Part shown: positions 1 to 64,000 of the stretch, piece by piece
Numbering within the stretch: position 1 is the first letter of the stretch
Layout of the letters: each line of letters opens with the position of its first letter
From: Tatlockia sp.
GTDB taxonomy: Bacteria > Pseudomonadota > Gammaproteobacteria > Legionellales > Legionellaceae
Reading direction: 5' to 3'
Assembly: GCA_013697955.1 (NCBI GenBank)
Contig: JACCVV010000089.1
Span: 62,001-126,000, forward strand
Length of the DNA stretch: 64,000 bases
The notes under the pieces: model-generated
Told to the model about the DNA's origin: nothing
The model's database searches: none
The model's input: only the letters and a program-made list of their open reading frames with translations
Program-made: the position numbers and the translations under genes

Positions 1-1
1 C

Positions 2-133
2 AACACCTTTGGCGGCACCGGTGAAACCTCTGCTTTTATTTACGGCTTGAGCATAATTCCTATCACCTTAGCCATTGCCCTTATCGGCTTCTTTGCCTTT
101 TATTGTAAGGAGCAAACCTTGGTCACGGCCTAA
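2..133 (+). CDS. Membrane transporter, C-terminal fragment (probably MFS)
   Basis: Only the last 43 codons lie in the window, ending in TAA at 131-133. They encode one strongly hydrophobic helix (about residues 15-35 of the fragment) followed by a short polar tail, as at the C-terminus of a multi-spanning carrier. The helix pattern suits the last helix of a major facilitator family protein, but nothing in the fragment identifies a substrate. Family assignment is inference. Confidence 0.5.
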   Translation, partial: NTFGGTGETSAFIYGLSIIPITLAIALIGFFAFYCKEQTLVTA

Positions 134-186
134 ATGGACTATAATTTAAGCTAGAAATTTAAAGATTTAATCTCAAAGGAGATTCC

Positions 187-558
187 ATGAAAACCTCAGA
201 TGGCTTTGTATTTGATGAATCAGTACTAAGAAATTTGGGGGCTCGCACTTTAAAAACAATTAGAACCAGGGGCCTTCAGATGGAAGCAGAAATTGCTTCA
301 CGTTTAGATGAGCTTGAATTTCTGGTTGTCCAGGGATTTTCCAGTGAAGGCTATGCCAGAGCAAGAGTGGATGGAAACCATAAAATCCTGGAACTTGATT
401 TAGATTCTTCCTATTCCGATTGGAATAAAGATAAAACAAAAACCTGTAATTTACTGGTTGAAGCAATAAACGATGCCATTTATAAGGTTGACCTCGCCAT
501 TGAAACAGAGATTTCCATAATTAAAGAAAAATATCTTGGTAAGAGTATGAAAAGATAA
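187..558 (+). CDS. Divergent YbaB/EbfC-like nucleoid-associated protein
   Basis: A 123-residue cytoplasmic protein with no signal peptide or membrane segment. Its order of elements resembles the YbaB/EbfC family: an N-terminal helix (about 25-47), a strand pair with a Gly and an RARVDGN turn (about 53-68), an acidic strand (LELDLD), then a long helix with LLVEAINDA (about 90-100), the position of the family's conserved AxNDA segment. Known members are dimers that bind DNA and are normally encoded next to dnaX and recR; neither is here. A strong ribosome site (AAAGGAG) lies seven bases before the ATG. The family call is my reading of pattern rather than clear identity. It could instead be an unrelated small alpha/beta protein. 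Confidence 0.45.
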   Translation: MKTSDGFVFDESVLRNLGARTLKTIRTRGLQMEAEIASRLDELEFLVVQGFSSEGYARARVDGNHKILELDLDSSYSDWNKDKTKTCNLLVEAINDAIYKVDLAIETEISIIKEKYLGKSMKR

Positions 559-652
559 AGGATTAAAAGTTCTACATGCTCATATTGTAAGCATTTTGTT
601 AAATTTGAGCTATAACTAGTGTAGTAGAATTGAACTAATCAAGGAAAATGCC

Positions 653-1891
653 ATGAGAACAAATCTGCTATTGATTTTAGCAGTTACTTCAACGTGTTTT
701 TCTGACACTTCGCCACCGCTTAAACAAGAACATTCATCTGTTAATAAAGATGAAAAAGCCGTTAGCGAAATTTTTTCCATGATTAGCCCACAAATTGCTT
801 CCGTTAGAGCCCCAACCATTACTTTGGAGGAAGTCCAAAAAATGTTGCAGCAAAATGGCGGCGGGGGTGCCTTAAGCAACGCAGTTATTGAAAAAGTTTT
901 GAAAACGATGAAATGTGCCAATGAATTTAAAATTCAACACAATAATATGTTAACTATTATTGATTATTCCCTGCCTTCAAATGAAAAACGTTTTTGGGTC
1001 TTTGATTTGAAAGATAAAAAACTTCTATTTAATACGTATGTGTCCCATGGAATAAAGTCGGGGGCTTTGTTATCCAAATGGTTTTCTAACAAAAACAATT
1101 CCAAATCAAGCTCAATTGGTGTCTTTAATACCGACAAAACCTACATGGGACGCCATGGCCTTTCTTTACAGTTAGATGGGCTCGAATCCGGATTTAACAG
1201 CAATGCATCCAGCCGTTCTGTTGTTATGCACGGTGCTTGGTATGTAGATGAGAGTTTTATTAATAAATACGGCAGAGCAGGCCGCAGTTGGGGCTGCCCT
1301 GCTCTTCCTGAAAATTTAACATCTGCGATAATTAATAGCATTAAGGGAGATACCTTGTTTGTAGTCTATTACCCTAGTGATTCCTGGTTTGTAAAATCTA
1401 AATTTTTAAATTGCGATAACCTTTCGCCAAATCGGTATAGTTTAAAGACTGAAGATGCGAAACCAGCTATCGAAGAGCTTGATAAAAGGGATAATGTGCT
1501 TTTCGCAAGAATTACCGCTAAAAAAGAAGAACCGATTGTCACCATGCCTGCCGATGATTATGAACGTTTATTTCACGTTAAACCGCCTTTAGAGCGTATG
1601 CTTCGCAGGCAAATCAATAATAAAGAGTACATTGCCTTATCTAATACTGAATTTGAGAATATTGTTGCATCGAACAATAAAGAATTTTTAAATTACATCT
1701 ACTTTGTGGTTCCAGTAGTTAAAATGGTTCGTGGATATTATGAAACGCAAATGCATATCGTTGATTTGGGTAAAATAAAAGATCTAAAAATGAACATGGC
1801 TAATTCCAAAAGCTACTCCATCGATTTTGAAACAAAACCCTCTGTTCATTTGCGTACTACAAATCAATTTATACGTTGGCTGGGATTATAA
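653..1891 (+). CDS. Exported murein L,D-transpeptidase-like protein (YkuD_2 type)
   Basis: A 412-residue protein with an N-terminal hydrophobic signal (about residues 3-16), so probably exported. The central part (about 110-240) has the layout of the murein L,D-transpeptidase catalytic family: VMHGAWYVD with His193-Gly194, then SWGCPAL with the likely nucleophile Cys215. Family members have the HG...SxGCP signature and are thought to act on peptidoglycan peptides. Most such proteins end shortly after the catalytic domain; this one carries some 170 further residues, rich in Lys/Glu and with no recognised domain. AAGGA seven bases before the ATG supports the start. A Cys at residue 15 is not in a proper lipobox. 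Confidence 0.75.
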   Translation: MRTNLLLILAVTSTCFSDTSPPLKQEHSSVNKDEKAVSEIFSMISPQIASVRAPTITLEEVQKMLQQNGGGGALSNAVIEKVLKTMKCANEFKIQHNNMLTIIDYSLPSNEKRFWVFDLKDKKLLFNTYVSHGIKSGALLSKWFSNKNNSKSSSIGVFNTDKTYMGRHGLSLQLDGLESGFNSNASSRSVVMHGAWYVDESFINKYGRAGRSWGCPALPENLTSAIINSIKGDTLFVVYYPSDSWFVKSKFLNCDNLSPNRYSLKTEDAKPAIEELDKRDNVLFARITAKKEEPIVTMPADDYERLFHVKPPLERMLRRQINNKEYIALSNTEFENIVASNNKEFLNYIYFVVPVVKMVRGYYETQMHIVDLGKIKDLKMNMANSKSYSIDFETKPSVHLRTTNQFIRWLGL

Positions 1892-1958
1892 TAGCGCCTT
1901 CCCAAAGATGTTCTTTTTTGTTATGATTATGTTCCTTTTTTATCAAATTGGTTAATAA

Positions 1959-2174
1959 ATGAAAAAGTTTAGTCGCGAAGCTTTATTAGCTCTAAATTCT
2001 ACAAACTTGACAACCCTGCCAAGCAATGTGCAGATACCTACGGAATATTTAAAAAACTCTCGATATTCTTTGATGTTTAGAAATGGTTTTATCAATGATT
2101 GTAAGCCCAATGATCTAAAGAATTTTCGTAATGTGGATGAGGATCCTGATAGTCCAGGTGTTCCCTGTGCTTAA
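1959..2174 (+). CDS. Small hypothetical protein
   Basis: A 71-residue open frame between two genes on the same strand. It starts with MKKFSREALLAL and ends in an Asp/Pro-rich tail; no signal peptide, membrane segment or known motif is seen. The ribosome site is weak (AT-rich, no clear GGAG). It fits the gap between its neighbours without overlap, which favours a real gene, but it could be a chance frame. Confidence 0.4.
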   Translation: MKKFSREALLALNSTNLTTLPSNVQIPTEYLKNSRYSLMFRNGFINDCKPNDLKNFRNVDEDPDSPGVPCA

Positions 2175-2210
2175 GTTGTATTCACAATGGTTTATTAGTA
2201 GGGTAAATTA

Positions 2211-3137
2211 ATGGCTACAATTAAACAGTTTATCGATGCCCAAAATGGTAAAATGGCAATGCCTTCCTATAAGCAGGCTCTTGCTGAGCTTAGTTCAGGT
2301 TCAAAAAATGGACATTGGATTTGGTATATTTTGCCTCAAATACAAAGCTTGGGTCACAGTAAAAACGCTAAATTTTTTGGCATCAAAACTTTTGCAGAAG
2401 CCTGTGATTATCTGCAAAATAAAATCCTGTTCGATCGCTATTGTGAAATTACTAAAACGGTTTTAAGACAATTGCAAAAAGGTACGCCTTTACTAAAACT
2501 AATGGGTAGTTCGGTTGATACGAGTAAATTACTAGCAAGCCTGACCCTTTTTCGAACTGCAACCCGGTTTCTTCTATATCAGGGACACTTGAACCTGGGT
2601 TATGCAAAGCTTATTGAAGATTGTGATAAGATTTTTAATCTCGTTGGAAAAAAGGGTTATAGCCCTTGCAAAACAACGCTTACATTTTTAAAGCCTTATA
2701 TAGAATATTTCAAAAAACCTACGCCCAAAAAAAGGTCATTTTTTAATATAAAACCTGTTGAAGAGGGAAAACAGCAAGAGCTTTCTTCACTAAGTTTTGA
2801 GTTAGCAAATTATATTGTTGAAAGAAACAAGGAATGGAGTTTTCATTATAATTTTTTAGGCATCATGTCATTAATGTATTGGCTGGTTGATTTGATTGGA
2901 GACAGCGATTATTTCAATAATAAATCCAAAGAAATAAAAATCAATGCGGCAACAATTTTGAAAGAAAACATAGATAATAAAGGCAATCCTTATCGCCCAT
3001 TTCTACCCGCTGAAAAAGAAGCACTTCGTAATGACCGATTAGGCGATTTGGTGAATCTTTATGGGGGTATTGATGAAATTGAGAAAAATCTTCAAAACCA
3101 TGAATCAGAACAAAGGTTAACGATTAAAAAATCCTAA
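2211..3137 (+). CDS. DUF1810 family protein with C-terminal extension
   Basis: A 308-residue cytoplasmic protein. Residues 1-140 match the DUF1810 pattern: FIDAQN at the start, then WIWYILPQIQSLGHS (about 36-50), FGIKTFAEACDYL, and a helical region ending with LTLFR. The biochemical role of DUF1810 is not known to me. Members are usually about 140-150 residues; here some 165 extra residues follow, charged and helical, with a hydrophobic patch LGIMSLMYWLVDLIG (about 216-230). AGGG seven bases before the ATG supports the start. The gene ends tail to tail with the opposite-strand operon, overlapping it by four bases. Confidence 0.65.
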   Translation: MATIKQFIDAQNGKMAMPSYKQALAELSSGSKNGHWIWYILPQIQSLGHSKNAKFFGIKTFAEACDYLQNKILFDRYCEITKTVLRQLQKGTPLLKLMGSSVDTSKLLASLTLFRTATRFLLYQGHLNLGYAKLIEDCDKIFNLVGKKGYSPCKTTLTFLKPYIEYFKKPTPKKRSFFNIKPVEEGKQQELSSLSFELANYIVERNKEWSFHYNFLGIMSLMYWLVDLIGDSDYFNNKSKEIKINAATILKENIDNKGNPYRPFLPAEKEALRNDRLGDLVNLYGGIDEIEKNLQNHESEQRLTIKKS

Positions 3138-4654
3138 GACAAACCCAAGGCAATATAGTCATTAGAATAGTCCGGTTCTTTCTGTTTTGGACTAAATAAG
3201 CGGTAAATATTTGGCTCCGGTTTTTTAAACTGTTTCTTCTGTTCTTTTTCATAGGAATCCCAAATTTTGTAGGCAAGATAAGTCACCATTATCAAAGTAG
3301 CTAAAGGCCAGGAAAAAGAGGCAACAACCATAATAGATGTGGTAAAAACTGCATTAAAAATTAAAGTTTTTATAAATTCATTTTGAGCTTCCAAACTTTT
3401 TTCATTTAACTCATGAAGAACAGCATTGTGATACCCAGGACCCGAAAATTCTTTATTTAATAATTCCCGTTTTCCAGCAATAGTTGCTTGTTTATAAAAT
3501 TTATATTCTTCAGAACTATTATAAAGAGCATTACCGAGCATATTTAATGCAGCTATACCTAGAAAAAATAGAGGTCCCGTCCAAATTAAGGTTGCTGCAA
3601 AGGCAAAAATGAATATCAAAGCAGCGGCAATATTGAATAGATAATAGTGACATTGTGCTTCCCAATCATCATTTATAAGCTCAATTTGTCGAATAATCAT
3701 TGCCGATTCCAGGGTCGATTTTGATTGATTTCTTTGTAAAATTAATTCATTAATCCGTTGATCATATTGCAATTTTTCGTAAGCCCATTTCGCAGAAAAA
3801 AGTACAAAATCCAAGGTGAAACAAGCTAAATTCAGATAAGAAATTATTCCTATAGAAATGCCTAAAACCTGATAGTAATTTGATAAAAAATTAACTACCG
3901 ACCAAGCGACATCATTGGTAACTATATAAGAACGTTTTTCCAATTCCTGTACCAGTATTTTCTTAGCAGATAACTCCTGGTTTAATAGTGCTTTGTAAAT
4001 ATGTTTTATTGCCATTATCAAATTAATAAGAAGCCTAAACAAATTGAAAGAAAAACTGGTGATTTTCAAGATTTCTTTAGGTAATTCGATAATCTCTAAA
4101 AATCTTTCCGGACTACAGTAAAGACCTAAATAACCATTTATTTTTCTAAATAAATGGGATGATGAACACTGCAAACAATATAGCGTTAAATATTTTGCAA
4201 AGGAGCGGCTGTAATTCCAATAACTACGATTGGTAAGTAAACTTGATATCGTGGATCTGAATCTGGAGGAACTTTTGAGTAAATAAATAAATTCTTTAAA
4301 ATTATTTTTCATTTTATAAAGTAAAAATGATCTGAAATCTTGAAACTTAAATGAATTATAATCTGCAAAATCTAATTCAATTTTTTGTTTTTTTTCCAAT
4401 AATATTTTTAATTCATCTGCTACAAAATCACATTGAAAATAGAGGATTAATTGATTACAAAGCCAGTTTAAATAAAGTACAACCTCAGAATCTTTCTTTA
4501 AATTTTTTTTATTTAAATCCACTAACCGATAGACTGAAGAAAACTCCGAGCTAAGTTGATTTAAATTAAAATGCTTGTCTTTAAATGATAATTTTTGACT
4601 GCTGTTAAAGGATTTATTAAAAAATCCATGCTTATAAAAACCAATTTTAGACAT
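3134..4654 (-). CDS. Unrecognised membrane protein, last gene of the PilT-like operon
   Basis: A 506-residue protein I do not recognise. The N-terminal half is soluble and rich in Lys, Phe and Ser. Hydrophobic stretches lie at about 262-287, 338-378 (long enough for two helices) and 431-463 (probably two), separated by a charged, coiled-coil-like segment (about 290-330). The C-terminal 45 residues are charged and Pro-rich, probably cytoplasmic. The gene begins seven bases after the stop of the PilT-like ATPase gene with no clear ribosome site, which suggests translational coupling. Its position implies that it works with the ATPase, perhaps as a membrane platform; that is inference. Confidence 0.7.
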   Translation of the reverse strand: MSKIGFYKHGFFNKSFNSSQKLSFKDKHFNLNQLSSEFSSVYRLVDLNKKNLKKDSEVVLYLNWLCNQLILYFQCDFVADELKILLEKKQKIELDFADYNSFKFQDFRSFLLYKMKNNFKEFIYLLKSSSRFRSTISSLLTNRSYWNYSRSFAKYLTLYCLQCSSSHLFRKINGYLGLYCSPERFLEIIELPKEILKITSFSFNLFRLLINLIMAIKHIYKALLNQELSAKKILVQELEKRSYIVTNDVAWSVVNFLSNYYQVLGISIGIISYLNLACFTLDFVLFSAKWAYEKLQYDQRINELILQRNQSKSTLESAMIIRQIELINDDWEAQCHYYLFNIAAALIFIFAFAATLIWTGPLFFLGIAALNMLGNALYNSSEEYKFYKQATIAGKRELLNKEFSGPGYHNAVLHELNEKSLEAQNEFIKTLIFNAVFTTSIMVVASFSWPLATLIMVTYLAYKIWDSYEKEQKKQFKKPEPNIYRLFSPKQKEPDYSNDYIALGLS

Positions 4655-4661
4655 AGCAAGC

Positions 4662-5705
4662 TTAGCAACTGCTCAAAAGGTCTGGCGTTAAGGCAGCCTG
4701 AGTCGCGGTTTCTTCTGTAATTGATCCATTTTCGACCAATTTTAAAAGGTATTGATCCAAGGTATGCATGCCTGATCGTTGGCCAGTCTGCAAAGCAGAA
4801 TAAATTTGCGCTATTTTATTTTCGCGAATTAAATTTTTAATTGCCGGGTTAGCTATGAGTATTTCAAAAGCTGCAACTCGTCCGCCTCCTTTTTTTTCTA
4901 ACAAGGTTTGAGCAATAATGGCTTGTAGAGATTGACTTAAGATTGAACGGATTAAGTTTTTTTCCTCACCAGGAAATGCATCAACCAGTCGATTTACAGT
5001 ACTCGCAGCTGAATTGGTATGCAGGGTAGCAAAGACTAAATGCCCGGTTTCTGCAGCGGTTAACGCAAGCCGGATTGTTTCAAGACAGCGTAATTCCCCC
5101 AATAAAATGATATCTGGATCCTCGCGTAAGACAGAGTGCAAGGCTGCTTTAAAACTACGCGTATCCCTATGAATTTCACGCTGATGAATCAGACAATGGG
5201 AGCTTTGGTGAATAAATTCAATCGGATCTTCGATAGTAACAATATGTTTTGAATGATTTTTTGAAATGTAATCGATAAGCGCTGCAAGCGTGGTGCTTTT
5301 TCCTGAACCCGTAGGACCGGTTATCAAAACAAGCCCTTTCGAATAAGCGGCAATTTCTTTAAACACAGGTGGCAGCTGTAATTCTTCCAGAGTTGGAACT
5401 CGATTGGGAATAATACGAAACACTGCAGAAATCCCACGCGCCTGCTTAAAGACATTAACTCTTAATCTGCAAAGATTTTCGAGATAAATGGCAAAGTCCA
5501 GTTCCATAAATTCGTTAAAGATTTTTTGCTGTTCAGAATTCATTAGCTTTATGAGCAGAGGTCTTAATTCATCTTCTTGCAAAATAGCGAAATCAAGTTT
5601 CTGTAAATATCCATTGACACGAATAATCGGGGGTAAACCTGTAGAAAGATGCAAGTCGGAGGCTTTAAATTCAATTGCCTGACTTATCAGTTGCGCTAAG
5701 AACAT
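4662..5705 (-). CDS. PilT-like hexameric ATPase (type IV pilus retraction family)
   Basis: A 347-residue ATPase of the PilT/PilU branch of the secretion ATPase superfamily. Visible motifs: N-terminal KASDLHLSTG, Walker A GPTGSGKS (130-137), Asp box TIEDPIEF, Walker B DPDIILLGE (196-204), His box HLVFATLHTNSA (about 222-233), and AIKNLIRENK with HTLDQYL near the C-terminus, as in PilT. Known members power pilus retraction at the inner membrane. One departure: the segment usually reading GEMRD is GELRC, with Cys207 for Asp. It is not next to pilin or pilus assembly genes but lies between unknown membrane-protein genes; its ATG overlaps the end of the upstream gene by ten bases. It may drive something other than a pilus. 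Confidence 0.88.
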   Translation of the reverse strand: MFLAQLISQAIEFKASDLHLSTGLPPIIRVNGYLQKLDFAILQEDELRPLLIKLMNSEQQKIFNEFMELDFAIYLENLCRLRVNVFKQARGISAVFRIIPNRVPTLEELQLPPVFKEIAAYSKGLVLITGPTGSGKSTTLAALIDYISKNHSKHIVTIEDPIEFIHQSSHCLIHQREIHRDTRSFKAALHSVLREDPDIILLGELRCLETIRLALTAAETGHLVFATLHTNSAASTVNRLVDAFPGEEKNLIRSILSQSLQAIIAQTLLEKKGGGRVAAFEILIANPAIKNLIRENKIAQIYSALQTGQRSGMHTLDQYLLKLVENGSITEETATQAALTPDLLSSC

Positions 5706-6697
5706 AACGGGCCTGAATTTGCATTAGTAGGATTTTGATCTTGCATAAAATAAGGAATTAATTTGAAAACAAACATCCCACCGGTTAATAAAAAACCACT
5801 AAAAAGCATTAAATTACGTTTGGTAAATAATGAATTTTCCGACTGAGAACCCACTTTGCCCCATTTATAGGCTTCCGTGAAAAGACGAGAATCTGGCTTT
5901 ATTTGCTGAAATTGTCTTACAACCTCATGCCACTGTATAAGATGATTGGTTGCATAATTTTTTGCCTCTTCTTTTTTTAATAAGGAGATTCTCCTTTGTG
6001 GCGAATTGCTAAGAAATTCTTGGCATTCCTTATACAATTCGTCTATATCTTCGGCCAAATACAGAGAGCGTGTAGATCCATTTTTTCTTAAAATTGTTTG
6101 AGCATAAAGAGGAATTTTTTCATCAAGAACCATACTTGTGTTATTTCGAATGTCTTTTATTAAGGTCAAAATCCGGAAAGAAATTTCGTAGCTATCATGT
6201 TGACATTGCTGTTGGGTCACTGTAGCGGGGAGCGATTTAACTAAGAAATTATCAAGAGTTTGTTCTGCTATTATTCTAAGCTGTTCTAACTGTTTTTTGA
6301 TACGCACTGTATCCTGTAAATTATTTTCATTCAGCAACCAACTGGCATAGCTGCGAAAGAATTCTTGTTCAATATAAAATTTGATCTGGTTAAAAATTAG
6401 AGGAAATAAATTGGAATTATTGATCTGAATTAATAAGGTTTTTTGAAGAGCTAATAATTCAATAACCTCATCATAAATTAAAGAAGCATTCAAGCGGGCA
6501 TCTGAAACTACTCCACGAGCTGCAAATTTGTCATATTTATTAATTTGGATATAAATCAGTTCACTTAAAAATTCAAAAAGTTCAGCATTCTTGCTCATAT
6601 CCATTCCAGTTACATTAATTAATTTACCATTCGGTAAAAGATTCTCTTCTAAAATTGAAATTAATACAATAAGACCAATGGAAAATCTAAGAAGCAA
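5696..6697 (-). CDS. Unrecognised tail-anchored protein in the PilT-like operon
   Basis: An unrecognised, mainly helical protein of 300-333 residues. The longest frame starts at a TTG eight bases after the upstream stop with no ribosome site; an ATG at 6598 (residue 34, MSKNAELFEF) has a GGA seven to nine bases upstream and is the likelier start. From there the protein is soluble and charged until one hydrophobic segment near the end (LMLFSGFLLTGGMFVFKLI, about residues 300-320), so it looks tail-anchored with its bulk in the cytoplasm. The 3' end overlaps the ATPase start by ten bases, which ties the two in translation. A partner of the ATPase is a reasonable inference. Confidence 0.68.
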   Translation of the reverse strand: MLLRFSIGLIVLISILEENLLPNGKLINVTGMDMSKNAELFEFLSELIYIQINKYDKFAARGVVSDARLNASLIYDEVIELLALQKTLLIQINNSNLFPLIFNQIKFYIEQEFFRSYASWLLNENNLQDTVRIKKQLEQLRIIAEQTLDNFLVKSLPATVTQQQCQHDSYEISFRILTLIKDIRNNTSMVLDEKIPLYAQTILRKNGSTRSLYLAEDIDELYKECQEFLSNSPQRRISLLKKEEAKNYATNHLIQWHEVVRQFQQIKPDSRLFTEAYKWGKVGSQSENSLFTKRNLMLFSGFLLTGGMFVFKLIPYFMQDQNPTNANSGPLCS

Positions 6698-6705
6698 ATC
6701 TGTTT

Positions 6706-7551
6706 CTATTTTTTAAAATTAAATTTGTTCAAAGTAAGCAATTCTGTGTTGGTATCCTCATCCTCACTTTCTGGAGACCAAAAGCGAAGATAGCCCTTAA
6801 CTTGTCGGCTTACCTGATCTACGGTAGGCAAAGGCTTTTTTCGATATCCACTCTCTGAATTTATTTTGATTGAATTTTCCTCATCGGAAAGTTCGTCGTC
6901 AGGTTTTCCAAATCCCAACATTTGTTTAAGTTGAATTCGTGAACGATGCGAGATATTTCGCCAAATAAAATTGGCTGCTAACATGCCAACCCCAATCACT
7001 GTAAAGGTTGCAAGTGCAACTGGGGCAGTTCCAGGGATTAGCAATGCGAATACAATAGTCATCATCATCGAAATAATTAAAACAGCATTGAACACATTAT
7101 TCATCGCAGCCTGCAGGTGATGCATTCGTTCAATGGAATCCGGCCATGACTTGAATGCCTTATAGCTATGGAAAAGAAACATTCCAAATTGCTGAGAAAA
7201 TCCAATTATCATGGAGGCCAAGAGAACCCAGGGCCCCGCTAAAAAGGTGGTATGCATAGCTGATGCGATAATACCGCCAAAAGTAGAAGTATTGTTCAGT
7301 AAAGCACTTGATAAACTGGCAAATAAAGGTAAAACCTTGTCTAAGCCATGTTGCTTGCTTTGATAAAGGTTATAGGCTTGCAAAAGGACTAAGACCAATA
7401 AGGTAAGTGAGAAAATCGTTTTTAAAACCAGACCCCAGGGAGATGTGTTGAAGGAACGCAAACGTAAAGCGTTTGACCTGACAAATAGTAGAACCGATTG
7501 AAAGGTATCTTTAACATTTAATAAAAATGACCTAAAACGCACAACGAACAT
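6706..7551 (-). CDS. Unrecognised multi-spanning membrane protein, first gene of the PilT-like operon
   Basis: A 281-residue protein with about four membrane segments: roughly 42-62, 98-125, 148-171 and 174-195. The C-terminal 85 residues are charged and soluble (acidic DDELSDEE stretch, then a basic segment). I know no family with this layout. It heads the run of four minus-strand genes that includes the PilT-like ATPase, and a 517-base gene-free spacer lies upstream, so the operon promoter is probably there. A GGTGGA element precedes the ATG. Confidence 0.68.
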   Translation of the reverse strand: MFVVRFRSFLLNVKDTFQSVLLFVRSNALRLRSFNTSPWGLVLKTIFSLTLLVLVLLQAYNLYQSKQHGLDKVLPLFASLSSALLNNTSTFGGIIASAMHTTFLAGPWVLLASMIIGFSQQFGMFLFHSYKAFKSWPDSIERMHHLQAAMNNVFNAVLIISMMMTIVFALLIPGTAPVALATFTVIGVGMLAANFIWRNISHRSRIQLKQMLGFGKPDDELSDEENSIKINSESGYRKKPLPTVDQVSRQVKGYLRFWSPESEDEDTNTELLTLNKFNFKK

Positions 7552-8068
7552 GTAAATCCACCCTCTTTTGGCTAACTTACTAATTATCCTCGAAAAAAGT
7601 GATGAAGCCTAGAAAGAATTTGGCCATGAAAGTAAATTTTTTAGCACAATTTGAACTAAATGGATAGATGAACTTTTAAAAAACAGCCTATTTTCAGTAA
7701 TTTGTTAGTTTAATTTAGGCCCAACAAGCTAAGTCTTAAATGTAAAACGATTAGATTAAGTTCGATTTTTATACATATCAATGTAATCTAAAAAAATTCT
7801 TTAAAAGCTATTAAGGGCGTGAAGAGCGCGGATTCGAAATTAATTTAAATTGAATGATTGACTTTAAATTGAGCCTTACACAGTCGCCTTTAGGTCAACC
7901 AAAAACAAGATTTGTTCGGTTAAAGTATTGTCTATTCGAGGTTGTTTTAGCTAGTCATAACTTGTTAGAACAAAGGGAGGTTCAAAATTTATCTGAATTC
8001 AATTCATCAAGAATTTGATAGCCTCATTTTTAAAGTGAGGCTGAATAAATATCAAGTTTTAGCTGTGT
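7552..8068. other. Gene-free spacer between the PilT-like operon and the GDSL gene
   Basis: About 517 bases of AT-rich sequence with no open frame of useful length on either strand. It should hold the promoter of the minus-strand operon at its left end and the 3' region of the GDSL gene at its right end. Apart from the hairpin at 8020-8042, I see no repeat, RNA gene or recognisable gene remnant. Confidence 0.5.
8020..8042 (-). terminator. Possible terminator of the GDSL hydrolase gene
   Basis: Seven-base inverted repeat, AGCCTCA (8020-8026) with TGAGGCT (8036-8042), about 27 bases past the stop codon of the minus-strand gene. The uridine run after the stem is weak, so the terminator call is tentative. 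Confidence 0.4.
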
Positions 8069-10591
8069 TTAGCGTCGAAAATGAGCATAAGTTATTAAGG
8101 CTTCGGCAGATTTTTCCGGCTTGACAATATCATAAGCGTTTTGAATAGCTTCAATCTTATCAAAGGGGTTCTGAAGATTATTTTTTCCATCAATCCACCC
8201 AAGGTCTACCAAAACACTACGAGTTCGTTCTCCGCCGTCTTTTAAGGCATGTCGCAAAATACGTTCCAAATTGGCTGTAGCAGGATTAATTTTAGATTTC
8301 ATAAAAAATGACCCAAAAAAGGCTGAAAAGGTTTCTTCTGTCCAACGTTCTTTATAGGCTTTAGTAAAATCAAGCATCAAACTGGCTTCATCATAACCAT
8401 ATCCCCCACTCTCTTTAATCATTGCATTCAGAATTTCAAAAGGACTATCTGCTGGGCTACTGTCATCCTTGATTAACTCGGGATATTTGCTTAAGTTTGC
8501 GGTTTTTTCTAGAGTGCACTGAGTTTGTGGTGGGTCAAATTTTAGGGGATCGATAGCTTCTATCAATTGGATATTGGCAAACTTATCAAGACCCTTTTCA
8601 AGATATCCATGCTTTCCACAAAAACCAATTGTCAGTGTATCCCCTTTAAAATAAACCAAAACATTGGTTCCTCGGCGCGCCTCAACCATTTTTTTATCTT
8701 CAGCGGTTGGGGATTTATCTCTATATTGAAGGTGAAACCCGGGGGAAGGAGGCTCAATGATATAATGGTTGCCAAGATCGTGCGGTCCCTGACATTGGGA
8801 AGCAATTAGTTTAACCGTTTCATCACAGGGTATGACTGATCCCTTGCCTTTAGTGATCCGCCTTAGGTCATTTTCAACTTCTATATTCGGATTTTGATGC
8901 AAATATTCAGTTAAATTGATTTCTTCAAAGCAGTTTTTACGATGGAAATCATCAATAATTTTAGAGATATTGGCTTCGTCCGAATTGTTTAGCTCACTTT
9001 TGCCTTTGAGTAATTCAGCTAATCCATTGATTTTTCCAATACCAATAATTTTATCTTTTCCTTTTACCTCCGAAGGAAAATAAGAAAGTTGCCAGAGCTT
9101 AAGTCCATTATCGAATCTAAGGCTATAGTGATTATCCGCCAAAATATTTTTACCGAAATTTATTTTGCAGGGTATATAGGGCTTATGAATCACCAAGGCT
9201 TTAACATCCCTAGAATCTTGATAGAAATAAATGCCATGATTCCAATGTTGGCGTTGTGACATGGTCATTAGATTGAATTGTTGCTCTGGAGTAAATTGAT
9301 TTAATTTTGGTAAAAGTTCATTAAGTATTTGCGAATGCTCAGCTGCAACATAATGATTTAAAACCTTGTCCTCCTCATAGCGATAGCAAGACCATTTTTC
9401 ACCATTTTTAACAAAGATAACTTTATTGTGGTCAAGTTCCACCTCGTTTTCAATTTGAGCTAAATCATCGCCGATCACGGTGACTACTTTGAAATCGAGG
9501 ATTGGTGTAGGGGTATCAGCAACAAAAGTGTAATCGTAAAGTTTATTATAGGCCATTTTTTTGGCAATCATTTTTTCAAGTTCATTGGCCATCTTTGAAG
9601 TAGGATGCACTTCATCCCAAAATAGATAGCCGCCGCCATGTTTTGGATTTTCCTTAAATTCGTCTGAATCTTTAAAATAATGGGTTAATTTGTCTTTATC
9701 AAAACCATATTTTTCAGGATTATCATAAACTTCATTAAACATCGAATGGATATCGTGAAAATTTAATTGCAGTTTTTTATTGTCTTTGTTTTTTACTTTC
9801 AGGTTCTCATAAGCTTCTTTTAACTTTGTATTGTAATTTTGGGTTAATTCGGTGCCTATATTTCCCCAATTATTATTTTGGAATCGAGGAGTTAAACCGA
9901 GATTGGGCAAATTAGTTAGAGAAAAGATTGAATAACCTGCATTAATTAACGCTTGGATATGCTCCATTTGAGCAGTTACAGCTTTTTTAATCACCTCATT
10001 TTTTTCTTCCTCGGAAAGCGCAGAGGGATCATTTACGGTAATAAGGTCATTAGCACCAATAAATAGGGTATTTAAGGTGTGATCTTTTTCATCCTGGTTT
10101 ACGCATTTTGCCTCTTCTTCAGCTAAAAAAAGTATTCTTTGCTTTTCAAGAGTATCGACAATTTTGCGTGTCGCGTTCCTGGCGATGTTCCAAGTAAATA
10201 CTCCAGACCAATCAGAGGCTGTAGCACCACCTTCACAATAGGTGTTAAAAGCTTCTTGACCATAGTAGCGAACATGAGCATTGTCATCTAAATTAAAGGA
10301 TTTGTGAAAAGCATCCTTTGCCTCTTCATTAGTTAAAAGAAGCTGCATGATATTTTCAGGCGTGTATCCTTGGGCTTCCAGATTTTTTATATAAGTACTT
10401 TCTGATAAAACTGCTGTCCAATGGTCCAGCCAGGTATATTGATTTGAAAAACGTCCAAAAGGAGAAGAGCCTTCCAAGCCGGAAAGTTTGGCTAAAGGAA
10501 TTATCCCGAAGAGAAGGCGTTTATACATTTTGCCGCGATCAGAGAGGCTATCCCCAGTAGAAATTACCCGATTAATAATATAAACCGACAT
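8069..10591 (-). CDS. Large GDSL lipase/acylhydrolase, possible secreted effector
   Basis: An 840-residue protein whose first 345 residues form a GDSL/SGNH hydrolase domain: block I GDSLSD at 13-18 (nucleophile Ser15), the Asn block GAND at 179-182, and the Asp/His block WDEVHPTS at about 325-332 (Asp326, His329). Such enzymes cleave ester bonds in phospholipids or other acyl esters; the PlaA/PlaC phospholipases of Legionella belong to the same superfamily. The block I Ser is only 15 residues from the start and there is no signal peptide, so general export is unlikely. Some 490 further residues have no family I recognise. A large unexported lipase with an unknown tail in Legionella suggests a type IV (Dot/Icm) substrate, by inference. 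AAGG lies six bases before the ATG. Confidence 0.82.
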   Translation of the reverse strand: MSVYIINRVISTGDSLSDRGKMYKRLLFGIIPLAKLSGLEGSSPFGRFSNQYTWLDHWTAVLSESTYIKNLEAQGYTPENIMQLLLTNEEAKDAFHKSFNLDDNAHVRYYGQEAFNTYCEGGATASDWSGVFTWNIARNATRKIVDTLEKQRILFLAEEEAKCVNQDEKDHTLNTLFIGANDLITVNDPSALSEEEKNEVIKKAVTAQMEHIQALINAGYSIFSLTNLPNLGLTPRFQNNNWGNIGTELTQNYNTKLKEAYENLKVKNKDNKKLQLNFHDIHSMFNEVYDNPEKYGFDKDKLTHYFKDSDEFKENPKHGGGYLFWDEVHPTSKMANELEKMIAKKMAYNKLYDYTFVADTPTPILDFKVVTVIGDDLAQIENEVELDHNKVIFVKNGEKWSCYRYEEDKVLNHYVAAEHSQILNELLPKLNQFTPEQQFNLMTMSQRQHWNHGIYFYQDSRDVKALVIHKPYIPCKINFGKNILADNHYSLRFDNGLKLWQLSYFPSEVKGKDKIIGIGKINGLAELLKGKSELNNSDEANISKIIDDFHRKNCFEEINLTEYLHQNPNIEVENDLRRITKGKGSVIPCDETVKLIASQCQGPHDLGNHYIIEPPSPGFHLQYRDKSPTAEDKKMVEARRGTNVLVYFKGDTLTIGFCGKHGYLEKGLDKFANIQLIEAIDPLKFDPPQTQCTLEKTANLSKYPELIKDDSSPADSPFEILNAMIKESGGYGYDEASLMLDFTKAYKERWTEETFSAFFGSFFMKSKINPATANLERILRHALKDGGERTRSVLVDLGWIDGKNNLQNPFDKIEAIQNAYDIVKPEKSAEALITYAHFRR

Positions 10592-10639
10592 GCTGAACCT
10601 TACTTAAGAACACTATATTTAAATTATAAGTGAGGATCA

Positions 10640-11251
10640 TTAAGGTAATATTAGGGCAGGTAAAATTTCTACCACTTGGGCAACCCAGAGGTTATTATCT
10701 GTTCTTATTAATGTATTTCGGCGCCCATAAATTGTTTCATTGATTTTACAAAATATCAGATTGGCAAGCATTTTGTTGCACTTGGTTGAAAAATAGCTGC
10801 GGTTTAAAGAAGCAGTTTTTATTTGATGGATTTCGAGCAACTTGCCAAAGGGTATATTGGTATTTTTGACATCATTTTTTAAATTGATTGGTAATTCCTT
10901 AAAATTCATGGTGATGAAGGCCAATTCCGCAACAGCGCTTTCTTCAGGGGAAGGGTCTATATTGGCTTTTGTTTTTGAATTATTCAAGACCATTAGAATT
11001 ATTCTTGAATAATGCTTTTTACCTTGCTTTGTATAAATCGTTTTTATAAAGGCCTTTCGCTGGTAATAATGCTCGATTCCAATGGTCATTTTTGGTTGGG
11101 TGAGTAAATAATTATAAGGAATGGGCAACTCTTTTTGACTTAAGGGTCTAAGTTTATCGAGTTTAACTATAGAATTCATTTGCTGCTCAATGTTTTGAGC
11201 AATAGCGCAATTCGATAACATCAAACAAAGGAGAATTAAGTTTTTAATCAT
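10640..11251 (-). CDS. Exported hypothetical protein
   Basis: A 203-residue protein with a clear signal peptide (MIKNLILLCLMLSNCAIAQ, cleavage likely after about residue 18), so periplasmic or secreted. The mature part is basic, with two cysteines in its last third (STKCNK and LIFCKI) that could pair. No family recognised. It lies just upstream of the GDSL gene on the same strand, 48 bases apart, and may share its transcript. Confidence 0.65.
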   Translation of the reverse strand: MIKNLILLCLMLSNCAIAQNIEQQMNSIVKLDKLRPLSQKELPIPYNYLLTQPKMTIGIEHYYQRKAFIKTIYTKQGKKHYSRIILMVLNNSKTKANIDPSPEESAVAELAFITMNFKELPINLKNDVKNTNIPFGKLLEIHQIKTASLNRSYFSTKCNKMLANLIFCKINETIYGRRNTLIRTDNNLWVAQVVEILPALILP

Positions 11252-11347
11252 TTAGGTTTTGGATCTTGGAAATCATTAATGTTATCAACTTCTTTTTAAT
11301 TAGGCTCTTATGTTATTCTATTTAGATGCTAATTGCTGGAATATATC

Positions 11348-11725
11348 ATGCGGTTTCTGGTTCACTTGCTGCTTAGTGCTATCTTTATGAGTATTTGCAC
11401 TATGAGTTATGCAAAAATAAATTGCCCTAAAACAGATCCTTCCTGCAATTTTATTCCCTTTTGTGACCGGCAAAAATGCTGTAACGAAATGGGTGGAATT
11501 AGTTATTGTGATTCTTCAGCTGGACGTTATGTTTGCAATAATGGTTATTATTCAGCTTGTTATTGTACCCGCCATGCGGTGATGGATCTGCAGAAAATTG
11601 AGGGTTGTTGTTTATGGCAAGGCGGCGTGATGACCACTTCGGTGGGGGGGCATGTCCTTTGTAATAATGGTGGAATTTCTGAAATTTGTAGCCAACCGGC
11701 TGTGCCGGCTGTTTCTAGTTGGTGA
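11348..11725 (+). CDS. Small secreted protein with a duplicated cysteine motif
   Basis: The frame opens at a TTG at 11333, but the ATG at 11348 starts a good signal peptide (MRFLVHLLLSAIFMSICTMSYA) and has GGA upstream, so I choose it; 125 residues. The mature part of about 103 residues holds 13 cysteines in two similar units: CC-x3-GG...CNNG-x4-C around codons 38-70, and again around codons 85-115. Such spacing implies a disulfide-bonded fold in the periplasm or outside the cell. I believe short secreted proteins with CC...GG...C-x-DG/NNG repeats occur in Legionella and relatives, but I know no function. A hairpin terminator follows the stop. Confidence 0.68.
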   Translation: MRFLVHLLLSAIFMSICTMSYAKINCPKTDPSCNFIPFCDRQKCCNEMGGISYCDSSAGRYVCNNGYYSACYCTRHAVMDLQKIEGCCLWQGGVMTTSVGGHVLCNNGGISEICSQPAVPAVSSW

Positions 11726-11731
11726 TATTTC

Positions 11732-11762
11732 AACTGTCATTAACGCTAAGGGAATGACAGTT
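11732..11762 (+). terminator. Hairpin between convergent genes
   Basis: A perfect ten-base inverted repeat, AACTGTCATT (11732-11741) and AATGACAGTT (11753-11762), with an 11-base loop, seven bases after the stop of the cysteine-rich gene and just before the end of the convergent gene. A short T-rich stretch follows on the plus strand. It probably serves both genes. Confidence 0.65.
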
Positions 11763-11768
11763 ATTCAT

Positions 11769-13007
11769 TTATCCTTGCCCGGAAAATTTCGATTTATTTA
11801 ATTGCTCAAGTTCTTGTTCCAGCGTTTCTTGCTTATAGATCCCTTTCAACATGAATTTTAAGCTTTCGTTAGAAAACAAGGCAGCATTAATGCCAGGCCT
11901 GGATTTTTCCCACAGACCTTTTTTACCATTTACTCCGTTAATAAGCTCTTCTAAACTTTGCAGTGTTTGAAATGAAAGAGGTAGTGCAGGTAATAATTTA
12001 TTTAATCTGGCAACTAAACCTTGTACTCGTTCCTCTGCAAAAAATGTTTTTATTTGTTTAAAATGGAATTCTGAATTAATTTTAATATCTTCTGAGGCAG
12101 CTTTCAAAAGAACATACTTCAAAAGCAGAGCACTAGTTTTTTTGTCTAAAGTATTAACAATTTCGATGTTAGCTTCGATACCTACAGCAGTTAATAAACA
12201 GCTATCAAATACCCTTTGCTCATTTTCTGTAAAGGTAATCAGAAATTCTTGCTCGGAATAACAAGCTGGGAGTGCATCTATAAATGCTGAAAAAGGGCTT
12301 GATTTCAAATCTAGTTTGGCATGATAGACGCATTCAAAGGCTTCAAAATGGGCTTTTGTATATAAATTCGACTCCTCAGGAATTTTTAACCAACATTCTA
12401 CTGCTAAATCAAAAAGTCCCTTTTCAGCCAAGGCATAACCAATTCTGAACCATTCGGTCTCAAGGTCGCTGATTGACTCCGGATGAACTGTAAAAATTTC
12501 ATTTTCCCTAAAATTTTTGATTTTTTCCATGTGCTTTAACAAAGTGTTAGTACAACTAATAATCTCGTCTAGAGCTGAGTCAGGATTATAAATTAGGTCA
12601 TTAAAATTTTGTTTTTCGGTAGTATATTGATGATAAATATACATACGATTGATTTCTTTAAGGCGATTTAGATTTTGATTGCGACGGCTAATTAAGTCAT
12701 CAGGATTTTTTAAAGCAACATATTTATAAGAACCCGGATTATCGAAGATTTTTTTATAATTTTCCATATGCTCAATAAAAATGGGAGTTTCAGTGTCATA
12801 AGCTTTTATAATATTTTCAATTCTCGAAAGCATAAAGTTCATCTTTTTTTGATCATTATTTTTAACAGCCTTTATGGCCTCATTTTCACCGGACAATCCC
12901 CCCAATTTATAATAGGTAAAATTAATATCTTTTTCATCGTAGGAGATAAAAGATAGGTCGCTGTAGGCTTTTATAACTAATTTCTGAATTTCCTCTTCAT
13001 TAAGCAT
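11769..13007 (-). CDS. Unrecognised cytoplasmic protein, candidate Dot/Icm substrate
   Basis: The frame is open back to a TTG at 13052, but only the ATG at 13007 has a strong ribosome site (GGGAG seven bases upstream), giving 412 residues beginning MLNEEEIQKL. The protein is helical and charged without signal peptide or membrane segments. A segment near the middle (about ETEWFRIGYALAEKGLFDLAVECW) resembles a tetratricopeptide-type helix pair. The C-terminus is a Glu-rich stretch (QETLEQELEQL) followed by a short polar tail, the pattern described for many Legionella type IV secretion signals. Function unknown; the effector idea rests only on the C-terminus and the accessory setting. Confidence 0.62.
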   Translation of the reverse strand: MLNEEEIQKLVIKAYSDLSFISYDEKDINFTYYKLGGLSGENEAIKAVKNNDQKKMNFMLSRIENIIKAYDTETPIFIEHMENYKKIFDNPGSYKYVALKNPDDLISRRNQNLNRLKEINRMYIYHQYTTEKQNFNDLIYNPDSALDEIISCTNTLLKHMEKIKNFRENEIFTVHPESISDLETEWFRIGYALAEKGLFDLAVECWLKIPEESNLYTKAHFEAFECVYHAKLDLKSSPFSAFIDALPACYSEQEFLITFTENEQRVFDSCLLTAVGIEANIEIVNTLDKKTSALLLKYVLLKAASEDIKINSEFHFKQIKTFFAEERVQGLVARLNKLLPALPLSFQTLQSLEELINGVNGKKGLWEKSRPGINAALFSNESLKFMLKGIYKQETLEQELEQLNKSKFSGQG

Positions 13008-13067
13008 GGCAACACTCCCACAAGAGCAATCCATTGGAACAGGGTCAATCAAATTATAGTTCAGAAT

Positions 13068-13844
13068 TTAATCATTAGCCTTTAGAATATTAGGTAAATG
13101 AGCGAGTTTTGAATCAGGATAAACCTGCTTGACACCTCTATAGAAAGTACCTTGAGCATTTAAAACTGCAAAAAGAAAACCGGGCTTTCCATCTAGAAAA
13201 CCTCTTTGTATGAAATAACAGCGAAAAAACATCCAAAGCGTACCAAATAAGGTCTTTGTAAAGCTGCTGGTTTTATTTTTTTGAATTTTAATCTTCGCAC
13301 TATAGGACGAATAGCGATTAATCTTGTGCAATGCATGACTCACATCCTGAAAAGAATGGTGCATTATAAATTTCTTGATTTTTGAAACCCTGGCACTCTC
13401 AGGAAGCAATATTTTTTCATGAACAATGTCATTGCTATATCTTGCCCCTTGCCGTTTAAAAAGGCGAATATGACGTTTGGGACTCGAAGAAAAGCGCAAC
13501 GGAAGATCATAAAAATACATACGAATAGGTATTCGATAGGCATCAGCACTGTCGGATGTCATTGCTTTTTTAATATCAGCCTGCAATTGTAAATCGACCG
13601 ACTCATCCGCATCCAGATTTAAGATCCATTCTTTGGTTGTTAACGCTAAGGCTCTTTGTTTCTGCACGCCATAGCCCTGCCAATCGGTACTATAGACCTT
13701 ATCCGTATATTCTTTGGCAATCGCTAGGGTATTGTCTTCGCTGCCTGAGTCCAGAACAATGAGCTCATCCGCCCATTTTACTGATTCGAGACAACGTCTA
13801 ATATTAGCTTCTTCATTTTTCGCGATGATGATGACCGATAGCAT
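13068..13844 (-). CDS. Family 2 glycosyltransferase, lipopolysaccharide core type (WaaE-like)
   Basis: A 258-residue GT-A glycosyltransferase. It opens with LSVIIIAKNEEANIRRCLES, has VLDSGSEDNT (nucleotide-sugar binding), and the divalent-metal DxD-like motif LNLDADES at about residues 75-82. WADELIVLDSGS and the WQGYGVQKQRA segment match the WaaE/KdtX group, which adds glucose to the inner core of lipopolysaccharide at the cytoplasmic face. A basic, aromatic C-terminal half suits membrane association. It stands alone between unrelated genes. Confidence 0.8.
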   Translation of the reverse strand: MLSVIIIAKNEEANIRRCLESVKWADELIVLDSGSEDNTLAIAKEYTDKVYSTDWQGYGVQKQRALALTTKEWILNLDADESVDLQLQADIKKAMTSDSADAYRIPIRMYFYDLPLRFSSSPKRHIRLFKRQGARYSNDIVHEKILLPESARVSKIKKFIMHHSFQDVSHALHKINRYSSYSAKIKIQKNKTSSFTKTLFGTLWMFFRCYFIQRGFLDGKPGFLFAVLNAQGTFYRGVKQVYPDSKLAHLPNILKAND

Positions 13845-13902
13845 TGATGAACCAATTAGATAAAAGCGACTATTTTAACTGAGTTAAGAAGATAAATGAA
13901 AT

Positions 13903-13934
13903 AAGAAAAAATCGGGCTCTTTTTAGAAGAGCCC
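13903..13934 (-). terminator. Rho-independent terminator of clpA
   Basis: On the minus strand an eight-base stem GGGCTCTT/AAGAGCCC (13914-13934, five-base loop) is followed by a run of six T residues (13903-13911 region), seven bases after the clpA stop. A textbook intrinsic terminator. Confidence 0.88.
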
Positions 13935-13940
13935 TGTGGA

Positions 13941-16202
13941 TTAGTAAACACCTTCTCTATGATCATGACTGTCAAAATGGAGTTTGCCGTCTTTAACTTT
14001 CAACGTAACATGACCTCCATTAGCTAATTTTCCAAAAAGTAGCTCGTCTGCTAAAGGTTTTTTAACATTTTCCTGAATTAATCTAGCCATTGGCCTAGCA
14101 CCCATGGCTTTATCATAGCCATGTTCTACAAGCCAATCACGGGCTGCTTTGTCTACTTTAAAAGTAACCCCTTTATTGGATAATTGTTCATCAAGTTCCA
14201 TAATAAATTTATCAACCACCAATCCAATTGTCAGAGAGTCTAAAGGCGCAAAATTAATGATTGCATCCAATCTATTTCTAAATTCGGGAGTGAATTGGCG
14301 TTTAATTACCTCTAAGCCGTCATTTGAATTATCCTGAAGTGAGAAACCAATTGAGTTACGGGTGATTTCGCTTGCGCCAGCATTTGAGGTCATCACCATA
14401 ATGACATGACGGAAATCTGCCTGTCTGCCATTGGTATCAGTAAGAGTACCATGATCCATTATTTGTAAAAGAAGATTAAAGACATCAGGATGTGCTTTTT
14501 CAATTTCGTCGAGCAACAACACGGAGTGCGGATTTTTGGTTACTGCCTCAGTCAATAAGCCACCTTGATCATAGCCGACATACCCGGGAGGTGCACCAAT
14601 CAAGCGGGAAACAGTATGTTTTTCCATGTATTCAGACATGTCAAAACGCAATAATTCAATGCCTAAAACATTGGCTAACTGTCTTGTAACTTCAGTTTTT
14701 CCCACACCTGTAGGTCCGGCAAACAAGAAGCACCCTACCGGTTTTTGAGGTTCACGCAAGCCTGAACGAGCTAATTTTATTGCTGACGCTAATGCAGATA
14801 TCGCAAAGTCTTGACCATAGACAAGAAGTTTTAAGTCTCTTTCCAGATTTCTTAAAGTATCTTTATCGCGTGCAGATACTTTTTTAACCGGAACTCTGGC
14901 AATTTTGGCAACAACTGATTCGATTTCAGTTACCGAAATTATTTTTTTACGTTTTGTTGCGGTTAAAAGATTTTGATAAGCGCCAGCCTCGTCGACCACA
15001 TCAATAGCCTTATCAGGTAAGAATCGATCATTAATATATTTAGCTGATAACTCTGCTGCGGCTTTTAAGGCTGGAATGGAAAATTTAACATTATGATGAT
15101 CTTCAAGCCGACCCTTTAAGCCTTTAAGAATTTCAAAGGTTTCATCAATACTGGGTTCAGTAATATCAATTTTTTGAAAACGTCTTGCTAGAGCTCGATC
15201 CTTTTCAAAAATTCCACGGTATTCTTGGTAGGTTGTGGAGCCGATGCATTTTAGTTCGCCGTTTGCGAGTAAAGGTTTAATTAAATTTGATGCATCCATC
15301 ACACCGCCGGAGGCAGCTCCTGCACCGATAATTGTATGGATTTCGTCAATAAAGAGGACCGCCCCATCTTGTTGACCGAGTTGTTTTAATACCGCTTTTA
15401 AACGTTTTTCAAAATCACCGCGGTATTTAGTTCCGGCAAGCAAGGCACCTAAATCAAGTGAGTAAACTACGCAATTATTTATGGCTTCTGGCACTTCGCC
15501 ATCTACGATTCTACGGGCTAAGCCTTCCGCAATGGCAGTTTTACCAACGCCTGCTTCACCTACTAATAGAGGATTATTTTTTCGGCGGCGGCATAAAACC
15601 TGGATAGTGCGTTGAATTTCTTCATGTCGTCCAATTAAAGGATCGATTTTTCCGAGTCGTGCTCGTTTATTAAGGTTCTGGCAATAACTTTCAAGGGGAG
15701 ATTCACTATCTCCCATAGCGTCTTCATCCATAGAGGAGTTCATACCCTCGTGCATATCATTATTATGATATTTGGAGACGCCATGAGAAATGTAATTGAT
15801 AACATCAAGTCTGGTAATGTTTTCACGGCGCAGAAAATATACGGCTTGACTTTCTTGCTCGCTAAAAATAGCGGCCAGTACATTGGCGCCGGTTACTTCT
15901 GTTTTACCTGCGGATTGAACATGAAATACTGCCCTTTGTAACACACGCTGGAACCCAAGAGTTGGTTGGGTTTCTCGGTCTAATTCATCCTCTGGAATCC
16001 GTGGGGTGGTTTCATCAATAAATTCTAGTAAATCACGTCTTAAAGAATCAATATTGGCATCGCAAGCCTGTAAAACATTTCCTGCAGCAGGATTGTCGAG
16101 TAGGGATAATAGTAAATGTTCAACGGTCATAAATTCATGACGTTTCTCTTTAGCTTCCTTAAAGGCCAGATTTAAGGTGAATTCAAGTTCTTTGTTTAAC
16201 AT
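13941..16202 (-). CDS. clpA: ATP-dependent Clp protease ATP-binding subunit ClpA
   Basis: The unfoldase that feeds proteins to ClpP. The ATG at 16202 ([17 protein letters not shown], the usual ClpA N-terminus) has GGAG seven bases upstream; a GTG eight codons earlier is in frame but less likely. The product has 753 residues. Visible in order: N-terminal Clp repeat domain (about 1-140), first AAA module with Walker A GEAGVGKT and FIDEIHT, second AAA module with GPTGVGKT and [10 protein letters not shown], and a C-terminal D2 small domain. The IGF(S/L)-type ClpP-docking loop is seen near [10 protein letters not shown]. It lies directly downstream of clpS, its adaptor. Confidence 0.95.
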
Positions 16203-16235
16203 TTTGTCGCTCCTCTCTCCAGCCACACCACCTGA

Positions 16236-16559
16236 TCATTCGGGTTCCATCGTACATAGCAGCGGGTGTTGATTGCTTCTTGCATAATCGTTAACAAGAG
16301 CCACCTTAGTTTCAGCGATATCTCTTGTGAACACACCGCATATACCCTTTCCCAATACATGAACCTGTAACATCACCTGCGTTGCTAATTCCTCATTAAA
16401 GTGAAAGAAATACTTAAGTACATCAATCACAAACTCCATCGGGGTATAGTCATCATTGATCAATATCACCTTGTATTTTTTAGGTTTCTTAAGCGCGGGT
16501 AGAGTCTCAGACTCCTCGGTTCTACGCTCAATTATTTCCTCTAATGACCACCGACTCAT
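16236..16559 (-). CDS. clpS: ClpS, adaptor of the ClpAP protease
   Basis: A small adaptor that binds the ClpA N-domain and delivers N-degron substrates. From the ATG at 16559 ([10 protein letters not shown]) it has 107 residues; GGG lies eight bases upstream. An in-frame GTG at 16568 is the alternative start. The family core is clear: [16 protein letters not shown] with the Asn-Asp-Asp of the N-degron pocket, then [24 protein letters not shown]. The stop is 33 bases from the clpA start, so the two form one operon. Confidence 0.93.
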
Positions 16560-16756
16560 AACATACACCCTTTATTAATTTTATAGACTTTCGTAGCGCA
16601 TTTGGCCAGTAAAAACATGATTTAATTATTTAAAAAATTAAACCTTGACGTAATCGACAACATCTTGATTACTTAGCATTCACTTTAGCCGTATTTTATG
16701 GATTCAAAAAAAACTTTAGGTCTAATTAAATAAAGTTTAGTTTGAAGAGCTAAATA

Positions 16757-16775
16757 TCTTCCTCAAAGAGGAAGA
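16757..16775. other. Short inverted repeat in the clpS-icd spacer
   Basis: An eight-base stem (TCTTCCTC/GAGGAAGA) with a three-base loop. It lies about 140 bases past the icd stop and 200 bases upstream of clpS, so it could be a second icd terminator or a site in the clpS control region. No T-run follows on either strand. Confidence 0.35.
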
Positions 16776-16871
16776 ATGTATCTCTTTAATCACTTTTATC
16801 CTACAAAAAGTCTATCAAAGTTAAACCGCCCTGAAACCTTGGTCTAAACCGTTCTCAAGGCAGAATCCCTG

Positions 16872-16896
16872 TCAAATTTAGGGTAACTAAATTTGA
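16872..16896. promoter_or_regulatory. Perfect palindrome downstream of icd
   Basis: A perfect ten-base inverted repeat (TCAAATTTAG and CTAAATTTGA) with a five-base centre, 15 bases past the icd stop. A terminator is possible, but the stem is AT-rich and no T-run follows on the minus strand; a protein-binding operator is equally possible. The rest of the 343-base spacer (16569-16911) shows no gene. Confidence 0.4.
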
Positions 16897-16911
16897 TTCA
16901 AGTCAGAAGTG

Positions 16912-18168
16912 TTACATATGTTTGATTATTGCTTTTCCAAAATCTGATGAACTAAGGCAAGTCGCTCCATCCATCAAACGCTCAAAATCATAGGTTACTG
17001 TTTTAGCCTGAATAGCACCTTCCATACCTTTAATTATATAATTAGCCGCTTCTGACCAACCTAAATAGCGAAGCATCATTTCCGCCGAAAGAATCAATGA
17101 TCCTGGGTTTACCTTATTTTGACCAGCGTATTTAGGTGCAGTGCCGTGTGTAGCTTCGAATACTGCAACTTCATCGCCAATATTAGCTCCAGGAGCAATA
17201 CCAATGCCACCGACCTGAGCGGCGAGTGCATCAGAAATATAGTCTCCATTAAGATTTAAGGTTGCAATAACACTATATTCTTCAGGCCTTAATAAAATCT
17301 GTTGTAAAAACGCATCTGCTATTACGTCATTAATGATAATGGGTTTTCCAGTAACTGGATTATTAATTTGCATCCAGGGACCGCCCTGAAAAGGCTTAGC
17401 GCCAAACTCTTCACGCGCAATCTCATAACCCCATTCTTTGAAAGCTCCTTCAGTAAATTTCATGATATTACCCTTGTGAACAAAGGTTACAGAGCTTCTG
17501 TGATTATCAATTGCATATTGAATGGCGGCTTTAACAAGGCGGAAAGTTCCTTCTTTTGATACTGGCTTTATTCCAATCCCGCAATCATCAGGAAAGCGAA
17601 TTTTTTGAACACCCATTTCAGATTGGAGAAAATGAATAACTTTTTTTGCCTCAGGGGTATCGGCCTGCCATTCTATGCCAGCATAAATGTCTTCGGAATT
17701 TTCACGAAAAATGACCATGTTCGTTTTCCAAGGTTCTTTGACTGGGCTTGGCGAACCTGTGAAATAACGCACCGGACGTATGCAGGTGTAAAGATCTAAT
17801 TTTTGACGAATAGCGACATTGAGTGAGCGAATACCCCCTCCAACAGGCGTTGTTAAAGGTCCTTTTATAGCAACCACAAATTCGCGTAGGGCTTCGAGAG
17901 TTTCTTCAGGTAACCAACTATCTCCCCCATAAACTTTGGTAGCTTTTTCACCAGCGTAAACTTCCATCCAGGAAATCTTTCTTTCATTACCATAGGCTTT
18001 GGCAACTGCTGCATCAACAACTTCACGCATTGGAGGTGTGACATCCACCCCAATTCCATCACCTTCAATAAAGGGAATAATTGGGTAATCAGGTACCTTG
18101 AGAGTTAAATCAGCGGTTTTAGTGATCGCTTGGCCCTGTGCCGGTACGTGGATTTTTTCGAAGGTCAT
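16912..18168 (-). CDS. icd: NADP-dependent isocitrate dehydrogenase
   Basis: A 418-residue TCA-cycle enzyme that decarboxylates isocitrate to 2-oxoglutarate in the cytosol. The N-terminus has the family's [13 protein letters not shown] segment; the substrate-binding loop [13 protein letters not shown] carries the Ser that is phosphorylated by the AceK kinase in E. coli. [14 protein letters not shown] and the [17 protein letters not shown] signature with its metal-binding Asp residues follow, and [12 protein letters not shown] lies in the cofactor region. Length equals the E. coli enzyme. GGAG five bases before the ATG supports the start. It is transcribed away from rluE. Confidence 0.96.
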
Positions 18169-18277
18169 GACAACTCCAACTTGTTAAAGTCGGTAATAAT
18201 AGCATGCTAAAACCCTTTGTCCCAAATGCGTTTAACTGCATAATGTTCTTTTTTTTAATCTTAATGAAAATCAGGTC

Positions 18278-18820
18278 ATGAGCGATATTTTATTATTTAA
18301 TAAACCCTTTGGTATTGTGAGCCAATTTACAGGTGACCTGCGTGAAGAAACGCTTGCTCCCTTTATCGATTTACCCGAATTCTATGTCGCTGGACGCCTC
18401 GATAAAAATAGTGAAGGACTATTATTATTAACCAATGATGGGAAATTGCAGCATCGGTTAAGTCATCCTGATTTCAATAAGAAGAAATATTATTGGGTGC
18501 AAGTTGAAGGTATACCTGATGATAGAGATTTAATACCTTTGCGAAGCGGTATAATTATTCAAGGAATTAAGTATTTACCTGCTGAAGTTAAGATTATTTC
18601 TGAACCGTTTATTTGGCCTCGAGTACCACCGGTACGTTTTCGTAAAACAATACCCACGAGCTGGCTGGAAATAATATTAAGAGAGGGAAAAAATCATCAG
18701 GTCCGCAAAATGACGGCATCAATTGGTTTCCCAACTTTAAGATTAGTGCGCCATCGCATTGCAGAATGGTCTATAGGTGAACTGAAACCAGGAGAATATG
18801 CCTTAATGAAAACATCCTAG
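18278..18820 (+). CDS. rluE: 23S rRNA pseudouridine synthase RluE
   Basis: A 180-residue member of the RsuA/RluB/E/F family, without an N-terminal S4 domain, as in RluE. The catalytic segment GRLDKNSEGLLLLTND (about 41-56) holds the essential Asp. KKYYWVQVEG, REGKNHQVRKM and LRLVRHRIAEWSI are the other conserved family segments. E. coli RluE modifies U2457 of 23S rRNA; the same role is likely. Its start is 109 bases from the divergent icd, and it runs toward mreD with nine bases between the stops. Confidence 0.9.
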   Translation: MSDILLFNKPFGIVSQFTGDLREETLAPFIDLPEFYVAGRLDKNSEGLLLLTNDGKLQHRLSHPDFNKKKYYWVQVEGIPDDRDLIPLRSGIIIQGIKYLPAEVKIISEPFIWPRVPPVRFRKTIPTSWLEIILREGKNHQVRKMTASIGFPTLRLVRHRIAEWSIGELKPGEYALMKTS

Positions 18821-18829
18821 CAATAGATT

Positions 18830-19308
18830 CTAACTGCGATATGCTGCCTTTGGAGCTAAACTTTCATCAGCCAGCAATCGAACCCAAGGCCAAAGCAGGA
18901 TGGAGATAAGGGTTGATCCTAAAGGCATAATAAAGCCGTAATAATAGCCGAGTGATGCATCAATTATTAGAATGAGCGATTGATAAAGTAGACAGAAAAA
19001 TCCGATTAAAGCCATCTGTTGACCCATTGAAAAAAGCCGAAAACGTCTAGCTTTAGAGGACGCGATCCAGACAACTATAGCCAACGCAAACACGTGCTCA
19101 CCTAGAACTGTTGAAAGTAAAACATCAAGCGCCATACCAATAAAAATCAATAAAGCCAAATTAAAATTTTCTGCCAGGAAAAACTGTGTATAAAGAATGA
19201 TTAACAATACCCATGGCGGTCTCAAACCTACCAGAAGCTCAGGTAATGGCAAAATTGTTAAAGCGAGTGTAAATATAAGAGCGACAAAAAAGCGGAAATT
19301 CATAAAAG

Positions 19309-19312
<4 letters not shown>
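18830..19312 (-). CDS. mreD: Rod shape-determining protein MreD
   Basis: A 160-residue inner-membrane protein with five or six hydrophobic helices and the family pattern (PELLVGLRPPWVLLIILY near the start, LDVLLSTVLGEHVFALA in the middle). It forms the elongasome with MreB, MreC, RodA and PBP2. The start codon overlaps the mreC stop as ATGA, so the two are translationally coupled. Length is usual for MreD. Confidence 0.9.
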
Positions 19313-21235
<1,923 letters not shown>

Positions 21236-21358
21236 CTAACGCACCTCATTTTTTTTGGCGAGTAATGTAACCTATCCTGAAATAAAAATCGACTGTTCTT
21301 TGCGAAGATTTATTTTTGATCTTTTTGTAAAGAGCATAAATGTTACCTTTCGCTTCAA

Positions 21359-21391
21359 AACTCGAAGCCAAGTTAACCAAGGCTTCGAGTT
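21359..21391 (-). terminator. Terminator of the comEA-like gene
   Basis: An 11-base inverted repeat AACTCGAAGCC (21359-21369) and GGCTTCGAGTT (21381-21391), eight bases past the stop of the minus-strand comEA-like gene. On the minus strand the stem ends in a short T-run (GAGTTTT). It separates that gene from the mreBCD operon. Confidence 0.78.
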
Positions 21392-21399
21392 CTTAAGAG

Positions 21400-21717
21400 C
21401 TAGTTGACAGAAAAAGTACCTTCCAATTGCTTCAAATGGCTTTCAACGTAACGATTACTAAATCCTTTAACTTTGGAAAGATCAGCAACAGTATTAAAAT
21501 TTCCATGCTTTTCTCTATATTCAATAATGGCCTCTGCACGTTTTTGCCCTATTCCCTTAACCGATTTGGACAGAGCGAGAGCATCAGCTTTATTAATATT
21601 GATTTTCGCTGTTACCTTGTTTTCTTTAACCGGTGGTGAATTTTGAGTATTCGCAGCCTGAATGGGTATTGATGTAGTTAATAATGATAATACCGAAGCA
21701 AAGATTATTGCTTTCAT
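21400..21717 (-). CDS. ComEA-like helix-hairpin-helix DNA-binding protein
   Basis: A 105-residue protein with a signal peptide (MKAIIFASVLSLLTTSIPIQA, cleavage about residue 21) and a C-terminal pair of helix-hairpin-helix motifs: ININKADALALSKSVKGIGQKRAEAII (about 39-65) and a second with NTVADLSKVKGFSN. This is the ComEA layout: a periplasmic DNA-binding protein that pulls incoming DNA through the outer membrane in natural competence, which Legionella possess. Other small HhH proteins (YbaV type) have the same layout, so the exact role is inferred. Confidence 0.85.
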   Translation of the reverse strand: MKAIIFASVLSLLTTSIPIQAANTQNSPPVKENKVTAKININKADALALSKSVKGIGQKRAEAIIEYREKHGNFNTVADLSKVKGFSNRYVESHLKQLEGTFSVN

Positions 21718-21826
21718 TTTAAAACTCCTTATTGATTGGACTAAAAGTGATTTTTTAAATCACATCTACCTCTTCTTATCGAAGAGCTAGCGGAGTATCT
21801 CAGAATTTATTTAAGGCGTCGAGTGC

Positions 21827-23236
21827 TCATTTAATAAAATGTTGGTATAGAACGTAGGATACGCAAGCTGTTAATTTTTCAGCCATTTTCAGATCCAGGA
21901 ATTCATTAGGTCCATGTGCATTTGAATGAGGCCCTAAAACACCTGTGATCATAAATTGAGCCTGAGGAAATTGTTCACCTAACATGCCCATAAAAGGTAT
22001 GGTGCCACCTTCCCCCATGTAAATAGCAGGTTTATTGTAAAAGGTCATCGAAGCATCATTTGCAGCTTTAGCTAACCAATCAGCCAATGGAGGCGCGTCC
22101 CAGCCCCTTGCACAATCGTCAATAATGAAATCAACTTTCGCCTGATAAGGCGGGTGTTTGGTCAATGCATCATGCAGGGTCTCGGCTGCTTTTTGCGGTG
22201 AGACCAATGGAGGGATACGCATTGACAGTTTGAGTGCGGTTTTTGATCGCAGAACATTTCCAGCATTAGCTATTGAAGGCAACCCTTCAGCACCGGTTAC
22301 AGATAAAGCCGGCCGCCATGTCCGATTTAGAATTAACTCTTTTTCCACAAGAGTTACCGGCTGAACTCCGGGGAGAAAGGGTAATGAATGATAAATTTCT
22401 TTACCTAAAACCTCAGCGCAAGCTGCTGCCTGGTCTATACGTTGTTGGGGAATATCACAATATAGATCATCTAGTTGGATCTCACCGTTTTGCTCATTTT
22501 CAATTCGGCTGAGCAACTGTTTTGTTACCCTGAAACTATCGGCAACAATTCCGCTAGCGCCCCCTGAATGCACACCTTCACTGATTAGCTCAACGGATAA
22601 TTCGCCAACGATATTGCCGCGCAAAGAAGTCGTCATCCATAATTGCTCATAGTTTCCGGCACCGGAGTCCAGACAAATTACTAAAGAAGGTTCGCCAATT
22701 TTTTCTTTAAGAAGATCTATATAAAAAGGAAGGTCATAGCTGCCACTTTCTTCACAGGCCTCAATTATTAATACACAACGGGCGTGAGGCAGATTTTGCT
22801 CTTGCAAGGCTCGTATTGCTGTTAATGAGGCATAGGCTGCATAACCATCATCTGCCCCGCCTCGTCCATAAAGCCTCTCGTCTTTTATGACTGGTGTCCA
22901 GGGTCCTAAACCTTCATCCCAACCAGACATCTCTGGCTGTTTATCCAAATGCCCATAAAGAAGTACGGTCTGTTCAAAATCTCCAGGAATTTCCATAAAT
23001 AATAAAGGAGTCCGACCAGGGAGCCTCTCAATTGATAATTTCATATTTTTCGGGGCGTGTTTAGTACACCAATCAGCTACGTGCTGAACAGCCTGCTCCA
23101 TAAATCCATGTTTATCCCAGTCTTTATCAAAATGGGGCGACTTATTAGGTATTTTTATATAAGCAGATAAACTTGGTACTATTGTTTGTCTCCACTCATC
23201 CTTTATATAGTCAAGCAACTTTTGGGGATTCAACAT
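21827..23236 (-). CDS. M20 family metallopeptidase
   Basis: A 469-residue zinc peptidase of the M20/M25/M40 group, which act as di- or exopeptidases or deacylases. Metal ligands are visible in LLYGHLDKQPE (His), GRGGADDGYAA (Asp), EACEESGS (catalytic Glu pair), CLDSG (Asp) and a C-terminal GPHSNAHGPNE (His). The family's dimerisation insert lies between about 210 and 340. No signal peptide. The ATG lies 26 bases inside the end of the upstream murG-like gene with AAGGAG at good spacing, so both share an operon. The substrate cannot be told from sequence. Confidence 0.88.
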   Translation of the reverse strand: MLNPQKLLDYIKDEWRQTIVPSLSAYIKIPNKSPHFDKDWDKHGFMEQAVQHVADWCTKHAPKNMKLSIERLPGRTPLLFMEIPGDFEQTVLLYGHLDKQPEMSGWDEGLGPWTPVIKDERLYGRGGADDGYAAYASLTAIRALQEQNLPHARCVLIIEACEESGSYDLPFYIDLLKEKIGEPSLVICLDSGAGNYEQLWMTTSLRGNIVGELSVELISEGVHSGGASGIVADSFRVTKQLLSRIENEQNGEIQLDDLYCDIPQQRIDQAAACAEVLGKEIYHSLPFLPGVQPVTLVEKELILNRTWRPALSVTGAEGLPSIANAGNVLRSKTALKLSMRIPPLVSPQKAAETLHDALTKHPPYQAKVDFIIDDCARGWDAPPLADWLAKAANDASMTFYNKPAIYMGEGGTIPFMGMLGEQFPQAQFMITGVLGPHSNAHGPNEFLDLKMAEKLTACVSYVLYQHFIK

Positions 23237-24299
23237 GTATTTGCTCCTTAATTAGTCCGATGATTTTTAACGTTGCGGACTTAATTTCCAAATCTCTGAT
23301 TTTATTTATAATTTCATCTTTATGTAGATTTATCTCTTCAATAGTTTGCAGAAAATTTTCGACTGTTAATGAATCATCATCGATGACGCGACTAATCCCT
23401 TTTTGTTTATAATAGAGTGCATTTTGGATTTGATCACCGCGACTCGCCTTTAATGATAGAGGGATTAGCACGTGGGGCTTTTGTAAGGCAAGGATTTCAT
23501 AAAGTGCATTCGCTCCTGCTCTCGATACAACCAAGTCGGAAGCGGCGAAAAGATCCGCTAATTCTTTATTAGCATATTCAAATTGATAGTAGTCATTATT
23601 ACCAAAATAAGCTTCATCTACTTTTCCTTTACCGCAAAGATGGATAACCTGATAATTCTTAAGATCAGCTAAGGCTGCCCTTAGGGTATTATTCAAACGA
23701 AGTGAACCCAGACTGCCACCCATCACTAACAAACAGGGCTTTCCATGAGTAAATCCACAGAGAGCCAGGCCTTTATCCTTTGAGCCTTGAAAAAGTTCCG
23801 GACGGATAGGTGTGCCGGTTACTTCAATTTTTTCTTGATTTTTAAAGTGCCGTTTTGCAGCTTCAAAAGTTACACAAATTTTATTAACAAAGGGAAAACT
23901 AAGACGGTTAGCAAGACCGGGACTCATATCCGATTCATGAACTATTACCGGAATTCGATTCAGCCAGGCTGCAATAACCACAGGTAAACCAACAAAACCT
24001 CCCTTCGAAAAAACGACATCCGTTTTAAGGTTTTTTAATAGGCGGTAAGCCTGCCCTATTCCAGCAACGAATTTGAAGGGATCTTTGAAATTTTCAAAGG
24101 AGAAATAACGTCGCAATTTTCCAGTACTAATTGAATAAAAAGGGATGTTTAAAGCGCTAATCATCTCTTTTTCTACGCCATCAGCAGATCCAATATAATT
24201 AATTTGCCAATCTTCTTTTTGCAAGACTTCTATTAATGCAAGATTAGGTGTCACATGGCCAGCGGTTCCACCACCAGTAAACACAATTTTTGGATTCAT
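23211..24299 (-). CDS. MurG-like UDP-GlcNAc transferase (Firmicutes-type paralogue)
   Basis: A 362-residue GT-B glycosyltransferase of the MurG family: TGGGTAGHVTPNLAL at the N-terminus, VVFSKGGFVGLPVVIAA, IPVIVHESDMSPGLANR, VMGGSLGSLRLN, and the donor-site segment SRAGANALYEILAL. MurG adds GlcNAc to lipid I at the inner face of the membrane. Several segments (KLRRYF-SFENFKDPF, ESDMSPGLAN, SLKASRGDQIQNA) remind me of the Bacillus/Clostridium MurG rather than gammaproteobacterial MurG. There are no dcw-cluster neighbours here, so this may be a second copy beside a standard murG elsewhere. It is coupled to the M20 peptidase gene. Confidence 0.82.
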   Translation of the reverse strand: MNPKIVFTGGGTAGHVTPNLALIEVLQKEDWQINYIGSADGVEKEMISALNIPFYSISTGKLRRYFSFENFKDPFKFVAGIGQAYRLLKNLKTDVVFSKGGFVGLPVVIAAWLNRIPVIVHESDMSPGLANRLSFPFVNKICVTFEAAKRHFKNQEKIEVTGTPIRPELFQGSKDKGLALCGFTHGKPCLLVMGGSLGSLRLNNTLRAALADLKNYQVIHLCGKGKVDEAYFGNNDYYQFEYANKELADLFAASDLVVSRAGANALYEILALQKPHVLIPLSLKASRGDQIQNALYYKQKGISRVIDDDSLTVENFLQTIEEINLHKDEIINKIRDLEIKSATLKIIGLIKEQIHVESPKVA

Positions 24300-24389
24300 C
24301 TAGATCTCTTATCAATAATTATTAATTGTATTGACTGGCCTTGTATTTATTCAAGCCAAAGCCAATACCCCTGCAAAATCAAATTTGGG

Positions 24390-25883
24390 CTAAACTAAAG
24401 CCTGCTTTTTAGCGTTTTGCGAATATCTTGCTTTTAAAAGTGAGGGTGCCATAAAGGTGGTGACAATAACCATTAATATAATCGCAGTGAAAAGTTGATC
24501 AGAAATAACACCAAGACTCCTGCCTATCGATGCGAAAACCAAACCCACTTCACCCCGCGGCAGCATGCCAATCCCAATTAACAACCTGTCATCTTTATGA
24601 TTTCCGCCCAAGCCGCTTATGAGCTTACCTAAAATTGCGGCAATGAGAAGACCGCCAGCCATAAGCAATACCTGCCAATCTAAAAAAGTTTCGAGTTTTA
24701 CCTGAATACCAATCAGCATAAAAAACAGGGGCGCTAACATTGATTCCAATGGTGCAATTAAATTTTTAATTTTTTGTGAAGAATTATTTGACCATTCTGG
24801 AGAATCAAAAAATTCATCGTTTAATATAAGGCCGGCGGCGAAAGCTCCGATGATTGTTGCTAAATGAATTAAATTCGCAATCCAGGCAAGGGACATCACA
24901 AAGGTAACAGCGATAAATACTTTTAATTCCCAAGGCTCTAAAAATCGGAACAAATACACAGCCTTTCGAATTAACCAAGGTCCAATTAACAAAACGCCTA
25001 TAAAAAATAAAATTGATGTTATGAGAATATTCAAAATTACGTAAAAATCAATTACACCGGAAATAACCATTGAGGTAACTACAGCAAGAATAATTAAACC
25101 TAGAACATCATCTATCATAGCTGCGCCAAGTATTGTTTTGGCCTCCCGGGTGCGCAATTCTTTTAATTCCGACAAAACTTTAGCGGTAATACCTATACTT
25201 GTTGCTGATAAGGTTGCTGCTACAAATAGATGAGCATTGTAATTTGAATTGGGCATGATAAGGCAGGCTACAGCAAAACCCAAAATGATTGGAGCAATTA
25301 CACCAAGCAAAGCGACCTGGACCGCCTCTCGTCCTGTATGCTGCAACTCTCCAACAGAGGTTTCCAAGCCAACTTTAAACAATAAGAAAATCACCCCGTA
25401 ACGTGAAAATATGTCTAGCACATAAGCGAGTTTAATCAGATCAACACCTTGATCACCCGTTAACGCCCAAATAATCTGGTTGGCATAATACTTATTCGGA
25501 ATATTGTTATTGACTGCATTAATAAGCGGAACGTCCATGAGCATATCACGCATTATATTGAAAATTGCAGGACCTTCACGTAAAACGACCATTAATTGCA
25601 AACCAAAAAAATAGCAAAGATTACCGAAAACAACTCCCATCAATAATTCACCTAAAATTGAGGGTTGATTAAAATAATTTGCTAAATAGCGACCAATGAC
25701 AGCAAAAAAAAAGAGCAGAGTTACCCAAAGAATTACGGGCGCTACAGGATCGTGGTGAACTGGAAGCCCTGCAAAAGTTAAAGCAGGAAAGAAGGCGGCA
25801 AAAAGAATGAGTAAGCATTTTTTTTCTAACCTAAGGCCTGTCTTCTGTTTAGAAACAAGACGGTTCTTAGCCCAATTTATCAT
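24390..25883 (-). CDS. Cation/proton antiporter, CPA2 (Kef/NapA-like) family
   Basis: A 497-residue integral membrane protein with about 12-13 hydrophobic helices. Family features are [16 protein letters not shown] in the first helices, the ion-site region [14 protein letters not shown] and [15 protein letters not shown] with the Asp pair, and [16 protein letters not shown] late in the protein. Members exchange Na+ or K+ for protons. No C-terminal RCK/TrkA-N domain is present. Its ATG overlaps the ppsA stop as ATGA, so it is translated together with ppsA, an uncommon pairing. Confidence 0.88.
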
Positions 25884-28261
25884 TCTTTAATCAATTCATT
25901 TTTAGCTAAAAACAAACAGGTTTCCAAAACGGAATCTGGATTAAGAGAAACGCTATCAATTTTTTCCTGCATCAGCCAAAGCGCAAAATCAGGATGATCC
26001 GATGGACCTTGTCCACAAATTCCTACATATTTCCCCGCTTTTTTACAAGCTGATATTGCCATATGCAAGAGTGCCTTCACTGCATCATTGCGCTCATCAA
26101 ATTGAGCAGCAACGAGGCCTGAATCCCTATCCAAACCAAGTGTAAGCTGCGTTAAATCATTAGAACCAATTGAAAAACCATCAAAAAAATTCAGGAATTC
26201 ATCAGCAAGCAGAGCATTAGACGGCAACTCGCACATCATTATAATCCGCAGATCTTCTTTGCCACGTTCAAGCCCATGTTTTTTCAATACCTCAATGACT
26301 TGACTAGCTTCTGAAACAGTTCTGACAAATGGAATCATCACTTCAACGTTTTTAAGTCCCATGTCTTCACGAACTCTGCGAACAGCAAGGCATTCTAGCG
26401 CAAAACAATCTGCAAAATGTTCAGAAACATAGCGTGCAGCCCCACGAAAACCGAGCATTGGGTTTTCTTCATGTGGTTCATAATAACTACCACCTGCAAG
26501 ATTGGCATACTCATTTGATTTGAAATCAGAAAGTCTGACAATAACTGGTTTAGGGTAAAAGGCAGCAGCAATTGTCGCAATGCCTTCCTTTAAACGCTCA
26601 ATATAATACTCAACAGGAGAAGCATAGGCTGCTGTTCTATCCGCAATTAATTTCTTTAAAGTTTGATCTTTTAAATGATCAAACTCAAGTAAAGCTTTAG
26701 GATGAATACCAATTGTATTGGAAATTAAGAATTCAAGTCGAGCTAATCCGACCCCAGAATTAGGTACTGACTGAAAAGCAAAGGCACGTTCGGGATTACC
26801 AACATTAAGCATGACTTTTAATGGTAATTCAGGCATGGTGTTGACATCTAGCTGAACACGCTCAAAAGGCAGTAAACCTTCATAAACATAACCATTATCG
26901 CCTTCGGCACAACTAACAGTAACCTCTTCACCATCGCGAATAGTTTTAGTGGCATCGCCACAACCTACCACTGCCGGAATACCCAATTCACGAGCAATGA
27001 TTGCAGCATGGCATGTCCTGCCACCCCGATTAGTGACAATAGCCGCGGCCCTTTTCATTACTGGCTCCCAATCTGGATCAGTCATATCTGAAATCAGCAC
27101 ATCACCAGGTTCCACCCGATGCATCTCACTGACATCAGAAATAATAACAGCACGACCCTGGCCAATTCGCTGCCCAATGCTTCGCCCTTCGCTGAGTACT
27201 TTACTCTTGGTTTTTAATGAATAGCGCTCCAGAACCTGTTTGTTACTCCGACTTTCTACTGTTTCAGGTCGCGCTTGTAAAATATAGAGCTCGCCCGTTA
27301 GGCCATCTTTTGCCCATTCGATATCCATTGGTTTGCCATAATGTTCTTCGATAATAAGAGCTTGCTTTGCTAAAATATCAACTTCTTCAGGCGTTAAAGA
27401 AAATAACAAACGTTCGGCAGCAGCTACTGCTTCGGTTTTGACATTGTTACTATCACAGTAAATCATTTTTAGGGCTTTAGAACCGAGATTTCGACGAATT
27501 ACAGCAGGTTTACCTGCTTTCAGTGTGGGCTTATGGACGTAAAATTCATCAGGATTCACAGCCCCCTGCACCACCATCTCACCAAGACCATAAGCGGAAG
27601 TAATAAAAACCACCTGATCAAATCCAGATTCTGTATCCATCGTGAACATAACGCCACTGACTGCAAGGTCGCTTCGAATCATTTGTTGCACGCCTGCCGA
27701 CAAAGCAACTTCATTATGGGCAAAATTATGATGGGAACGATAAGTTATCGCTCTATCATTAAATAAAGAAGCAAAAACCTGTTTGATAGCTATTAGAACT
27801 GCATCACTGCCTCGAATATTTAAGTAAGTTTCTTGTTGACCGGCAAATGAAGCTTCGGGTAAATCCTCTGCGGTTGCCGATGAACGAACAGCTACACTAA
27901 AATCATTATGCCCAATCCTTGCTGCCAAATTATTGTAGGAATCATGAATTTCTTGTTCAAATTCTGTCGAAAAGGGTTCCTCTATAATCATGTCCCGAAT
28001 AGTTTTTCCAATTTTTGTTAATTGGCTCAGATCATCTGGATCAAGAGAATCAAGAAGAGAATAGATTTTTTTATCAAGGCCGTTATTAGCTAGAAATTCG
28101 CGAAAAAAATCAGCTGTAGTAGCAAAACCAGTAGGAACTGAAACTCCTGCAGAGGATAAATGACTTATCATCTCACCCAGAGAAGCATTTTTACCGCCCA
28201 CTTGCTCCAAGTCTTTCATGCCTAAATGCTGAAAATCAATTGTATGCTTGCCTACTGCCAT
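25880..28261 (-). CDS. ppsA: Phosphoenolpyruvate synthase
   Basis: A 793-residue enzyme that converts pyruvate and ATP to phosphoenolpyruvate, AMP and phosphate for gluconeogenesis, which suits an organism living on amino acids. The N-terminal ATP-grasp domain has [11 protein letters not shown] and [20 protein letters not shown]; the swivelling phosphohistidine domain has [21 protein letters not shown] with the catalytic His; the C-terminal TIM barrel has [28 protein letters not shown] and CGQGPSD. GAGG precedes the ATG. No PpsR regulatory kinase gene is adjacent. Confidence 0.96.
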
Positions 28262-28372
28262 TATAAACCTCTAGTCCTTGGAAAATGTTTTCCATTCTAC
28301 TTAAATTGCTTGATATTGTGAATTATAACCTGTCGACAACCGGGAAAAATTCTTTCTCACTACTAATTGATT

Positions 28373-29197
28373 TTATTGACGATACATTCGCTCATTTGGT
28401 GGAGGGGTTAGAGATTTACTGGACCGGATAGGATTTATATCCAAACCGCCTCGACGGGTATATCTTGCATAAACTGTTAATTCATCAGGCCTGCAACCTG
28501 TCATAATATCCATAAATATTCGCTCAACACATTGCTCATGAAATTCATTATGATTGCGATAAGTGATCAGATACTGCAATAGAGTTTCCTTATTGATTTG
28601 AAAACCCGAATATTGGATTAAAATTGAACCCCAATCAGGCTGACCTGTGACCGGGCAATTTGATTTTAATAAATGGCTATAGATTGAATAATTTTCTACC
28701 CTCTCATTATTTGTAAACAAAAGGTCAGAATTGACTTCAGATTTTGAACAAGCAATGTCTAACTCATCTAAATAGAAGCCTTCAAAGTTGCCAACCTTGG
28801 AATGGGAAAAATCCTTAGCTGGATAGATAATTACCTCAACTGGATGACCTGCCGCTTCCGACAAATCTTTGATGAGAGTTTCGCGTACCGTCTCAATAGA
28901 ATCAAATGTACTGTTATTAAATGAGTTTAAATACAGCTTGAAAGATTTGGATTCAATTAAGTTTGGGGAATCACAGGATACAATTATATCGGCTATTGCA
29001 ACTACCGGTTTTCTTTTTTTATTCAACCAGGATAGCTCAAAAGCAGTCCAAATATCATATCCTTTGAAGGGCAATGATGATTGGATATTCAGCCCGGCGC
29101 GTGAAGGTTGTCTTGAGATCGGAAAAAGGAGTGAGTTGTCATAATTTGAGGTATATGCAGTGGTTTGACCGAGAGGCGAATTAGTTAAAGTGTGCAT
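28373..29197 (-). CDS. queF: NADPH-dependent 7-cyano-7-deazaguanine reductase QueF
   Basis: A 274-residue enzyme of the long, two-domain (YqcD) QueF type that reduces preQ0 to preQ1 in queuosine synthesis. The catalytic Cys lies in SNCPVTGQPDWGS, the QueF motif with NADPH-binding Glu residues follows as HNEFHEQCVERIFMDI, and the N-terminal LGQTTAYTSNYD segment is typical. It is transcribed away from purB, with 141 bases between the two starts. Confidence 0.95.
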   Translation of the reverse strand: MHTLTNSPLGQTTAYTSNYDNSLLFPISRQPSRAGLNIQSSLPFKGYDIWTAFELSWLNKKRKPVVAIADIIVSCDSPNLIESKSFKLYLNSFNNSTFDSIETVRETLIKDLSEAAGHPVEVIIYPAKDFSHSKVGNFEGFYLDELDIACSKSEVNSDLLFTNNERVENYSIYSHLLKSNCPVTGQPDWGSILIQYSGFQINKETLLQYLITYRNHNEFHEQCVERIFMDIMTGCRPDELTVYARYTRRGGLDINPIRSSKSLTPPPNERMYRQ

Positions 29198-29338
29198 TGG
29201 GAAACTTAAGCTATTTATAATAGTCGGATAATAGCAAATAGAGAATAAATCCGCAAAATCTCCGCTAGGTACAGGATTGCTTCACATCTGCCTTGCCATC
29301 TAATATCATATACGCTTTATGATTCCGGCGAACTACCC

Positions 29339-30709
29339 ATGACCTTATCTTCCTTAAATGCAATTTCTCCTATTGATGGGCGTTATTTGAAAAAAACCTC
29401 TGCGTTAAGCCCATATTTTAGTGAATTTGCTCTCATTTATTATCGGCTTATGGTTGAGATTCGCTGGTTAGAATCGCTTGGAGCTAATAAATACATTAAA
29501 GAAGTGGGCGAATTTGATAAAAATGCAAAAGCCTATCTTGCGGAAGTTTTAGTGAATTTCGACGAAGAAGAGGCCGAAAAGGTCAAAAATTATGAGAAAC
29601 ATACAAATCATGATGTAAAGGCGGTCGAGTATTATCTAAAAGATAGATTAGAAGAATACGTAGACTTAAGTAGTTACACAGGCTTTATTCACTTCGCCTG
29701 TACCTCTGAAGACATAAATAACGTCGCTTATGCACTGATGATCAAAGAAGCTTTAGCACAAATTATCCAGCCAACGCTTGCAGAAATAATTGGCAGCATT
29801 ACTATGCTCGGCAAACAACATGGCGATGTACCCATGTTAGCTAGGACGCATGGTCAACCAGCTACACCAACCACAATTGGTAAAGAATTAGTCAATTTTG
29901 TTGCTCGGTTGAAGCGACCACAACAGCAGCTTGCTGAAGTGTTAATTCCTGCCAAATTTAATGGTGCGGTTGGTAATTATAATGCTCATTTAATAGCCTA
30001 TCCGGAAGTGGATTGGCGCAAACACTGCGCTAATTTTGTTAATTCACTTGGCTTATCATTTAGTGCTTATACAACGCAAATCGAGCCGCACGATGGTATC
30101 GCTGAAGTTGCCCATATCATGATTCGTATAAATAATATTTTGATTGACTATACAAGAGACATTTGGACTTATATTTCTCTCAACTATTTCAAGCAAAAAA
30201 CCATTGCAGAAGAGGTCGGCTCTTCAACAATGCCGCATAAGGTTAACCCTATTGATTTTGAGAATGCTGAAGGAAATCTCGGGCTAGCTAATGCTCTTTT
30301 TGATCATTTTGCTAATAAATTACCACAGTCCCGTATGCAACGTGATCTATCTGATTCTACTGTTTTGAGAAATATTGGAGTGGCCTTTGCCTACACCCTA
30401 ATAGCCTATCAGGCGATAGCAAAAGGTAATGAAAAATTACAGATCAACCGTCGCGCTCTAGAGCAAGATCTTAATACCAATTGGGAAGTATTAGCTGAAG
30501 CTATTCAGACAGTCATGCGCCGCTATGAGCTACCCAACCCTTACGAACAATTAAAAGCGCTGACGCGTGGTCAAGGTATTGATAGTGATAGTCTCAAATT
30601 ATTTATCAAATCCCTGGATCTTCCAGAGGATGTAAAAGAAACATTAATCGGATTGACTCCTGAAAAATACACAGGCTTAGCAACACAGCTGGTCAAAGCT
30701 TTTTCATAA
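29339..30709 (+). CDS. purB: Adenylosuccinate lyase
   Basis: A 456-residue lyase of the fumarase/aspartase superfamily that acts twice in purine synthesis, releasing fumarate from SAICAR and from adenylosuccinate. The signature loop SSTMPHKVNPIDFENAEG with the catalytic Ser is intact, as are the HTNHDVKAVEYYL and TSEDINNVAYALM segments, and RTHGQPATPTTIGKE. Length and order match E. coli PurB. Confidence 0.97.
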   Translation: MTLSSLNAISPIDGRYLKKTSALSPYFSEFALIYYRLMVEIRWLESLGANKYIKEVGEFDKNAKAYLAEVLVNFDEEEAEKVKNYEKHTNHDVKAVEYYLKDRLEEYVDLSSYTGFIHFACTSEDINNVAYALMIKEALAQIIQPTLAEIIGSITMLGKQHGDVPMLARTHGQPATPTTIGKELVNFVARLKRPQQQLAEVLIPAKFNGAVGNYNAHLIAYPEVDWRKHCANFVNSLGLSFSAYTTQIEPHDGIAEVAHIMIRINNILIDYTRDIWTYISLNYFKQKTIAEEVGSSTMPHKVNPIDFENAEGNLGLANALFDHFANKLPQSRMQRDLSDSTVLRNIGVAFAYTLIAYQAIAKGNEKLQINRRALEQDLNTNWEVLAEAIQTVMRRYELPNPYEQLKALTRGQGIDSDSLKLFIKSLDLPEDVKETLIGLTPEKYTGLATQLVKAFS

Positions 30710-30858
30710 TAAGAATATAGATATATCCCTAAAACAATTTTCCTGGCTTTGACAGACATAAACAAAAGTTATCTCAAAAAAGTAGAGTTGAGTCGATTAT
30801 AGATTCGATGTATATCTATAAAGAAGTGATTTGGATCGTCCGTCTGGAAGGATAGAGC

Positions 30859-32430
30859 ATGCTTAAGCGAGATATCACTCGAACAAATGTTTTAATAGCC
30901 GCTGCGGGGGGTATGATTGGTTCAGGTTGGTTATTTAGCCCGTTCATTTCTGCACAAATGGCTGGTGCAAATGCATTAATTAGCTGGGTTATCGCAGCCA
31001 TTTTTATGTTATTTATAGCCTTGCCTCTTTGTGAGCTTGGTGCCATGTTTCCTATATCAGGGGGAATGACTAATTATCCAAGTTTCACTCATGGCAGTGA
31101 TGTTGGTTTTTTATTTGCCTGGACGTCCTGGCTCTCCTATGTCGTTATGACGCCTATTGAAATTCAAGCTATCTTGCAATATACCAGTCATTTTTTTCCC
31201 TCCTTACTAATTAAAGAAGCTTCTACTTTTACTCTATCTGGAATTGGTTATATTTTTGCAATAAGTATCATGCTTTTTGTCGTATTTTTAAATTCCTATG
31301 GAATCAAGTTGCTGGCTGAATGCAATAAGATAGCTTCCATTATAAAATTTTTAGTCCCAGGCATTGCTATTGTGACTTTACTTTATTCAGCAAATTCAAT
31401 GTCGAACATTGAATTGCATTTGAGCGATAAAAATTCCTGGGTACAAATTTTTACCGCTCTTTCCGCTGGTGGTATTGCTTTTGCCTTTACAGGTTTTCAA
31501 AATGGTTTAATGCTTGCTGGTGAAGTACAAAATCCTCAACGAAATATTCCAATAGCTATCTTAGGTGCTGTTCTTATAGGCTTTATTTTATATTTTATGT
31601 TGCAACTGAGTTTTCTAGCTGCCGTTCCTAAATCCTATCTTGCTCAAGGTTGGCAACATTTGAGTTTTCCAGGTGACAGCGGCCCTTTGGTAGGCTTAAC
31701 TTTATTACTGGGGCTGGGCATAGTCGCAATGCTGTTAATGTTTGATGCAGCCTTTTCACCTTTTGGCACAACGCTTGTTTATACGGCAGCGACTTCTCGA
31801 ATTATTTATGGGATGAGTTTAAATAATCATTTACCTAAACTTTTTTTGAAATTAAATAAGCACAAAATTCCCTATATCACACTCTACGCTAATTTTCTGG
31901 TGGGAATTTTTTCTTTCTTACCTTTTCCTGGTTGGCAAAAAATGGTGGCCTTTCTCTCTTCCTGTTCAATTTTATCTTACGGAATTGGGCCAATCTGCCT
32001 TCTAGCAATGCGTAAACTCCAACCCGCTCGTCATCGGCCATTTAAGCTGTCAGCTAGCACTTTCTTCTGTCATCTTGCCTTTTATGCTTGTAATTTAATG
32101 TTGTATTGGTGTGGTTTTGATATTTTGTGGAAACTCGATTTTGCATTGGTTTTGGGCTTATTAATCAATCTTATCTACCAAAAAAGAAGTATTACGGAAT
32201 GTAGTCTCAGTTTATATTGGTTTACTTTTTATATGGCATCCATGCTGCTTTTATCCTATTTAGGCTCTTTTGGCGGGATTCATCAATTACAATTTCCGCT
32301 CGATATTCTTATTATTTTACCTTTCAGCATGACCATTCTTTCTCTCTCGCAATATGTGCTATTAGATAGCAAGATTAATGAGGAATTAACTTCTAAAATG
32401 GTGCTAGCTGAAGCGGCAGTTGATAATTAA
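30859..32430 (+). CDS. Amino acid permease, APC superfamily
   Basis: A 523-residue carrier with about 12-14 membrane helices. The N-terminal AAAGGMIGSGWLFSPF segment is the substrate-binding unwound helix of APC carriers, and ELGAMFPISGGMTNYPSFTHG follows helix 2. The helix-6 region has AGGIAFAFTGFQNG. The pattern is close to the aspartate/proton symporter-like group, but substrate is not certain. Amino acids are the main carbon source of Legionella, so many such carriers are expected. AAGGA six bases before the ATG supports the start. A strong terminator follows. Confidence 0.87.
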   Translation: MLKRDITRTNVLIAAAGGMIGSGWLFSPFISAQMAGANALISWVIAAIFMLFIALPLCELGAMFPISGGMTNYPSFTHGSDVGFLFAWTSWLSYVVMTPIEIQAILQYTSHFFPSLLIKEASTFTLSGIGYIFAISIMLFVVFLNSYGIKLLAECNKIASIIKFLVPGIAIVTLLYSANSMSNIELHLSDKNSWVQIFTALSAGGIAFAFTGFQNGLMLAGEVQNPQRNIPIAILGAVLIGFILYFMLQLSFLAAVPKSYLAQGWQHLSFPGDSGPLVGLTLLLGLGIVAMLLMFDAAFSPFGTTLVYTAATSRIIYGMSLNNHLPKLFLKLNKHKIPYITLYANFLVGIFSFLPFPGWQKMVAFLSSCSILSYGIGPICLLAMRKLQPARHRPFKLSASTFFCHLAFYACNLMLYWCGFDILWKLDFALVLGLLINLIYQKRSITECSLSLYWFTFYMASMLLLSYLGSFGGIHQLQFPLDILIILPFSMTILSLSQYVLLDSKINEELTSKMVLAEAAVDN

Positions 32431-32441
32431 AAATTAGTGAA

Positions 32442-32490
32442 TCAAAAAAAAACGAATTCCGTAGCAGAGCTGACGGAATTCGTTAAATTA
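32442..32490. terminator. Bidirectional terminator between permease and phasin genes
   Basis: A perfect 12-base stem, AACGAATTCCGT (32451-32462) and ACGGAATTCGTT (32473-32484), with a ten-base loop. On the minus strand it is followed by nine T residues, so it is a strong intrinsic terminator for the phasin gene. On the plus strand it lies 20 bases after the permease stop and has a weaker T-rich tail. Confidence 0.88.
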
Positions 32491-32502
32491 ACCATTAATT
32501 TA

Positions 32503-33870
32503 CTATTTATGAGCAGGATTGTTTCTGCCTTTATCTGATCTGCCTAAGGGGCGGCCAAACATACCGATGTGAGATGTAGAATTTCCACTACGCTTTTCAC
32601 CTGTTCTTTTTTGATTCATTAATACTGAAGAATTAGGTTTTGAGCTGGATGCTTTACGTGACATTACAGAAGTTTTAGATTGTGGTCTTGAACTTTTGCT
32701 TACAGGTTTGCTTGATTTAGCAGATGCAGCTTTTTTATTATTATTCATACTTGTTCTGCTTCCTGCGCTTTTCATCCTGGACAATGATGAAGAAGACCTG
32801 CTTTTTACAGACGTTGAGCGTCTAGAAGAAGCACTTTTACTGGCAGCTGATGCTTTTTTAGCTGCAGATCGGTTTGATGTAGCTTTTCTAGCAGCTACTT
32901 TAGGTGCAGATTTATTAGCTGCTGCCGATCTGGATGCAGAAACAGTTTTAGCTATAGTTTTTCTAGCTGAACCTGATTTAGATGCAGAAGCAGATTTAGC
33001 TGGAGTTTTTCTGGCTGAAGCTGTTTTGGATGCGGATGCAGATTTAGCTGAAGCATTTCGAGCTGAAGCTGTTCTGGATGCAGATTTAGCTGAAGTATTT
33101 CGTGCTGAACCTGATTTTGATGCAGATGCAGATTTAGCTGGAGTTTTTCTGGCTGAAGCTGTTCTGGATGCAGACGCAGATTTAGCTGAAGTATTTCGTG
33201 CTGAACCTGATTTTGATGCAGATTTAGCTGGAGTTTTTCTGGCTGAAGCTGTTCTGGATGCAGATGCAGATTTAGCTGAAGTATTTCGTGCTGAACCTGA
33301 TTTTGATGCAGATGCAGATGCAGATTTAGCCGAAGTATTTCCAACTGAACTTGATTTTGCAGTAGAGGATCTAGATGAAGCAGATCTTGTTGAAGAAGCA
33401 TTTTTAGCTGCTGCCTTTCTAGGCTCAGACTTGCCGCTTTCTTGGTTAGCAGCTTGACTTCTTGATCCAGCTTTTGCAGGAGCCTTTCTTTTTGCAGATG
33501 AACTTGGCGAAGTTCCAGATAATGTTCTGCTAACTGATTTTATCTGATTTTGTATTGGCAACGAAATGTTTCTGGCCTGTTTTAAAGTTTGTTCAGTATT
33601 TTCATTAATTGCTCGAATGAAAGGGAAAAAAGTGCTTTCAAGAATTTGAAAAGATTTATGGGTATAATCCAAAAGTCTTTGACTATTTTCCATTGCAAGA
33701 TTCATTTGTCTGTTTAAGATCTCTCCAGGATTTTGTAATCCTGTTAAGTCTTCAGCTCTAATGAAATGCAAATTTTGTAAAGTTTTTACATTAAGATCCA
33801 TCAGCACTTGAAACTGCTTGTGCATTTCCTTAGTCATCATGTTCCAATTATTCAAATAATCGTCTCTCAT
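32503..33870 (-). CDS. Phasin with histone H1-like Ala/Ser/Lys repeat tail
   Basis: The ATG at 33870 (MRDDYLNN) has GGAG six bases upstream and is preferred to the ATG four codons earlier; 455 residues. Residues 1-115 are an amphipathic helical phasin domain (NMMTKEMHKQFQVLMDLN, ILNRQMNLAMENSQRLLDYT) of the kind that coats polyhydroxybutyrate granules. From about 120 to 400 the chain is low-complexity Ala, Ser, Lys, Arg and Thr, like histone H1 and the C-terminus of Pseudomonas PhaF, which binds DNA and helps share granules between daughter cells. Repeats of the form SARNTSAKSAS and SARKTPAKSAS dominate. DNA and granule binding are inferred by analogy. Confidence 0.85.
   Translation of the reverse strand: MRDDYLNNWNMMTKEMHKQFQVLMDLNVKTLQNLHFIRAEDLTGLQNPGEILNRQMNLAMENSQRLLDYTHKSFQILESTFFPFIRAINENTEQTLKQARNISLPIQNQIKSVSRTLSGTSPSSSAKRKAPAKAGSRSQAANQESGKSEPRKAAAKNASSTRSASSRSSTAKSSSVGNTSAKSASASASKSGSARNTSAKSASASRTASARKTPAKSASKSGSARNTSAKSASASRTASARKTPAKSASASKSGSARNTSAKSASRTASARNASAKSASASKTASARKTPAKSASASKSGSARKTIAKTVSASRSAAANKSAPKVAARKATSNRSAAKKASAASKSASSRRSTSVKSRSSSSLSRMKSAGSRTSMNNNKKAASAKSSKPVSKSSRPQSKTSVMSRKASSSKPNSSVLMNQKRTGEKRSGNSTSHIGMFGRPLGRSDKGRNNPAHK
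32990..33345. repeat. Imperfect tandem repeats in the phasin tail
   Basis: The same segment, beginning GCAGATTTAGCTGG on the plus strand, recurs at 32990, 33128 and 33218, with many shorter 6-base GATGCA units between. The copies are nearly identical over tens of bases and code for the Ala/Ser/Lys-rich part of the phasin. Spacings of 138 and 90 bases are multiples of three, so unit gain or loss would keep the frame. Confidence 0.8.
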
Positions 33871-33973
33871 TATTGTCTCCATTTTTATTTTTTTTTTTGC
33901 ACACTATTTGAGACTAGTTCATGATTTTCAATTTAGCGAATTTTGGATTAATTTATTTACAAAATGTAAATAA

Positions 33974-34762
33974 TTACTTTTTTTCGATTTTTATTTGTTT
34001 AAATAATAAGGGAAGCTTAGCAGCAAGGAGATGATCAATTTTAGAGCTATAATCGATATTACCTAAACCAGTTCGGGGTTTAGCTCTATCGTTGATCCAA
34101 ATATCAGACCAATAGTGAGTCGTTTTTATGCAGTTTTCGGCAAAATTCTCAAGATGATATTTCTCTTCCAATTCAAAACAACCCGAAAGAAAAAGATCTA
34201 CATAGGATTGAAATAATGGTTTCTCAGGGGAAGGTCGATTTACACGCGATGCCTTTGTAAAATAAATCCAATATTCACCTGAAGGAATTTTCTCACTGCT
34301 AAGGGGCATAATTTGGCTAGGCGAAACCTTTACTCTACAGTAAATATTTTCACGTTTGTCATAGTCATAAATTGCTTTTGGATAATCAAGCTTATAATAA
34401 ACTGCGTTGATTTTGGCGCTTGGATCTTTTTCAATACCTAAGAAAGTGATACCAAAGCCACTACGAGTGTTACCTTGTTCAATCCATCCCCTTTTGAAGC
34501 CCTTAAGATAAATTGGGTAATTCTCGCCCACTTGAGTTGAAGCCTTCCGCTTGGATTGCTCTTCCATCAAAGAACCGTAACCAATTATAAACTGGGCAAG
34601 TTTTGTATTAGGCGCAGGCCAACAGTTAGTGCTTTCTTGTATAGCCGCACCGGAATTAATTTGAACTTGCTCAGCTTTTGAAATTGAGCTTAAATTAAGC
34701 GCAGTAATTAGCAGAATAAACTGGATAGGAGTTTTAATAACTGCCCTTTTTGTTACTTTCAA
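33974..34762 (-). CDS. Exported gamma-glutamylcyclotransferase-like protein
   Basis: A GGCT-fold protein: FIIGYGSLMEEQSKR holds the family's YGSL substrate loop, and YDKRENIYCRVKV is the segment that supplies the catalytic Glu in known members, which cyclise gamma-glutamyl amines. The start is uncertain. The frame is open to 34819, but that would overlap the upstream gene by 86 bases; a TTG at 34762 gives a proper signal peptide (basic n-region, core PIQFILLITALNL, cleavage near SKA). With this start it has 262 residues and overlaps its neighbour by 29 bases. An exported GGCT-like protein is unusual. Confidence 0.68.
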   Translation of the reverse strand: MKVTKRAVIKTPIQFILLITALNLSSISKAEQVQINSGAAIQESTNCWPAPNTKLAQFIIGYGSLMEEQSKRKASTQVGENYPIYLKGFKRGWIEQGNTRSGFGITFLGIEKDPSAKINAVYYKLDYPKAIYDYDKRENIYCRVKVSPSQIMPLSSEKIPSGEYWIYFTKASRVNRPSPEKPLFQSYVDLFLSGCFELEEKYHLENFAENCIKTTHYWSDIWINDRAKPRTGLGNIDYSSKIDHLLAAKLPLLFKQIKIEKK

Positions 34763-35147
34763 GTTGAGCCACCGAAAATTGGCAACTTTGAAAAGATTCT
34801 GTACAAATAAAACCACCATTAGTATTAATCCAGTTATAGTCTTGTGGAGCAGGAATTTTAACTAAAGCCTGCCACCAGATTGAATAAAGTCCTGCTTGAT
34901 TTTTATAAAAGCAGACAACGCCAAGTCCTTTGCTTCCAGTCGCCAATATATTTGCTTTTGCAAATTGGGTATTTATATCGACATTAGGAGCGTTAGATGA
35001 AAAAGGATTAACGCTCCATGGGGTAGGAGGAATACCATTTTTCAGTGAAGAATTTTGGGGATCAGGACAGGTCATCCTAGCGGCTAGACTTGAAAAACTT
35101 ACGAGAGAAGTAGTTACTAGTAGCACAATATGTATTAACCTTGTCAT
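34734..35147 (-). CDS. Small exported protein, DUF3757-like
   Basis: A 137-residue protein with a signal peptide (MTRLIHIVLLVTTSLVSFSSLAA, cleavage about residue 23). The mature part begins MTCPDPQNSSLKNG and has Cys at CPD, GVVCFY, GFICTE and QSCQF, which could form two disulfides. The CPDP opening, central SIWWQALVKIPAP and the late Cys pair resemble the DUF3757 group of small Legionella exported proteins as I recall it; I am not sure. AGGAG seven bases upstream supports the start. Its end overlaps the GGCT-like gene. Confidence 0.62.
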   Translation of the reverse strand: MTRLIHIVLLVTTSLVSFSSLAARMTCPDPQNSSLKNGIPPTPWSVNPFSSNAPNVDINTQFAKANILATGSKGLGVVCFYKNQAGLYSIWWQALVKIPAPQDYNWINTNGGFICTESFQSCQFSVAQLESNKKGSY

Positions 35148-35231
35148 CGAGATCTCCTGCTCTAAATTTTACCATTGTATAATAATTAACTAATATTGCC
35201 AAATCTTCCTGGAAATAATTGATTTTACCCA

Positions 35232-35259
35232 TTGTTTCATAATATTTCTTTGCTATAAT
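35232..35259 (+). promoter_or_regulatory. Promoter of tRNA-Leu
   Basis: A consensus -10 box TATAAT (35254-35259) with a -35-like TTGTTT (35232-35237) 16 bases upstream, 13 bases before the tRNA start. A GC-rich discriminator (GGCGAGC) follows, as in stable RNA promoters. Confidence 0.7.
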
Positions 35260-35272
35260 GGCGAGCTGTTGT

Positions 35273-35359
35273 GCCGGGGTGGCGGAATTGGTAGACGCGC
35301 CGGATTCAAAATCCGGTGGTGGTGACACCGTGTCGGTTCGACTCCGACCCTCGGTACCA
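35273..35359 (+). tRNA. tRNA-Leu (anticodon CAA)
   Basis: An 87-base tRNA with encoded CCA end. The acceptor stem pairs GCCGGGG with CCTCGGT (two G-U pairs). The anticodon stem CCGGA/TCCGG encloses the loop TTCAAAA, so the anticodon is CAA, which reads UUG. The long variable arm and the TpsiC loop (GGTTCGACTCC) are as in class II tRNA-Leu. Confidence 0.96.
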
Positions 35360-35601
35360 TTAAGACATTTCGTAACAGTTCTCAATGGTTCAAAACGGCA
35401 CATAACTTCTTGATTTATATAGTAATAACACTGACTTCCACTTCTCAAATCATCCTCAACTATTCGTTATTTTTCGCATATGGGCAAAAGCAGCTTGGGT
35501 AGAGCGCCTGAGCAAACTCAAAACAGCGGCCTTAGCTTAAACCATTTTTACACTAATGGGGTTTTATTTAACCTCACTGATCTTGCATAGGGACATAAAG
35601 A

Positions 35602-35856
35602 ATGACTATAAATCGCTTGAGAAATCTACTCCTTTCAGGGGCTGCTGGATTATTGCTGATGAATACTGTCCAGGCGGGTACTCCTGTATGGACGTTTACA
35701 CCCACCCCTATCAGGAAACCCATCTCAGTGACTGTCATAAGTGTTAGGGCGTTTATCAGCGAAGAGACTGGAATTAATGAAAATGATGAGCGGGACACAA
35801 GAGGTATTCAGCACTACTTGGAGCATAAATATTCAGAATATAGTGCGGTATACTGA
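35602..35856 (+). pseudogene. Truncated exported protein, probable gene remnant
   Basis: An 84-codon frame. The first 33 codons form a clean signal peptide and the start of a mature protein (MTINRLRNLLLSGAAGLLLM, then QAGTPVWTFTPTP). As I recall, this opening matches a set of larger Legionella exported proteins that continue with a beta-rich repeat region. Here the sequence after PTP has no such pattern and stops after 50 codons. The likely reading is a remnant cut short by rearrangement near the tRNA gene, but a short functional protein cannot be excluded. Confidence 0.45.
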
Positions 35857-36050
35857 AATGTCTGCAACTCGATTCAAAGGTTTCTAAATTGAATAAAAAT
35901 AGTCCCAAAATTTCTGGGGTTAGCGTTTAGAACCCCCAATTAGGATACTCTTCTAACTAATTGAATTAGATATGATTTAGCCTTTTTCAAATATCCTGCT
36001 CAACAGTCATTTCAACTAATGTTGTAGCATCATTCTTTAATTTGCCCTAT

Positions 36051-37316
36051 TTAATGTTCTTGTAAAAACTTTTCCTCTCTCGGATCACCTGTTTTTATAA
36101 TGTCAAAGTTAATTGTTTGAGTATGATCGCGAAGTAGTAGAAGAAAGGGAATAAATCCAAGAGCAAGTATGAATGACAATTGATACAAGCCAGTCCAGCC
36201 CAACCACATTTGCAAAACTGCAGCAATAGGGCCAGAAAAAATACGAGGTAATGCAGATATAGCAATTAGCAGGGAAAACTGCGTAGCTGTATAAGGTTGT
36301 TTAACAATTCTCATAAAAAAAGCGACGAGAGCAGTCGACCCCATACCCGCTGCAAAATTATCGAAAACTACTGCTGTAGCTAATAACCAAAAATTTTTTC
36401 CAATTATTGCCAAGGCTATAAATAAAAGATTGGTAACTGCTTGAAAAATACCAAAAACTAACAAAGCGCGGAATAAGGACCAGCGATACAACAAAATTCC
36501 AGCAACTAAACCACCCACTAAAATAGATGAGATACCCATTATTTTATTAACATAACCAATAGTATCTATAGAAAAACCCAGTCCCTGAATCAAAAAAGGC
36601 ATAACTATGCCACTCGTGGTTGCCGTAAACGCCTCTCCGAGTTTATAAAATATTATAAAAAGAAATAGTGGAATTATTCCACCGCGAGCAAGTAGCTCTT
36701 TAACTGGCAGAGTAAATGATTTAATAAAACCAGGATGAGATTCTAAACGCTTAGACGGTTCACAAGACCAAAGCGTTGCCAGTATTCCAATTCCCATGAA
36801 GCAACCCATCAACCGATAAGTAAAAGCCCAGCCTAGATTTTGAGCAAGAATCAGGGCAAAACCGCCAGCAAGAAGAAGTGCTAAACGATAACCAAACGTT
36901 GCCAATGATGCACCTATTCCATGTTCAGAAGTTGGCAGGAATTCAACACGATGTGCATCTATTGCAACATCTTGGGTAGCGGAAAAACAAGCACAGGCAA
37001 AGGCTAAAATTGCAATGAGCTCAGGTGAACTATTAGGAGAAAGCCAGGCCATTAGATTAAATCCAAGGACTAAAGCAATTTGCATAGCGATTATCCAGCT
37101 ACGCCTTTTTCCTAAAGAACAAAGCGAATAACGGTCAAGTATCGGTCCCCATGCAATGCGATAGACATATGGCAACCCAACCAGGCTCAACATACCAGTG
37201 GCCAAAATCGACATACCTGCATCGGCATACCAAGCTTGCAAAGTAGAGCTGGTTAACGCTAAAGGAAGCCCTGAAGAAAAGCCAAGCAAAAAAACAATAA
37301 ATAGGCGTTTATTCAT
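36051..37316 (-). CDS. AmpG-like MFS transporter
   Basis: A 421-residue carrier with about 12 helices. The N-terminal FLLGFSSGLPLALTSSTLQAWYADAG and the loop WGPILDRYSL...LGKRRSW are the signature of the AmpG family, which import anhydro-muropeptides for wall recycling. Legionella genomes carry several AmpG-type carriers, some with other roles in iron or nutrient uptake, so the substrate is not certain. It lies 93 bases downstream of mip on the same strand, beyond a terminator. Confidence 0.82.
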   Translation of the reverse strand: MNKRLFIVFLLGFSSGLPLALTSSTLQAWYADAGMSILATGMLSLVGLPYVYRIAWGPILDRYSLCSLGKRRSWIIAMQIALVLGFNLMAWLSPNSSPELIAILAFACACFSATQDVAIDAHRVEFLPTSEHGIGASLATFGYRLALLLAGGFALILAQNLGWAFTYRLMGCFMGIGILATLWSCEPSKRLESHPGFIKSFTLPVKELLARGGIIPLFLFIIFYKLGEAFTATTSGIVMPFLIQGLGFSIDTIGYVNKIMGISSILVGGLVAGILLYRWSLFRALLVFGIFQAVTNLLFIALAIIGKNFWLLATAVVFDNFAAGMGSTALVAFFMRIVKQPYTATQFSLLIAISALPRIFSGPIAAVLQMWLGWTGLYQLSFILALGFIPFLLLLRDHTQTINFDIIKTGDPREEKFLQEH

Positions 37317-37347
37317 GCTTACAATACTCAGCTTCGACTAAATTGAT

Positions 37348-37382
37348 GCTTCTATCGCACCTAAAGTGGTAACGATAGAAGC
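37348..37382. terminator. Inverted repeat in the mip-ampG-like spacer
   Basis: A ten-base inverted repeat (GCTTCTATCG and CGATAGAAGC) with a 15-base loop, 32 bases upstream of the AmpG-like start. It may add to termination after mip or be a control site; no T-run follows on the minus strand. Confidence 0.35.
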
Positions 37383-37384
37383 TC

Positions 37385-37404
37385 TAAAAAAAACCGTCAG
37401 GTTT
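37385..37404 (-). terminator. Terminator of mip
   Basis: On the minus strand a five-base stem (AAACC/GGTTT, four-base loop; 37391-37404) runs into eight T residues, five bases after the mip stop. The stem is short but the T-run is strong. Confidence 0.62.
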
Positions 37405-37409
37405 AAAGA

Positions 37410-38144
37410 TTAGGCACCAGCTTTTTTAACAGAAATTAAATGGATTTTAAAAACTAAAGTCTCATTCGGTCCAATCGGTCCACCAACAGAACGCGGGCCA
37501 TAGGCAAGATCAGATGGAACATAAACTTCCCAAGTAGATCCGGAGGGCATTATTTGTAAAGCTTCAGTCCAGCCAGGAATGACCTGTGACACTTTAAAAG
37601 TAGCAGGCTTACCGGTTTTTTCAGTAGTATCGAAAACCTGACCGTCAATTAAAGTACCTGTGTAATCTACAGTTACTGTGTCATCTTTAGAAGGAGTTGC
37701 GCCATCCCCTTTTTGCAGAATTTTATATTGCAAACCGCTTGGTAAGGTAACCACACCTTCTTTTGATTTATTCTGGTTTAAGAAAGTTTCGCCTTTTGTC
37801 TTATTTTCTTCTGCTTTTTTATTAAAATCAGCTGTTCTTTTTGTCATAAGATCCTTTTGGAAGGTATTTAACACTTCTCTCATTTGCTGCTCAGTCAACT
37901 GAAATTTACTACCACTCATGCCATCTTGTAAGCCTTGGGCCATTGCAGCCGGACTAATATCGATACCCTGTTTTTTGAAATTTTTACCTAAATCAGCGCC
38001 GATACTGTAAGACAACTTTTCCATTTCAGTACTTAATGATGTTGCAGATGGTGCAGTGCTAGCTGCGTCAGTTGCAGCACTCGCAGCTATAGTACATGAC
38101 ATTGCCAAACCCATAACAGCTGCAGCGACCAGTCTCATCTTCAT
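37410..38144 (-). CDS. mip: Macrophage infectivity potentiator Mip, FKBP-type peptidyl-prolyl isomerase
   Basis: The ATG at 38144 ([17 protein letters not shown]) has AGGGGA six bases upstream and begins the signal peptide; an upstream frame extension is ignored. The 244-residue product has an N-terminal dimerisation domain ([20 protein letters not shown]), a long connecting helix (about 80-125) and a C-terminal FKBP domain with [39 protein letters not shown] and [20 protein letters not shown]. This follows Legionella Mip throughout. It is a periplasmic/surface homodimer that aids infection of macrophages and amoebae. The Ala/Ser-rich linker after the signal peptide is longer than I recall for L. 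pneumophila. Confidence 0.96.
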
Positions 38145-38326
38145 AAACAATCCCCTTTCTTCTTTCGTCAAAATAATAAAAATAATCAAAACTATATTGT
38201 AAAAATGCCCAACCATTCTGCCTAAATTAAAATGAAATTACCAGAGTGAATTTTTAAGAAAGTTTATCCAATATGTTTGATAAATTTCTTAAAAAGCAAA
38301 GAACGAGTGCATTTAAATAATGCATC

Positions 38327-41300
38327 ATGTTAGAATCGCGACCACTTTTCTATATTGATGTAAAAATGCATTTAAAAATCGAAACCAATGACAAAGCCTC
38401 AGCCTCAAAAATTTTTTTTTGGGACGGCCTATTTGATCCCAATGATTTAGCTCAACATTATGAGCCGATCGTTGAGAAGCTTCTTGAAGGGAACTACCAA
38501 GGGCTGGATCTTGAAAAGCTGGATGGATATAACGTTTACTCAGTTCGTGTGAATTCTAGTGATAGGCTGCTGTTTACCACAATTACCGTAAACCACATGC
38601 CCTATTTGCTGCTTCTCGATGAAGTATTGAATCACGATTATGCAAAATCCCGTTTTTTAAAACGCGGTGTTTTAAAGAATTACTTAGATTTAAATGGCGA
38701 AATTTTTGCCGAAGAAATATCTCAAGCTCATTTTAAAACGACTGATAAACCACCAGCACCCCCCCACTGAAAATAGAAGGCAGAATAAGTCCTTAAATTA
38801 TTCTCGCATCGATTTTTTTAATCAAAAATTTATAGAGCTGGATCCTCTACAATTGGGTGTAGCAACTAAGACAAAACTCCCCTTAATAATTAGTGGCGCA
38901 GCAGGATCTGGTAAATCCTGTGTCGGTTTATCCATTTTAGCTAATTACGTCGAATCCTTAACTGAAGATAAATATCCTCTGCTTTATGTGACTGAATCAG
39001 AACAACTTTCCACTCACATGCAACTTTCTTGGCAGTCGCTTCCGATTGCTCAAGATCTAAATTTCAACGATGTACAATTCAAAAGCTATCAACAACTAAT
39101 TATCGATATAGAGCCTGCAGCAGCAATTATGGCCTTTGTGGATAAAAACCATTGTTTAGATTGGCTAGCAGGTTTATCAAACTTCATCAAACCTTAGCAA
39201 AAACGATTAAAGGGCAATCTTTAAGTGAAGATTTTTATTCAGATAGCGATAAAATTTACCAGGAATTTCGAATAATATCAGGTTGCCCATCTCTAGAAGA
39301 CTATAAAAAGTTAGGGCAAAAAAATACGCTTTTTGCAAATGAGAAAGAACAGGAATGGCTTTATAACGCCTACACTGTTTATTTAAAAAAGCTTGAAAAT
39401 TCGAAAAGCATCCACACACCCTTTCATCAGCTTACGAAAAAAAATTACTTTAAACGGATCGTTGTCGATGAAGCCCAGGACTTTTCACATTTACAATTAG
39501 CAGCTTTAGCTAATTTAGCAACCGATAAACAAATTTGCTATTGCGAAGATAATCGGCAAAGCCTTTCTGACAATAAATCAAAAATTCCTTTTCTCGAAAA
39601 ATGTTTTAATCTCTGGGGAGCTGGTTCGAATCAAGTTTTTCTGCCTTCCTCATATCGTTGCCCAGTTGCAAGCGTAATTATGGCCAATGCCGTTACAGAA
39701 CTTAAAGCCATGGCAACCGATTATGGTCAGCAAGAAATCAAATTTAGAGAAAATCAAATAAAGGGCGCAGTAAAGTGGATAGAAAAACTTGACAATTTTC
39801 AACTCTCTGAGCTCCAACACCTCGCCTTATCGCCTGATTTTGCCATAGTCACTTCTAAAGAAAATAAGGAAGATGCTAAACAATTGTTCAAAACTCTATT
39901 GGTTTTTACACCGGAGGAAATCAAAGGTTTGGAATACAAAAATATATTGGCTTATCGATTATTGGATAATCCGCTATTTAAAAAGGCTGATAATATAATT
40001 GGGGAAAAGTCCTCTGGATTTATAAAAAAATCAGACAATCGAGCCAAAAGAGGTCAAAGCAGAGAACATCTTGGTCTTCCTTTCAATGCCTTTTATACCG
40101 CCTGCACCAGGACAACAGAAACTTTATATGTATTCCAGGAAAATCATCATTATTTGAAAAATATCATCGAGCATCTTAAAAAGGCTATTATAAAAGCACC
40201 AGAAATCTCTATGGAACCGGCTCTAGACTCTGAAACAATAAAGGAAAAGTGGTTTAATGAGGTCAAGCTTCAACTTGGGGAAGGTAATGTTGAAAAGGCA
40301 AAAGAAATTTACATGGAAATTTTGGGAAAAACAGTTGAGCAATTTCAGGAGTTAAAAAATTTATTTCTTGAACCTGTTAAACCGACGCTTAAAGAAAATA
40401 TTGGCGCTATCAGATCTTTCGACGAACAGATTAATCATACGAATAAGTGTTTGGAAAATATTAATGAAATTCCAGGAGATTCAACTGAATATAAAAATCC
40501 CTATGAGGATAAAGCGACCAAACAAGTTGACCCTTCTTTGCCCAAGAAAAAAATTACTAAAAAATATAAACAAAAACACCTTGACCAAATTCTTAAACAA
40601 CCCCCGAGCAAAAGATTTTTTATTTTATATACCTATAAAGGATAATTCACAGAATGAACCTTGTTTATTCACAGCACTTTTTAATGAAGATTCCAGGATT
40701 GAAGCCCTTTATCACTGTATGTGCATGCCCAAATTCCAAAAACTTTTTATAGAGATCCCTTCATTCGCTCTCTGCCATCCAAGAGAAAAGATTTTTTTAA
40801 GTCTGAGCGGAAATCGATTTTTTCAACAAGAATTACAATCGAGGTTGGAGCTTGCAAATGAAAGAGCTAACACGTCGCCCTTGTATTGGCTATCAATTTC
40901 TGCAGAAGGAAGAGAAATATTTGCTAATCTTCTTAAAAAAAACCCACTGTTAGCCACATCTGTCGATTCAGCAGCACTCACTCGGGAACGATCCACAAAG
41001 TATAAAGGGAACGGTGAAACGCCCTTGGATTTGCTTTTATATCAAGAACAAATTGGGGAAGGTAATTCAATCCTGGAACTTTTATCAAAATACAATCCAG
41101 AATTAACCAAACTAATTAACCTTAATATAAAGCGCTTGCAACAAATAAAAAATGAACAGGAAAAATTGCCGCCCAAAAAAGAGTTATTTTCAGAGGAAAT
41201 CATCACCAATATGTGCATTGAAAAGGGGCTGGTCGAGGTATTTAAAGGTAAAGATCTACCCGATTATTTAGCCAAAAACTTTGAATTAAAAGACAACTCC

Positions 41301-41414
41301 GGGGTGGAATTATTAACAACACCCTCATCACTTGGGTTGTTTTCAGAAAATAGAAACACTGTTATTACCTCTACGAAAACAGAAACCCGCAAAAAAATAG
41401 ATTCCTACACATAA
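38327..41414 (+). pseudogene. SF1 (UvrD-like) helicase with RelE-like N-terminus and ankyrin-like tail, frameshifted
   Basis: One long gene in four pieces. Frame changes: C7 at 38759-38765 (one C too many), A5 at 39144-39148 (one A too few), and C5 at 40601-40605 or T6 at 40616-40621 (one base too many). Undoing them gives 1029 codons with no other stop. N-terminus (about 1-125): LDGYNVYSVRVNSSDRLLFTTI and LLDEVLNHDYAKSRF, reminiscent of RelE/ParE-type folds. Helicase motifs: Walker A SGAAGSGKS, DEAQD, CEDNRQSL, SSYRCP, TPEEIKGLEYKNIL, YTACTRTTETLYV. C-terminal part: a helical region with NGETPLDLLLYQ, an ankyrin-like hairpin. Every motif is intact, so decay is recent, the changes are reading errors, or expression is phase-variable. 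Confidence 0.78.
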
Positions 41415-42167
41415 TAATAATTAGGGATACACTAAGAATTGGGGTAATAAAGTTAGATTTTAAAAAATTAAACATTTATTTATACCCCAAAATTAACTGA
41501 AGTTCTTTTACCTTCCAGATGATAGATTAAACGTTTTAAAAACGGCATTTTTCTCGGCTGTCCCCAGTCGCTTTTCCGCAAATTATAATTTCTATATATG
41601 TAAAATAATCTAACCTATTTAAGAGCAGGCTCCCTATATCGTAAATTAAGGGAAATCGGATACAACACTAATGCTTCAGGATTTTCATAGGTGCAAATTA
41701 ACCGACCTTGATTAGATCAATTGTAAAAATTCTAAATTGGGCGGAATTGTTTGATTGCGATAAAAGCCGTACTTACCTTTTGATGTACAAGCCATACCTG
41801 GGTGAGTTACTGAGTACTTTTATCTTGAATGCTTTTAAATAGAACGATTTAAAATAAAAAATTAGTTTATGAAATTTTATTCTTATTATCAATTTATAAA
41901 ATGGACATCCCAGGGTTCACTTGGGCAAATTCATTCCAATAATACAGGTTTTCTGATATGAAAAAGAAAGATAGATATTCAATTTTCTTAAGGCGCATCC
42001 GTTCCCTGGAACGTTTTACTCCCGAGCATTGCCAGGAAATTAAGTAAAGTTGAAAATGTCAATTTATGAAAATATCTAGTTAAATACTGATTTAGATCCT
42101 AATTGGGTTGTTTGTCCTTTAGTTTCCTTCTAAAATTGTTATTAATTAAGTCATTTCGGGTTTATCA
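41415..42167. other. Gene-poor stretch before sdaA
   Basis: About 750 bases of AT-rich sequence without a convincing gene. The only short frame with a coding look is 29 codons at 41958-42047 (starts MKKKDRYS), too short to judge. No inverted terminal repeats, tRNA or intact mobile element seen. The sdaA promoter should be at the right end. Confidence 0.45.
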
Positions 42168-43544
42168 ATGAGCATTTCTGTATTCGATTTATTTTCTGTT
42201 GGAATAGGCCCCTCAAGTTCTCACACCGTAGGGCCCATGCTCTCTGCCAATGCCTTCTTAATTTTACTCGAATCTAATCAACTTTTAGAGCGAACTGAGC
42301 GTATTAAAATTGAACTTTATGGCTCTCTCGCTTTGACTGGTAAAGGCCATGGTACCGATAAAGCGATATTGAACGGCTTAGAGGGTAAATCGCCCGAGAC
42401 GGTAAATCCCGAATTAATGGTTCCACGGATGCAGGAAATTCTTGAAACAAAAACACTTTATCTTGCCGGTAGAAAAAATATTTTATTTAACGAATCAGAC
42501 GACTTCCTCTTTTATCAAAAAGAGCTCTTACCCAAACATACCAATGGCATGCGTTTTACAGCCTATGATGTGATTCAAAATCTTTTATCAACTCAAGTTT
42601 ATTATTCAATAGGCGGGGGGTTCATTTGTACCGAAGAAGAATTTGAAAAACCTACAATGAGTGTTATGCCTCCGCCCTATCCTTTCACTACCGCGCGTCA
42701 ATTGTTGAGATTATGCAAGGAAAACAACTTAAGCATTGCTCAATTAATGATGGCTAATGAATTAAACTGGCGAGATGAAGATACGATACAAAAAGGAATT
42801 CTTGAAATAGCAAAAATAATGAATGATTGCATCGACAATGGTTGCAAACATCCTGGCATTTTACCAGGCGGATTGAATCTAAAACGGCGAGCTCCCGATT
42901 TGTATCGTAAATTAAATGCACATAAAGGCATACCCAGTATTTTTGAGCAATCCGATATTATGAATCGTCTTAATCTCTATGCTATGGCAGTTAATGAGGA
43001 AAATGCTGCTGGCGGTCGAGTTGTCACCGCACCAACCAATGGCGCCGCTGGAATCATTCCCGCAGTATTTAGATATTGTCAGGAAGCCCACGATCGCTTA
43101 AGCAAGGACGATATCTATACTTATTTTCTAACTTCTGCAGCTATTGGTATTTTATACAAGGAAGGCGCTTCTATTTCCGGGGCTGAAGTGGGTTGTCAGG
43201 GAGAAGTGGGTGTTGCCTCCTCCATGGCTGCAGCAGGATTAACTGCAGTTCTAGGCGGCACAATCGAACAAATCGAAAATGCTGCTGAAATAGCTATGGA
43301 ACATCATCTTGGTATGACCTGTGACCCCGTTATGGGACTTGTGCAAATTCCTTGCATTGAAAGAAATGCAATGGGTGCAGTAAAGGCAGTTAATGCCTCT
43401 CGTATGGCCTTAATTGGTGATGGCGAACATAAAATTTCTTTAGATAAGGTTATTAAAACCATGAAGAAAACTGGTGAGGATATGCAAAGCATTTATAAAG
43501 AAACCTCACTTGGAGGCCTGGCCGTTAATCATCCTGAATGTTAG
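42168..43544 (+). CDS. sdaA: L-serine ammonia-lyase (iron-sulfur type)
   Basis: A 458-residue single-chain L-serine dehydratase that converts serine to pyruvate and ammonia. The N-terminal beta-domain opens [20 protein letters not shown], the signature of the bacterial Fe-S enzymes. The C-terminal alpha-domain has [39 protein letters not shown] and [20 protein letters not shown]; these supply the cluster-binding cysteines. Serine is a preferred carbon source of Legionella, so the enzyme is likely central in catabolism. The gene stands alone. Confidence 0.95.
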
Positions 43545-43791
43545 TTAAGGCTTATAATAATTGATGGAGGGTTAACAGGGGTTTTGTGAAACATAACATT
43601 AATTTTTTTTATGACCTATGTATCATGTGATAATTGTATAAAAATTAATCTCCATTGATCACAAGGTTCCCTCCGAAGAACTGACAAAAAGTTGTATTTC
43701 AAAAAAGACAAACTCCTGCGTAAATTTATAGCAGGTAAAGTTCAATCCCGCGCTATTAAAGTTAATCGTCTACTAATTACCCAATTCAAAT

Positions 43792-44787
43792 TTAGCGCGA
43801 TATTGATAAAACAACCTTCCCTCGTGCATTCCCTGACTCTAACAATGCATGTGCATCACCTACTGTATCCAGGGTAAATTGAAGCAAATCAATCAATGGC
43901 TTTAATCTTCCTTCATCTACGATTTTGGCAATTTCAGATAAAATTTTTCCATGCATTTCTCGCCATCTATTTTTAAGAAGAGGTAGGAGCATGTAAACAG
44001 CCGATAAACTTAATGATTTACTGTGCAATGGCGTTAAATCGTGAGAGGAGCGGGAGGCTGTGGTAACGACAGAACCATTAATAGCGGCTGCAATGAGCGA
44101 TTTATCTAAATTCAGACCACCAACGGTATCAAAAACAATGTCAAATCCTTGTCCGCCTGTTAATCGATTTACATAACACTCAACACTCTCTTCTTTTGCA
44201 TTAATAACTTCATAAACCCCGAAGGATTTCACCCGCGAAAAATCCTCATTTTTAAGTACGGTTGTATAAACCTTTGCACCACACCATTTTGCGAGTTGTA
44301 CTGCAATGTGCCCAACCCCACCCATACCACCATGTATCAATATATTATTTTTGTTTGACAATTTTGCTTTATTGAATAAAGCATCTCATGCGGTTATACC
44401 CACAAGAGGTATTGCTGCCGCCTCTAGCATAGATAATGATTTAGGCTTTTTTGCAATTAATTTTGCATCCACAAGCATATATTCTGCAAGTGCACCTTCT
44501 AAACCTTTGAGACCGCCAGCACATCCATACACTTCACTACCTATTTCAAAATTAGTTAGATCAGATGCGACCGCTTCGACAACTCCAGAAAAATCCCCAT
44601 GTAAAACAGCAGGAAAATCAGGGGCAATAGCAGGGACTAGGCCGGCTCGTATTTTACACTCAATTTGATTAACGCTTGTAGCCTGTACCTTAATTATTAC
44701 GTGACCTGGTACAAGAGCGGGTTTTGGAATTTTTGACAATTCAAAAACCCCAGGATCTCCAAATTTTTTAATTAACTGTACATTCAT
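43792..44787 (-). pseudogene. Zinc-free quinone oxidoreductase/MDR gene with in-frame stop
   Basis: A medium-chain dehydrogenase/reductase of the quinone oxidoreductase type, in one frame from the ATG at 44787 (GGAGG nine bases upstream) to 43792, but broken by TGA at 44386-44388. The N-terminal part has KKFGDPGVFEL, VQATSVNQIECKIRAG and LHGDFSGVVEAV; the C-terminal part has the Rossmann motif ILIHGGMGGVGHIAVQLAKW, DIVFDTVGG and LLESGNARGKVVL. The stop lies in LVGITA-stop-DALFNKA, where relatives have Trp, so one G-to-A change (TGG to TGA) explains it. The remainder is intact, so the loss is recent, or the product is made in two parts. Confidence 0.85.
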
Positions 44788-44877
44788 CTTAAAAGCCCTC
44801 CAAAGTCCTTGTGAAGTTGCCACTGTTTGAATTGATCAGTAGGCTTTCTGAACTATTTAAATTTGATTAATTTCTTA

Positions 44878-46074
44878 TTAACGATTACATAAACTTACCT
44901 GTCTATAACTTAACCATTTATCAACTAATAAAAGGATTACAATTAATAACCACAGAGAGATAAGAACTTCCACAAAGGCTTGTAAGGGATTTTTAGTTAG
45001 ATAACCCATAATAACAACCGCCAATGTAGCCAGCGACATATTAATAAAGCTCATCATTGCCGAGCAGCTTGCCTTATCAGCCAAAGCGTTTGACGCAATT
45101 AACGAGCCGCCGGCAAATAATAAGCCAGAAAATAAATACATGATTAAAGTACAAAGAAAAAACCAAATTGGCGAGGATAGATGAAAAGCTCCAATCACAA
45201 TTAAACCTAAAATTCCAATAGCGCAACCCGAAAGCCCTAGTTTGATAACCTGCTTCGCCGGCAAACGATTGAGCAATGATTTTGACCAAAGACCGCCGCC
45301 TAACATTCCTATCATATTAATCAGATTCCAATAGCCATATTCGGCTGGTGATAATTGGAACATTTCAATTGAAATCTGAGGGCCTGCTGCTGAAAAACAA
45401 TAGCCAATACTAGAGCAAAAACCGACAACCAGAGAAAATATAATCAAGGTTCTTGACGAGATCGCTTTTTTATAACCTTCAATAATGGATTTCAAGTTAA
45501 TTGGTTGAGGTTGTTTTAATGTTTCCTTGAATAGTTTTGTTCCCGCCAACATTAATATTCCATGAATTCCCAAGAATAAAAAGCAGTAAACCCAGTTTAA
45601 ATATTCGCTAATTATTCCTCCTAAGGTAACTGCCAAACCAATTCCGAAAGTAAAGGATAAAATCGTATAGGCCATAGCTGTCTTTCGTTGCGATTCATGC
45701 AGCCATTCGTTGATAAGCATAAAGGTACACGCTAAGCCACTAGCAGCTCCAAGAGCGCTAAAAAAACGACCAAAAATCATTAAAGAATAAGAAACCAGAA
45801 CCAGACTCATGATGCAAAGAGCAATTCCAATTAAATTAATAACCAAACCCGTTTGCAGTGCAGTGACACGCCCCCAGCGATTCGCTAAGGGACCGTAAAT
45901 CAATTGACCAATAACATAGCCAATCAAAAAAGCAGAAACCACCCATTCAACCTGACCATTTTGCAGATCAAACCAGGTAGCGATTTGGGGTAGAGCTGGG
46001 GTGATAAAGACAGCAGAAAATGACGCCAGCGAAATATAACTTAGTAAAAAAGCAATTTTAAAATTAGAAACCAT
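44878..46074 (-). CDS. MFS transporter, Bcr/CflA-like drug efflux type
   Basis: A 398-residue carrier with 12 predicted helices. After the first helix come ALPQIATWF and VVSAFLIGYVIGQLIYGPLANRWGR, the DHA1 motif A and its preceding helix as in Bcr/CflA proteins; the motif C-like GLACTFMLINEW segment follows. Such proteins export drugs or small metabolites by proton exchange. It starts 44 bases after the end of the RND pump gene on the same strand and may be the fourth gene of that efflux operon. Confidence 0.82.
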   Translation of the reverse strand: MVSNFKIAFLLSYISLASFSAVFITPALPQIATWFDLQNGQVEWVVSAFLIGYVIGQLIYGPLANRWGRVTALQTGLVINLIGIALCIMSLVLVSYSLMIFGRFFSALGAASGLACTFMLINEWLHESQRKTAMAYTILSFTFGIGLAVTLGGIISEYLNWVYCFLFLGIHGILMLAGTKLFKETLKQPQPINLKSIIEGYKKAISSRTLIIFSLVVGFCSSIGYCFSAAGPQISIEMFQLSPAEYGYWNLINMIGMLGGGLWSKSLLNRLPAKQVIKLGLSGCAIGILGLIVIGAFHLSSPIWFFLCTLIMYLFSGLLFAGGSLIASNALADKASCSAMMSFINMSLATLAVVIMGYLTKNPLQAFVEVLISLWLLIVILLLVDKWLSYRQVSLCNR

Positions 46075-46118
46075 GAAAAAATTCCGAATAAAAATAACGG
46101 ATTATACCTAAATATATA

Positions 46119-49100
46119 TCAGGGTAAAATTTCTTCATCTTCCATTCTGCCATAGATATCTTTCTTTTTATGATCTTCTGCTAAAAGCATATAAATCGCT
46201 GGTACCACAAAAAGGGTAAAAATGGTTCCTATTGAAATACCTGTCGCAATAACAAGGCCGATATTAAACCGGCTCTCAGCGCCAGCACCGGCTGCAAGAA
46301 TAAGTGGTATTACACCTAAAACCATTGCTGCAGTAGTCATTAAAATAGGGCGAAGACGAATGGCCGCCGCCTGTTGAATAGCATCCAGTTTTGTTCTGCC
46401 GCTTTGTTGTAATTCGTTAGCAAATTGAACTATCAAAATACCGTGCTTTGAAATTAATCCGATAAGAGTAACCAAACCTACTTCCGAATAAATGTTTAAA
46501 GTGGCATTGCCAACGCCAAGGCTAATAAAAATCATCGCTCCGCAAATCGACATGGGCACGCTAATTAGTACAATTAGCGGATCCCGGAAGCTTTCAAACA
46601 AAGCAGCTAATGAAAGAAAAATAATGATTAAAGCAAAAAAGAAAGTGATTATCAGACTCGATCCTTCATTAATCAATTGGCGCGATTGGGCACCGTAATC
46701 AATAAAATAACCTGCTGGTAATATCTCCTTAGCGATTGAAGCCATTTTATTTAAAGCCTCTTCCATTGGCACACCAGGAAAGGCTACTGCTGAAATGGTC
46801 ACTGAATTAAGTTGCTGAAAATGGTTTAAGGATTCAGGAACGATCGAGCGCTTCAGACTAGCTATAGTAGACAAAGGAATGATGGCCCCTGTCGAGGTCT
46901 TAATATAATAGTTTAAAATTTCTTCAGGATTAAGGCGCGTATCACGTTTGGTTTGGGGAATAACCTGATATGAACGGCCAGCATAATCAAAATAATTGAT
47001 ATAGCCTTCGCTTAGTGCTGAGGAAAAACTATTACCGAGATCTTGCATTGTCAAACCAAACTGGGCAATTTTATCTCTATCTAACACGATTTTGGTTTGC
47101 AGTTGATCAATTTTAAGATCAGGGTCCACATAGGCAAAAATACCGGTAGCGTTGACTCGGTCCATAAAACTGTGTAAGACCTCATTAAGATTTTTATAAG
47201 TTTCTGTGGTTGTAATGACAAACTGAATAGGTAATCCGCCGCCGCCACCAGGCAATGAAGGTAATTGGAAGGCAGCGATTTTGGCCCCTGCAATTTGGTT
47301 GAATTCTTTTTGGATTAAGGGTTGTAATTGATTGGAAGTTCGGCTGCGTTTATCCCAGGGTTTTAAAACCATGCCAATGATTGCCTTGTTTAAAGAGCCC
47401 TGTCCATCCACCTGAAATATATGATCTGTTTCAGGAAATTTTCTAAAAATCTCTCTTACTTGATTAGAATAGAGTCTTGTTTGCTCCAAAGAAGAATTAG
47501 CTTCTGCAGTAACCTGCGCAATAATTATGCCTTGATCTTCTTGAGGCGCTAGCTCTGCAGCTGAAGAAATAAATAGAAAATAATTTGATATCAAAATAAT
47601 GGCTGCAAAAACGGCGATAACGGGTAAATGATTCAATGAGCGGCCTAAAACTCGTTCATAGTATTGCTCTAACCTTCTAAATGAATTATCTACCTTGGTC
47701 ATGAAGCGACCTTTTTCGCTTTCAATGCCTGTTTTTAGAAATTTGGCACACATCATCGGGGAAAGAGTAAGCGCTATTACTGCTGATACAGTTACAGCAC
47801 CGACTAGAGTAAAAGCAAATTCTGTGAATAAGGCGCCGGTCAAACCTCCCATAAAACCAATGGGAACATAAACTGCCACCAGAACAACGGTTATCGCGAT
47901 AATGGGGCCTGCCAATTCTCTGGCGCCAATAATAGCGGCCTTAAATTTTGAACTTCCTTCCTCTATATGTCTCTGCACGTTCTCTACCACAATAATCGCA
48001 TCATCCACCACAAGGCCAATTGCTAACACTAAGGCTAAAAGAGTAAGCAGGTTAATAGAATATCCCAAAGCCAACATCACAAAAAAAGCGCCGATTAGAG
48101 ATAAGGGGATTGCTATCAGTGGAATAATTACCGACCGAAAGGATCCAAGGAACAGAAAAATCACGAGGGTAACAATTAAAAAAGCTTCCAATAAAGAGCT
48201 AACCACTTCATGGATTGATGATTCAACAAACAAACTCGCATCATAGGTAATATTCGCTTTCAAACCTTGGGGTAATTGTGCCTCAATAGTAGGAAAGAGG
48301 TGTTTAATATCTTTAATAACGGTTAATAGATTTGCAGAAGGGGCAACAATTATTCCAATATACACTGCTTTGCGGCCATCAAAACTAACCTTTGTATTGT
48401 AATTTTGCGCGCCCATCTCCACTGTCGCAACATCTTCCAAGCGAATTAGTGCGCCGTTTTGTGACTTTATAATCATTTTTTTAAATTGGTTAACGTCACT
48501 AAGATTTGTACTAACTGAAAGATTTTGTACAAACATCTGACCATCCGTTCGCCCTGCAGCTGAGATAAAATCATTAGCTGCCAAAGCTTCACCCACTTCA
48601 CCTGCTGAAATACCAAAGCCGGCCAGCTTAATTGGGTCAAGCCAGGCACGCAAAGCAAAGGTTTGGTTTCCTAAAATTTGTGCATTCTGCACGCCATTTA
48701 CAGCCTGCAATTTAGGCTGAACAACACGAATCAGGTAATCTGTAATTTTATTAATTGGCAAATCTTCACTATAAAAACCGATATACATAGAAGAAATAGT
48801 CTGACCTACAGACACGGTGATCACAGGAAGCTGGGCGTTTCTTGGTAATTGGTTCTGTACGGCATTTACTTTGGTAGTAATGTCGGATAATGCTTTAAGT
48901 GGGTCATAATTAAGCAGAAGATTCACTGTAATAGAACTTGTACTTGCGGTACTCACTGAGGTCATGTAATCAATACCATTTGCTTGAGCAATGGAATTTT
49001 CAAGAGGTGTTGTAATAAATCCGGCGATAATATCTGGATCGGCACCCGTATAAGCAGTGGTAACAGTGACAATTGCATTTTGAGTAAAGGGATATTGCAT

Positions 49101-49202
49101 AATAGGCAATAAATTAAGTGAACGCAGACCTAATACTAAAAGCAAGAGGCTAATTACTGTCGCCAATACCGGTCTTTTAATAAATATATCTGTAAAGTGC
49201 AT
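46119..49202 (-). CDS. RND multidrug efflux pump, inner-membrane subunit
   Basis: A 1027-residue AcrB/MexB-family pump. It begins FTDIFIKRPVLATVISLLL, has the porter domains with large periplasmic loops after helices 1 and 7, and carries the proton-relay Asp pair in AIGLVVDDAIIVVENVQRH. The second half repeats the fold (AALFESFRDPLIVLISVPMS, GLISKHGILIVQFAN with the relay Lys replaced in context as usual). AAGGA precedes the ATG. It is the third gene of an outer-membrane factor, adaptor, pump cluster, so the full tripartite machine is encoded together. Substrates unknown. Confidence 0.94.
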   Translation of the reverse strand: MHFTDIFIKRPVLATVISLLLLVLGLRSLNLLPIMQYPFTQNAIVTVTTAYTGADPDIIAGFITTPLENSIAQANGIDYMTSVSTASTSSITVNLLLNYDPLKALSDITTKVNAVQNQLPRNAQLPVITVSVGQTISSMYIGFYSEDLPINKITDYLIRVVQPKLQAVNGVQNAQILGNQTFALRAWLDPIKLAGFGISAGEVGEALAANDFISAAGRTDGQMFVQNLSVSTNLSDVNQFKKMIIKSQNGALIRLEDVATVEMGAQNYNTKVSFDGRKAVYIGIIVAPSANLLTVIKDIKHLFPTIEAQLPQGLKANITYDASLFVESSIHEVVSSLLEAFLIVTLVIFLFLGSFRSVIIPLIAIPLSLIGAFFVMLALGYSINLLTLLALVLAIGLVVDDAIIVVENVQRHIEEGSSKFKAAIIGARELAGPIIAITVVLVAVYVPIGFMGGLTGALFTEFAFTLVGAVTVSAVIALTLSPMMCAKFLKTGIESEKGRFMTKVDNSFRRLEQYYERVLGRSLNHLPVIAVFAAIILISNYFLFISSAAELAPQEDQGIIIAQVTAEANSSLEQTRLYSNQVREIFRKFPETDHIFQVDGQGSLNKAIIGMVLKPWDKRSRTSNQLQPLIQKEFNQIAGAKIAAFQLPSLPGGGGGLPIQFVITTTETYKNLNEVLHSFMDRVNATGIFAYVDPDLKIDQLQTKIVLDRDKIAQFGLTMQDLGNSFSSALSEGYINYFDYAGRSYQVIPQTKRDTRLNPEEILNYYIKTSTGAIIPLSTIASLKRSIVPESLNHFQQLNSVTISAVAFPGVPMEEALNKMASIAKEILPAGYFIDYGAQSRQLINEGSSLIITFFFALIIIFLSLAALFESFRDPLIVLISVPMSICGAMIFISLGVGNATLNIYSEVGLVTLIGLISKHGILIVQFANELQQSGRTKLDAIQQAAAIRLRPILMTTAAMVLGVIPLILAAGAGAESRFNIGLVIATGISIGTIFTLFVVPAIYMLLAEDHKKKDIYGRMEDEEILP

Positions 49203-49251
49203 CTTTTACAGTCCTTATTTGCCTGTTCGCATTAATTCAAACCTTATCCAT

Positions 49252-50385
49252 TTATTTTTCTTCAACTTTCGGATCAGCCTGGTTACTTGGTTGAATGTTA
49301 TTATTAATAGCAATGCGGCTGCCATTTTTAAGTTTAAGCTGGCCTGAAGTAACCACTATGTCACCTTTTTTTAAGCCTTTTAAAACGGCAACCTGATCCC
49401 CTCGAGAATCGCCAAGGATAACAAATACCTGTCTTACTGTAAGAATTAGCTGATTTTTATCATCTTTCTTACCCTCATCAACAACGATATAGGCAATATC
49501 GCCATAGGGATTAAAGGTGATTGCAGATTGGGGAACGGTAATATAATTTATTGGATTAGCTACATCGACTTCAACCTGTGCAAACATGCCAGGGGTCAAA
49601 ATCAATTTTGGATTGGGAATCGTTGCCTCAATTAGAACGTTGCGTGAGGCTGATTCAACAGCGGGTTGAATTGTAGTGATCCTTCCATTAAAAATTCGGC
49701 CCGGAAAAGTATCTACGGTGATAGTTACCGCCTGATTGTTTTTTAATTTTGCCAAGGCTTGCTGAGGCATAAAAAAGTCGGCGTAAATCGGATCAAGGGC
49801 TTGCAAGGTAGTAACAATATTTCCCACATTCAAATATTGTCCTGGATTGATATTATTGATACCGACCCTTCCAGTAAAAGGCGCTTTTATTGTCTTTTTT
49901 TCAACAGTAGCTGTTTGTTCTTCAACCTGTGCCTGTAATTTTTTAAGATTCCATTCATCCGTATCGACAACCTGCTTGGCCACAGCTCGGGCAGCAAATT
50001 GTCTTTTATCCCTTTCATAGGTAATTTTGGCCAGTTCTACTTGAGCCTGTAATGCATGTAATAAACCAATTTCTGCAGCCGCATTTAACTGCACCATGAC
50101 CTGACCTTTTTGAACTTCAGCACCCGGCGTGAAATGGATTGTTTGCACCATTCCGGGAAGTTCGGTCGTTACATTCACACCTACACGTGCACGCAAACTT
50201 CCTACCGCTTTAAGTTTTGGTTGCCATAAAGAGGACGTTATCTTCATGGTCGATACAGTTTTAATGGGTGAACTCACAGTTTTTAGATATTGTTGAATCA
50301 TGAGGCCTTTATAATATTTCCAGGCAAAAATCAGGCTAAACACAATTGCCACGGAAAATAACATAATGATCATCTGTTTTTTCAA
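49252..50385 (-). CDS. RND efflux periplasmic adaptor (membrane fusion protein)
   Basis: A 377-residue adaptor anchored by an N-terminal helix (about residues 5-23), beginning at a TTG with AGAGAGA upstream. The lipoyl half-motifs TTELPGMVQTIHFTPGAEVQKGQ and IKAPFTGRVGINNINPGQYL flank a coiled-coil hairpin (about 105-150). A beta-barrel domain with LDPIYADFFMPQQAL and a membrane-proximal domain follow. It should link the pump at 46119 to the outer-membrane factor at 50458. Confidence 0.92.
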   Translation of the reverse strand: MKKQMIIMLFSVAIVFSLIFAWKYYKGLMIQQYLKTVSSPIKTVSTMKITSSLWQPKLKAVGSLRARVGVNVTTELPGMVQTIHFTPGAEVQKGQVMVQLNAAAEIGLLHALQAQVELAKITYERDKRQFAARAVAKQVVDTDEWNLKKLQAQVEEQTATVEKKTIKAPFTGRVGINNINPGQYLNVGNIVTTLQALDPIYADFFMPQQALAKLKNNQAVTITVDTFPGRIFNGRITTIQPAVESASRNVLIEATIPNPKLILTPGMFAQVEVDVANPINYITVPQSAITFNPYGDIAYIVVDEGKKDDKNQLILTVRQVFVILGDSRGDQVAVLKGLKKGDIVVTSGQLKLKNGSRIAINNNIQPSNQADPKVEEK

Positions 50386-50457
50386 GAAAATCTCTCTATT
50401 AAAGACAAAGTTTTAGTCAGATATATTTATTAATATCTGCCATCCATATTGCCAGAT

Positions 50458-51951
50458 TTATAAACATTGTTTCTTACACCAAGGCTTATGCCACCAACCG
50501 CCACCCAAAGCCTGGAATAAAGCTGCTGTATCTGCATAGCGGGTAGCTTGAGCTTTGATTCGATTTAGTCGTGTTTGTTCATACTGCTGTTGGTTATTTA
50601 ATAAATTAATGTAATTCGCAGCCCCTAAACGGTATTGTTGCATTGTTAAATTTAAAGCCTGACGCGCTGCATTTTCAGCAATAACTTGGGCTTTAAGCGC
50701 TCGTGCATCCGTTTCAAGTGCACGTAATACATCGGCTACATTCCGGAATGCTTGCAAAACAGTCTGCCGATATTGTGCCTCTGCTTGTTGATAGGCATTA
50801 ATATTTGCACGTCGTTGCGCAAGTAAAGCGCCACCATGGAAAATGGGTTGAGCAGCCTGCGCCATAATTGACCAAATACTACTTTGATGTGAAAAGAGAT
50901 TTGATAGTTTAGAACTTACAAAACCATAGGAGGCTGTTAACGTAATTTGCGGTAATAAATTTGCAGTTGCAACGCCTATTTCAGCTAAAGCTGCATGCAT
51001 AGTCGCTTCTGCAGCTCTTATATCCGGACGTTGGCGAACCAGCATTGAAGGTAAACTAACGGGTATTCCAATAGGAAGTTTCATTTTATTCAGATCAAGT
51101 TTGGGCAACTCTTCATCTGGAAAAGCACCTACCAACGCAGTCAAGGCATGCTTGTTATTCGACAAAGCCTTTTCCAAGGGTGGTAATGTTGCTTTGGATT
51201 GTTCGAGCAAGGTTTGCTGGGTAAAGACGCTAGCCATCGAAATGGCGCCTAAATTAAATTGGGTTTTTAAAATATTATAAAGGGTCTGCTGTTGCCTGAT
51301 TAGTAATTTGGTTACATTTATTTGAGCTTGCAAAGAAGCGACTGTGACTGCGGTGGTAACTATATTTGAGGTCAAAGTTAAATAGGTAGCTATTACCTGA
51401 AATTGCTGATAATCCACTTTGGCAGCAAAAGACTCGATTTGTCGTCTTGAGCCACCCCAAACATCGAGATTATAGGTTGCGTTAACAGAAACATTATAAA
51501 GATTAAAGGTGAATGCTTTTGGCCTGTTAGTAACATCACCGCCGCCAATAGCTACTGTTGAATAGCGTTGTCTTTGCGCTGAAGCGTTGGCGTCAACCGC
51601 TGGAAATAATAAATTTCCAACCTGAACATTTAAATTTTCCTGCGCAAGCCTTAATGCTGCGGTGGCAGCAGCAACATTCGGGTTACAAGCTAAGCCTCTG
51701 CGAATTAATTTATTAATTTCAGGTGAGCGATATAATTCCCACCAAAGTAAGGGAACATCAGTATTATGCAAAAAAACCTGTGCTTGCCCTCCAGGGGCCA
51801 AAATCTGAGCGGTTTTTGCAGGTAAACGCGGGCGCTCTTCATAGCCTTTTACTCTTGGAGGCATTGGTTTATGGAAATTGGGACCAACCATGCAAGCAGT
51901 TAAAAAAATAGAAAGAAGAACTGAGCTTGTTTTAAGCCTGTTAATCCGCAC
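50458..51951 (-). CDS. RND efflux outer-membrane factor, NodT/OprM-like lipoprotein
   Basis: A 497-residue TolC-family protein. The start is a GTG with AGGA upstream; the signal peptide ends in the lipobox LTAC, so it is a lipoprotein. Two TolC repeats are visible with WWELYRSPEINKLIRRGLACNPNV at the start of the first, RPDIRAAEATMHAA between them and QQYRLGAANYINLLNNQQQYEQTR in the second. It would form the outer-membrane exit duct for the pump. It is the first gene of the cluster, 57 bases after tilS; they may share some transcription. Confidence 0.92.
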   Translation of the reverse strand: MRINRLKTSSVLLSIFLTACMVGPNFHKPMPPRVKGYEERPRLPAKTAQILAPGGQAQVFLHNTDVPLLWWELYRSPEINKLIRRGLACNPNVAAATAALRLAQENLNVQVGNLLFPAVDANASAQRQRYSTVAIGGGDVTNRPKAFTFNLYNVSVNATYNLDVWGGSRRQIESFAAKVDYQQFQVIATYLTLTSNIVTTAVTVASLQAQINVTKLLIRQQQTLYNILKTQFNLGAISMASVFTQQTLLEQSKATLPPLEKALSNNKHALTALVGAFPDEELPKLDLNKMKLPIGIPVSLPSMLVRQRPDIRAAEATMHAALAEIGVATANLLPQITLTASYGFVSSKLSNLFSHQSSIWSIMAQAAQPIFHGGALLAQRRANINAYQQAEAQYRQTVLQAFRNVADVLRALETDARALKAQVIAENAARQALNLTMQQYRLGAANYINLLNNQQQYEQTRLNRIKAQATRYADTAALFQALGGGWWHKPWCKKQCL

Positions 51952-52008
51952 TTATTACATTCCTTTGCTCGTCTTTGAAACTATCTATTTTGATGGTAAA
52001 TCAATTAA

Positions 52009-53310
52009 TTACTTTATAAAAGGCTTTGCTGTTAATACAAGCTCAAATGCCTCGAATTTAGCAGTAGTTTCACCATAGAAATAATCCGATATGGCATAAC
52101 CGACAACCAGGGCTAATTGATCATTTATATATAGAAGAGGAATGCGGTCACGCAGCCAGGGTGGAACTTTCCATTCCTGAAATAATTTTTTCAATTGTTT
52201 CTGTTGACCGTGCCAGCAAAATAATTCCCCGCCTTGGCGAAATCGTATTTCTATTTGACTTAGCTCAGGCACCAATAAACCATGGTTTGCCTTAATTACA
52301 TTGAGTTGCCCTAAACCCGCAATAGACAAAGTGCGTGGAAAATCTGACCAGATTAGGGGTTTAAAAAGGACTGGTTCTTCAACTTTTGTCAGATAAAGAT
52401 TTTGTTGATAACGACGGACACAGTTCCCCTTCCAAATAATTTTAGGACTTGCGTCTTCTCTAACTTGAATAAGCTCTTTAATAAAACAGTTAAAGGTTTT
52501 GGTATCAGGTACCTTGACCTGATTAAGTTTAAACCAAAATCTGATTACGTTTGAAAGTCTCCCTGTTTCTAAATCGCAAAGAGAAGCAAGGGGTAACACA
52601 GATGTAGGTCTATTGAGCGAAGGACAGTCAAGTTTCGCAAGCGCTTCCAAATTGCTTTGAGCCTGTTGACAATGTTTGGTGGTTCGTACCAGGTTTTTCG
52701 CTACATCCGGCCAACGAGAGTCTATCTCGGGTAAAATTTTTAGTCGTAAATAATTTCTGGAAAAATCCATATTCTGATTAGATTCATCATTAATCCATTC
52801 TAAATGATGAGCTTTAGCATAGTTCTCAAGAGTTTGGCGAGAATATTCTAAAAAGGGGCGTAAGAGGCTGGCACCAGCAAATTCTTTTTGAGCGGGCATC
52901 GCGCTAAGACCATCAACACCGGCGCCTCTAAAAAGCTGAAGGAGCAGAGTTTCTGCCTGATCATCCAAGTGGTGGCCAAGAATTAGGCAATCCTCAGATT
53001 CAAGCTCGGTTGCGAAAGCCTTATATCGAGCTTTGCGAGCTTCTTCTTCAATATTAGCCAGCCTCCCAAAATCAACTGACTTGATAGTCAGCCTAACGCC
53101 CAATTGCTTGGTAAATGTTTGACAGTGACTTTGCCATCTGAGAGCGTTTGGACTAAGACCGTGATTAACATGCACCGCGATCAATTTGCTTTTTAAAATC
53201 GGGTGAATTGCGAGATTATGGAGCAGCACAGTCGAATCCAGGCCACCGCTAAAGCCAACAAAGAGGCACTTGTATTGACTTAAAAGCTCTAGCCAGAGCG
53301 AATTAATCAC
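52009..53310 (-). CDS. tilS: tRNA(Ile)-lysidine synthase
   Basis: The enzyme that makes lysidine at C34 of tRNA-Ile(CAU), allowing AUA decoding. The PP-loop [10 protein letters not shown] is near the N-terminus, followed by [10 protein letters not shown] and [20 protein letters not shown], and a C-terminal TilS domain ([13 protein letters not shown]...[20 protein letters not shown]). No ATG precedes the PP-loop at a sensible place; the GTG at 53310 overlaps the accA stop by eight bases and gives 433 residues. Another GTG lies at 53316 and the frame is open to 53358. accA-tilS is a common proteobacterial order. Confidence 0.93.
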
Positions 53311-54256
53311 AAGCACCCATTGCCATAAATTTCTCGTAGCGAAGCTGCAACAGCTCATCTATAGGTAGTGAATTTAATGCGCTTAACTCATCAACCAAAA
53401 GTGTTTTTAAGCGAGAAGTCATATCTTCCAAATTGCGATGCGCACCGCCTAAGGGCTCTTTGATAACCTCATCAATTAAGCCATATTCATAAATTTTTTC
53501 TGCAGTAATTCCCATTGCTTTGGCTGCATCGCTTGCCTTTGCAGGGTCCTTCCAAAGAATAGAGGCACAGCCTTCGGGAGATATTACAGAGTAGATACTA
53601 TATTGAAGCATCAGAACCCTATCACCTACTCCTATAGCTAAAGCACCTCCAGAACCAGCTTCACCAGTTACGGTGCAAATAATTTGCGTTTTTAATTTAG
53701 CCATCTCAAGTAAGTTTCTTGCAATTGCTTCAGACTGATTCCGCTCTTCTGCACCAATTCCTGGATAGGCACCGGCAGTATCTATAAAGGTAAAAATGGG
53801 GATTCCAAATTTTTCAGCCATTTTCATCAGTCTTAACGCTTTCCGGTATTCCTCAGGACGCGCCATTCCAAAATTGCGATAAACCTTTTCCTTTGTTCGC
53901 TTTCCTTTCTGATGACCTAAAATCATTACTGGCTCACCATTCAGACGAGCGAGGCCACCAATAATGGCTGGAGCGCTCGAATAATGCCTGTCGCCATGCA
54001 ACTCTTGAAAGTCAGTGAATATATTTTCAATATAATCGGTTGTCTGAGGACGCAGGGGATGTCTTGCCATTTGTGCAACCTGCCAGGGCTCCAGATTGGA
54101 GAAGATATGTGCGGTTAATTCACCTGATTTGGCTTCAAGGCGGGCAATTTCTTCACTCAAATTGACTTCATTATCAGAACCTACCATGCGTAGTGCATGA
54201 ATTTTTTGATTCAACTCCTCGATGGGTTGCTCGTAATCCAAAAATTGTCGACTCAT
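53303..54256 (-). CDS. accA: Acetyl-CoA carboxylase carboxyltransferase subunit alpha
   Basis: A 317-residue subunit of the carboxyltransferase that makes malonyl-CoA for fatty acid synthesis. Visible segments: [15 protein letters not shown] at the start, [54 protein letters not shown], and [20 protein letters not shown]. Length matches the E. coli protein. It runs into tilS by an eight-base overlap. birA, whose product biotinylates the AccB partner, lies nearby on the other strand. Confidence 0.97.
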
Positions 54257-54348
54257 TTATTTACTCGTTTGGCGAATTTATTTTGATGCGCTATGATAAC
54301 CGCAACTGCTTTTTGACGCTACCTTTGCCAGCATATTGAGATTCCCTC

Positions 54349-55086
54349 GTGTTACTAAATGTTAAATATATTCCCCCTGAAGATTGTCAATTAAAAAAAA
54401 ATAGTATCGATATTTGGGAATTTCCATTGAATATACTGCCTCCATTAGCAAGAACAATTCTTAATGCAGATGAGCTAAACCGGGCTGATCGATATTATTT
54501 TGAAAGGCATAAACGACGTTTTACTGTAGCACGTGCTCTCTTACGTATTATTCTTGGACATTATTTGCAAAAGAATGGGAAATCTCTGAATTTTATTTAC
54601 AATAAACATGGAAAGCCCGAACTGAAAAATTCCAGCTCTTTACAATTTAATCTAAGTCATTCTAGGGATTTAGCCTTAGTAGCAATTGGTCAACAATTTT
54701 CTTTAGGGGTTGATTTAGAATTTTATTCAGCCCGCCCCTATGATGGGATTGCCAAACATTTATTTTCAGAGCAGGAATTAGCTTTATTTTTAACTCTGCC
54801 AAATTATTTGAAACCACAGGCTTTTTTTAATATTTGGGCCTCGAAAGAAGCCTTTATAAAAGGCTGCGGCTTAGGACTCGCTTACCCAACCAAGCTTTTT
54901 ACTGTACCTGTTTTTGGTGCTGAAGCTAAATCTATTAAGGATGATGTTTTTAAAAATATATGGCAGCTAAGTTCATTTATGCCAAAAATAGGATGTGCAG
55001 CAGCACTTTGTCATCATCCTGAAGTCACTGAAATCCAATATATTAGGATTAATGATTCTGAAAAATTCCTTGCACATTTTTATTAG
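54349..55086 (+). CDS. 4'-phosphopantetheinyl transferase, Sfp type
   Basis: A 245-residue enzyme of the Sfp/AcpT superfamily that primes carrier proteins with phosphopantetheine from coenzyme A. Three family motifs are seen: HGKPEL (motif 1), LGVDLEFYSAR (motif 2, Mg2+-binding Asp) and FFNIWASKEAFIKGCGLGL (motif 3, WxxKEA). It starts with GTG at 54349; the ribosome site is weak. Length fits the two-lobe Sfp type that serves polyketide or peptide synthases, rather than the short AcpS type. No synthase gene is nearby. Confidence 0.88.
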   Translation: MLLNVKYIPPEDCQLKKNSIDIWEFPLNILPPLARTILNADELNRADRYYFERHKRRFTVARALLRIILGHYLQKNGKSLNFIYNKHGKPELKNSSSLQFNLSHSRDLALVAIGQQFSLGVDLEFYSARPYDGIAKHLFSEQELALFLTLPNYLKPQAFFNIWASKEAFIKGCGLGLAYPTKLFTVPVFGAEAKSIKDDVFKNIWQLSSFMPKIGCAAALCHHPEVTEIQYIRINDSEKFLAHFY

Positions 55087-55157
55087 CTTTAAGCTGATTT
55101 GTATAATTGAAAAACCTGAGATAATCTAAATTTGTGACTGATTAATAGGGACATCTG

Positions 55158-55718
55158 ATGACTAAAGCACAAATTAAATTGAAGTCTGAAAAAGCTGCAC
55201 TTAAACGTAATTGGGGTTGGCTTTTAGCCTTAGGTATTTTATTCGTAATCTTAGGCTGTATTGGTTTAGGAATGGTTGTCGGACTTACGCTAGCATCCAT
55301 GCTCTTTCTCGGAATTATCCTTATCATCGCAGGCTGCTCTCAATTTATCGATGTCGCCAATGCCCAAGGTTGGGACGGTGTAGCCTGGCATGCTTTCATT
55401 GCTGCTTTATATATAATTGGCGGTTGCATCGTTATATATGATCCTTTTCTTGCCTCAGCTTTAATCACCGCTTTATTAGCAAGCGTTCTTATTATAATCG
55501 GTGTTAGCCGTTTCATTATGGCCATCCAACTTAAAGATTCTCCGGGTTGGTTATGGATGTTTCTTGCGGGGATTGTAGCCACTGCTTTAGGGATCATGAT
55601 TTTGATGCATTGGCCAGTATCTAGCCTATGGGTGATTGGTTTATTTATAGCAATTGAATTGATTGTAGATGGCTGGGCATATATCTTTTTAGCTCTCGGC
55701 TTACGCCGCATGATTTAA
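55158..55718 (+). CDS. HdeD-like membrane protein (DUF308)
   Basis: A 186-residue protein with six hydrophobic helices in three pairs, as in HdeD, the E. coli acid-resistance membrane protein. Helix starts show the family's small-residue pattern (GWLLALGILFVILGCIGLG, LLASVLIIIGVSRFI, GLFIAIELIVDG). Molecular role is not known in detail. GGGA before the ATG supports the start. It stands between the transferase and birA genes. Confidence 0.8.
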   Translation: MTKAQIKLKSEKAALKRNWGWLLALGILFVILGCIGLGMVVGLTLASMLFLGIILIIAGCSQFIDVANAQGWDGVAWHAFIAALYIIGGCIVIYDPFLASALITALLASVLIIIGVSRFIMAIQLKDSPGWLWMFLAGIVATALGIMILMHWPVSSLWVIGLFIAIELIVDGWAYIFLALGLRRMI

Positions 55719-55799
55719 TGTCTTTATAGCCCCGGAACGGGGCCTTATTACATTAACAAATTTTGTTATACTAGCGAAAATTTCTAGCCTTCCAAACTG

Positions 55800-56798
55800 A
55801 TGAAACGTTTTTCTGAATCTGAATTAAAAATTCTTCATTTACTTTCTGACAGAACCTGCTATTCCATTGAATATATAGCTTTACACCTAAACTTATCCAT
55901 TCCAGAAGTTTTAAGACTTTTGAATCAGTTAACAGAATTAGATTTAGCCATCAAGCATGTACCCATGAAAGGTTATCAACTTTCTAAGCCTATTCAAATT
56001 CTTGATGAGCAAATAATTAGGCAAAATTTAGAACTGAGGGGCTATAGGAATCCATTTAATTTTCATTTGTTTGCGGAATTAAATTCTACTAATCAGTTTC
56101 TAAAGGAATTACCCTTAGACACAGTTCCTGATATTTGCTGCGCTGAAAAACAGACTCAAGGTCGCGGCCGTTTTGGTAGAAAATGGATCTCTCCTTTCGG
56201 GGAGAATATCTATTTTTCAGGTCGATGGAATCTTGAATGTAGCCTAGCTGATTTATCGGGCCTAAGCCTTGTGGTGGGCTTAGCTACATTAGCTTCTTTA
56301 AAACATAGTCTGAGCACTGAAGATATCCGCATCAAATGGCCTAATGATATCTTGTGGGGCAATAAAAAGCTTTGCGGCATTCTAATTGAATTAGGTAATA
56401 TTAGTTCTAATTGTGCACAAGTCATTATTGGCATCGGTTTGAATGTTAATACGGCTACTCAAGATCAGCCAAAGGTAGGATTACCATGGTGTTCTTTATA
56501 CGAAATCACAGATAATTATTTTGATAGAAACAAAATTATTGCGGACTTGATTTTCCATCTAAGAAACTATTTGGCTAGTTTTTTTATAAGCGGCTTTAGT
56601 TTTTTTATGGACGAGTGGAAGAATTTCGATTATCTAAGGGGCCAATTTGTACAGGTTTCTCAGTCAGCTGGGTTTTTAAGCGGAACAGCTTGTGGGGTTA
56701 ATGAACAGGGACAGCTTGTCCTCCTCGACGAAAAAGACATTACACACAATATATCATCGGGTGATGCTTCACTTGGAACTTCTTTGAAAGAATTTTGA
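55800..56798 (+). CDS. birA: BirA, biotin ligase and probable repressor
   Basis: A 332-residue two-part protein. Residues 1-70 form a winged helix (SIEYIALHLNLSIPEVLRLLNQL), and 80-270 the biotin protein ligase core with STNQFLKEL, GRGRFGRKWISPFGENIYFS (the biotinyl-AMP loop, GRGRxGRxW), IKWPNDILWGNKKLCGILIE and a C-terminal SH3-like domain. It attaches biotin to AccB. The N-terminal domain suggests that it also represses biotin genes; no bio operon is in this window. Confidence 0.95.
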   Translation: MKRFSESELKILHLLSDRTCYSIEYIALHLNLSIPEVLRLLNQLTELDLAIKHVPMKGYQLSKPIQILDEQIIRQNLELRGYRNPFNFHLFAELNSTNQFLKELPLDTVPDICCAEKQTQGRGRFGRKWISPFGENIYFSGRWNLECSLADLSGLSLVVGLATLASLKHSLSTEDIRIKWPNDILWGNKKLCGILIELGNISSNCAQVIIGIGLNVNTATQDQPKVGLPWCSLYEITDNYFDRNKIIADLIFHLRNYLASFFISGFSFFMDEWKNFDYLRGQFVQVSQSAGFLSGTACGVNEQGQLVLLDEKDITHNISSGDASLGTSLKEF

Positions 56799-56802
56799 TT
56801 TT

Positions 56803-56837
56803 GTCCCGAGTTTTGAACCTCCTGTTCAACTCGGGAC
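56803..56837. terminator. Hairpin between birA and csrA
   Basis: A long stem, GTCCCGAGTT (56803-56812) with AACTCGGGAC (56828-56837), extended inward by GAAC/GTTC after a two-base bulge, loop CTCCT. It lies five bases past the birA stop and 25 bases before the convergent csrA stop. No T-run follows on either strand, so termination is likely but not certain. Confidence 0.55.
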
Positions 56838-56862
56838 GGAACGACTGCGGATGGAATCCGGT

Positions 56863-57060
56863 TTATTCTGGTTCTTCTTCACTTTCTGGTGCTTCTTTTT
56901 CTTGCTGAATGCGTAGATAAATCTCTTCTCGATGTACAGAAACATCTTTTGGTGCATTTATACCTAAGCGCACTTGATTTCCCTTTACACCTAAAACAGT
57001 GATATTTACATCATCACCAATAATCAATGTTTCACCTATACGACGGGTCAAAATTAACAT
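56863..57060 (-). CDS. csrA: Carbon storage regulator CsrA
   Basis: A 65-residue RNA-binding protein. [34 protein letters not shown] with [13 protein letters not shown] matches CsrA through both the beta-strand core and the RNA-binding VHREEI edge; Arg6 (LTRR) and Arg44-type residues are present. A short acidic tail ([10 protein letters not shown]) follows. In Legionella, CsrA represses transmissive-phase traits and is relieved by RsmY/RsmZ. AGGGAGA seven bases before the ATG is a strong ribosome site. Legionella often carry several csrA paralogues; the full-length core suggests the main one. Confidence 0.95.
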
Positions 57061-57230
57061 GACAAAATCTCCCTTCTACACAAGCAGTCACCCTCTTTTC
57101 ATAGAAAAAATCCATGGGGCCCTTGGTGACTACACTCTGTTTAATAATAAACCATTTTCTTCATTGTTCAATTGCAAGTTTACACAACCTTTCTTAACGG
57201 AATATTAAGAAATAAAATTTAAGAGTGAAA

Positions 57231-58280
57231 TTATCCTTTTCTTACGCCCTTAAGTTTTAAAGTCAGAAAAACCAACGGTAGGTAAGCAATCAATACACCC
57301 AAACTGCTGTCAATTAAATCAAAACCGACAGCTATTGCCATAGGAAACAACCAAAACAAGTTGATAGCCAAAACACCCAAGGTTACCGGAAGATGTTTAC
57401 CGAAATACCGTGAGGCATGTTGATAAGCATGGCTGCGGTGCGCTTCGAAAAGTACCTCTCCACGCATTCCACGGAGCAACAATGTTACCGTAGCATCGAC
57501 AATAAAAACACCCATAAGTATCAACCAGGACCAAAAAAAATTTGATTTAACCATCATTGCTTGAATTGACAGTATTCCTATTACCAATCCTAAAAATCCA
57601 CTACCCACATCACCCATAAAAATCTTGGCAGGCGGAAAATTCCAAAACAAGAATCCGCCAACAGCCATTGCCAAACAAAGGGGTAGAAAAACAGCACTAT
57701 AATTACCTGAAAGATAATATAAAAGTGAACCACCCAAACAGACAGTTAGTGCCTCAACTGCTGCGATACCGTCTATTCCATCCATAAAATTATATAAATT
57801 CAACAACCAAACCAAATACAAAATAGCTAGCAGGTTAGCTATGACGCCCGCAGTCAAAGTCAAACCAAATATAGCGATTGACGGCATGCCACCTAAGCCG
57901 TAAACGGCAAAGGCACAGGCTAGAAAATGTCCCATCAAGCGCCATTTTGCAGAGACGTCTTTCCGATCGTCTAAAAATCCAATCAGGGCTATAAGAAACC
58001 CTGCACCTGATAAAGCCACCGCAAGTGGGAAGCTTATGAAGTGATTGCTAAATAAATAAGAAACCGAGATTAAAAAACAAAAAACAAATGATAATCCACC
58101 ACCACGGGGAGTCGGAGCGACGTGCGAACTGCGCTCATTCGGAATATCAACCATTTTTGTTACTAAAGCATAGCGAAGAAGCACCCAGGTCAGAGTATAG
58201 GATAAGGAGAAAATAAAGAAATAAAATAACCAACCCATATAAGAATCGCTAAAAAACGTCAGATTATAAAATAAATTCAT
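57231..58280 (-). CDS. Undecaprenyl-phosphate sugar-1-phosphate transferase, WecA/WbpL-like
   Basis: A 349-residue integral membrane enzyme with about ten helices of the MraY/WecA superfamily, which start O-antigen or other surface polysaccharides by moving a HexNAc-1-phosphate onto undecaprenyl phosphate. Seen: DIPNERSSHVAPTPRGGGL (substrate loop), GFLDDRKDVSAKWR (the DD Mg2+ motif), NLYNFMDGIDGIAAVEAL and PPAKIFMGDVGSGFLG, and the EAHRSHAYQHA C-terminal loop with the HxH motif. The epimerase and glycosyltransferase at 61591-63631 may belong to the same pathway. Confidence 0.88.
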   Translation of the reverse strand: MNLFYNLTFFSDSYMGWLFYFFIFSLSYTLTWVLLRYALVTKMVDIPNERSSHVAPTPRGGGLSFVFCFLISVSYLFSNHFISFPLAVALSGAGFLIALIGFLDDRKDVSAKWRLMGHFLACAFAVYGLGGMPSIAIFGLTLTAGVIANLLAILYLVWLLNLYNFMDGIDGIAAVEALTVCLGGSLLYYLSGNYSAVFLPLCLAMAVGGFLFWNFPPAKIFMGDVGSGFLGLVIGILSIQAMMVKSNFFWSWLILMGVFIVDATVTLLLRGMRGEVLFEAHRSHAYQHASRYFGKHLPVTLGVLAINLFWLFPMAIAVGFDLIDSSLGVLIAYLPLVFLTLKLKGVRKG

Positions 58281-58426
58281 AGGCCTGTCGCTAATTTTTT
58301 ATTAGAAATTTAAGATAAAATTCATTAGCCTCGGAGTCTCAGGTTTAATGCCTAAAATCTATAATATTTATTTAAAAATTGCTTAACAAATGTTATCTTC
58401 TCAAAAAAATCAATAACTTTAAAAGC

Positions 58427-59914
58427 ATGAAGCAACTTACAGAACTAAGCTCTTGGATAGAACTCGAAAACCACTCCGATTCCCTGCGGTTAAATCCATC
58501 TCATAAAACAAGCCGCAATGCAAAGCTAAAATTTAGCTCTGAAGGCATTAGCATTGACTTTTCCCAGCAACGAATTAATGAAAGAACAATTGAATTATTG
58601 ATTAAATTAGCTGATGAACAAAATATCAAAGATAAAATTCATGCGCTGATGCGCGGTGATACGGTTAATAAAAGCGAAAATAGACCTGCATTGCATACAG
58701 CCCTGCGTACATTCAATGAAAATCCTATTTTAGTCGATGGCCGTAATATTGTTCCGGAAATTTTAGCCACTCGTAAAAAAATGTTAGCACTCGCTACTAA
58801 AATAAGAGAAGGACATTGGCTTGGTTATTCGGGTAGACCTATTAAGGATGTTGTAAATATTGGGATTGGTGGCTCCGATTTCGGCCCTCGTTTTTGTATT
58901 AATGCCCTAGCCTCATATGCGCCGGCTAATCTAGGCTTTCACTTTGTGTCTGATGCTGATCCCCTCGCTTTTGAGAACACAGTGGCGCGGTTAAATCCAG
59001 AAAACACTCTTTTTATCATATCGTCAAAGTCATTTACCACTAAAGAAACTTTATATAATGCTCAAAAGGCCTATGCCTGGTTTAATAATGAAAATGTAGA
59101 TAAGCATTTTATTGCCGTTACTGCTCATCCGGAAAAAGCAAAATTATTCGGTATTGCTAATGTTTTACCTATCTGGGAATGGGTAGGCGGACGATATTCC
59201 CTCTGTTCTGCAATTAACTTGATTACTTGCATAGCGGTAGGCGAAGAACATTTTATGCAGCTGTTAGCTGGCGCCAACTCCATGGACGAACATTTTAGGG
59301 CTAAAGAGTTGCACGAGAACATGCCAGTTATTATGGCGCTAATAGGATTGTGGAATATCAATTTCCTCCATATTCCCAGTCTTTTACTTTTAGTCTATGC
59401 CAAACAGCTGGAGCTACTGGTACCTTATATTCAACAATTAGATATGGAATCTAATGGAAAATCGATTGATTGTTTTGGCCGCTCCGTTAACCATTCAACT
59501 GGGCCTATCGTGTGGGGTGGCTTAGGTAATCAAGCACAGCATAGTTATTATCAATTACTTTGCCAGGGAACTCATAAAATTGCGGTGGAATTTATTTCAA
59601 CCCAAGAGTTTGGTCATGAACTCATTAATAAATTTTGTGAAGCAAAAATTGATGTGCTAAGTGAAGGCATTAATTCTGTTGACAATCCTAACGGTTATAT
59701 CCCAGGCGGAACTCCAATAACGCATATTAGCCTGGAATCTTGTTCGCCTTTTGGTATAGGTGCTCTAATTGCCTTATACGAACACAAAGTTTATATCCAA
59801 AGTGGCATTTGGAATATCAATCCCTTTGACCAACCCGGTGTTGAATCTGCTAAGCGCCAAAAACCAAAAACTGCTACTCAGGCTAGCGAGGCTCAACTTC
59901 AAAAAACAACATGA
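58427..59914 (+). CDS. pgi: Glucose-6-phosphate isomerase
   Basis: An isomerase of 495 residues from the ATG at 58427 (MKQLTELSSWIELENH); the frame is open to a TTG at 58379 but the extension looks non-native. VNIGIGGSDFGPRF, the phosphate site SKSFTTKET, GRYSLCSAINLI, the catalytic ESNGKS segment and the signature GTPITHISLESCSPFGIGAL are intact. It links glucose-6-phosphate and fructose-6-phosphate in sugar and envelope metabolism. E. coli Pgi has 549 residues; Legionella-type enzymes are somewhat shorter, so this length is not alarming. Confidence 0.94.
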   Translation: MKQLTELSSWIELENHSDSLRLNPSHKTSRNAKLKFSSEGISIDFSQQRINERTIELLIKLADEQNIKDKIHALMRGDTVNKSENRPALHTALRTFNENPILVDGRNIVPEILATRKKMLALATKIREGHWLGYSGRPIKDVVNIGIGGSDFGPRFCINALASYAPANLGFHFVSDADPLAFENTVARLNPENTLFIISSKSFTTKETLYNAQKAYAWFNNENVDKHFIAVTAHPEKAKLFGIANVLPIWEWVGGRYSLCSAINLITCIAVGEEHFMQLLAGANSMDEHFRAKELHENMPVIMALIGLWNINFLHIPSLLLLVYAKQLELLVPYIQQLDMESNGKSIDCFGRSVNHSTGPIVWGGLGNQAQHSYYQLLCQGTHKIAVEFISTQEFGHELINKFCEAKIDVLSEGINSVDNPNGYIPGGTPITHISLESCSPFGIGALIALYEHKVYIQSGIWNINPFDQPGVESAKRQKPKTATQASEAQLQKTT

Positions 59915-60020
59915 GGGTACATATTTAATCCTTGATATATATAAACAAAGCCGCTGTAAATTCAAATAAGTAGTCTTGACTCTATCTTGCGGCTTCATCT
60001 CATAAAACAGCAATTCAAAC

Positions 60021-60422
60021 TTATTGACCCTGACCGCTTTTTTGTCTTAAAGGATTATTGTCATTCCTGGAATCCAAGATTCTGATCCTATCTACAAAAC
60101 ATTTAGTTTCACCGCGCCAGGGAAGTACAAATTGGTCACAATGGTAACTAAGAATGACATGGCTATTGTTTTGCATGGCTGTAATGGCTTGTGTAACTAG
60201 CGGAGATTTGAATTGTCCAAGGGTGAAATGAAAGGATCGCCCAGTTACGCCACTTGCATCTTCAAGGCCACCTCTAATTAGCTCTCCTTCGTATGTTCCC
60301 CAATATTTCCCTTCCTTGGCAACTTTAACAATTACTCCAGATTTATCACCTGATTTAATTTTCCAGCAACCAGCTATTAAGATTGTGCTAAATATAAGTA
60401 GAAAAGATAAAAATTTTTTCAC
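60021..60422 (-). CDS. Small predicted lipoprotein
   Basis: A 133-residue protein starting at GTG with AAGGGG six bases upstream. The signal peptide ends in LIAGC, a good lipobox, so it is probably lipid-anchored. The mature part contains GKYWGTYEGELIRGG and SYHCDQFVLPWRGETKCFVDRIRIL, with a Cys pair likely to bond. As I recall, small proteins with this WGTYEGEL...W-RG-T-CF pattern are often annotated as 6-phosphogluconate dehydrogenase, which is a naming error; I see no enzyme motif. Role unknown. Confidence 0.75.
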   Translation of the reverse strand: MKKFLSFLLIFSTILIAGCWKIKSGDKSGVIVKVAKEGKYWGTYEGELIRGGLEDASGVTGRSFHFTLGQFKSPLVTQAITAMQNNSHVILSYHCDQFVLPWRGETKCFVDRIRILDSRNDNNPLRQKSGQGQ

Positions 60423-60608
60423 GCAAAGCCCCTTCTTTCCATTTATTCAAACCGCTTATATTGTCGAAAAGATGAAGCGTCGTCAATTAAATCGCTAACA
60501 TTCCATAGAGAGCCCTGATTTTTAATAATTTTTATTCAATTTGAATTTAAACTACTAATTAATTCCGTTAGTATTACAGGCTTAAATTTCAAAAAAAAAA
60601 TAATAATT

Positions 60609-61517
60609 ATGTTCTCACGAATTTTGTTTCTTTTAGCCTTTGCTCAGACCGCCCTCGCAAGTCCCTGGTTTACAGGTCCCTTATTGGCTCCAACCGGTAA
60701 GACCATTCCTAAGGGACATTTCAATTTTGAACCCTATGGCTTTTATACAGAGTATGGTTCGCCTCAGAATTTTAAAAATGTAGAAGTGAATCCAATAATA
60801 TCAGTGGGTATTAATAGTTTTATGGATTTTCAAGCCTCCCTACCTTATGACTACAGTTGGGTTCGCGAACAGCATGGCAGAGGAGTTGGTGATTTCAGTC
60901 TGGGTTTGGGGATTCAGGCTTTAACGCATAAAGAAGGATCTTTCCTACCTGATTTAAGAATTATTCTACAAGAAACTATTCCAACAGGTCGGTTTGAAAA
61001 TTTAAATCCTCTAAAAAATGGTACTGACCAAACAGGCTTCGGCGCTTATCAGCACATTGTTAGTTTTAACTTTCAAAAATTATTCACTGTTGGCACAAAG
61101 CATTATTTACGAACCCGTTTTAGTGTAGCTGGGGCTTTTGCCAGCTCTGTTCATGTAGAAGGATTAAATACTTTTGGTGGGGATGAAACAACGTCGGGCA
61201 CCGTCCACCCTGGAAATAATTTTTCAGCAGATTTAGCTGCAGAATTTACCCTTACTCAAAATTGGGTAGCAGTTATGGAAGCCTTATATCTCCATAGTAA
61301 TTTCACCGGATTTGGCGCCAATATGGGCGGTGTAACGCCTTCTGGAGCTGCGGGAGCAGTTGGCGGAAAGGGAGGAGATTCTGCGTCTCTAGCACCTGCA
61401 ATTGAATATAATTTTACCGCAAATCTAGGCGTAATTGCCGGAGTCTGGTTTTCGGTTACTGGTCCGAAAGCTGCAAAGTTTATCTCTTCCGCAGTAGCTA
61501 TAAATTATTATTTTTAA
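60609..61517 (+). CDS. Outer-membrane beta-barrel protein (MetA phenol-degradation-like family)
   Basis: A 302-residue protein with a signal peptide (MFSRILFLLAFAQTALA, cleavage before SPWFTGPLL). The mature part alternates polar and aromatic/hydrophobic residues in about 10-12 strands and ends in AINYYF, the terminal Phe of outer-membrane barrels. The opening PLLAPTGKTIPKGHFNFEPY and the DFQASLPYDYSW segment resemble the Phenol_MetA_deg family of putative transporters. Specific substrate unknown. Confidence 0.75.
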   Translation: MFSRILFLLAFAQTALASPWFTGPLLAPTGKTIPKGHFNFEPYGFYTEYGSPQNFKNVEVNPIISVGINSFMDFQASLPYDYSWVREQHGRGVGDFSLGLGIQALTHKEGSFLPDLRIILQETIPTGRFENLNPLKNGTDQTGFGAYQHIVSFNFQKLFTVGTKHYLRTRFSVAGAFASSVHVEGLNTFGGDETTSGTVHPGNNFSADLAAEFTLTQNWVAVMEALYLHSNFTGFGANMGGVTPSGAAGAVGGKGGDSASLAPAIEYNFTANLGVIAGVWFSVTGPKAAKFISSAVAINYYF

Positions 61518-61590
61518 TCTCGTTGCTTGTATTTTAAATTAACATATTACGACATTAATATAAAACGGCTTTTAGCTTATTTATATTTTT

Positions 61591-62544
61591 TTAAATAAAT
61601 GCTTTCAAGCCCTCTTTAACTGATATCTGTGGTTTCCAGCTAAGCATCTCTTTGGTTTTGGATATGTCAAGTTGTAATGAGCCGCATAAACGATCATATA
61701 TTTCTTTTTTTCCAAGCGAAGCTGCTGCCCATTTTAATAAAAATTTAGGTATTGGCAGCAATCGGGCAGGTTTGTTAATTAGGTAGCCTATTTCTCTTAA
61801 AAGTTCGGTCGTTGATAAATCTTCATCATCAGAAACAAGAAAAATCTGATTTGCAGCCCGAGGATTAGTGATACAGGCCAATATTAAGCTATTTAAATTT
61901 TCTAGCGATACAAAGCTGCGCTTGTTGTTGACGGCTCCCAAAGGTAAAGGAATTCCTTTTTTCAACCAATAAAGCATACGTTGGAAATTACCTTTCACTT
62001 CTGGACCGTAGATTAGCGGCGGCCTAATAATCACTACTTCCATACCTGTTTTTAAAGCTATAGCTTGTAGCCCTTGTTCTGCTTCATATTTAGAAAGAGC
62101 ATAAGGACCATCGGGATGGGGTAAGTCATCAGCAGCAAAAGGTTTATCAGTTGTGAATTCACCATTTACTTTAATTGAACTAATAAAAATAAACCGCTTT
62201 ACCCCCGAAATAGCTGCCTGCTCTGCCAATTTTAATGTAGGCTTTGAATTAATTTTTCTAAATTCTTCCAGGGGATTATTTGCCTTTTCATTCATCACAT
62301 GCGCTCTTGCAGCAGCGTGAATTATAACATCACAGCCTTTGACGATATCCTGCCAATTATTTTCAGATTCAAGTTCGATTGGAGCAAAAACAGAAATTTC
62401 TGGTGAAAAAATATTCGCGTTTATCCGGGTTGCAATCCTTAAGTCAATCTCTTTTTGTTCGCTGAGCTTTTTAAGGAGTTGTCGACCAACAAAACCTGTC
62501 GCGCCAGTCAGCAGAATGTTTATCTTAGTTTGTGACTGCGTCAT
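61591..62544 (-). CDS. NAD-dependent epimerase/dehydratase
   Basis: An extended short-chain dehydrogenase of 317 residues from the ATG at 62544 (MTQSQTKINILLTGATGFVG). The NAD-binding GATGFVGRQLL is at the N-terminus, DVIIHAAARAHV is the second cofactor segment, and the catalytic YALSKYEAE (YxxxK) follows SSIKVNG. The family acts on nucleotide sugars; the sequence is close to UDP-glucose 4-epimerase-like proteins in O-antigen clusters. Its start overlaps the end of the glycosyltransferase gene by 20 bases, so they form one operon. Confidence 0.85.
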   Translation of the reverse strand: MTQSQTKINILLTGATGFVGRQLLKKLSEQKEIDLRIATRINANIFSPEISVFAPIELESENNWQDIVKGCDVIIHAAARAHVMNEKANNPLEEFRKINSKPTLKLAEQAAISGVKRFIFISSIKVNGEFTTDKPFAADDLPHPDGPYALSKYEAEQGLQAIALKTGMEVVIIRPPLIYGPEVKGNFQRMLYWLKKGIPLPLGAVNNKRSFVSLENLNSLILACITNPRAANQIFLVSDDEDLSTTELLREIGYLINKPARLLPIPKFLLKWAAASLGKKEIYDRLCGSLQLDISKTKEMLSWKPQISVKEGLKAFI

Positions 62545-63631
62545 AAAGTTTCTCATATTCCATTACCATTTTTTCAGCAGTGAAGAGAGCAGAATAACGT
62601 GCGGCCGCACGCTCTCCCATTTCCGTCCTCTTCCCGGGATTTTCCCAAAGATCTTGCATTGCCTTCCTCAGGGCCAAGGGATCATTTGGAGGCACAGCGA
62701 TGCCTGTTTCTTTATCTATATTGATATAGGTTGTTCCGGTCCCAATTTCAGCAGAAATTAATGGCTTGCCAAACATGGCCCCTTCAAGAAGTGAAACACC
62801 AAAAGCTTCTGAGCGTAGGTGAGAGGGGAAAATGAGAGCAAGAGATAATTGTAAAAGTACTATTTTATCTTCTTCATCCAATTTTCCTAAAAAATGCACA
62901 TTATTTAGGTTTAATTCCTGAGCCTTTGCCTTTAGTTCTTCTTCGAGAGGCCCTGTTCCCACTATTAAAATAGGGAAAGAAGTATTTGCAGCCGCCTCTA
63001 ACAGAATGTGTAGGCCTTTATAGTAACGAAGTACTCCAACAAAAAGAAAAAAATTTCTACCAAAACGCTTCTGCCAATAATCTTTTCGTTCTTCTGAAGG
63101 CTGTTGGTAACTGTCTTGGTTAAGACCATTGGGAATGATAGTAACCTTGTTCTTATATTGCTGAAGAACCGGACTAGTTGCGAGATAGTTCGGTGAAGTT
63201 GCAACAATTTTGTCAACGGAATTTAAAAAACGGTGCATAATTGGTCGATATAGAAGCAGTAATTTTTTTTGACGAACGATATCGGATTGATAAGTTAAGA
63301 TTGATGGTGTTTTAGTTTGGGAAAAAAGATGCAAAATATCTGCGAAAGGCCACGGAAATTGGTAATGAATTACGTCCGCTTCTTCTGCAATTTTGCGGAA
63401 ATCCCGAAGTAGCGAAAAGGAAATCCCATTAGATGCAAGGTTAAAATTTTCTTTATAACGAATATTTTTGCTGCCTGAAAAATCGATTTCTTTAGGTTGA
63501 GGATTTGGGGAAAGTGATAAAATGGTATGTTCATTTTTGGATTGCGGATGACAGGCAATCTGAGCAATAACCTGTTCAACACCGCCAAAACCTTCACTAA
63601 AAAAAGTCTTGTATACATGCAAGATTTTCAT
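62525..63631 (-). CDS. Family 4 glycosyltransferase
   Basis: A 368-residue GT-B enzyme. The N-terminal domain has FFSEGFGGVEQVI and VIHYQFPWPFADI; the C-terminal domain has FVGVLRYYKGLHILLEA, VGTGPLEEELK, the donor-site FPSHLRSEAFGVSLLEGAMFG (EX7E motif) and SAEIGTGTTYIN. Likely role: adding a sugar to a surface polysaccharide, since the next gene is a sugar-nucleotide epimerase. Cytoplasmic face of the inner membrane. Ribosome site weak. Confidence 0.88.
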   Translation of the reverse strand: MKILHVYKTFFSEGFGGVEQVIAQIACHPQSKNEHTILSLSPNPQPKEIDFSGSKNIRYKENFNLASNGISFSLLRDFRKIAEEADVIHYQFPWPFADILHLFSQTKTPSILTYQSDIVRQKKLLLLYRPIMHRFLNSVDKIVATSPNYLATSPVLQQYKNKVTIIPNGLNQDSYQQPSEERKDYWQKRFGRNFFLFVGVLRYYKGLHILLEAAANTSFPILIVGTGPLEEELKAKAQELNLNNVHFLGKLDEEDKIVLLQLSLALIFPSHLRSEAFGVSLLEGAMFGKPLISAEIGTGTTYINIDKETGIAVPPNDPLALRKAMQDLWENPGKRTEMGERAAARYSALFTAEKMVMEYEKLYDAVTN

Positions 63632-63804
63632 AAAATCGGAAGCTCACTGTTCATAAAAAATAATTAGGTGAAATATTAACATAGAAATTAGCGAATTCTT
63701 TAATTCTGCTCATGGAAAATCCTCAGGAATTCCTTCAAAAGATAGTCGCATAATAAGGTGAATTGGGGATATACTGTGCGAACGTTCATAAATTGGAAAG
63801 TTGC

Positions 63805-64000
63805 ATGTCCTTAAAGGCCATGTATAACGACATTACCGGAAATTATGCTACTGCCGATCGATTTGGATCTTTAAGTGACAGTCATTTAGCCGCAATAGCT
63901 CAGATTAAAAAAGAACATATAGGCCTTAGACCGCACTATAAGGTACTTGATTTCGGGGTTGGAAATGGTGCTTTTCTAGCAAAACTGCGGACCTGTATGC
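63805..64000 (+). CDS. SAM-dependent methyltransferase, N-terminal part
   Basis: The first 65 codons of a gene that leaves the window. GGAAAG precedes the ATG at 63805. The motif VLDFGVGNGAFL is the glycine-rich S-adenosylmethionine site (motif I) of class I methyltransferases. The substrate is unknown; it runs away from the glycosyltransferase gene and may be part of a polysaccharide or lipid modification locus. Confidence 0.75.
   Translation, partial: MSLKAMYNDITGNYATADRFGSLSDSHLAAIAQIKKEHIGLRPHYKVLDFGVGNGAFLAKLRTCM

What the first reader, a model, noticed from the sequence alone, without database searches (positions are those of the whole stretch)
38327..41414. A 1029-codon helicase gene broken three times by single-base homopolymer changes
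Seen: four frames join into one of exactly 1029 codons if one C is removed at 38759-38765, one A added at 39144-39148, and one C or T removed at 40601-40621. All helicase motifs lie in open segments and remain intact. No other long gene in the window has a frameshift, so random sequencing error is not an easy explanation. Options: very recent pseudogene, phase variation by slipped-strand mispairing, or local assembly error.
Basis: partly seen in the sequence, partly recalled or inferred. Interest (0 to 1): 0.72.

Follow-up and report, generated by a model that had tools for sequence, protein, structure and literature searches.

The report
Recently broken Legionella accessory helicase gene
A gene for a large DNA/RNA-unwinding protein, inserted beside the mip gene in one Legionella genome only, is split into four reading-frame pieces and looks like a freshly dead gene, which is ordinary for such an expendable family.

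Summary
Four overlapping open segments (38327-41414) match, in order, one intact 1067-aa relative in another Legionella genome. Of 49 other window ORFs, 31 could be compared with relatives and none has a frame change. The gene belongs to a multicopy Legionellaceae family: RelE-fold-like N-terminus, UvrD-type superfamily-1 helicase core, repeat-rich (ankyrin-like) C-terminus. It lies in a 3.8-kb insert in the mip-sdaA spacer that none of 21 congeneric genomes shares (by spacing, 19 are empty; 2 hold unrelated ORFs). The genome's other core-bearing copy is also interrupted, by an in-frame stop; 32 core-spanning copies in 16 other genomes are open, besides one truncated core, some remnants and contig-cut copies. 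The pieces keep family-invariant residues within the range of intact copies, though above the median deviation, so the break looks recent. No C/G tract lies at the sites in 15 intact relatives, but two sites tend to carry A/T runs. Best reading: a recently inactivated, horizontally gained accessory gene. A local assembly fault is the main rival; only raw reads can exclude it.

The parts
37410..38150 (-). Left neighbour: FKBP_N + FKBP_C protein, the Mip of Legionella (name recalled)
   Evidence: Pfam FKBP_N 100.4 bits and FKBP_C 94.3 bits; 80-89% identical in six relatives
38253..42097 (.). Insert between mip and sdaA, about 3.8 kb, at this site only in this genome among 22 of the genus
   Evidence: DNA similarity to G018 stops at 38252 and resumes at 42098, where G018 has about 130 bp; spacing in other genomes
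38327..38770 (+). Segment 1: RelE-fold-like N-terminal part
   Evidence: 73% identical to residues 1-133 of the intact relative; model mean pLDDT 70.9, best PDB matches RelE/YoeB/HigB toxins
38694..39197 (+). Segment 2: start of the helicase core with motif I (Walker A)
   Evidence: 72% identical to residues 133-269 of the intact relative
39152..40645 (+). Segment 3: rest of the helicase core (motif II DEAQD and later motifs)
   Evidence: 58% identical to residues 270-759; UvrD-helicase 18.4 bits, below the cutoff on its own
40368..41414 (+). Segment 4: repeat-type C-terminal part (its first stretch is out of frame)
   Evidence: 51% identical to residues 740-1060; no Pfam match
41415..42097 (.). 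Non-coding tail of the insert, 30.7% G+C
   Evidence: matches only this genome's own loci among the DNA fetched up to that call; G+C
42168..43544 (+). Right neighbour: L-serine dehydratase
   Evidence: SDH_alpha 303.2 bits, SDH_beta 199.8 bits; found in all 22 genomes

Best explanation
A recently inactivated (pseudo)gene of an expendable, horizontally moving helicase family. Step 1 (shown by synteny): a ~3.8-kb piece carrying one family member entered the mip-sdaA spacer in this lineage. Step 2 (shown in the assembly): its frame was then lost at three places, so no open segment holds both motif I and motif II and no working motor can be made. Step 3 (inferred): selection on the family had lapsed in this lineage, since its other core-bearing copy carries an in-frame stop. 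The intact protein (inferred from relatives) would be an ATP-driven superfamily-1 nucleic-acid motor with a RelE-fold-like N-terminus and a repeat-type C-terminus; its biological role is untested.
For: Pieces match one intact relative in order. The insert is at this site in none of 21 other genomes of the genus. Three breaks in one gene and none in the compared rest: P about 0.003 under an even rate. Divergence from the relative is coding-like (31, 21 and 50% differences at codon positions 1, 2 and 3 over 1049 codons), and 49 of 52 residues invariant in 15 intact copies are kept. The second core copy in this genome (L078:6481-8001 and 8089-10116) is interrupted by one TGA, while relatives of it in G018 and G016 are open. 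In other genomes of the genus 32 core-spanning copies, in 16 genomes, are open (31 rows that span model positions 170-640, and G019:C175). Close relatives decay elsewhere: G016 holds a truncated copy, G013 an eroded one.
Against: Only one genome of this species is held and no raw reads, so a local assembly or sequencing fault is not excluded. Frame changes near short runs are also the usual sequencing error, and this gene is run-rich. 18 of 49 other window ORFs could not be compared. The two interrupted copies among 34 open or interrupted core copies fall in one genome with a chance of about 0.04 (my arithmetic, leaving out contig-cut, truncated and remnant copies), which is not strong. Deviations at invariant residues (3 of 52) are above the median of intact copies (0) though within their range (0-9), so the date of the break is loose. 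There is no erosion beyond the three frame changes in this copy.
Confidence: 0.77

Rival explanations
1. Local assembly or sequencing fault: the gene is whole in the organism and the draft contig carries errors at runs.
For: Draft of 90 contigs; frame changes near short runs are typical errors; the gene has 14.9 runs of 5 or more per kb against 8.7 in other genes.
Against: No frame change in the 31 other window ORFs that could be compared, although the 49 other ORFs together hold 473 runs of 5 or more bases; the other family copy in the genome is broken by an in-frame stop, not a run error; relatives in other genomes are truncated or eroded too.
Confidence: 0.14
2. Phase variation by slipped-strand mispairing: the gene is switched on and off by changes in run length.
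For: One C/G run of 7, otherwise absent from 54 kb of window genes. In intact relatives, A/T runs of 7-8 lie within 36 nt of the ~270 site in 5 of 15 (three of them close kin) and of the ~750 site in 3 of 15, against 224 of 3000 (7.5%) random windows with a longest run of 7 or more. A relative in G106 is split within an 8-nt tandem repeat.
Against: At the ~130 site no relative has a run over 6, and the longest C/G run at any of the three sites is 2-4 in all 15. Runs at the other two sites differ in base and length and are absent from most relatives. Three separate sites would have to switch together.
Confidence: 0.04
3. Split or programmed expression: the frame changes at linkers separate a RelE-like part from a helicase part that are still made as pieces or by recoding.
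For: Two of the three breaks lie within about 7 residues of breaks in other genera: linker ~130-137 (window, G063) and loop ~270-279 (window, G075, G103); chance about 0.004 under uniform positions, chosen after the fact.
Against: 38 copies examined read through both places in one frame; the relatives' sites share no slippery motif by eye; in the window the second border parts motif I from motif II, so the pieces would not be working modules; there is a third break as well. The ~270 loop is run-prone in relatives, so mutability alone may explain it.
Confidence: 0.04

Closest known systems
UvrD/PcrA-type superfamily-1 helicases (Pfam PF00580)
   Same: Core motifs; the intact relative scores 30.1 bits against a cutoff of 23; family profile matches PcrA, UvrD and HelD chains
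   Different: Has a RelE-like N-terminus and a repeat C-terminus; in the window the core is cut in two
GajB of the Gabija defence system (PADLOC)
   Same: UvrD-like core; E 4.9e-8 for the intact relative
   Different: Only the core matches (residues 156-447); a GajA partner was not looked for; other domains differ
RelE/YoeB/HigB toxins
   Different: Fused to a helicase in the family; catalytic residues and activity not tested; no Foldseek match below E 0.001
Schlafen group 3 helicases (PF09848)
   Same: The intact relative scores 28.7 bits against a cutoff of 24
   Different: The Schlafen core domain is not among the Pfam matches; the match is to the helicase domain only

Membership tests
Pseudogene | Frame interrupted relative to intact homologues | tested here: met
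   Three frame changes against an intact 1067-aa relative
Pseudogene | Interruption present in the organism, not only in the assembly | not testable with these tools
   No raw reads or sister strains are held
Pseudogene | Visible decay beyond the break | tested here: inconclusive
   3 of 52 family-invariant residues deviate; intact copies deviate at 0-9 (twelve of 15 at 0-2, the others at 4, 5 and 9)
UvrD-type SF1 helicase | PF00580 above the curated cutoff | tested here: met
   Met by the intact relative (30.1 bits, cutoff 23); the window's segments 2 and 3 apart score 14.0 and 18.4, below it
UvrD-type SF1 helicase | Motifs I and II on one polypeptide | tested here: not met
   Motif I is in segment 2, motif II in segment 3
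RelE superfamily | RelE fold | tested here: inconclusive
RelE superfamily | Ribonuclease activity and catalytic residues | not tested
   No residue comparison or assay was made
Phase-variable gene | Long repeat tract kept at the switch site in relatives | tested here: not met
   No C/G tract over 4 at any site in 15 intact relatives; A/T runs of 7-8 in 0, 5 and 3 of 15 at the three sites
Phase-variable gene | Mixed run lengths in the population | not testable with these tools
   No reads
Secreted (Dot/Icm) effector | Translocation into host cells | not testable with these tools
   Only ankyrin-like repeats in the family profile hint at it; no claim is made

The most novel reading that the evidence does not exclude
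Members of the Legionellaceae RelE-helicase family break repeatedly at the same two linkers because separation of the RelE-like part from the motor is tolerated or used, so the split copies are a regulated or intermediate form rather than plain debris.
Probability: 0.05. Interest if true: 0.6.

Novelty: new member of a known kind. Interest (0 to 1): 0.25.

Why it matters
As a single case it is an ordinary dead accessory gene. It gives a clear gain-then-break example at a chromosomal spot that holds other extra ORFs in two other genomes. It also points to a multicopy Legionellaceae family that joins a RelE-fold-like part, a superfamily-1 helicase and ankyrin-like repeats; among the titles listed by my paper searches (lists of 5 to 15 titles each) none is about it. 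Asking why a species has both its copies broken is testable with more genomes.

Tried and rejected
A genome-contig scan with segment 3 alone gave no relative. The second scan, with the 15-row alignment, gave 14 loci: three titled Legionella, one Legionellaceae, one Proteobacteria MAG with a long match, and nine with short distant matches.

The G015 copy looked like a further split copy, but its frame change spans a run of N, so it was dropped from the breaks. The two split G075 copies are 99.7% identical over 1990 bp and were counted as one event. Alignment A1 uses 15 of the 21 relatives in L075 and L089-L108; six were left out because their first ATG lies late or the match is weak (L089, L095, L105, L106, L107, L108), and L091/L092 are near-duplicates over the core. 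L165-L167, with only the N-terminal part (two at contig ends), were not used as breaks. Loci for one search were chosen partly because they looked broken, so no rate is taken from it. In the core count, left out are copies cut by a contig end (G006:C3, C12, C25; G009:C12), a truncated core at a contig end (G016:C233) and remnants (G001:C8, G003 at 1462035, G013:C4).

The other jackknife, without G017, gave 6 of 56 deviating residues for the window's pieces, more than 14 of the 15 intact copies by count; I use the test with all 15 (3 of 52) because the nearest kin belongs in it as it does for the other rows, and tell both.

Paper searches for the family and for Legionella phase variation were seen as listings with abstract starts only; no paper was opened and nothing here rests on one.

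Full report
Where it is. The window is G000:C10:62001-126000 of a 3.33-Mb, 90-contig draft. The left neighbour of the finding is an FKBP protein that I recall as the Legionella Mip, and the right neighbour is L-serine dehydratase. A scan of named genomes with the family alignment returned a Legionella brunensis contig of 127,872 bases, the same length as contig C5 of G001, a genome of the window's own genus. So the genus is Legionella.

What is broken. Four overlapping open segments on the + strand (38327-38770, 38694-39197, 39152-40645, 40368-41414) match, one after another, an intact 1067-aa protein in G017 (L075:6985-10188) at 73, 72, 58 and 51% identity. A separate profile search puts the first two borders at residues 129/130 and 269/270 of that protein; the third lies near 740-760. 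The Walker A motif is in segment 2 and DEAQD in segment 3, so no segment can be a working helicase.

Is it more than chance or general bad sequence? Reference ORFs of six relatives placed on this contig cover 52.8 kb; 110 of 116 placed ORFs lie in one frame. Of the 6 flagged, five are trivial (three of them one stop at the end of 21827-23236, one upstream of a start, one antisense) and one is this gene. By window ORF, 31 of 49 others were comparable and 18 were not. Three events all in this gene has P about 0.003 under an even rate. The gene is richer in runs of 5 or more bases than the others (14.9 against 8.7 per kb) and holds a C/G run of 7, a length not seen in 54 kb of other window genes. 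This favours run-linked mutation and run-linked sequencing error alike.

Where it came from. In 18 of the 19 other congeneric genomes that have both outer neighbours on one contig, the distance from the MFS gene to the serine dehydratase gene is 1.0-1.3 kb; it is 2.5 kb in G015 and 4.9 kb here. In the last two genomes, G016 and G019, mip and the dehydratase are about 330 bp and 2.2 kb apart. G015 and G019 hold ORFs of 353 and 681 aa there, with no match to the helicase. Against the nearest relative, G018, similarity stops at 38252 and resumes at 42098. The gene is thus a lineage-specific gain at a spot that takes up different genes. Empty sites were aligned directly in five genomes (G005, G013, G014, G017, G018) and inferred from spacing in the rest.

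State of the family. 31 rows span model positions 170-640 in one frame without a stop, and a further copy, G019:C175, is open over the core by my own profile: 32 open copies in 16 other genomes. The rows that do not span were looked at too: contig-cut copies (G006:C3, C12, C25; G009:C12), a truncated core at a contig end (G016:C233), and remnants (G001:C8, G003 at 1462035, G013:C4). This genome has two core-bearing copies, and both are interrupted with both halves present: the window's by three frame changes, the other (L078:6481-8001 and 8089-10116) by one in-frame TGA, while its relatives in G018 and G016 are open. The chance that two interrupted copies among 34 share a genome is about 0.04 (my arithmetic). 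Close relatives of the window's copy decay elsewhere: G016:C233 (80% identical to G017 over 128 residues) and G013:C4.

How old is the break? Over 1049 codons compared with G017 the differences are 31, 21 and 50% at codon positions 1, 2 and 3. The pieces deviate at 3 of 52 residues that are invariant in 15 intact copies. Each intact copy tested against the other 14 deviates at 0-9 (median 0; G017 at 4 of 56, L090 at 9 of 61). Without G017 the window's count is 6 of 56, above all intact copies but one. Most of the divergence therefore arose under constraint and the break looks recent, but some relaxation is not excluded.

Phase variation and recoding. In 15 intact relatives the longest C/G run near each of the three sites is 2-4. 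A/T runs of 7-8 lie near the ~270 site in 5 of 15 (three are close kin) and near ~750 in 3 of 15, against 7.5% of random windows; none lies near ~130. So two of the sites are run-prone but no tract is conserved. Two of the three window breaks lie within about 7 residues of breaks in other genera (G063; G075 and G103), with a chance of about 0.004 for uniform positions, chosen after the fact and with few events. The relatives' sites share no motif by eye and 38 copies read through them. I take this as a lead: variable linkers may be mutable or tolerant, and a regulated split is unlikely.

Verdict. A recently inactivated accessory helicase gene. The assembly-fault rival stays open until reads are seen.

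Noticed in passing
L160:1458-5167 and 7249-10940 (G075): Two neighbouring family copies share the same frame change at residues ~273-279; they are 99.7% identical over 1990 bp while their C-terminal parts differ, which suggests gene conversion that spread or kept the split.
   Followed up: partly
L161:2260-2380 (G106): A family copy changes frame within an 8-nt tandem repeat, a possible copy-number switch.
   Followed up: no
38253-42097; L087:6430-7491 (G015); L141:673-2718 (G019): The mip-dehydratase spacer holds a different extra gene in three Legionella genomes and, by spacing, none in 19, so it looks like an insertion hot spot.
   Followed up: partly
L078:6481-8001 and 8089-10116 (G000:C68): Second family copy in the window's own genome, interrupted by one in-frame TGA within the helicase core.
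   Followed up: yes
L138 (G013) and L135 (G016): Eroded and truncated relatives of the window's gene; the G013 copy keeps short N- and C-terminal fragments in more than one frame.
   Followed up: partly
L176:1353-13911 (G089): Three family copies, open over the RelE-like part and the core, lie within 13 kb, a local cluster.
   Followed up: no
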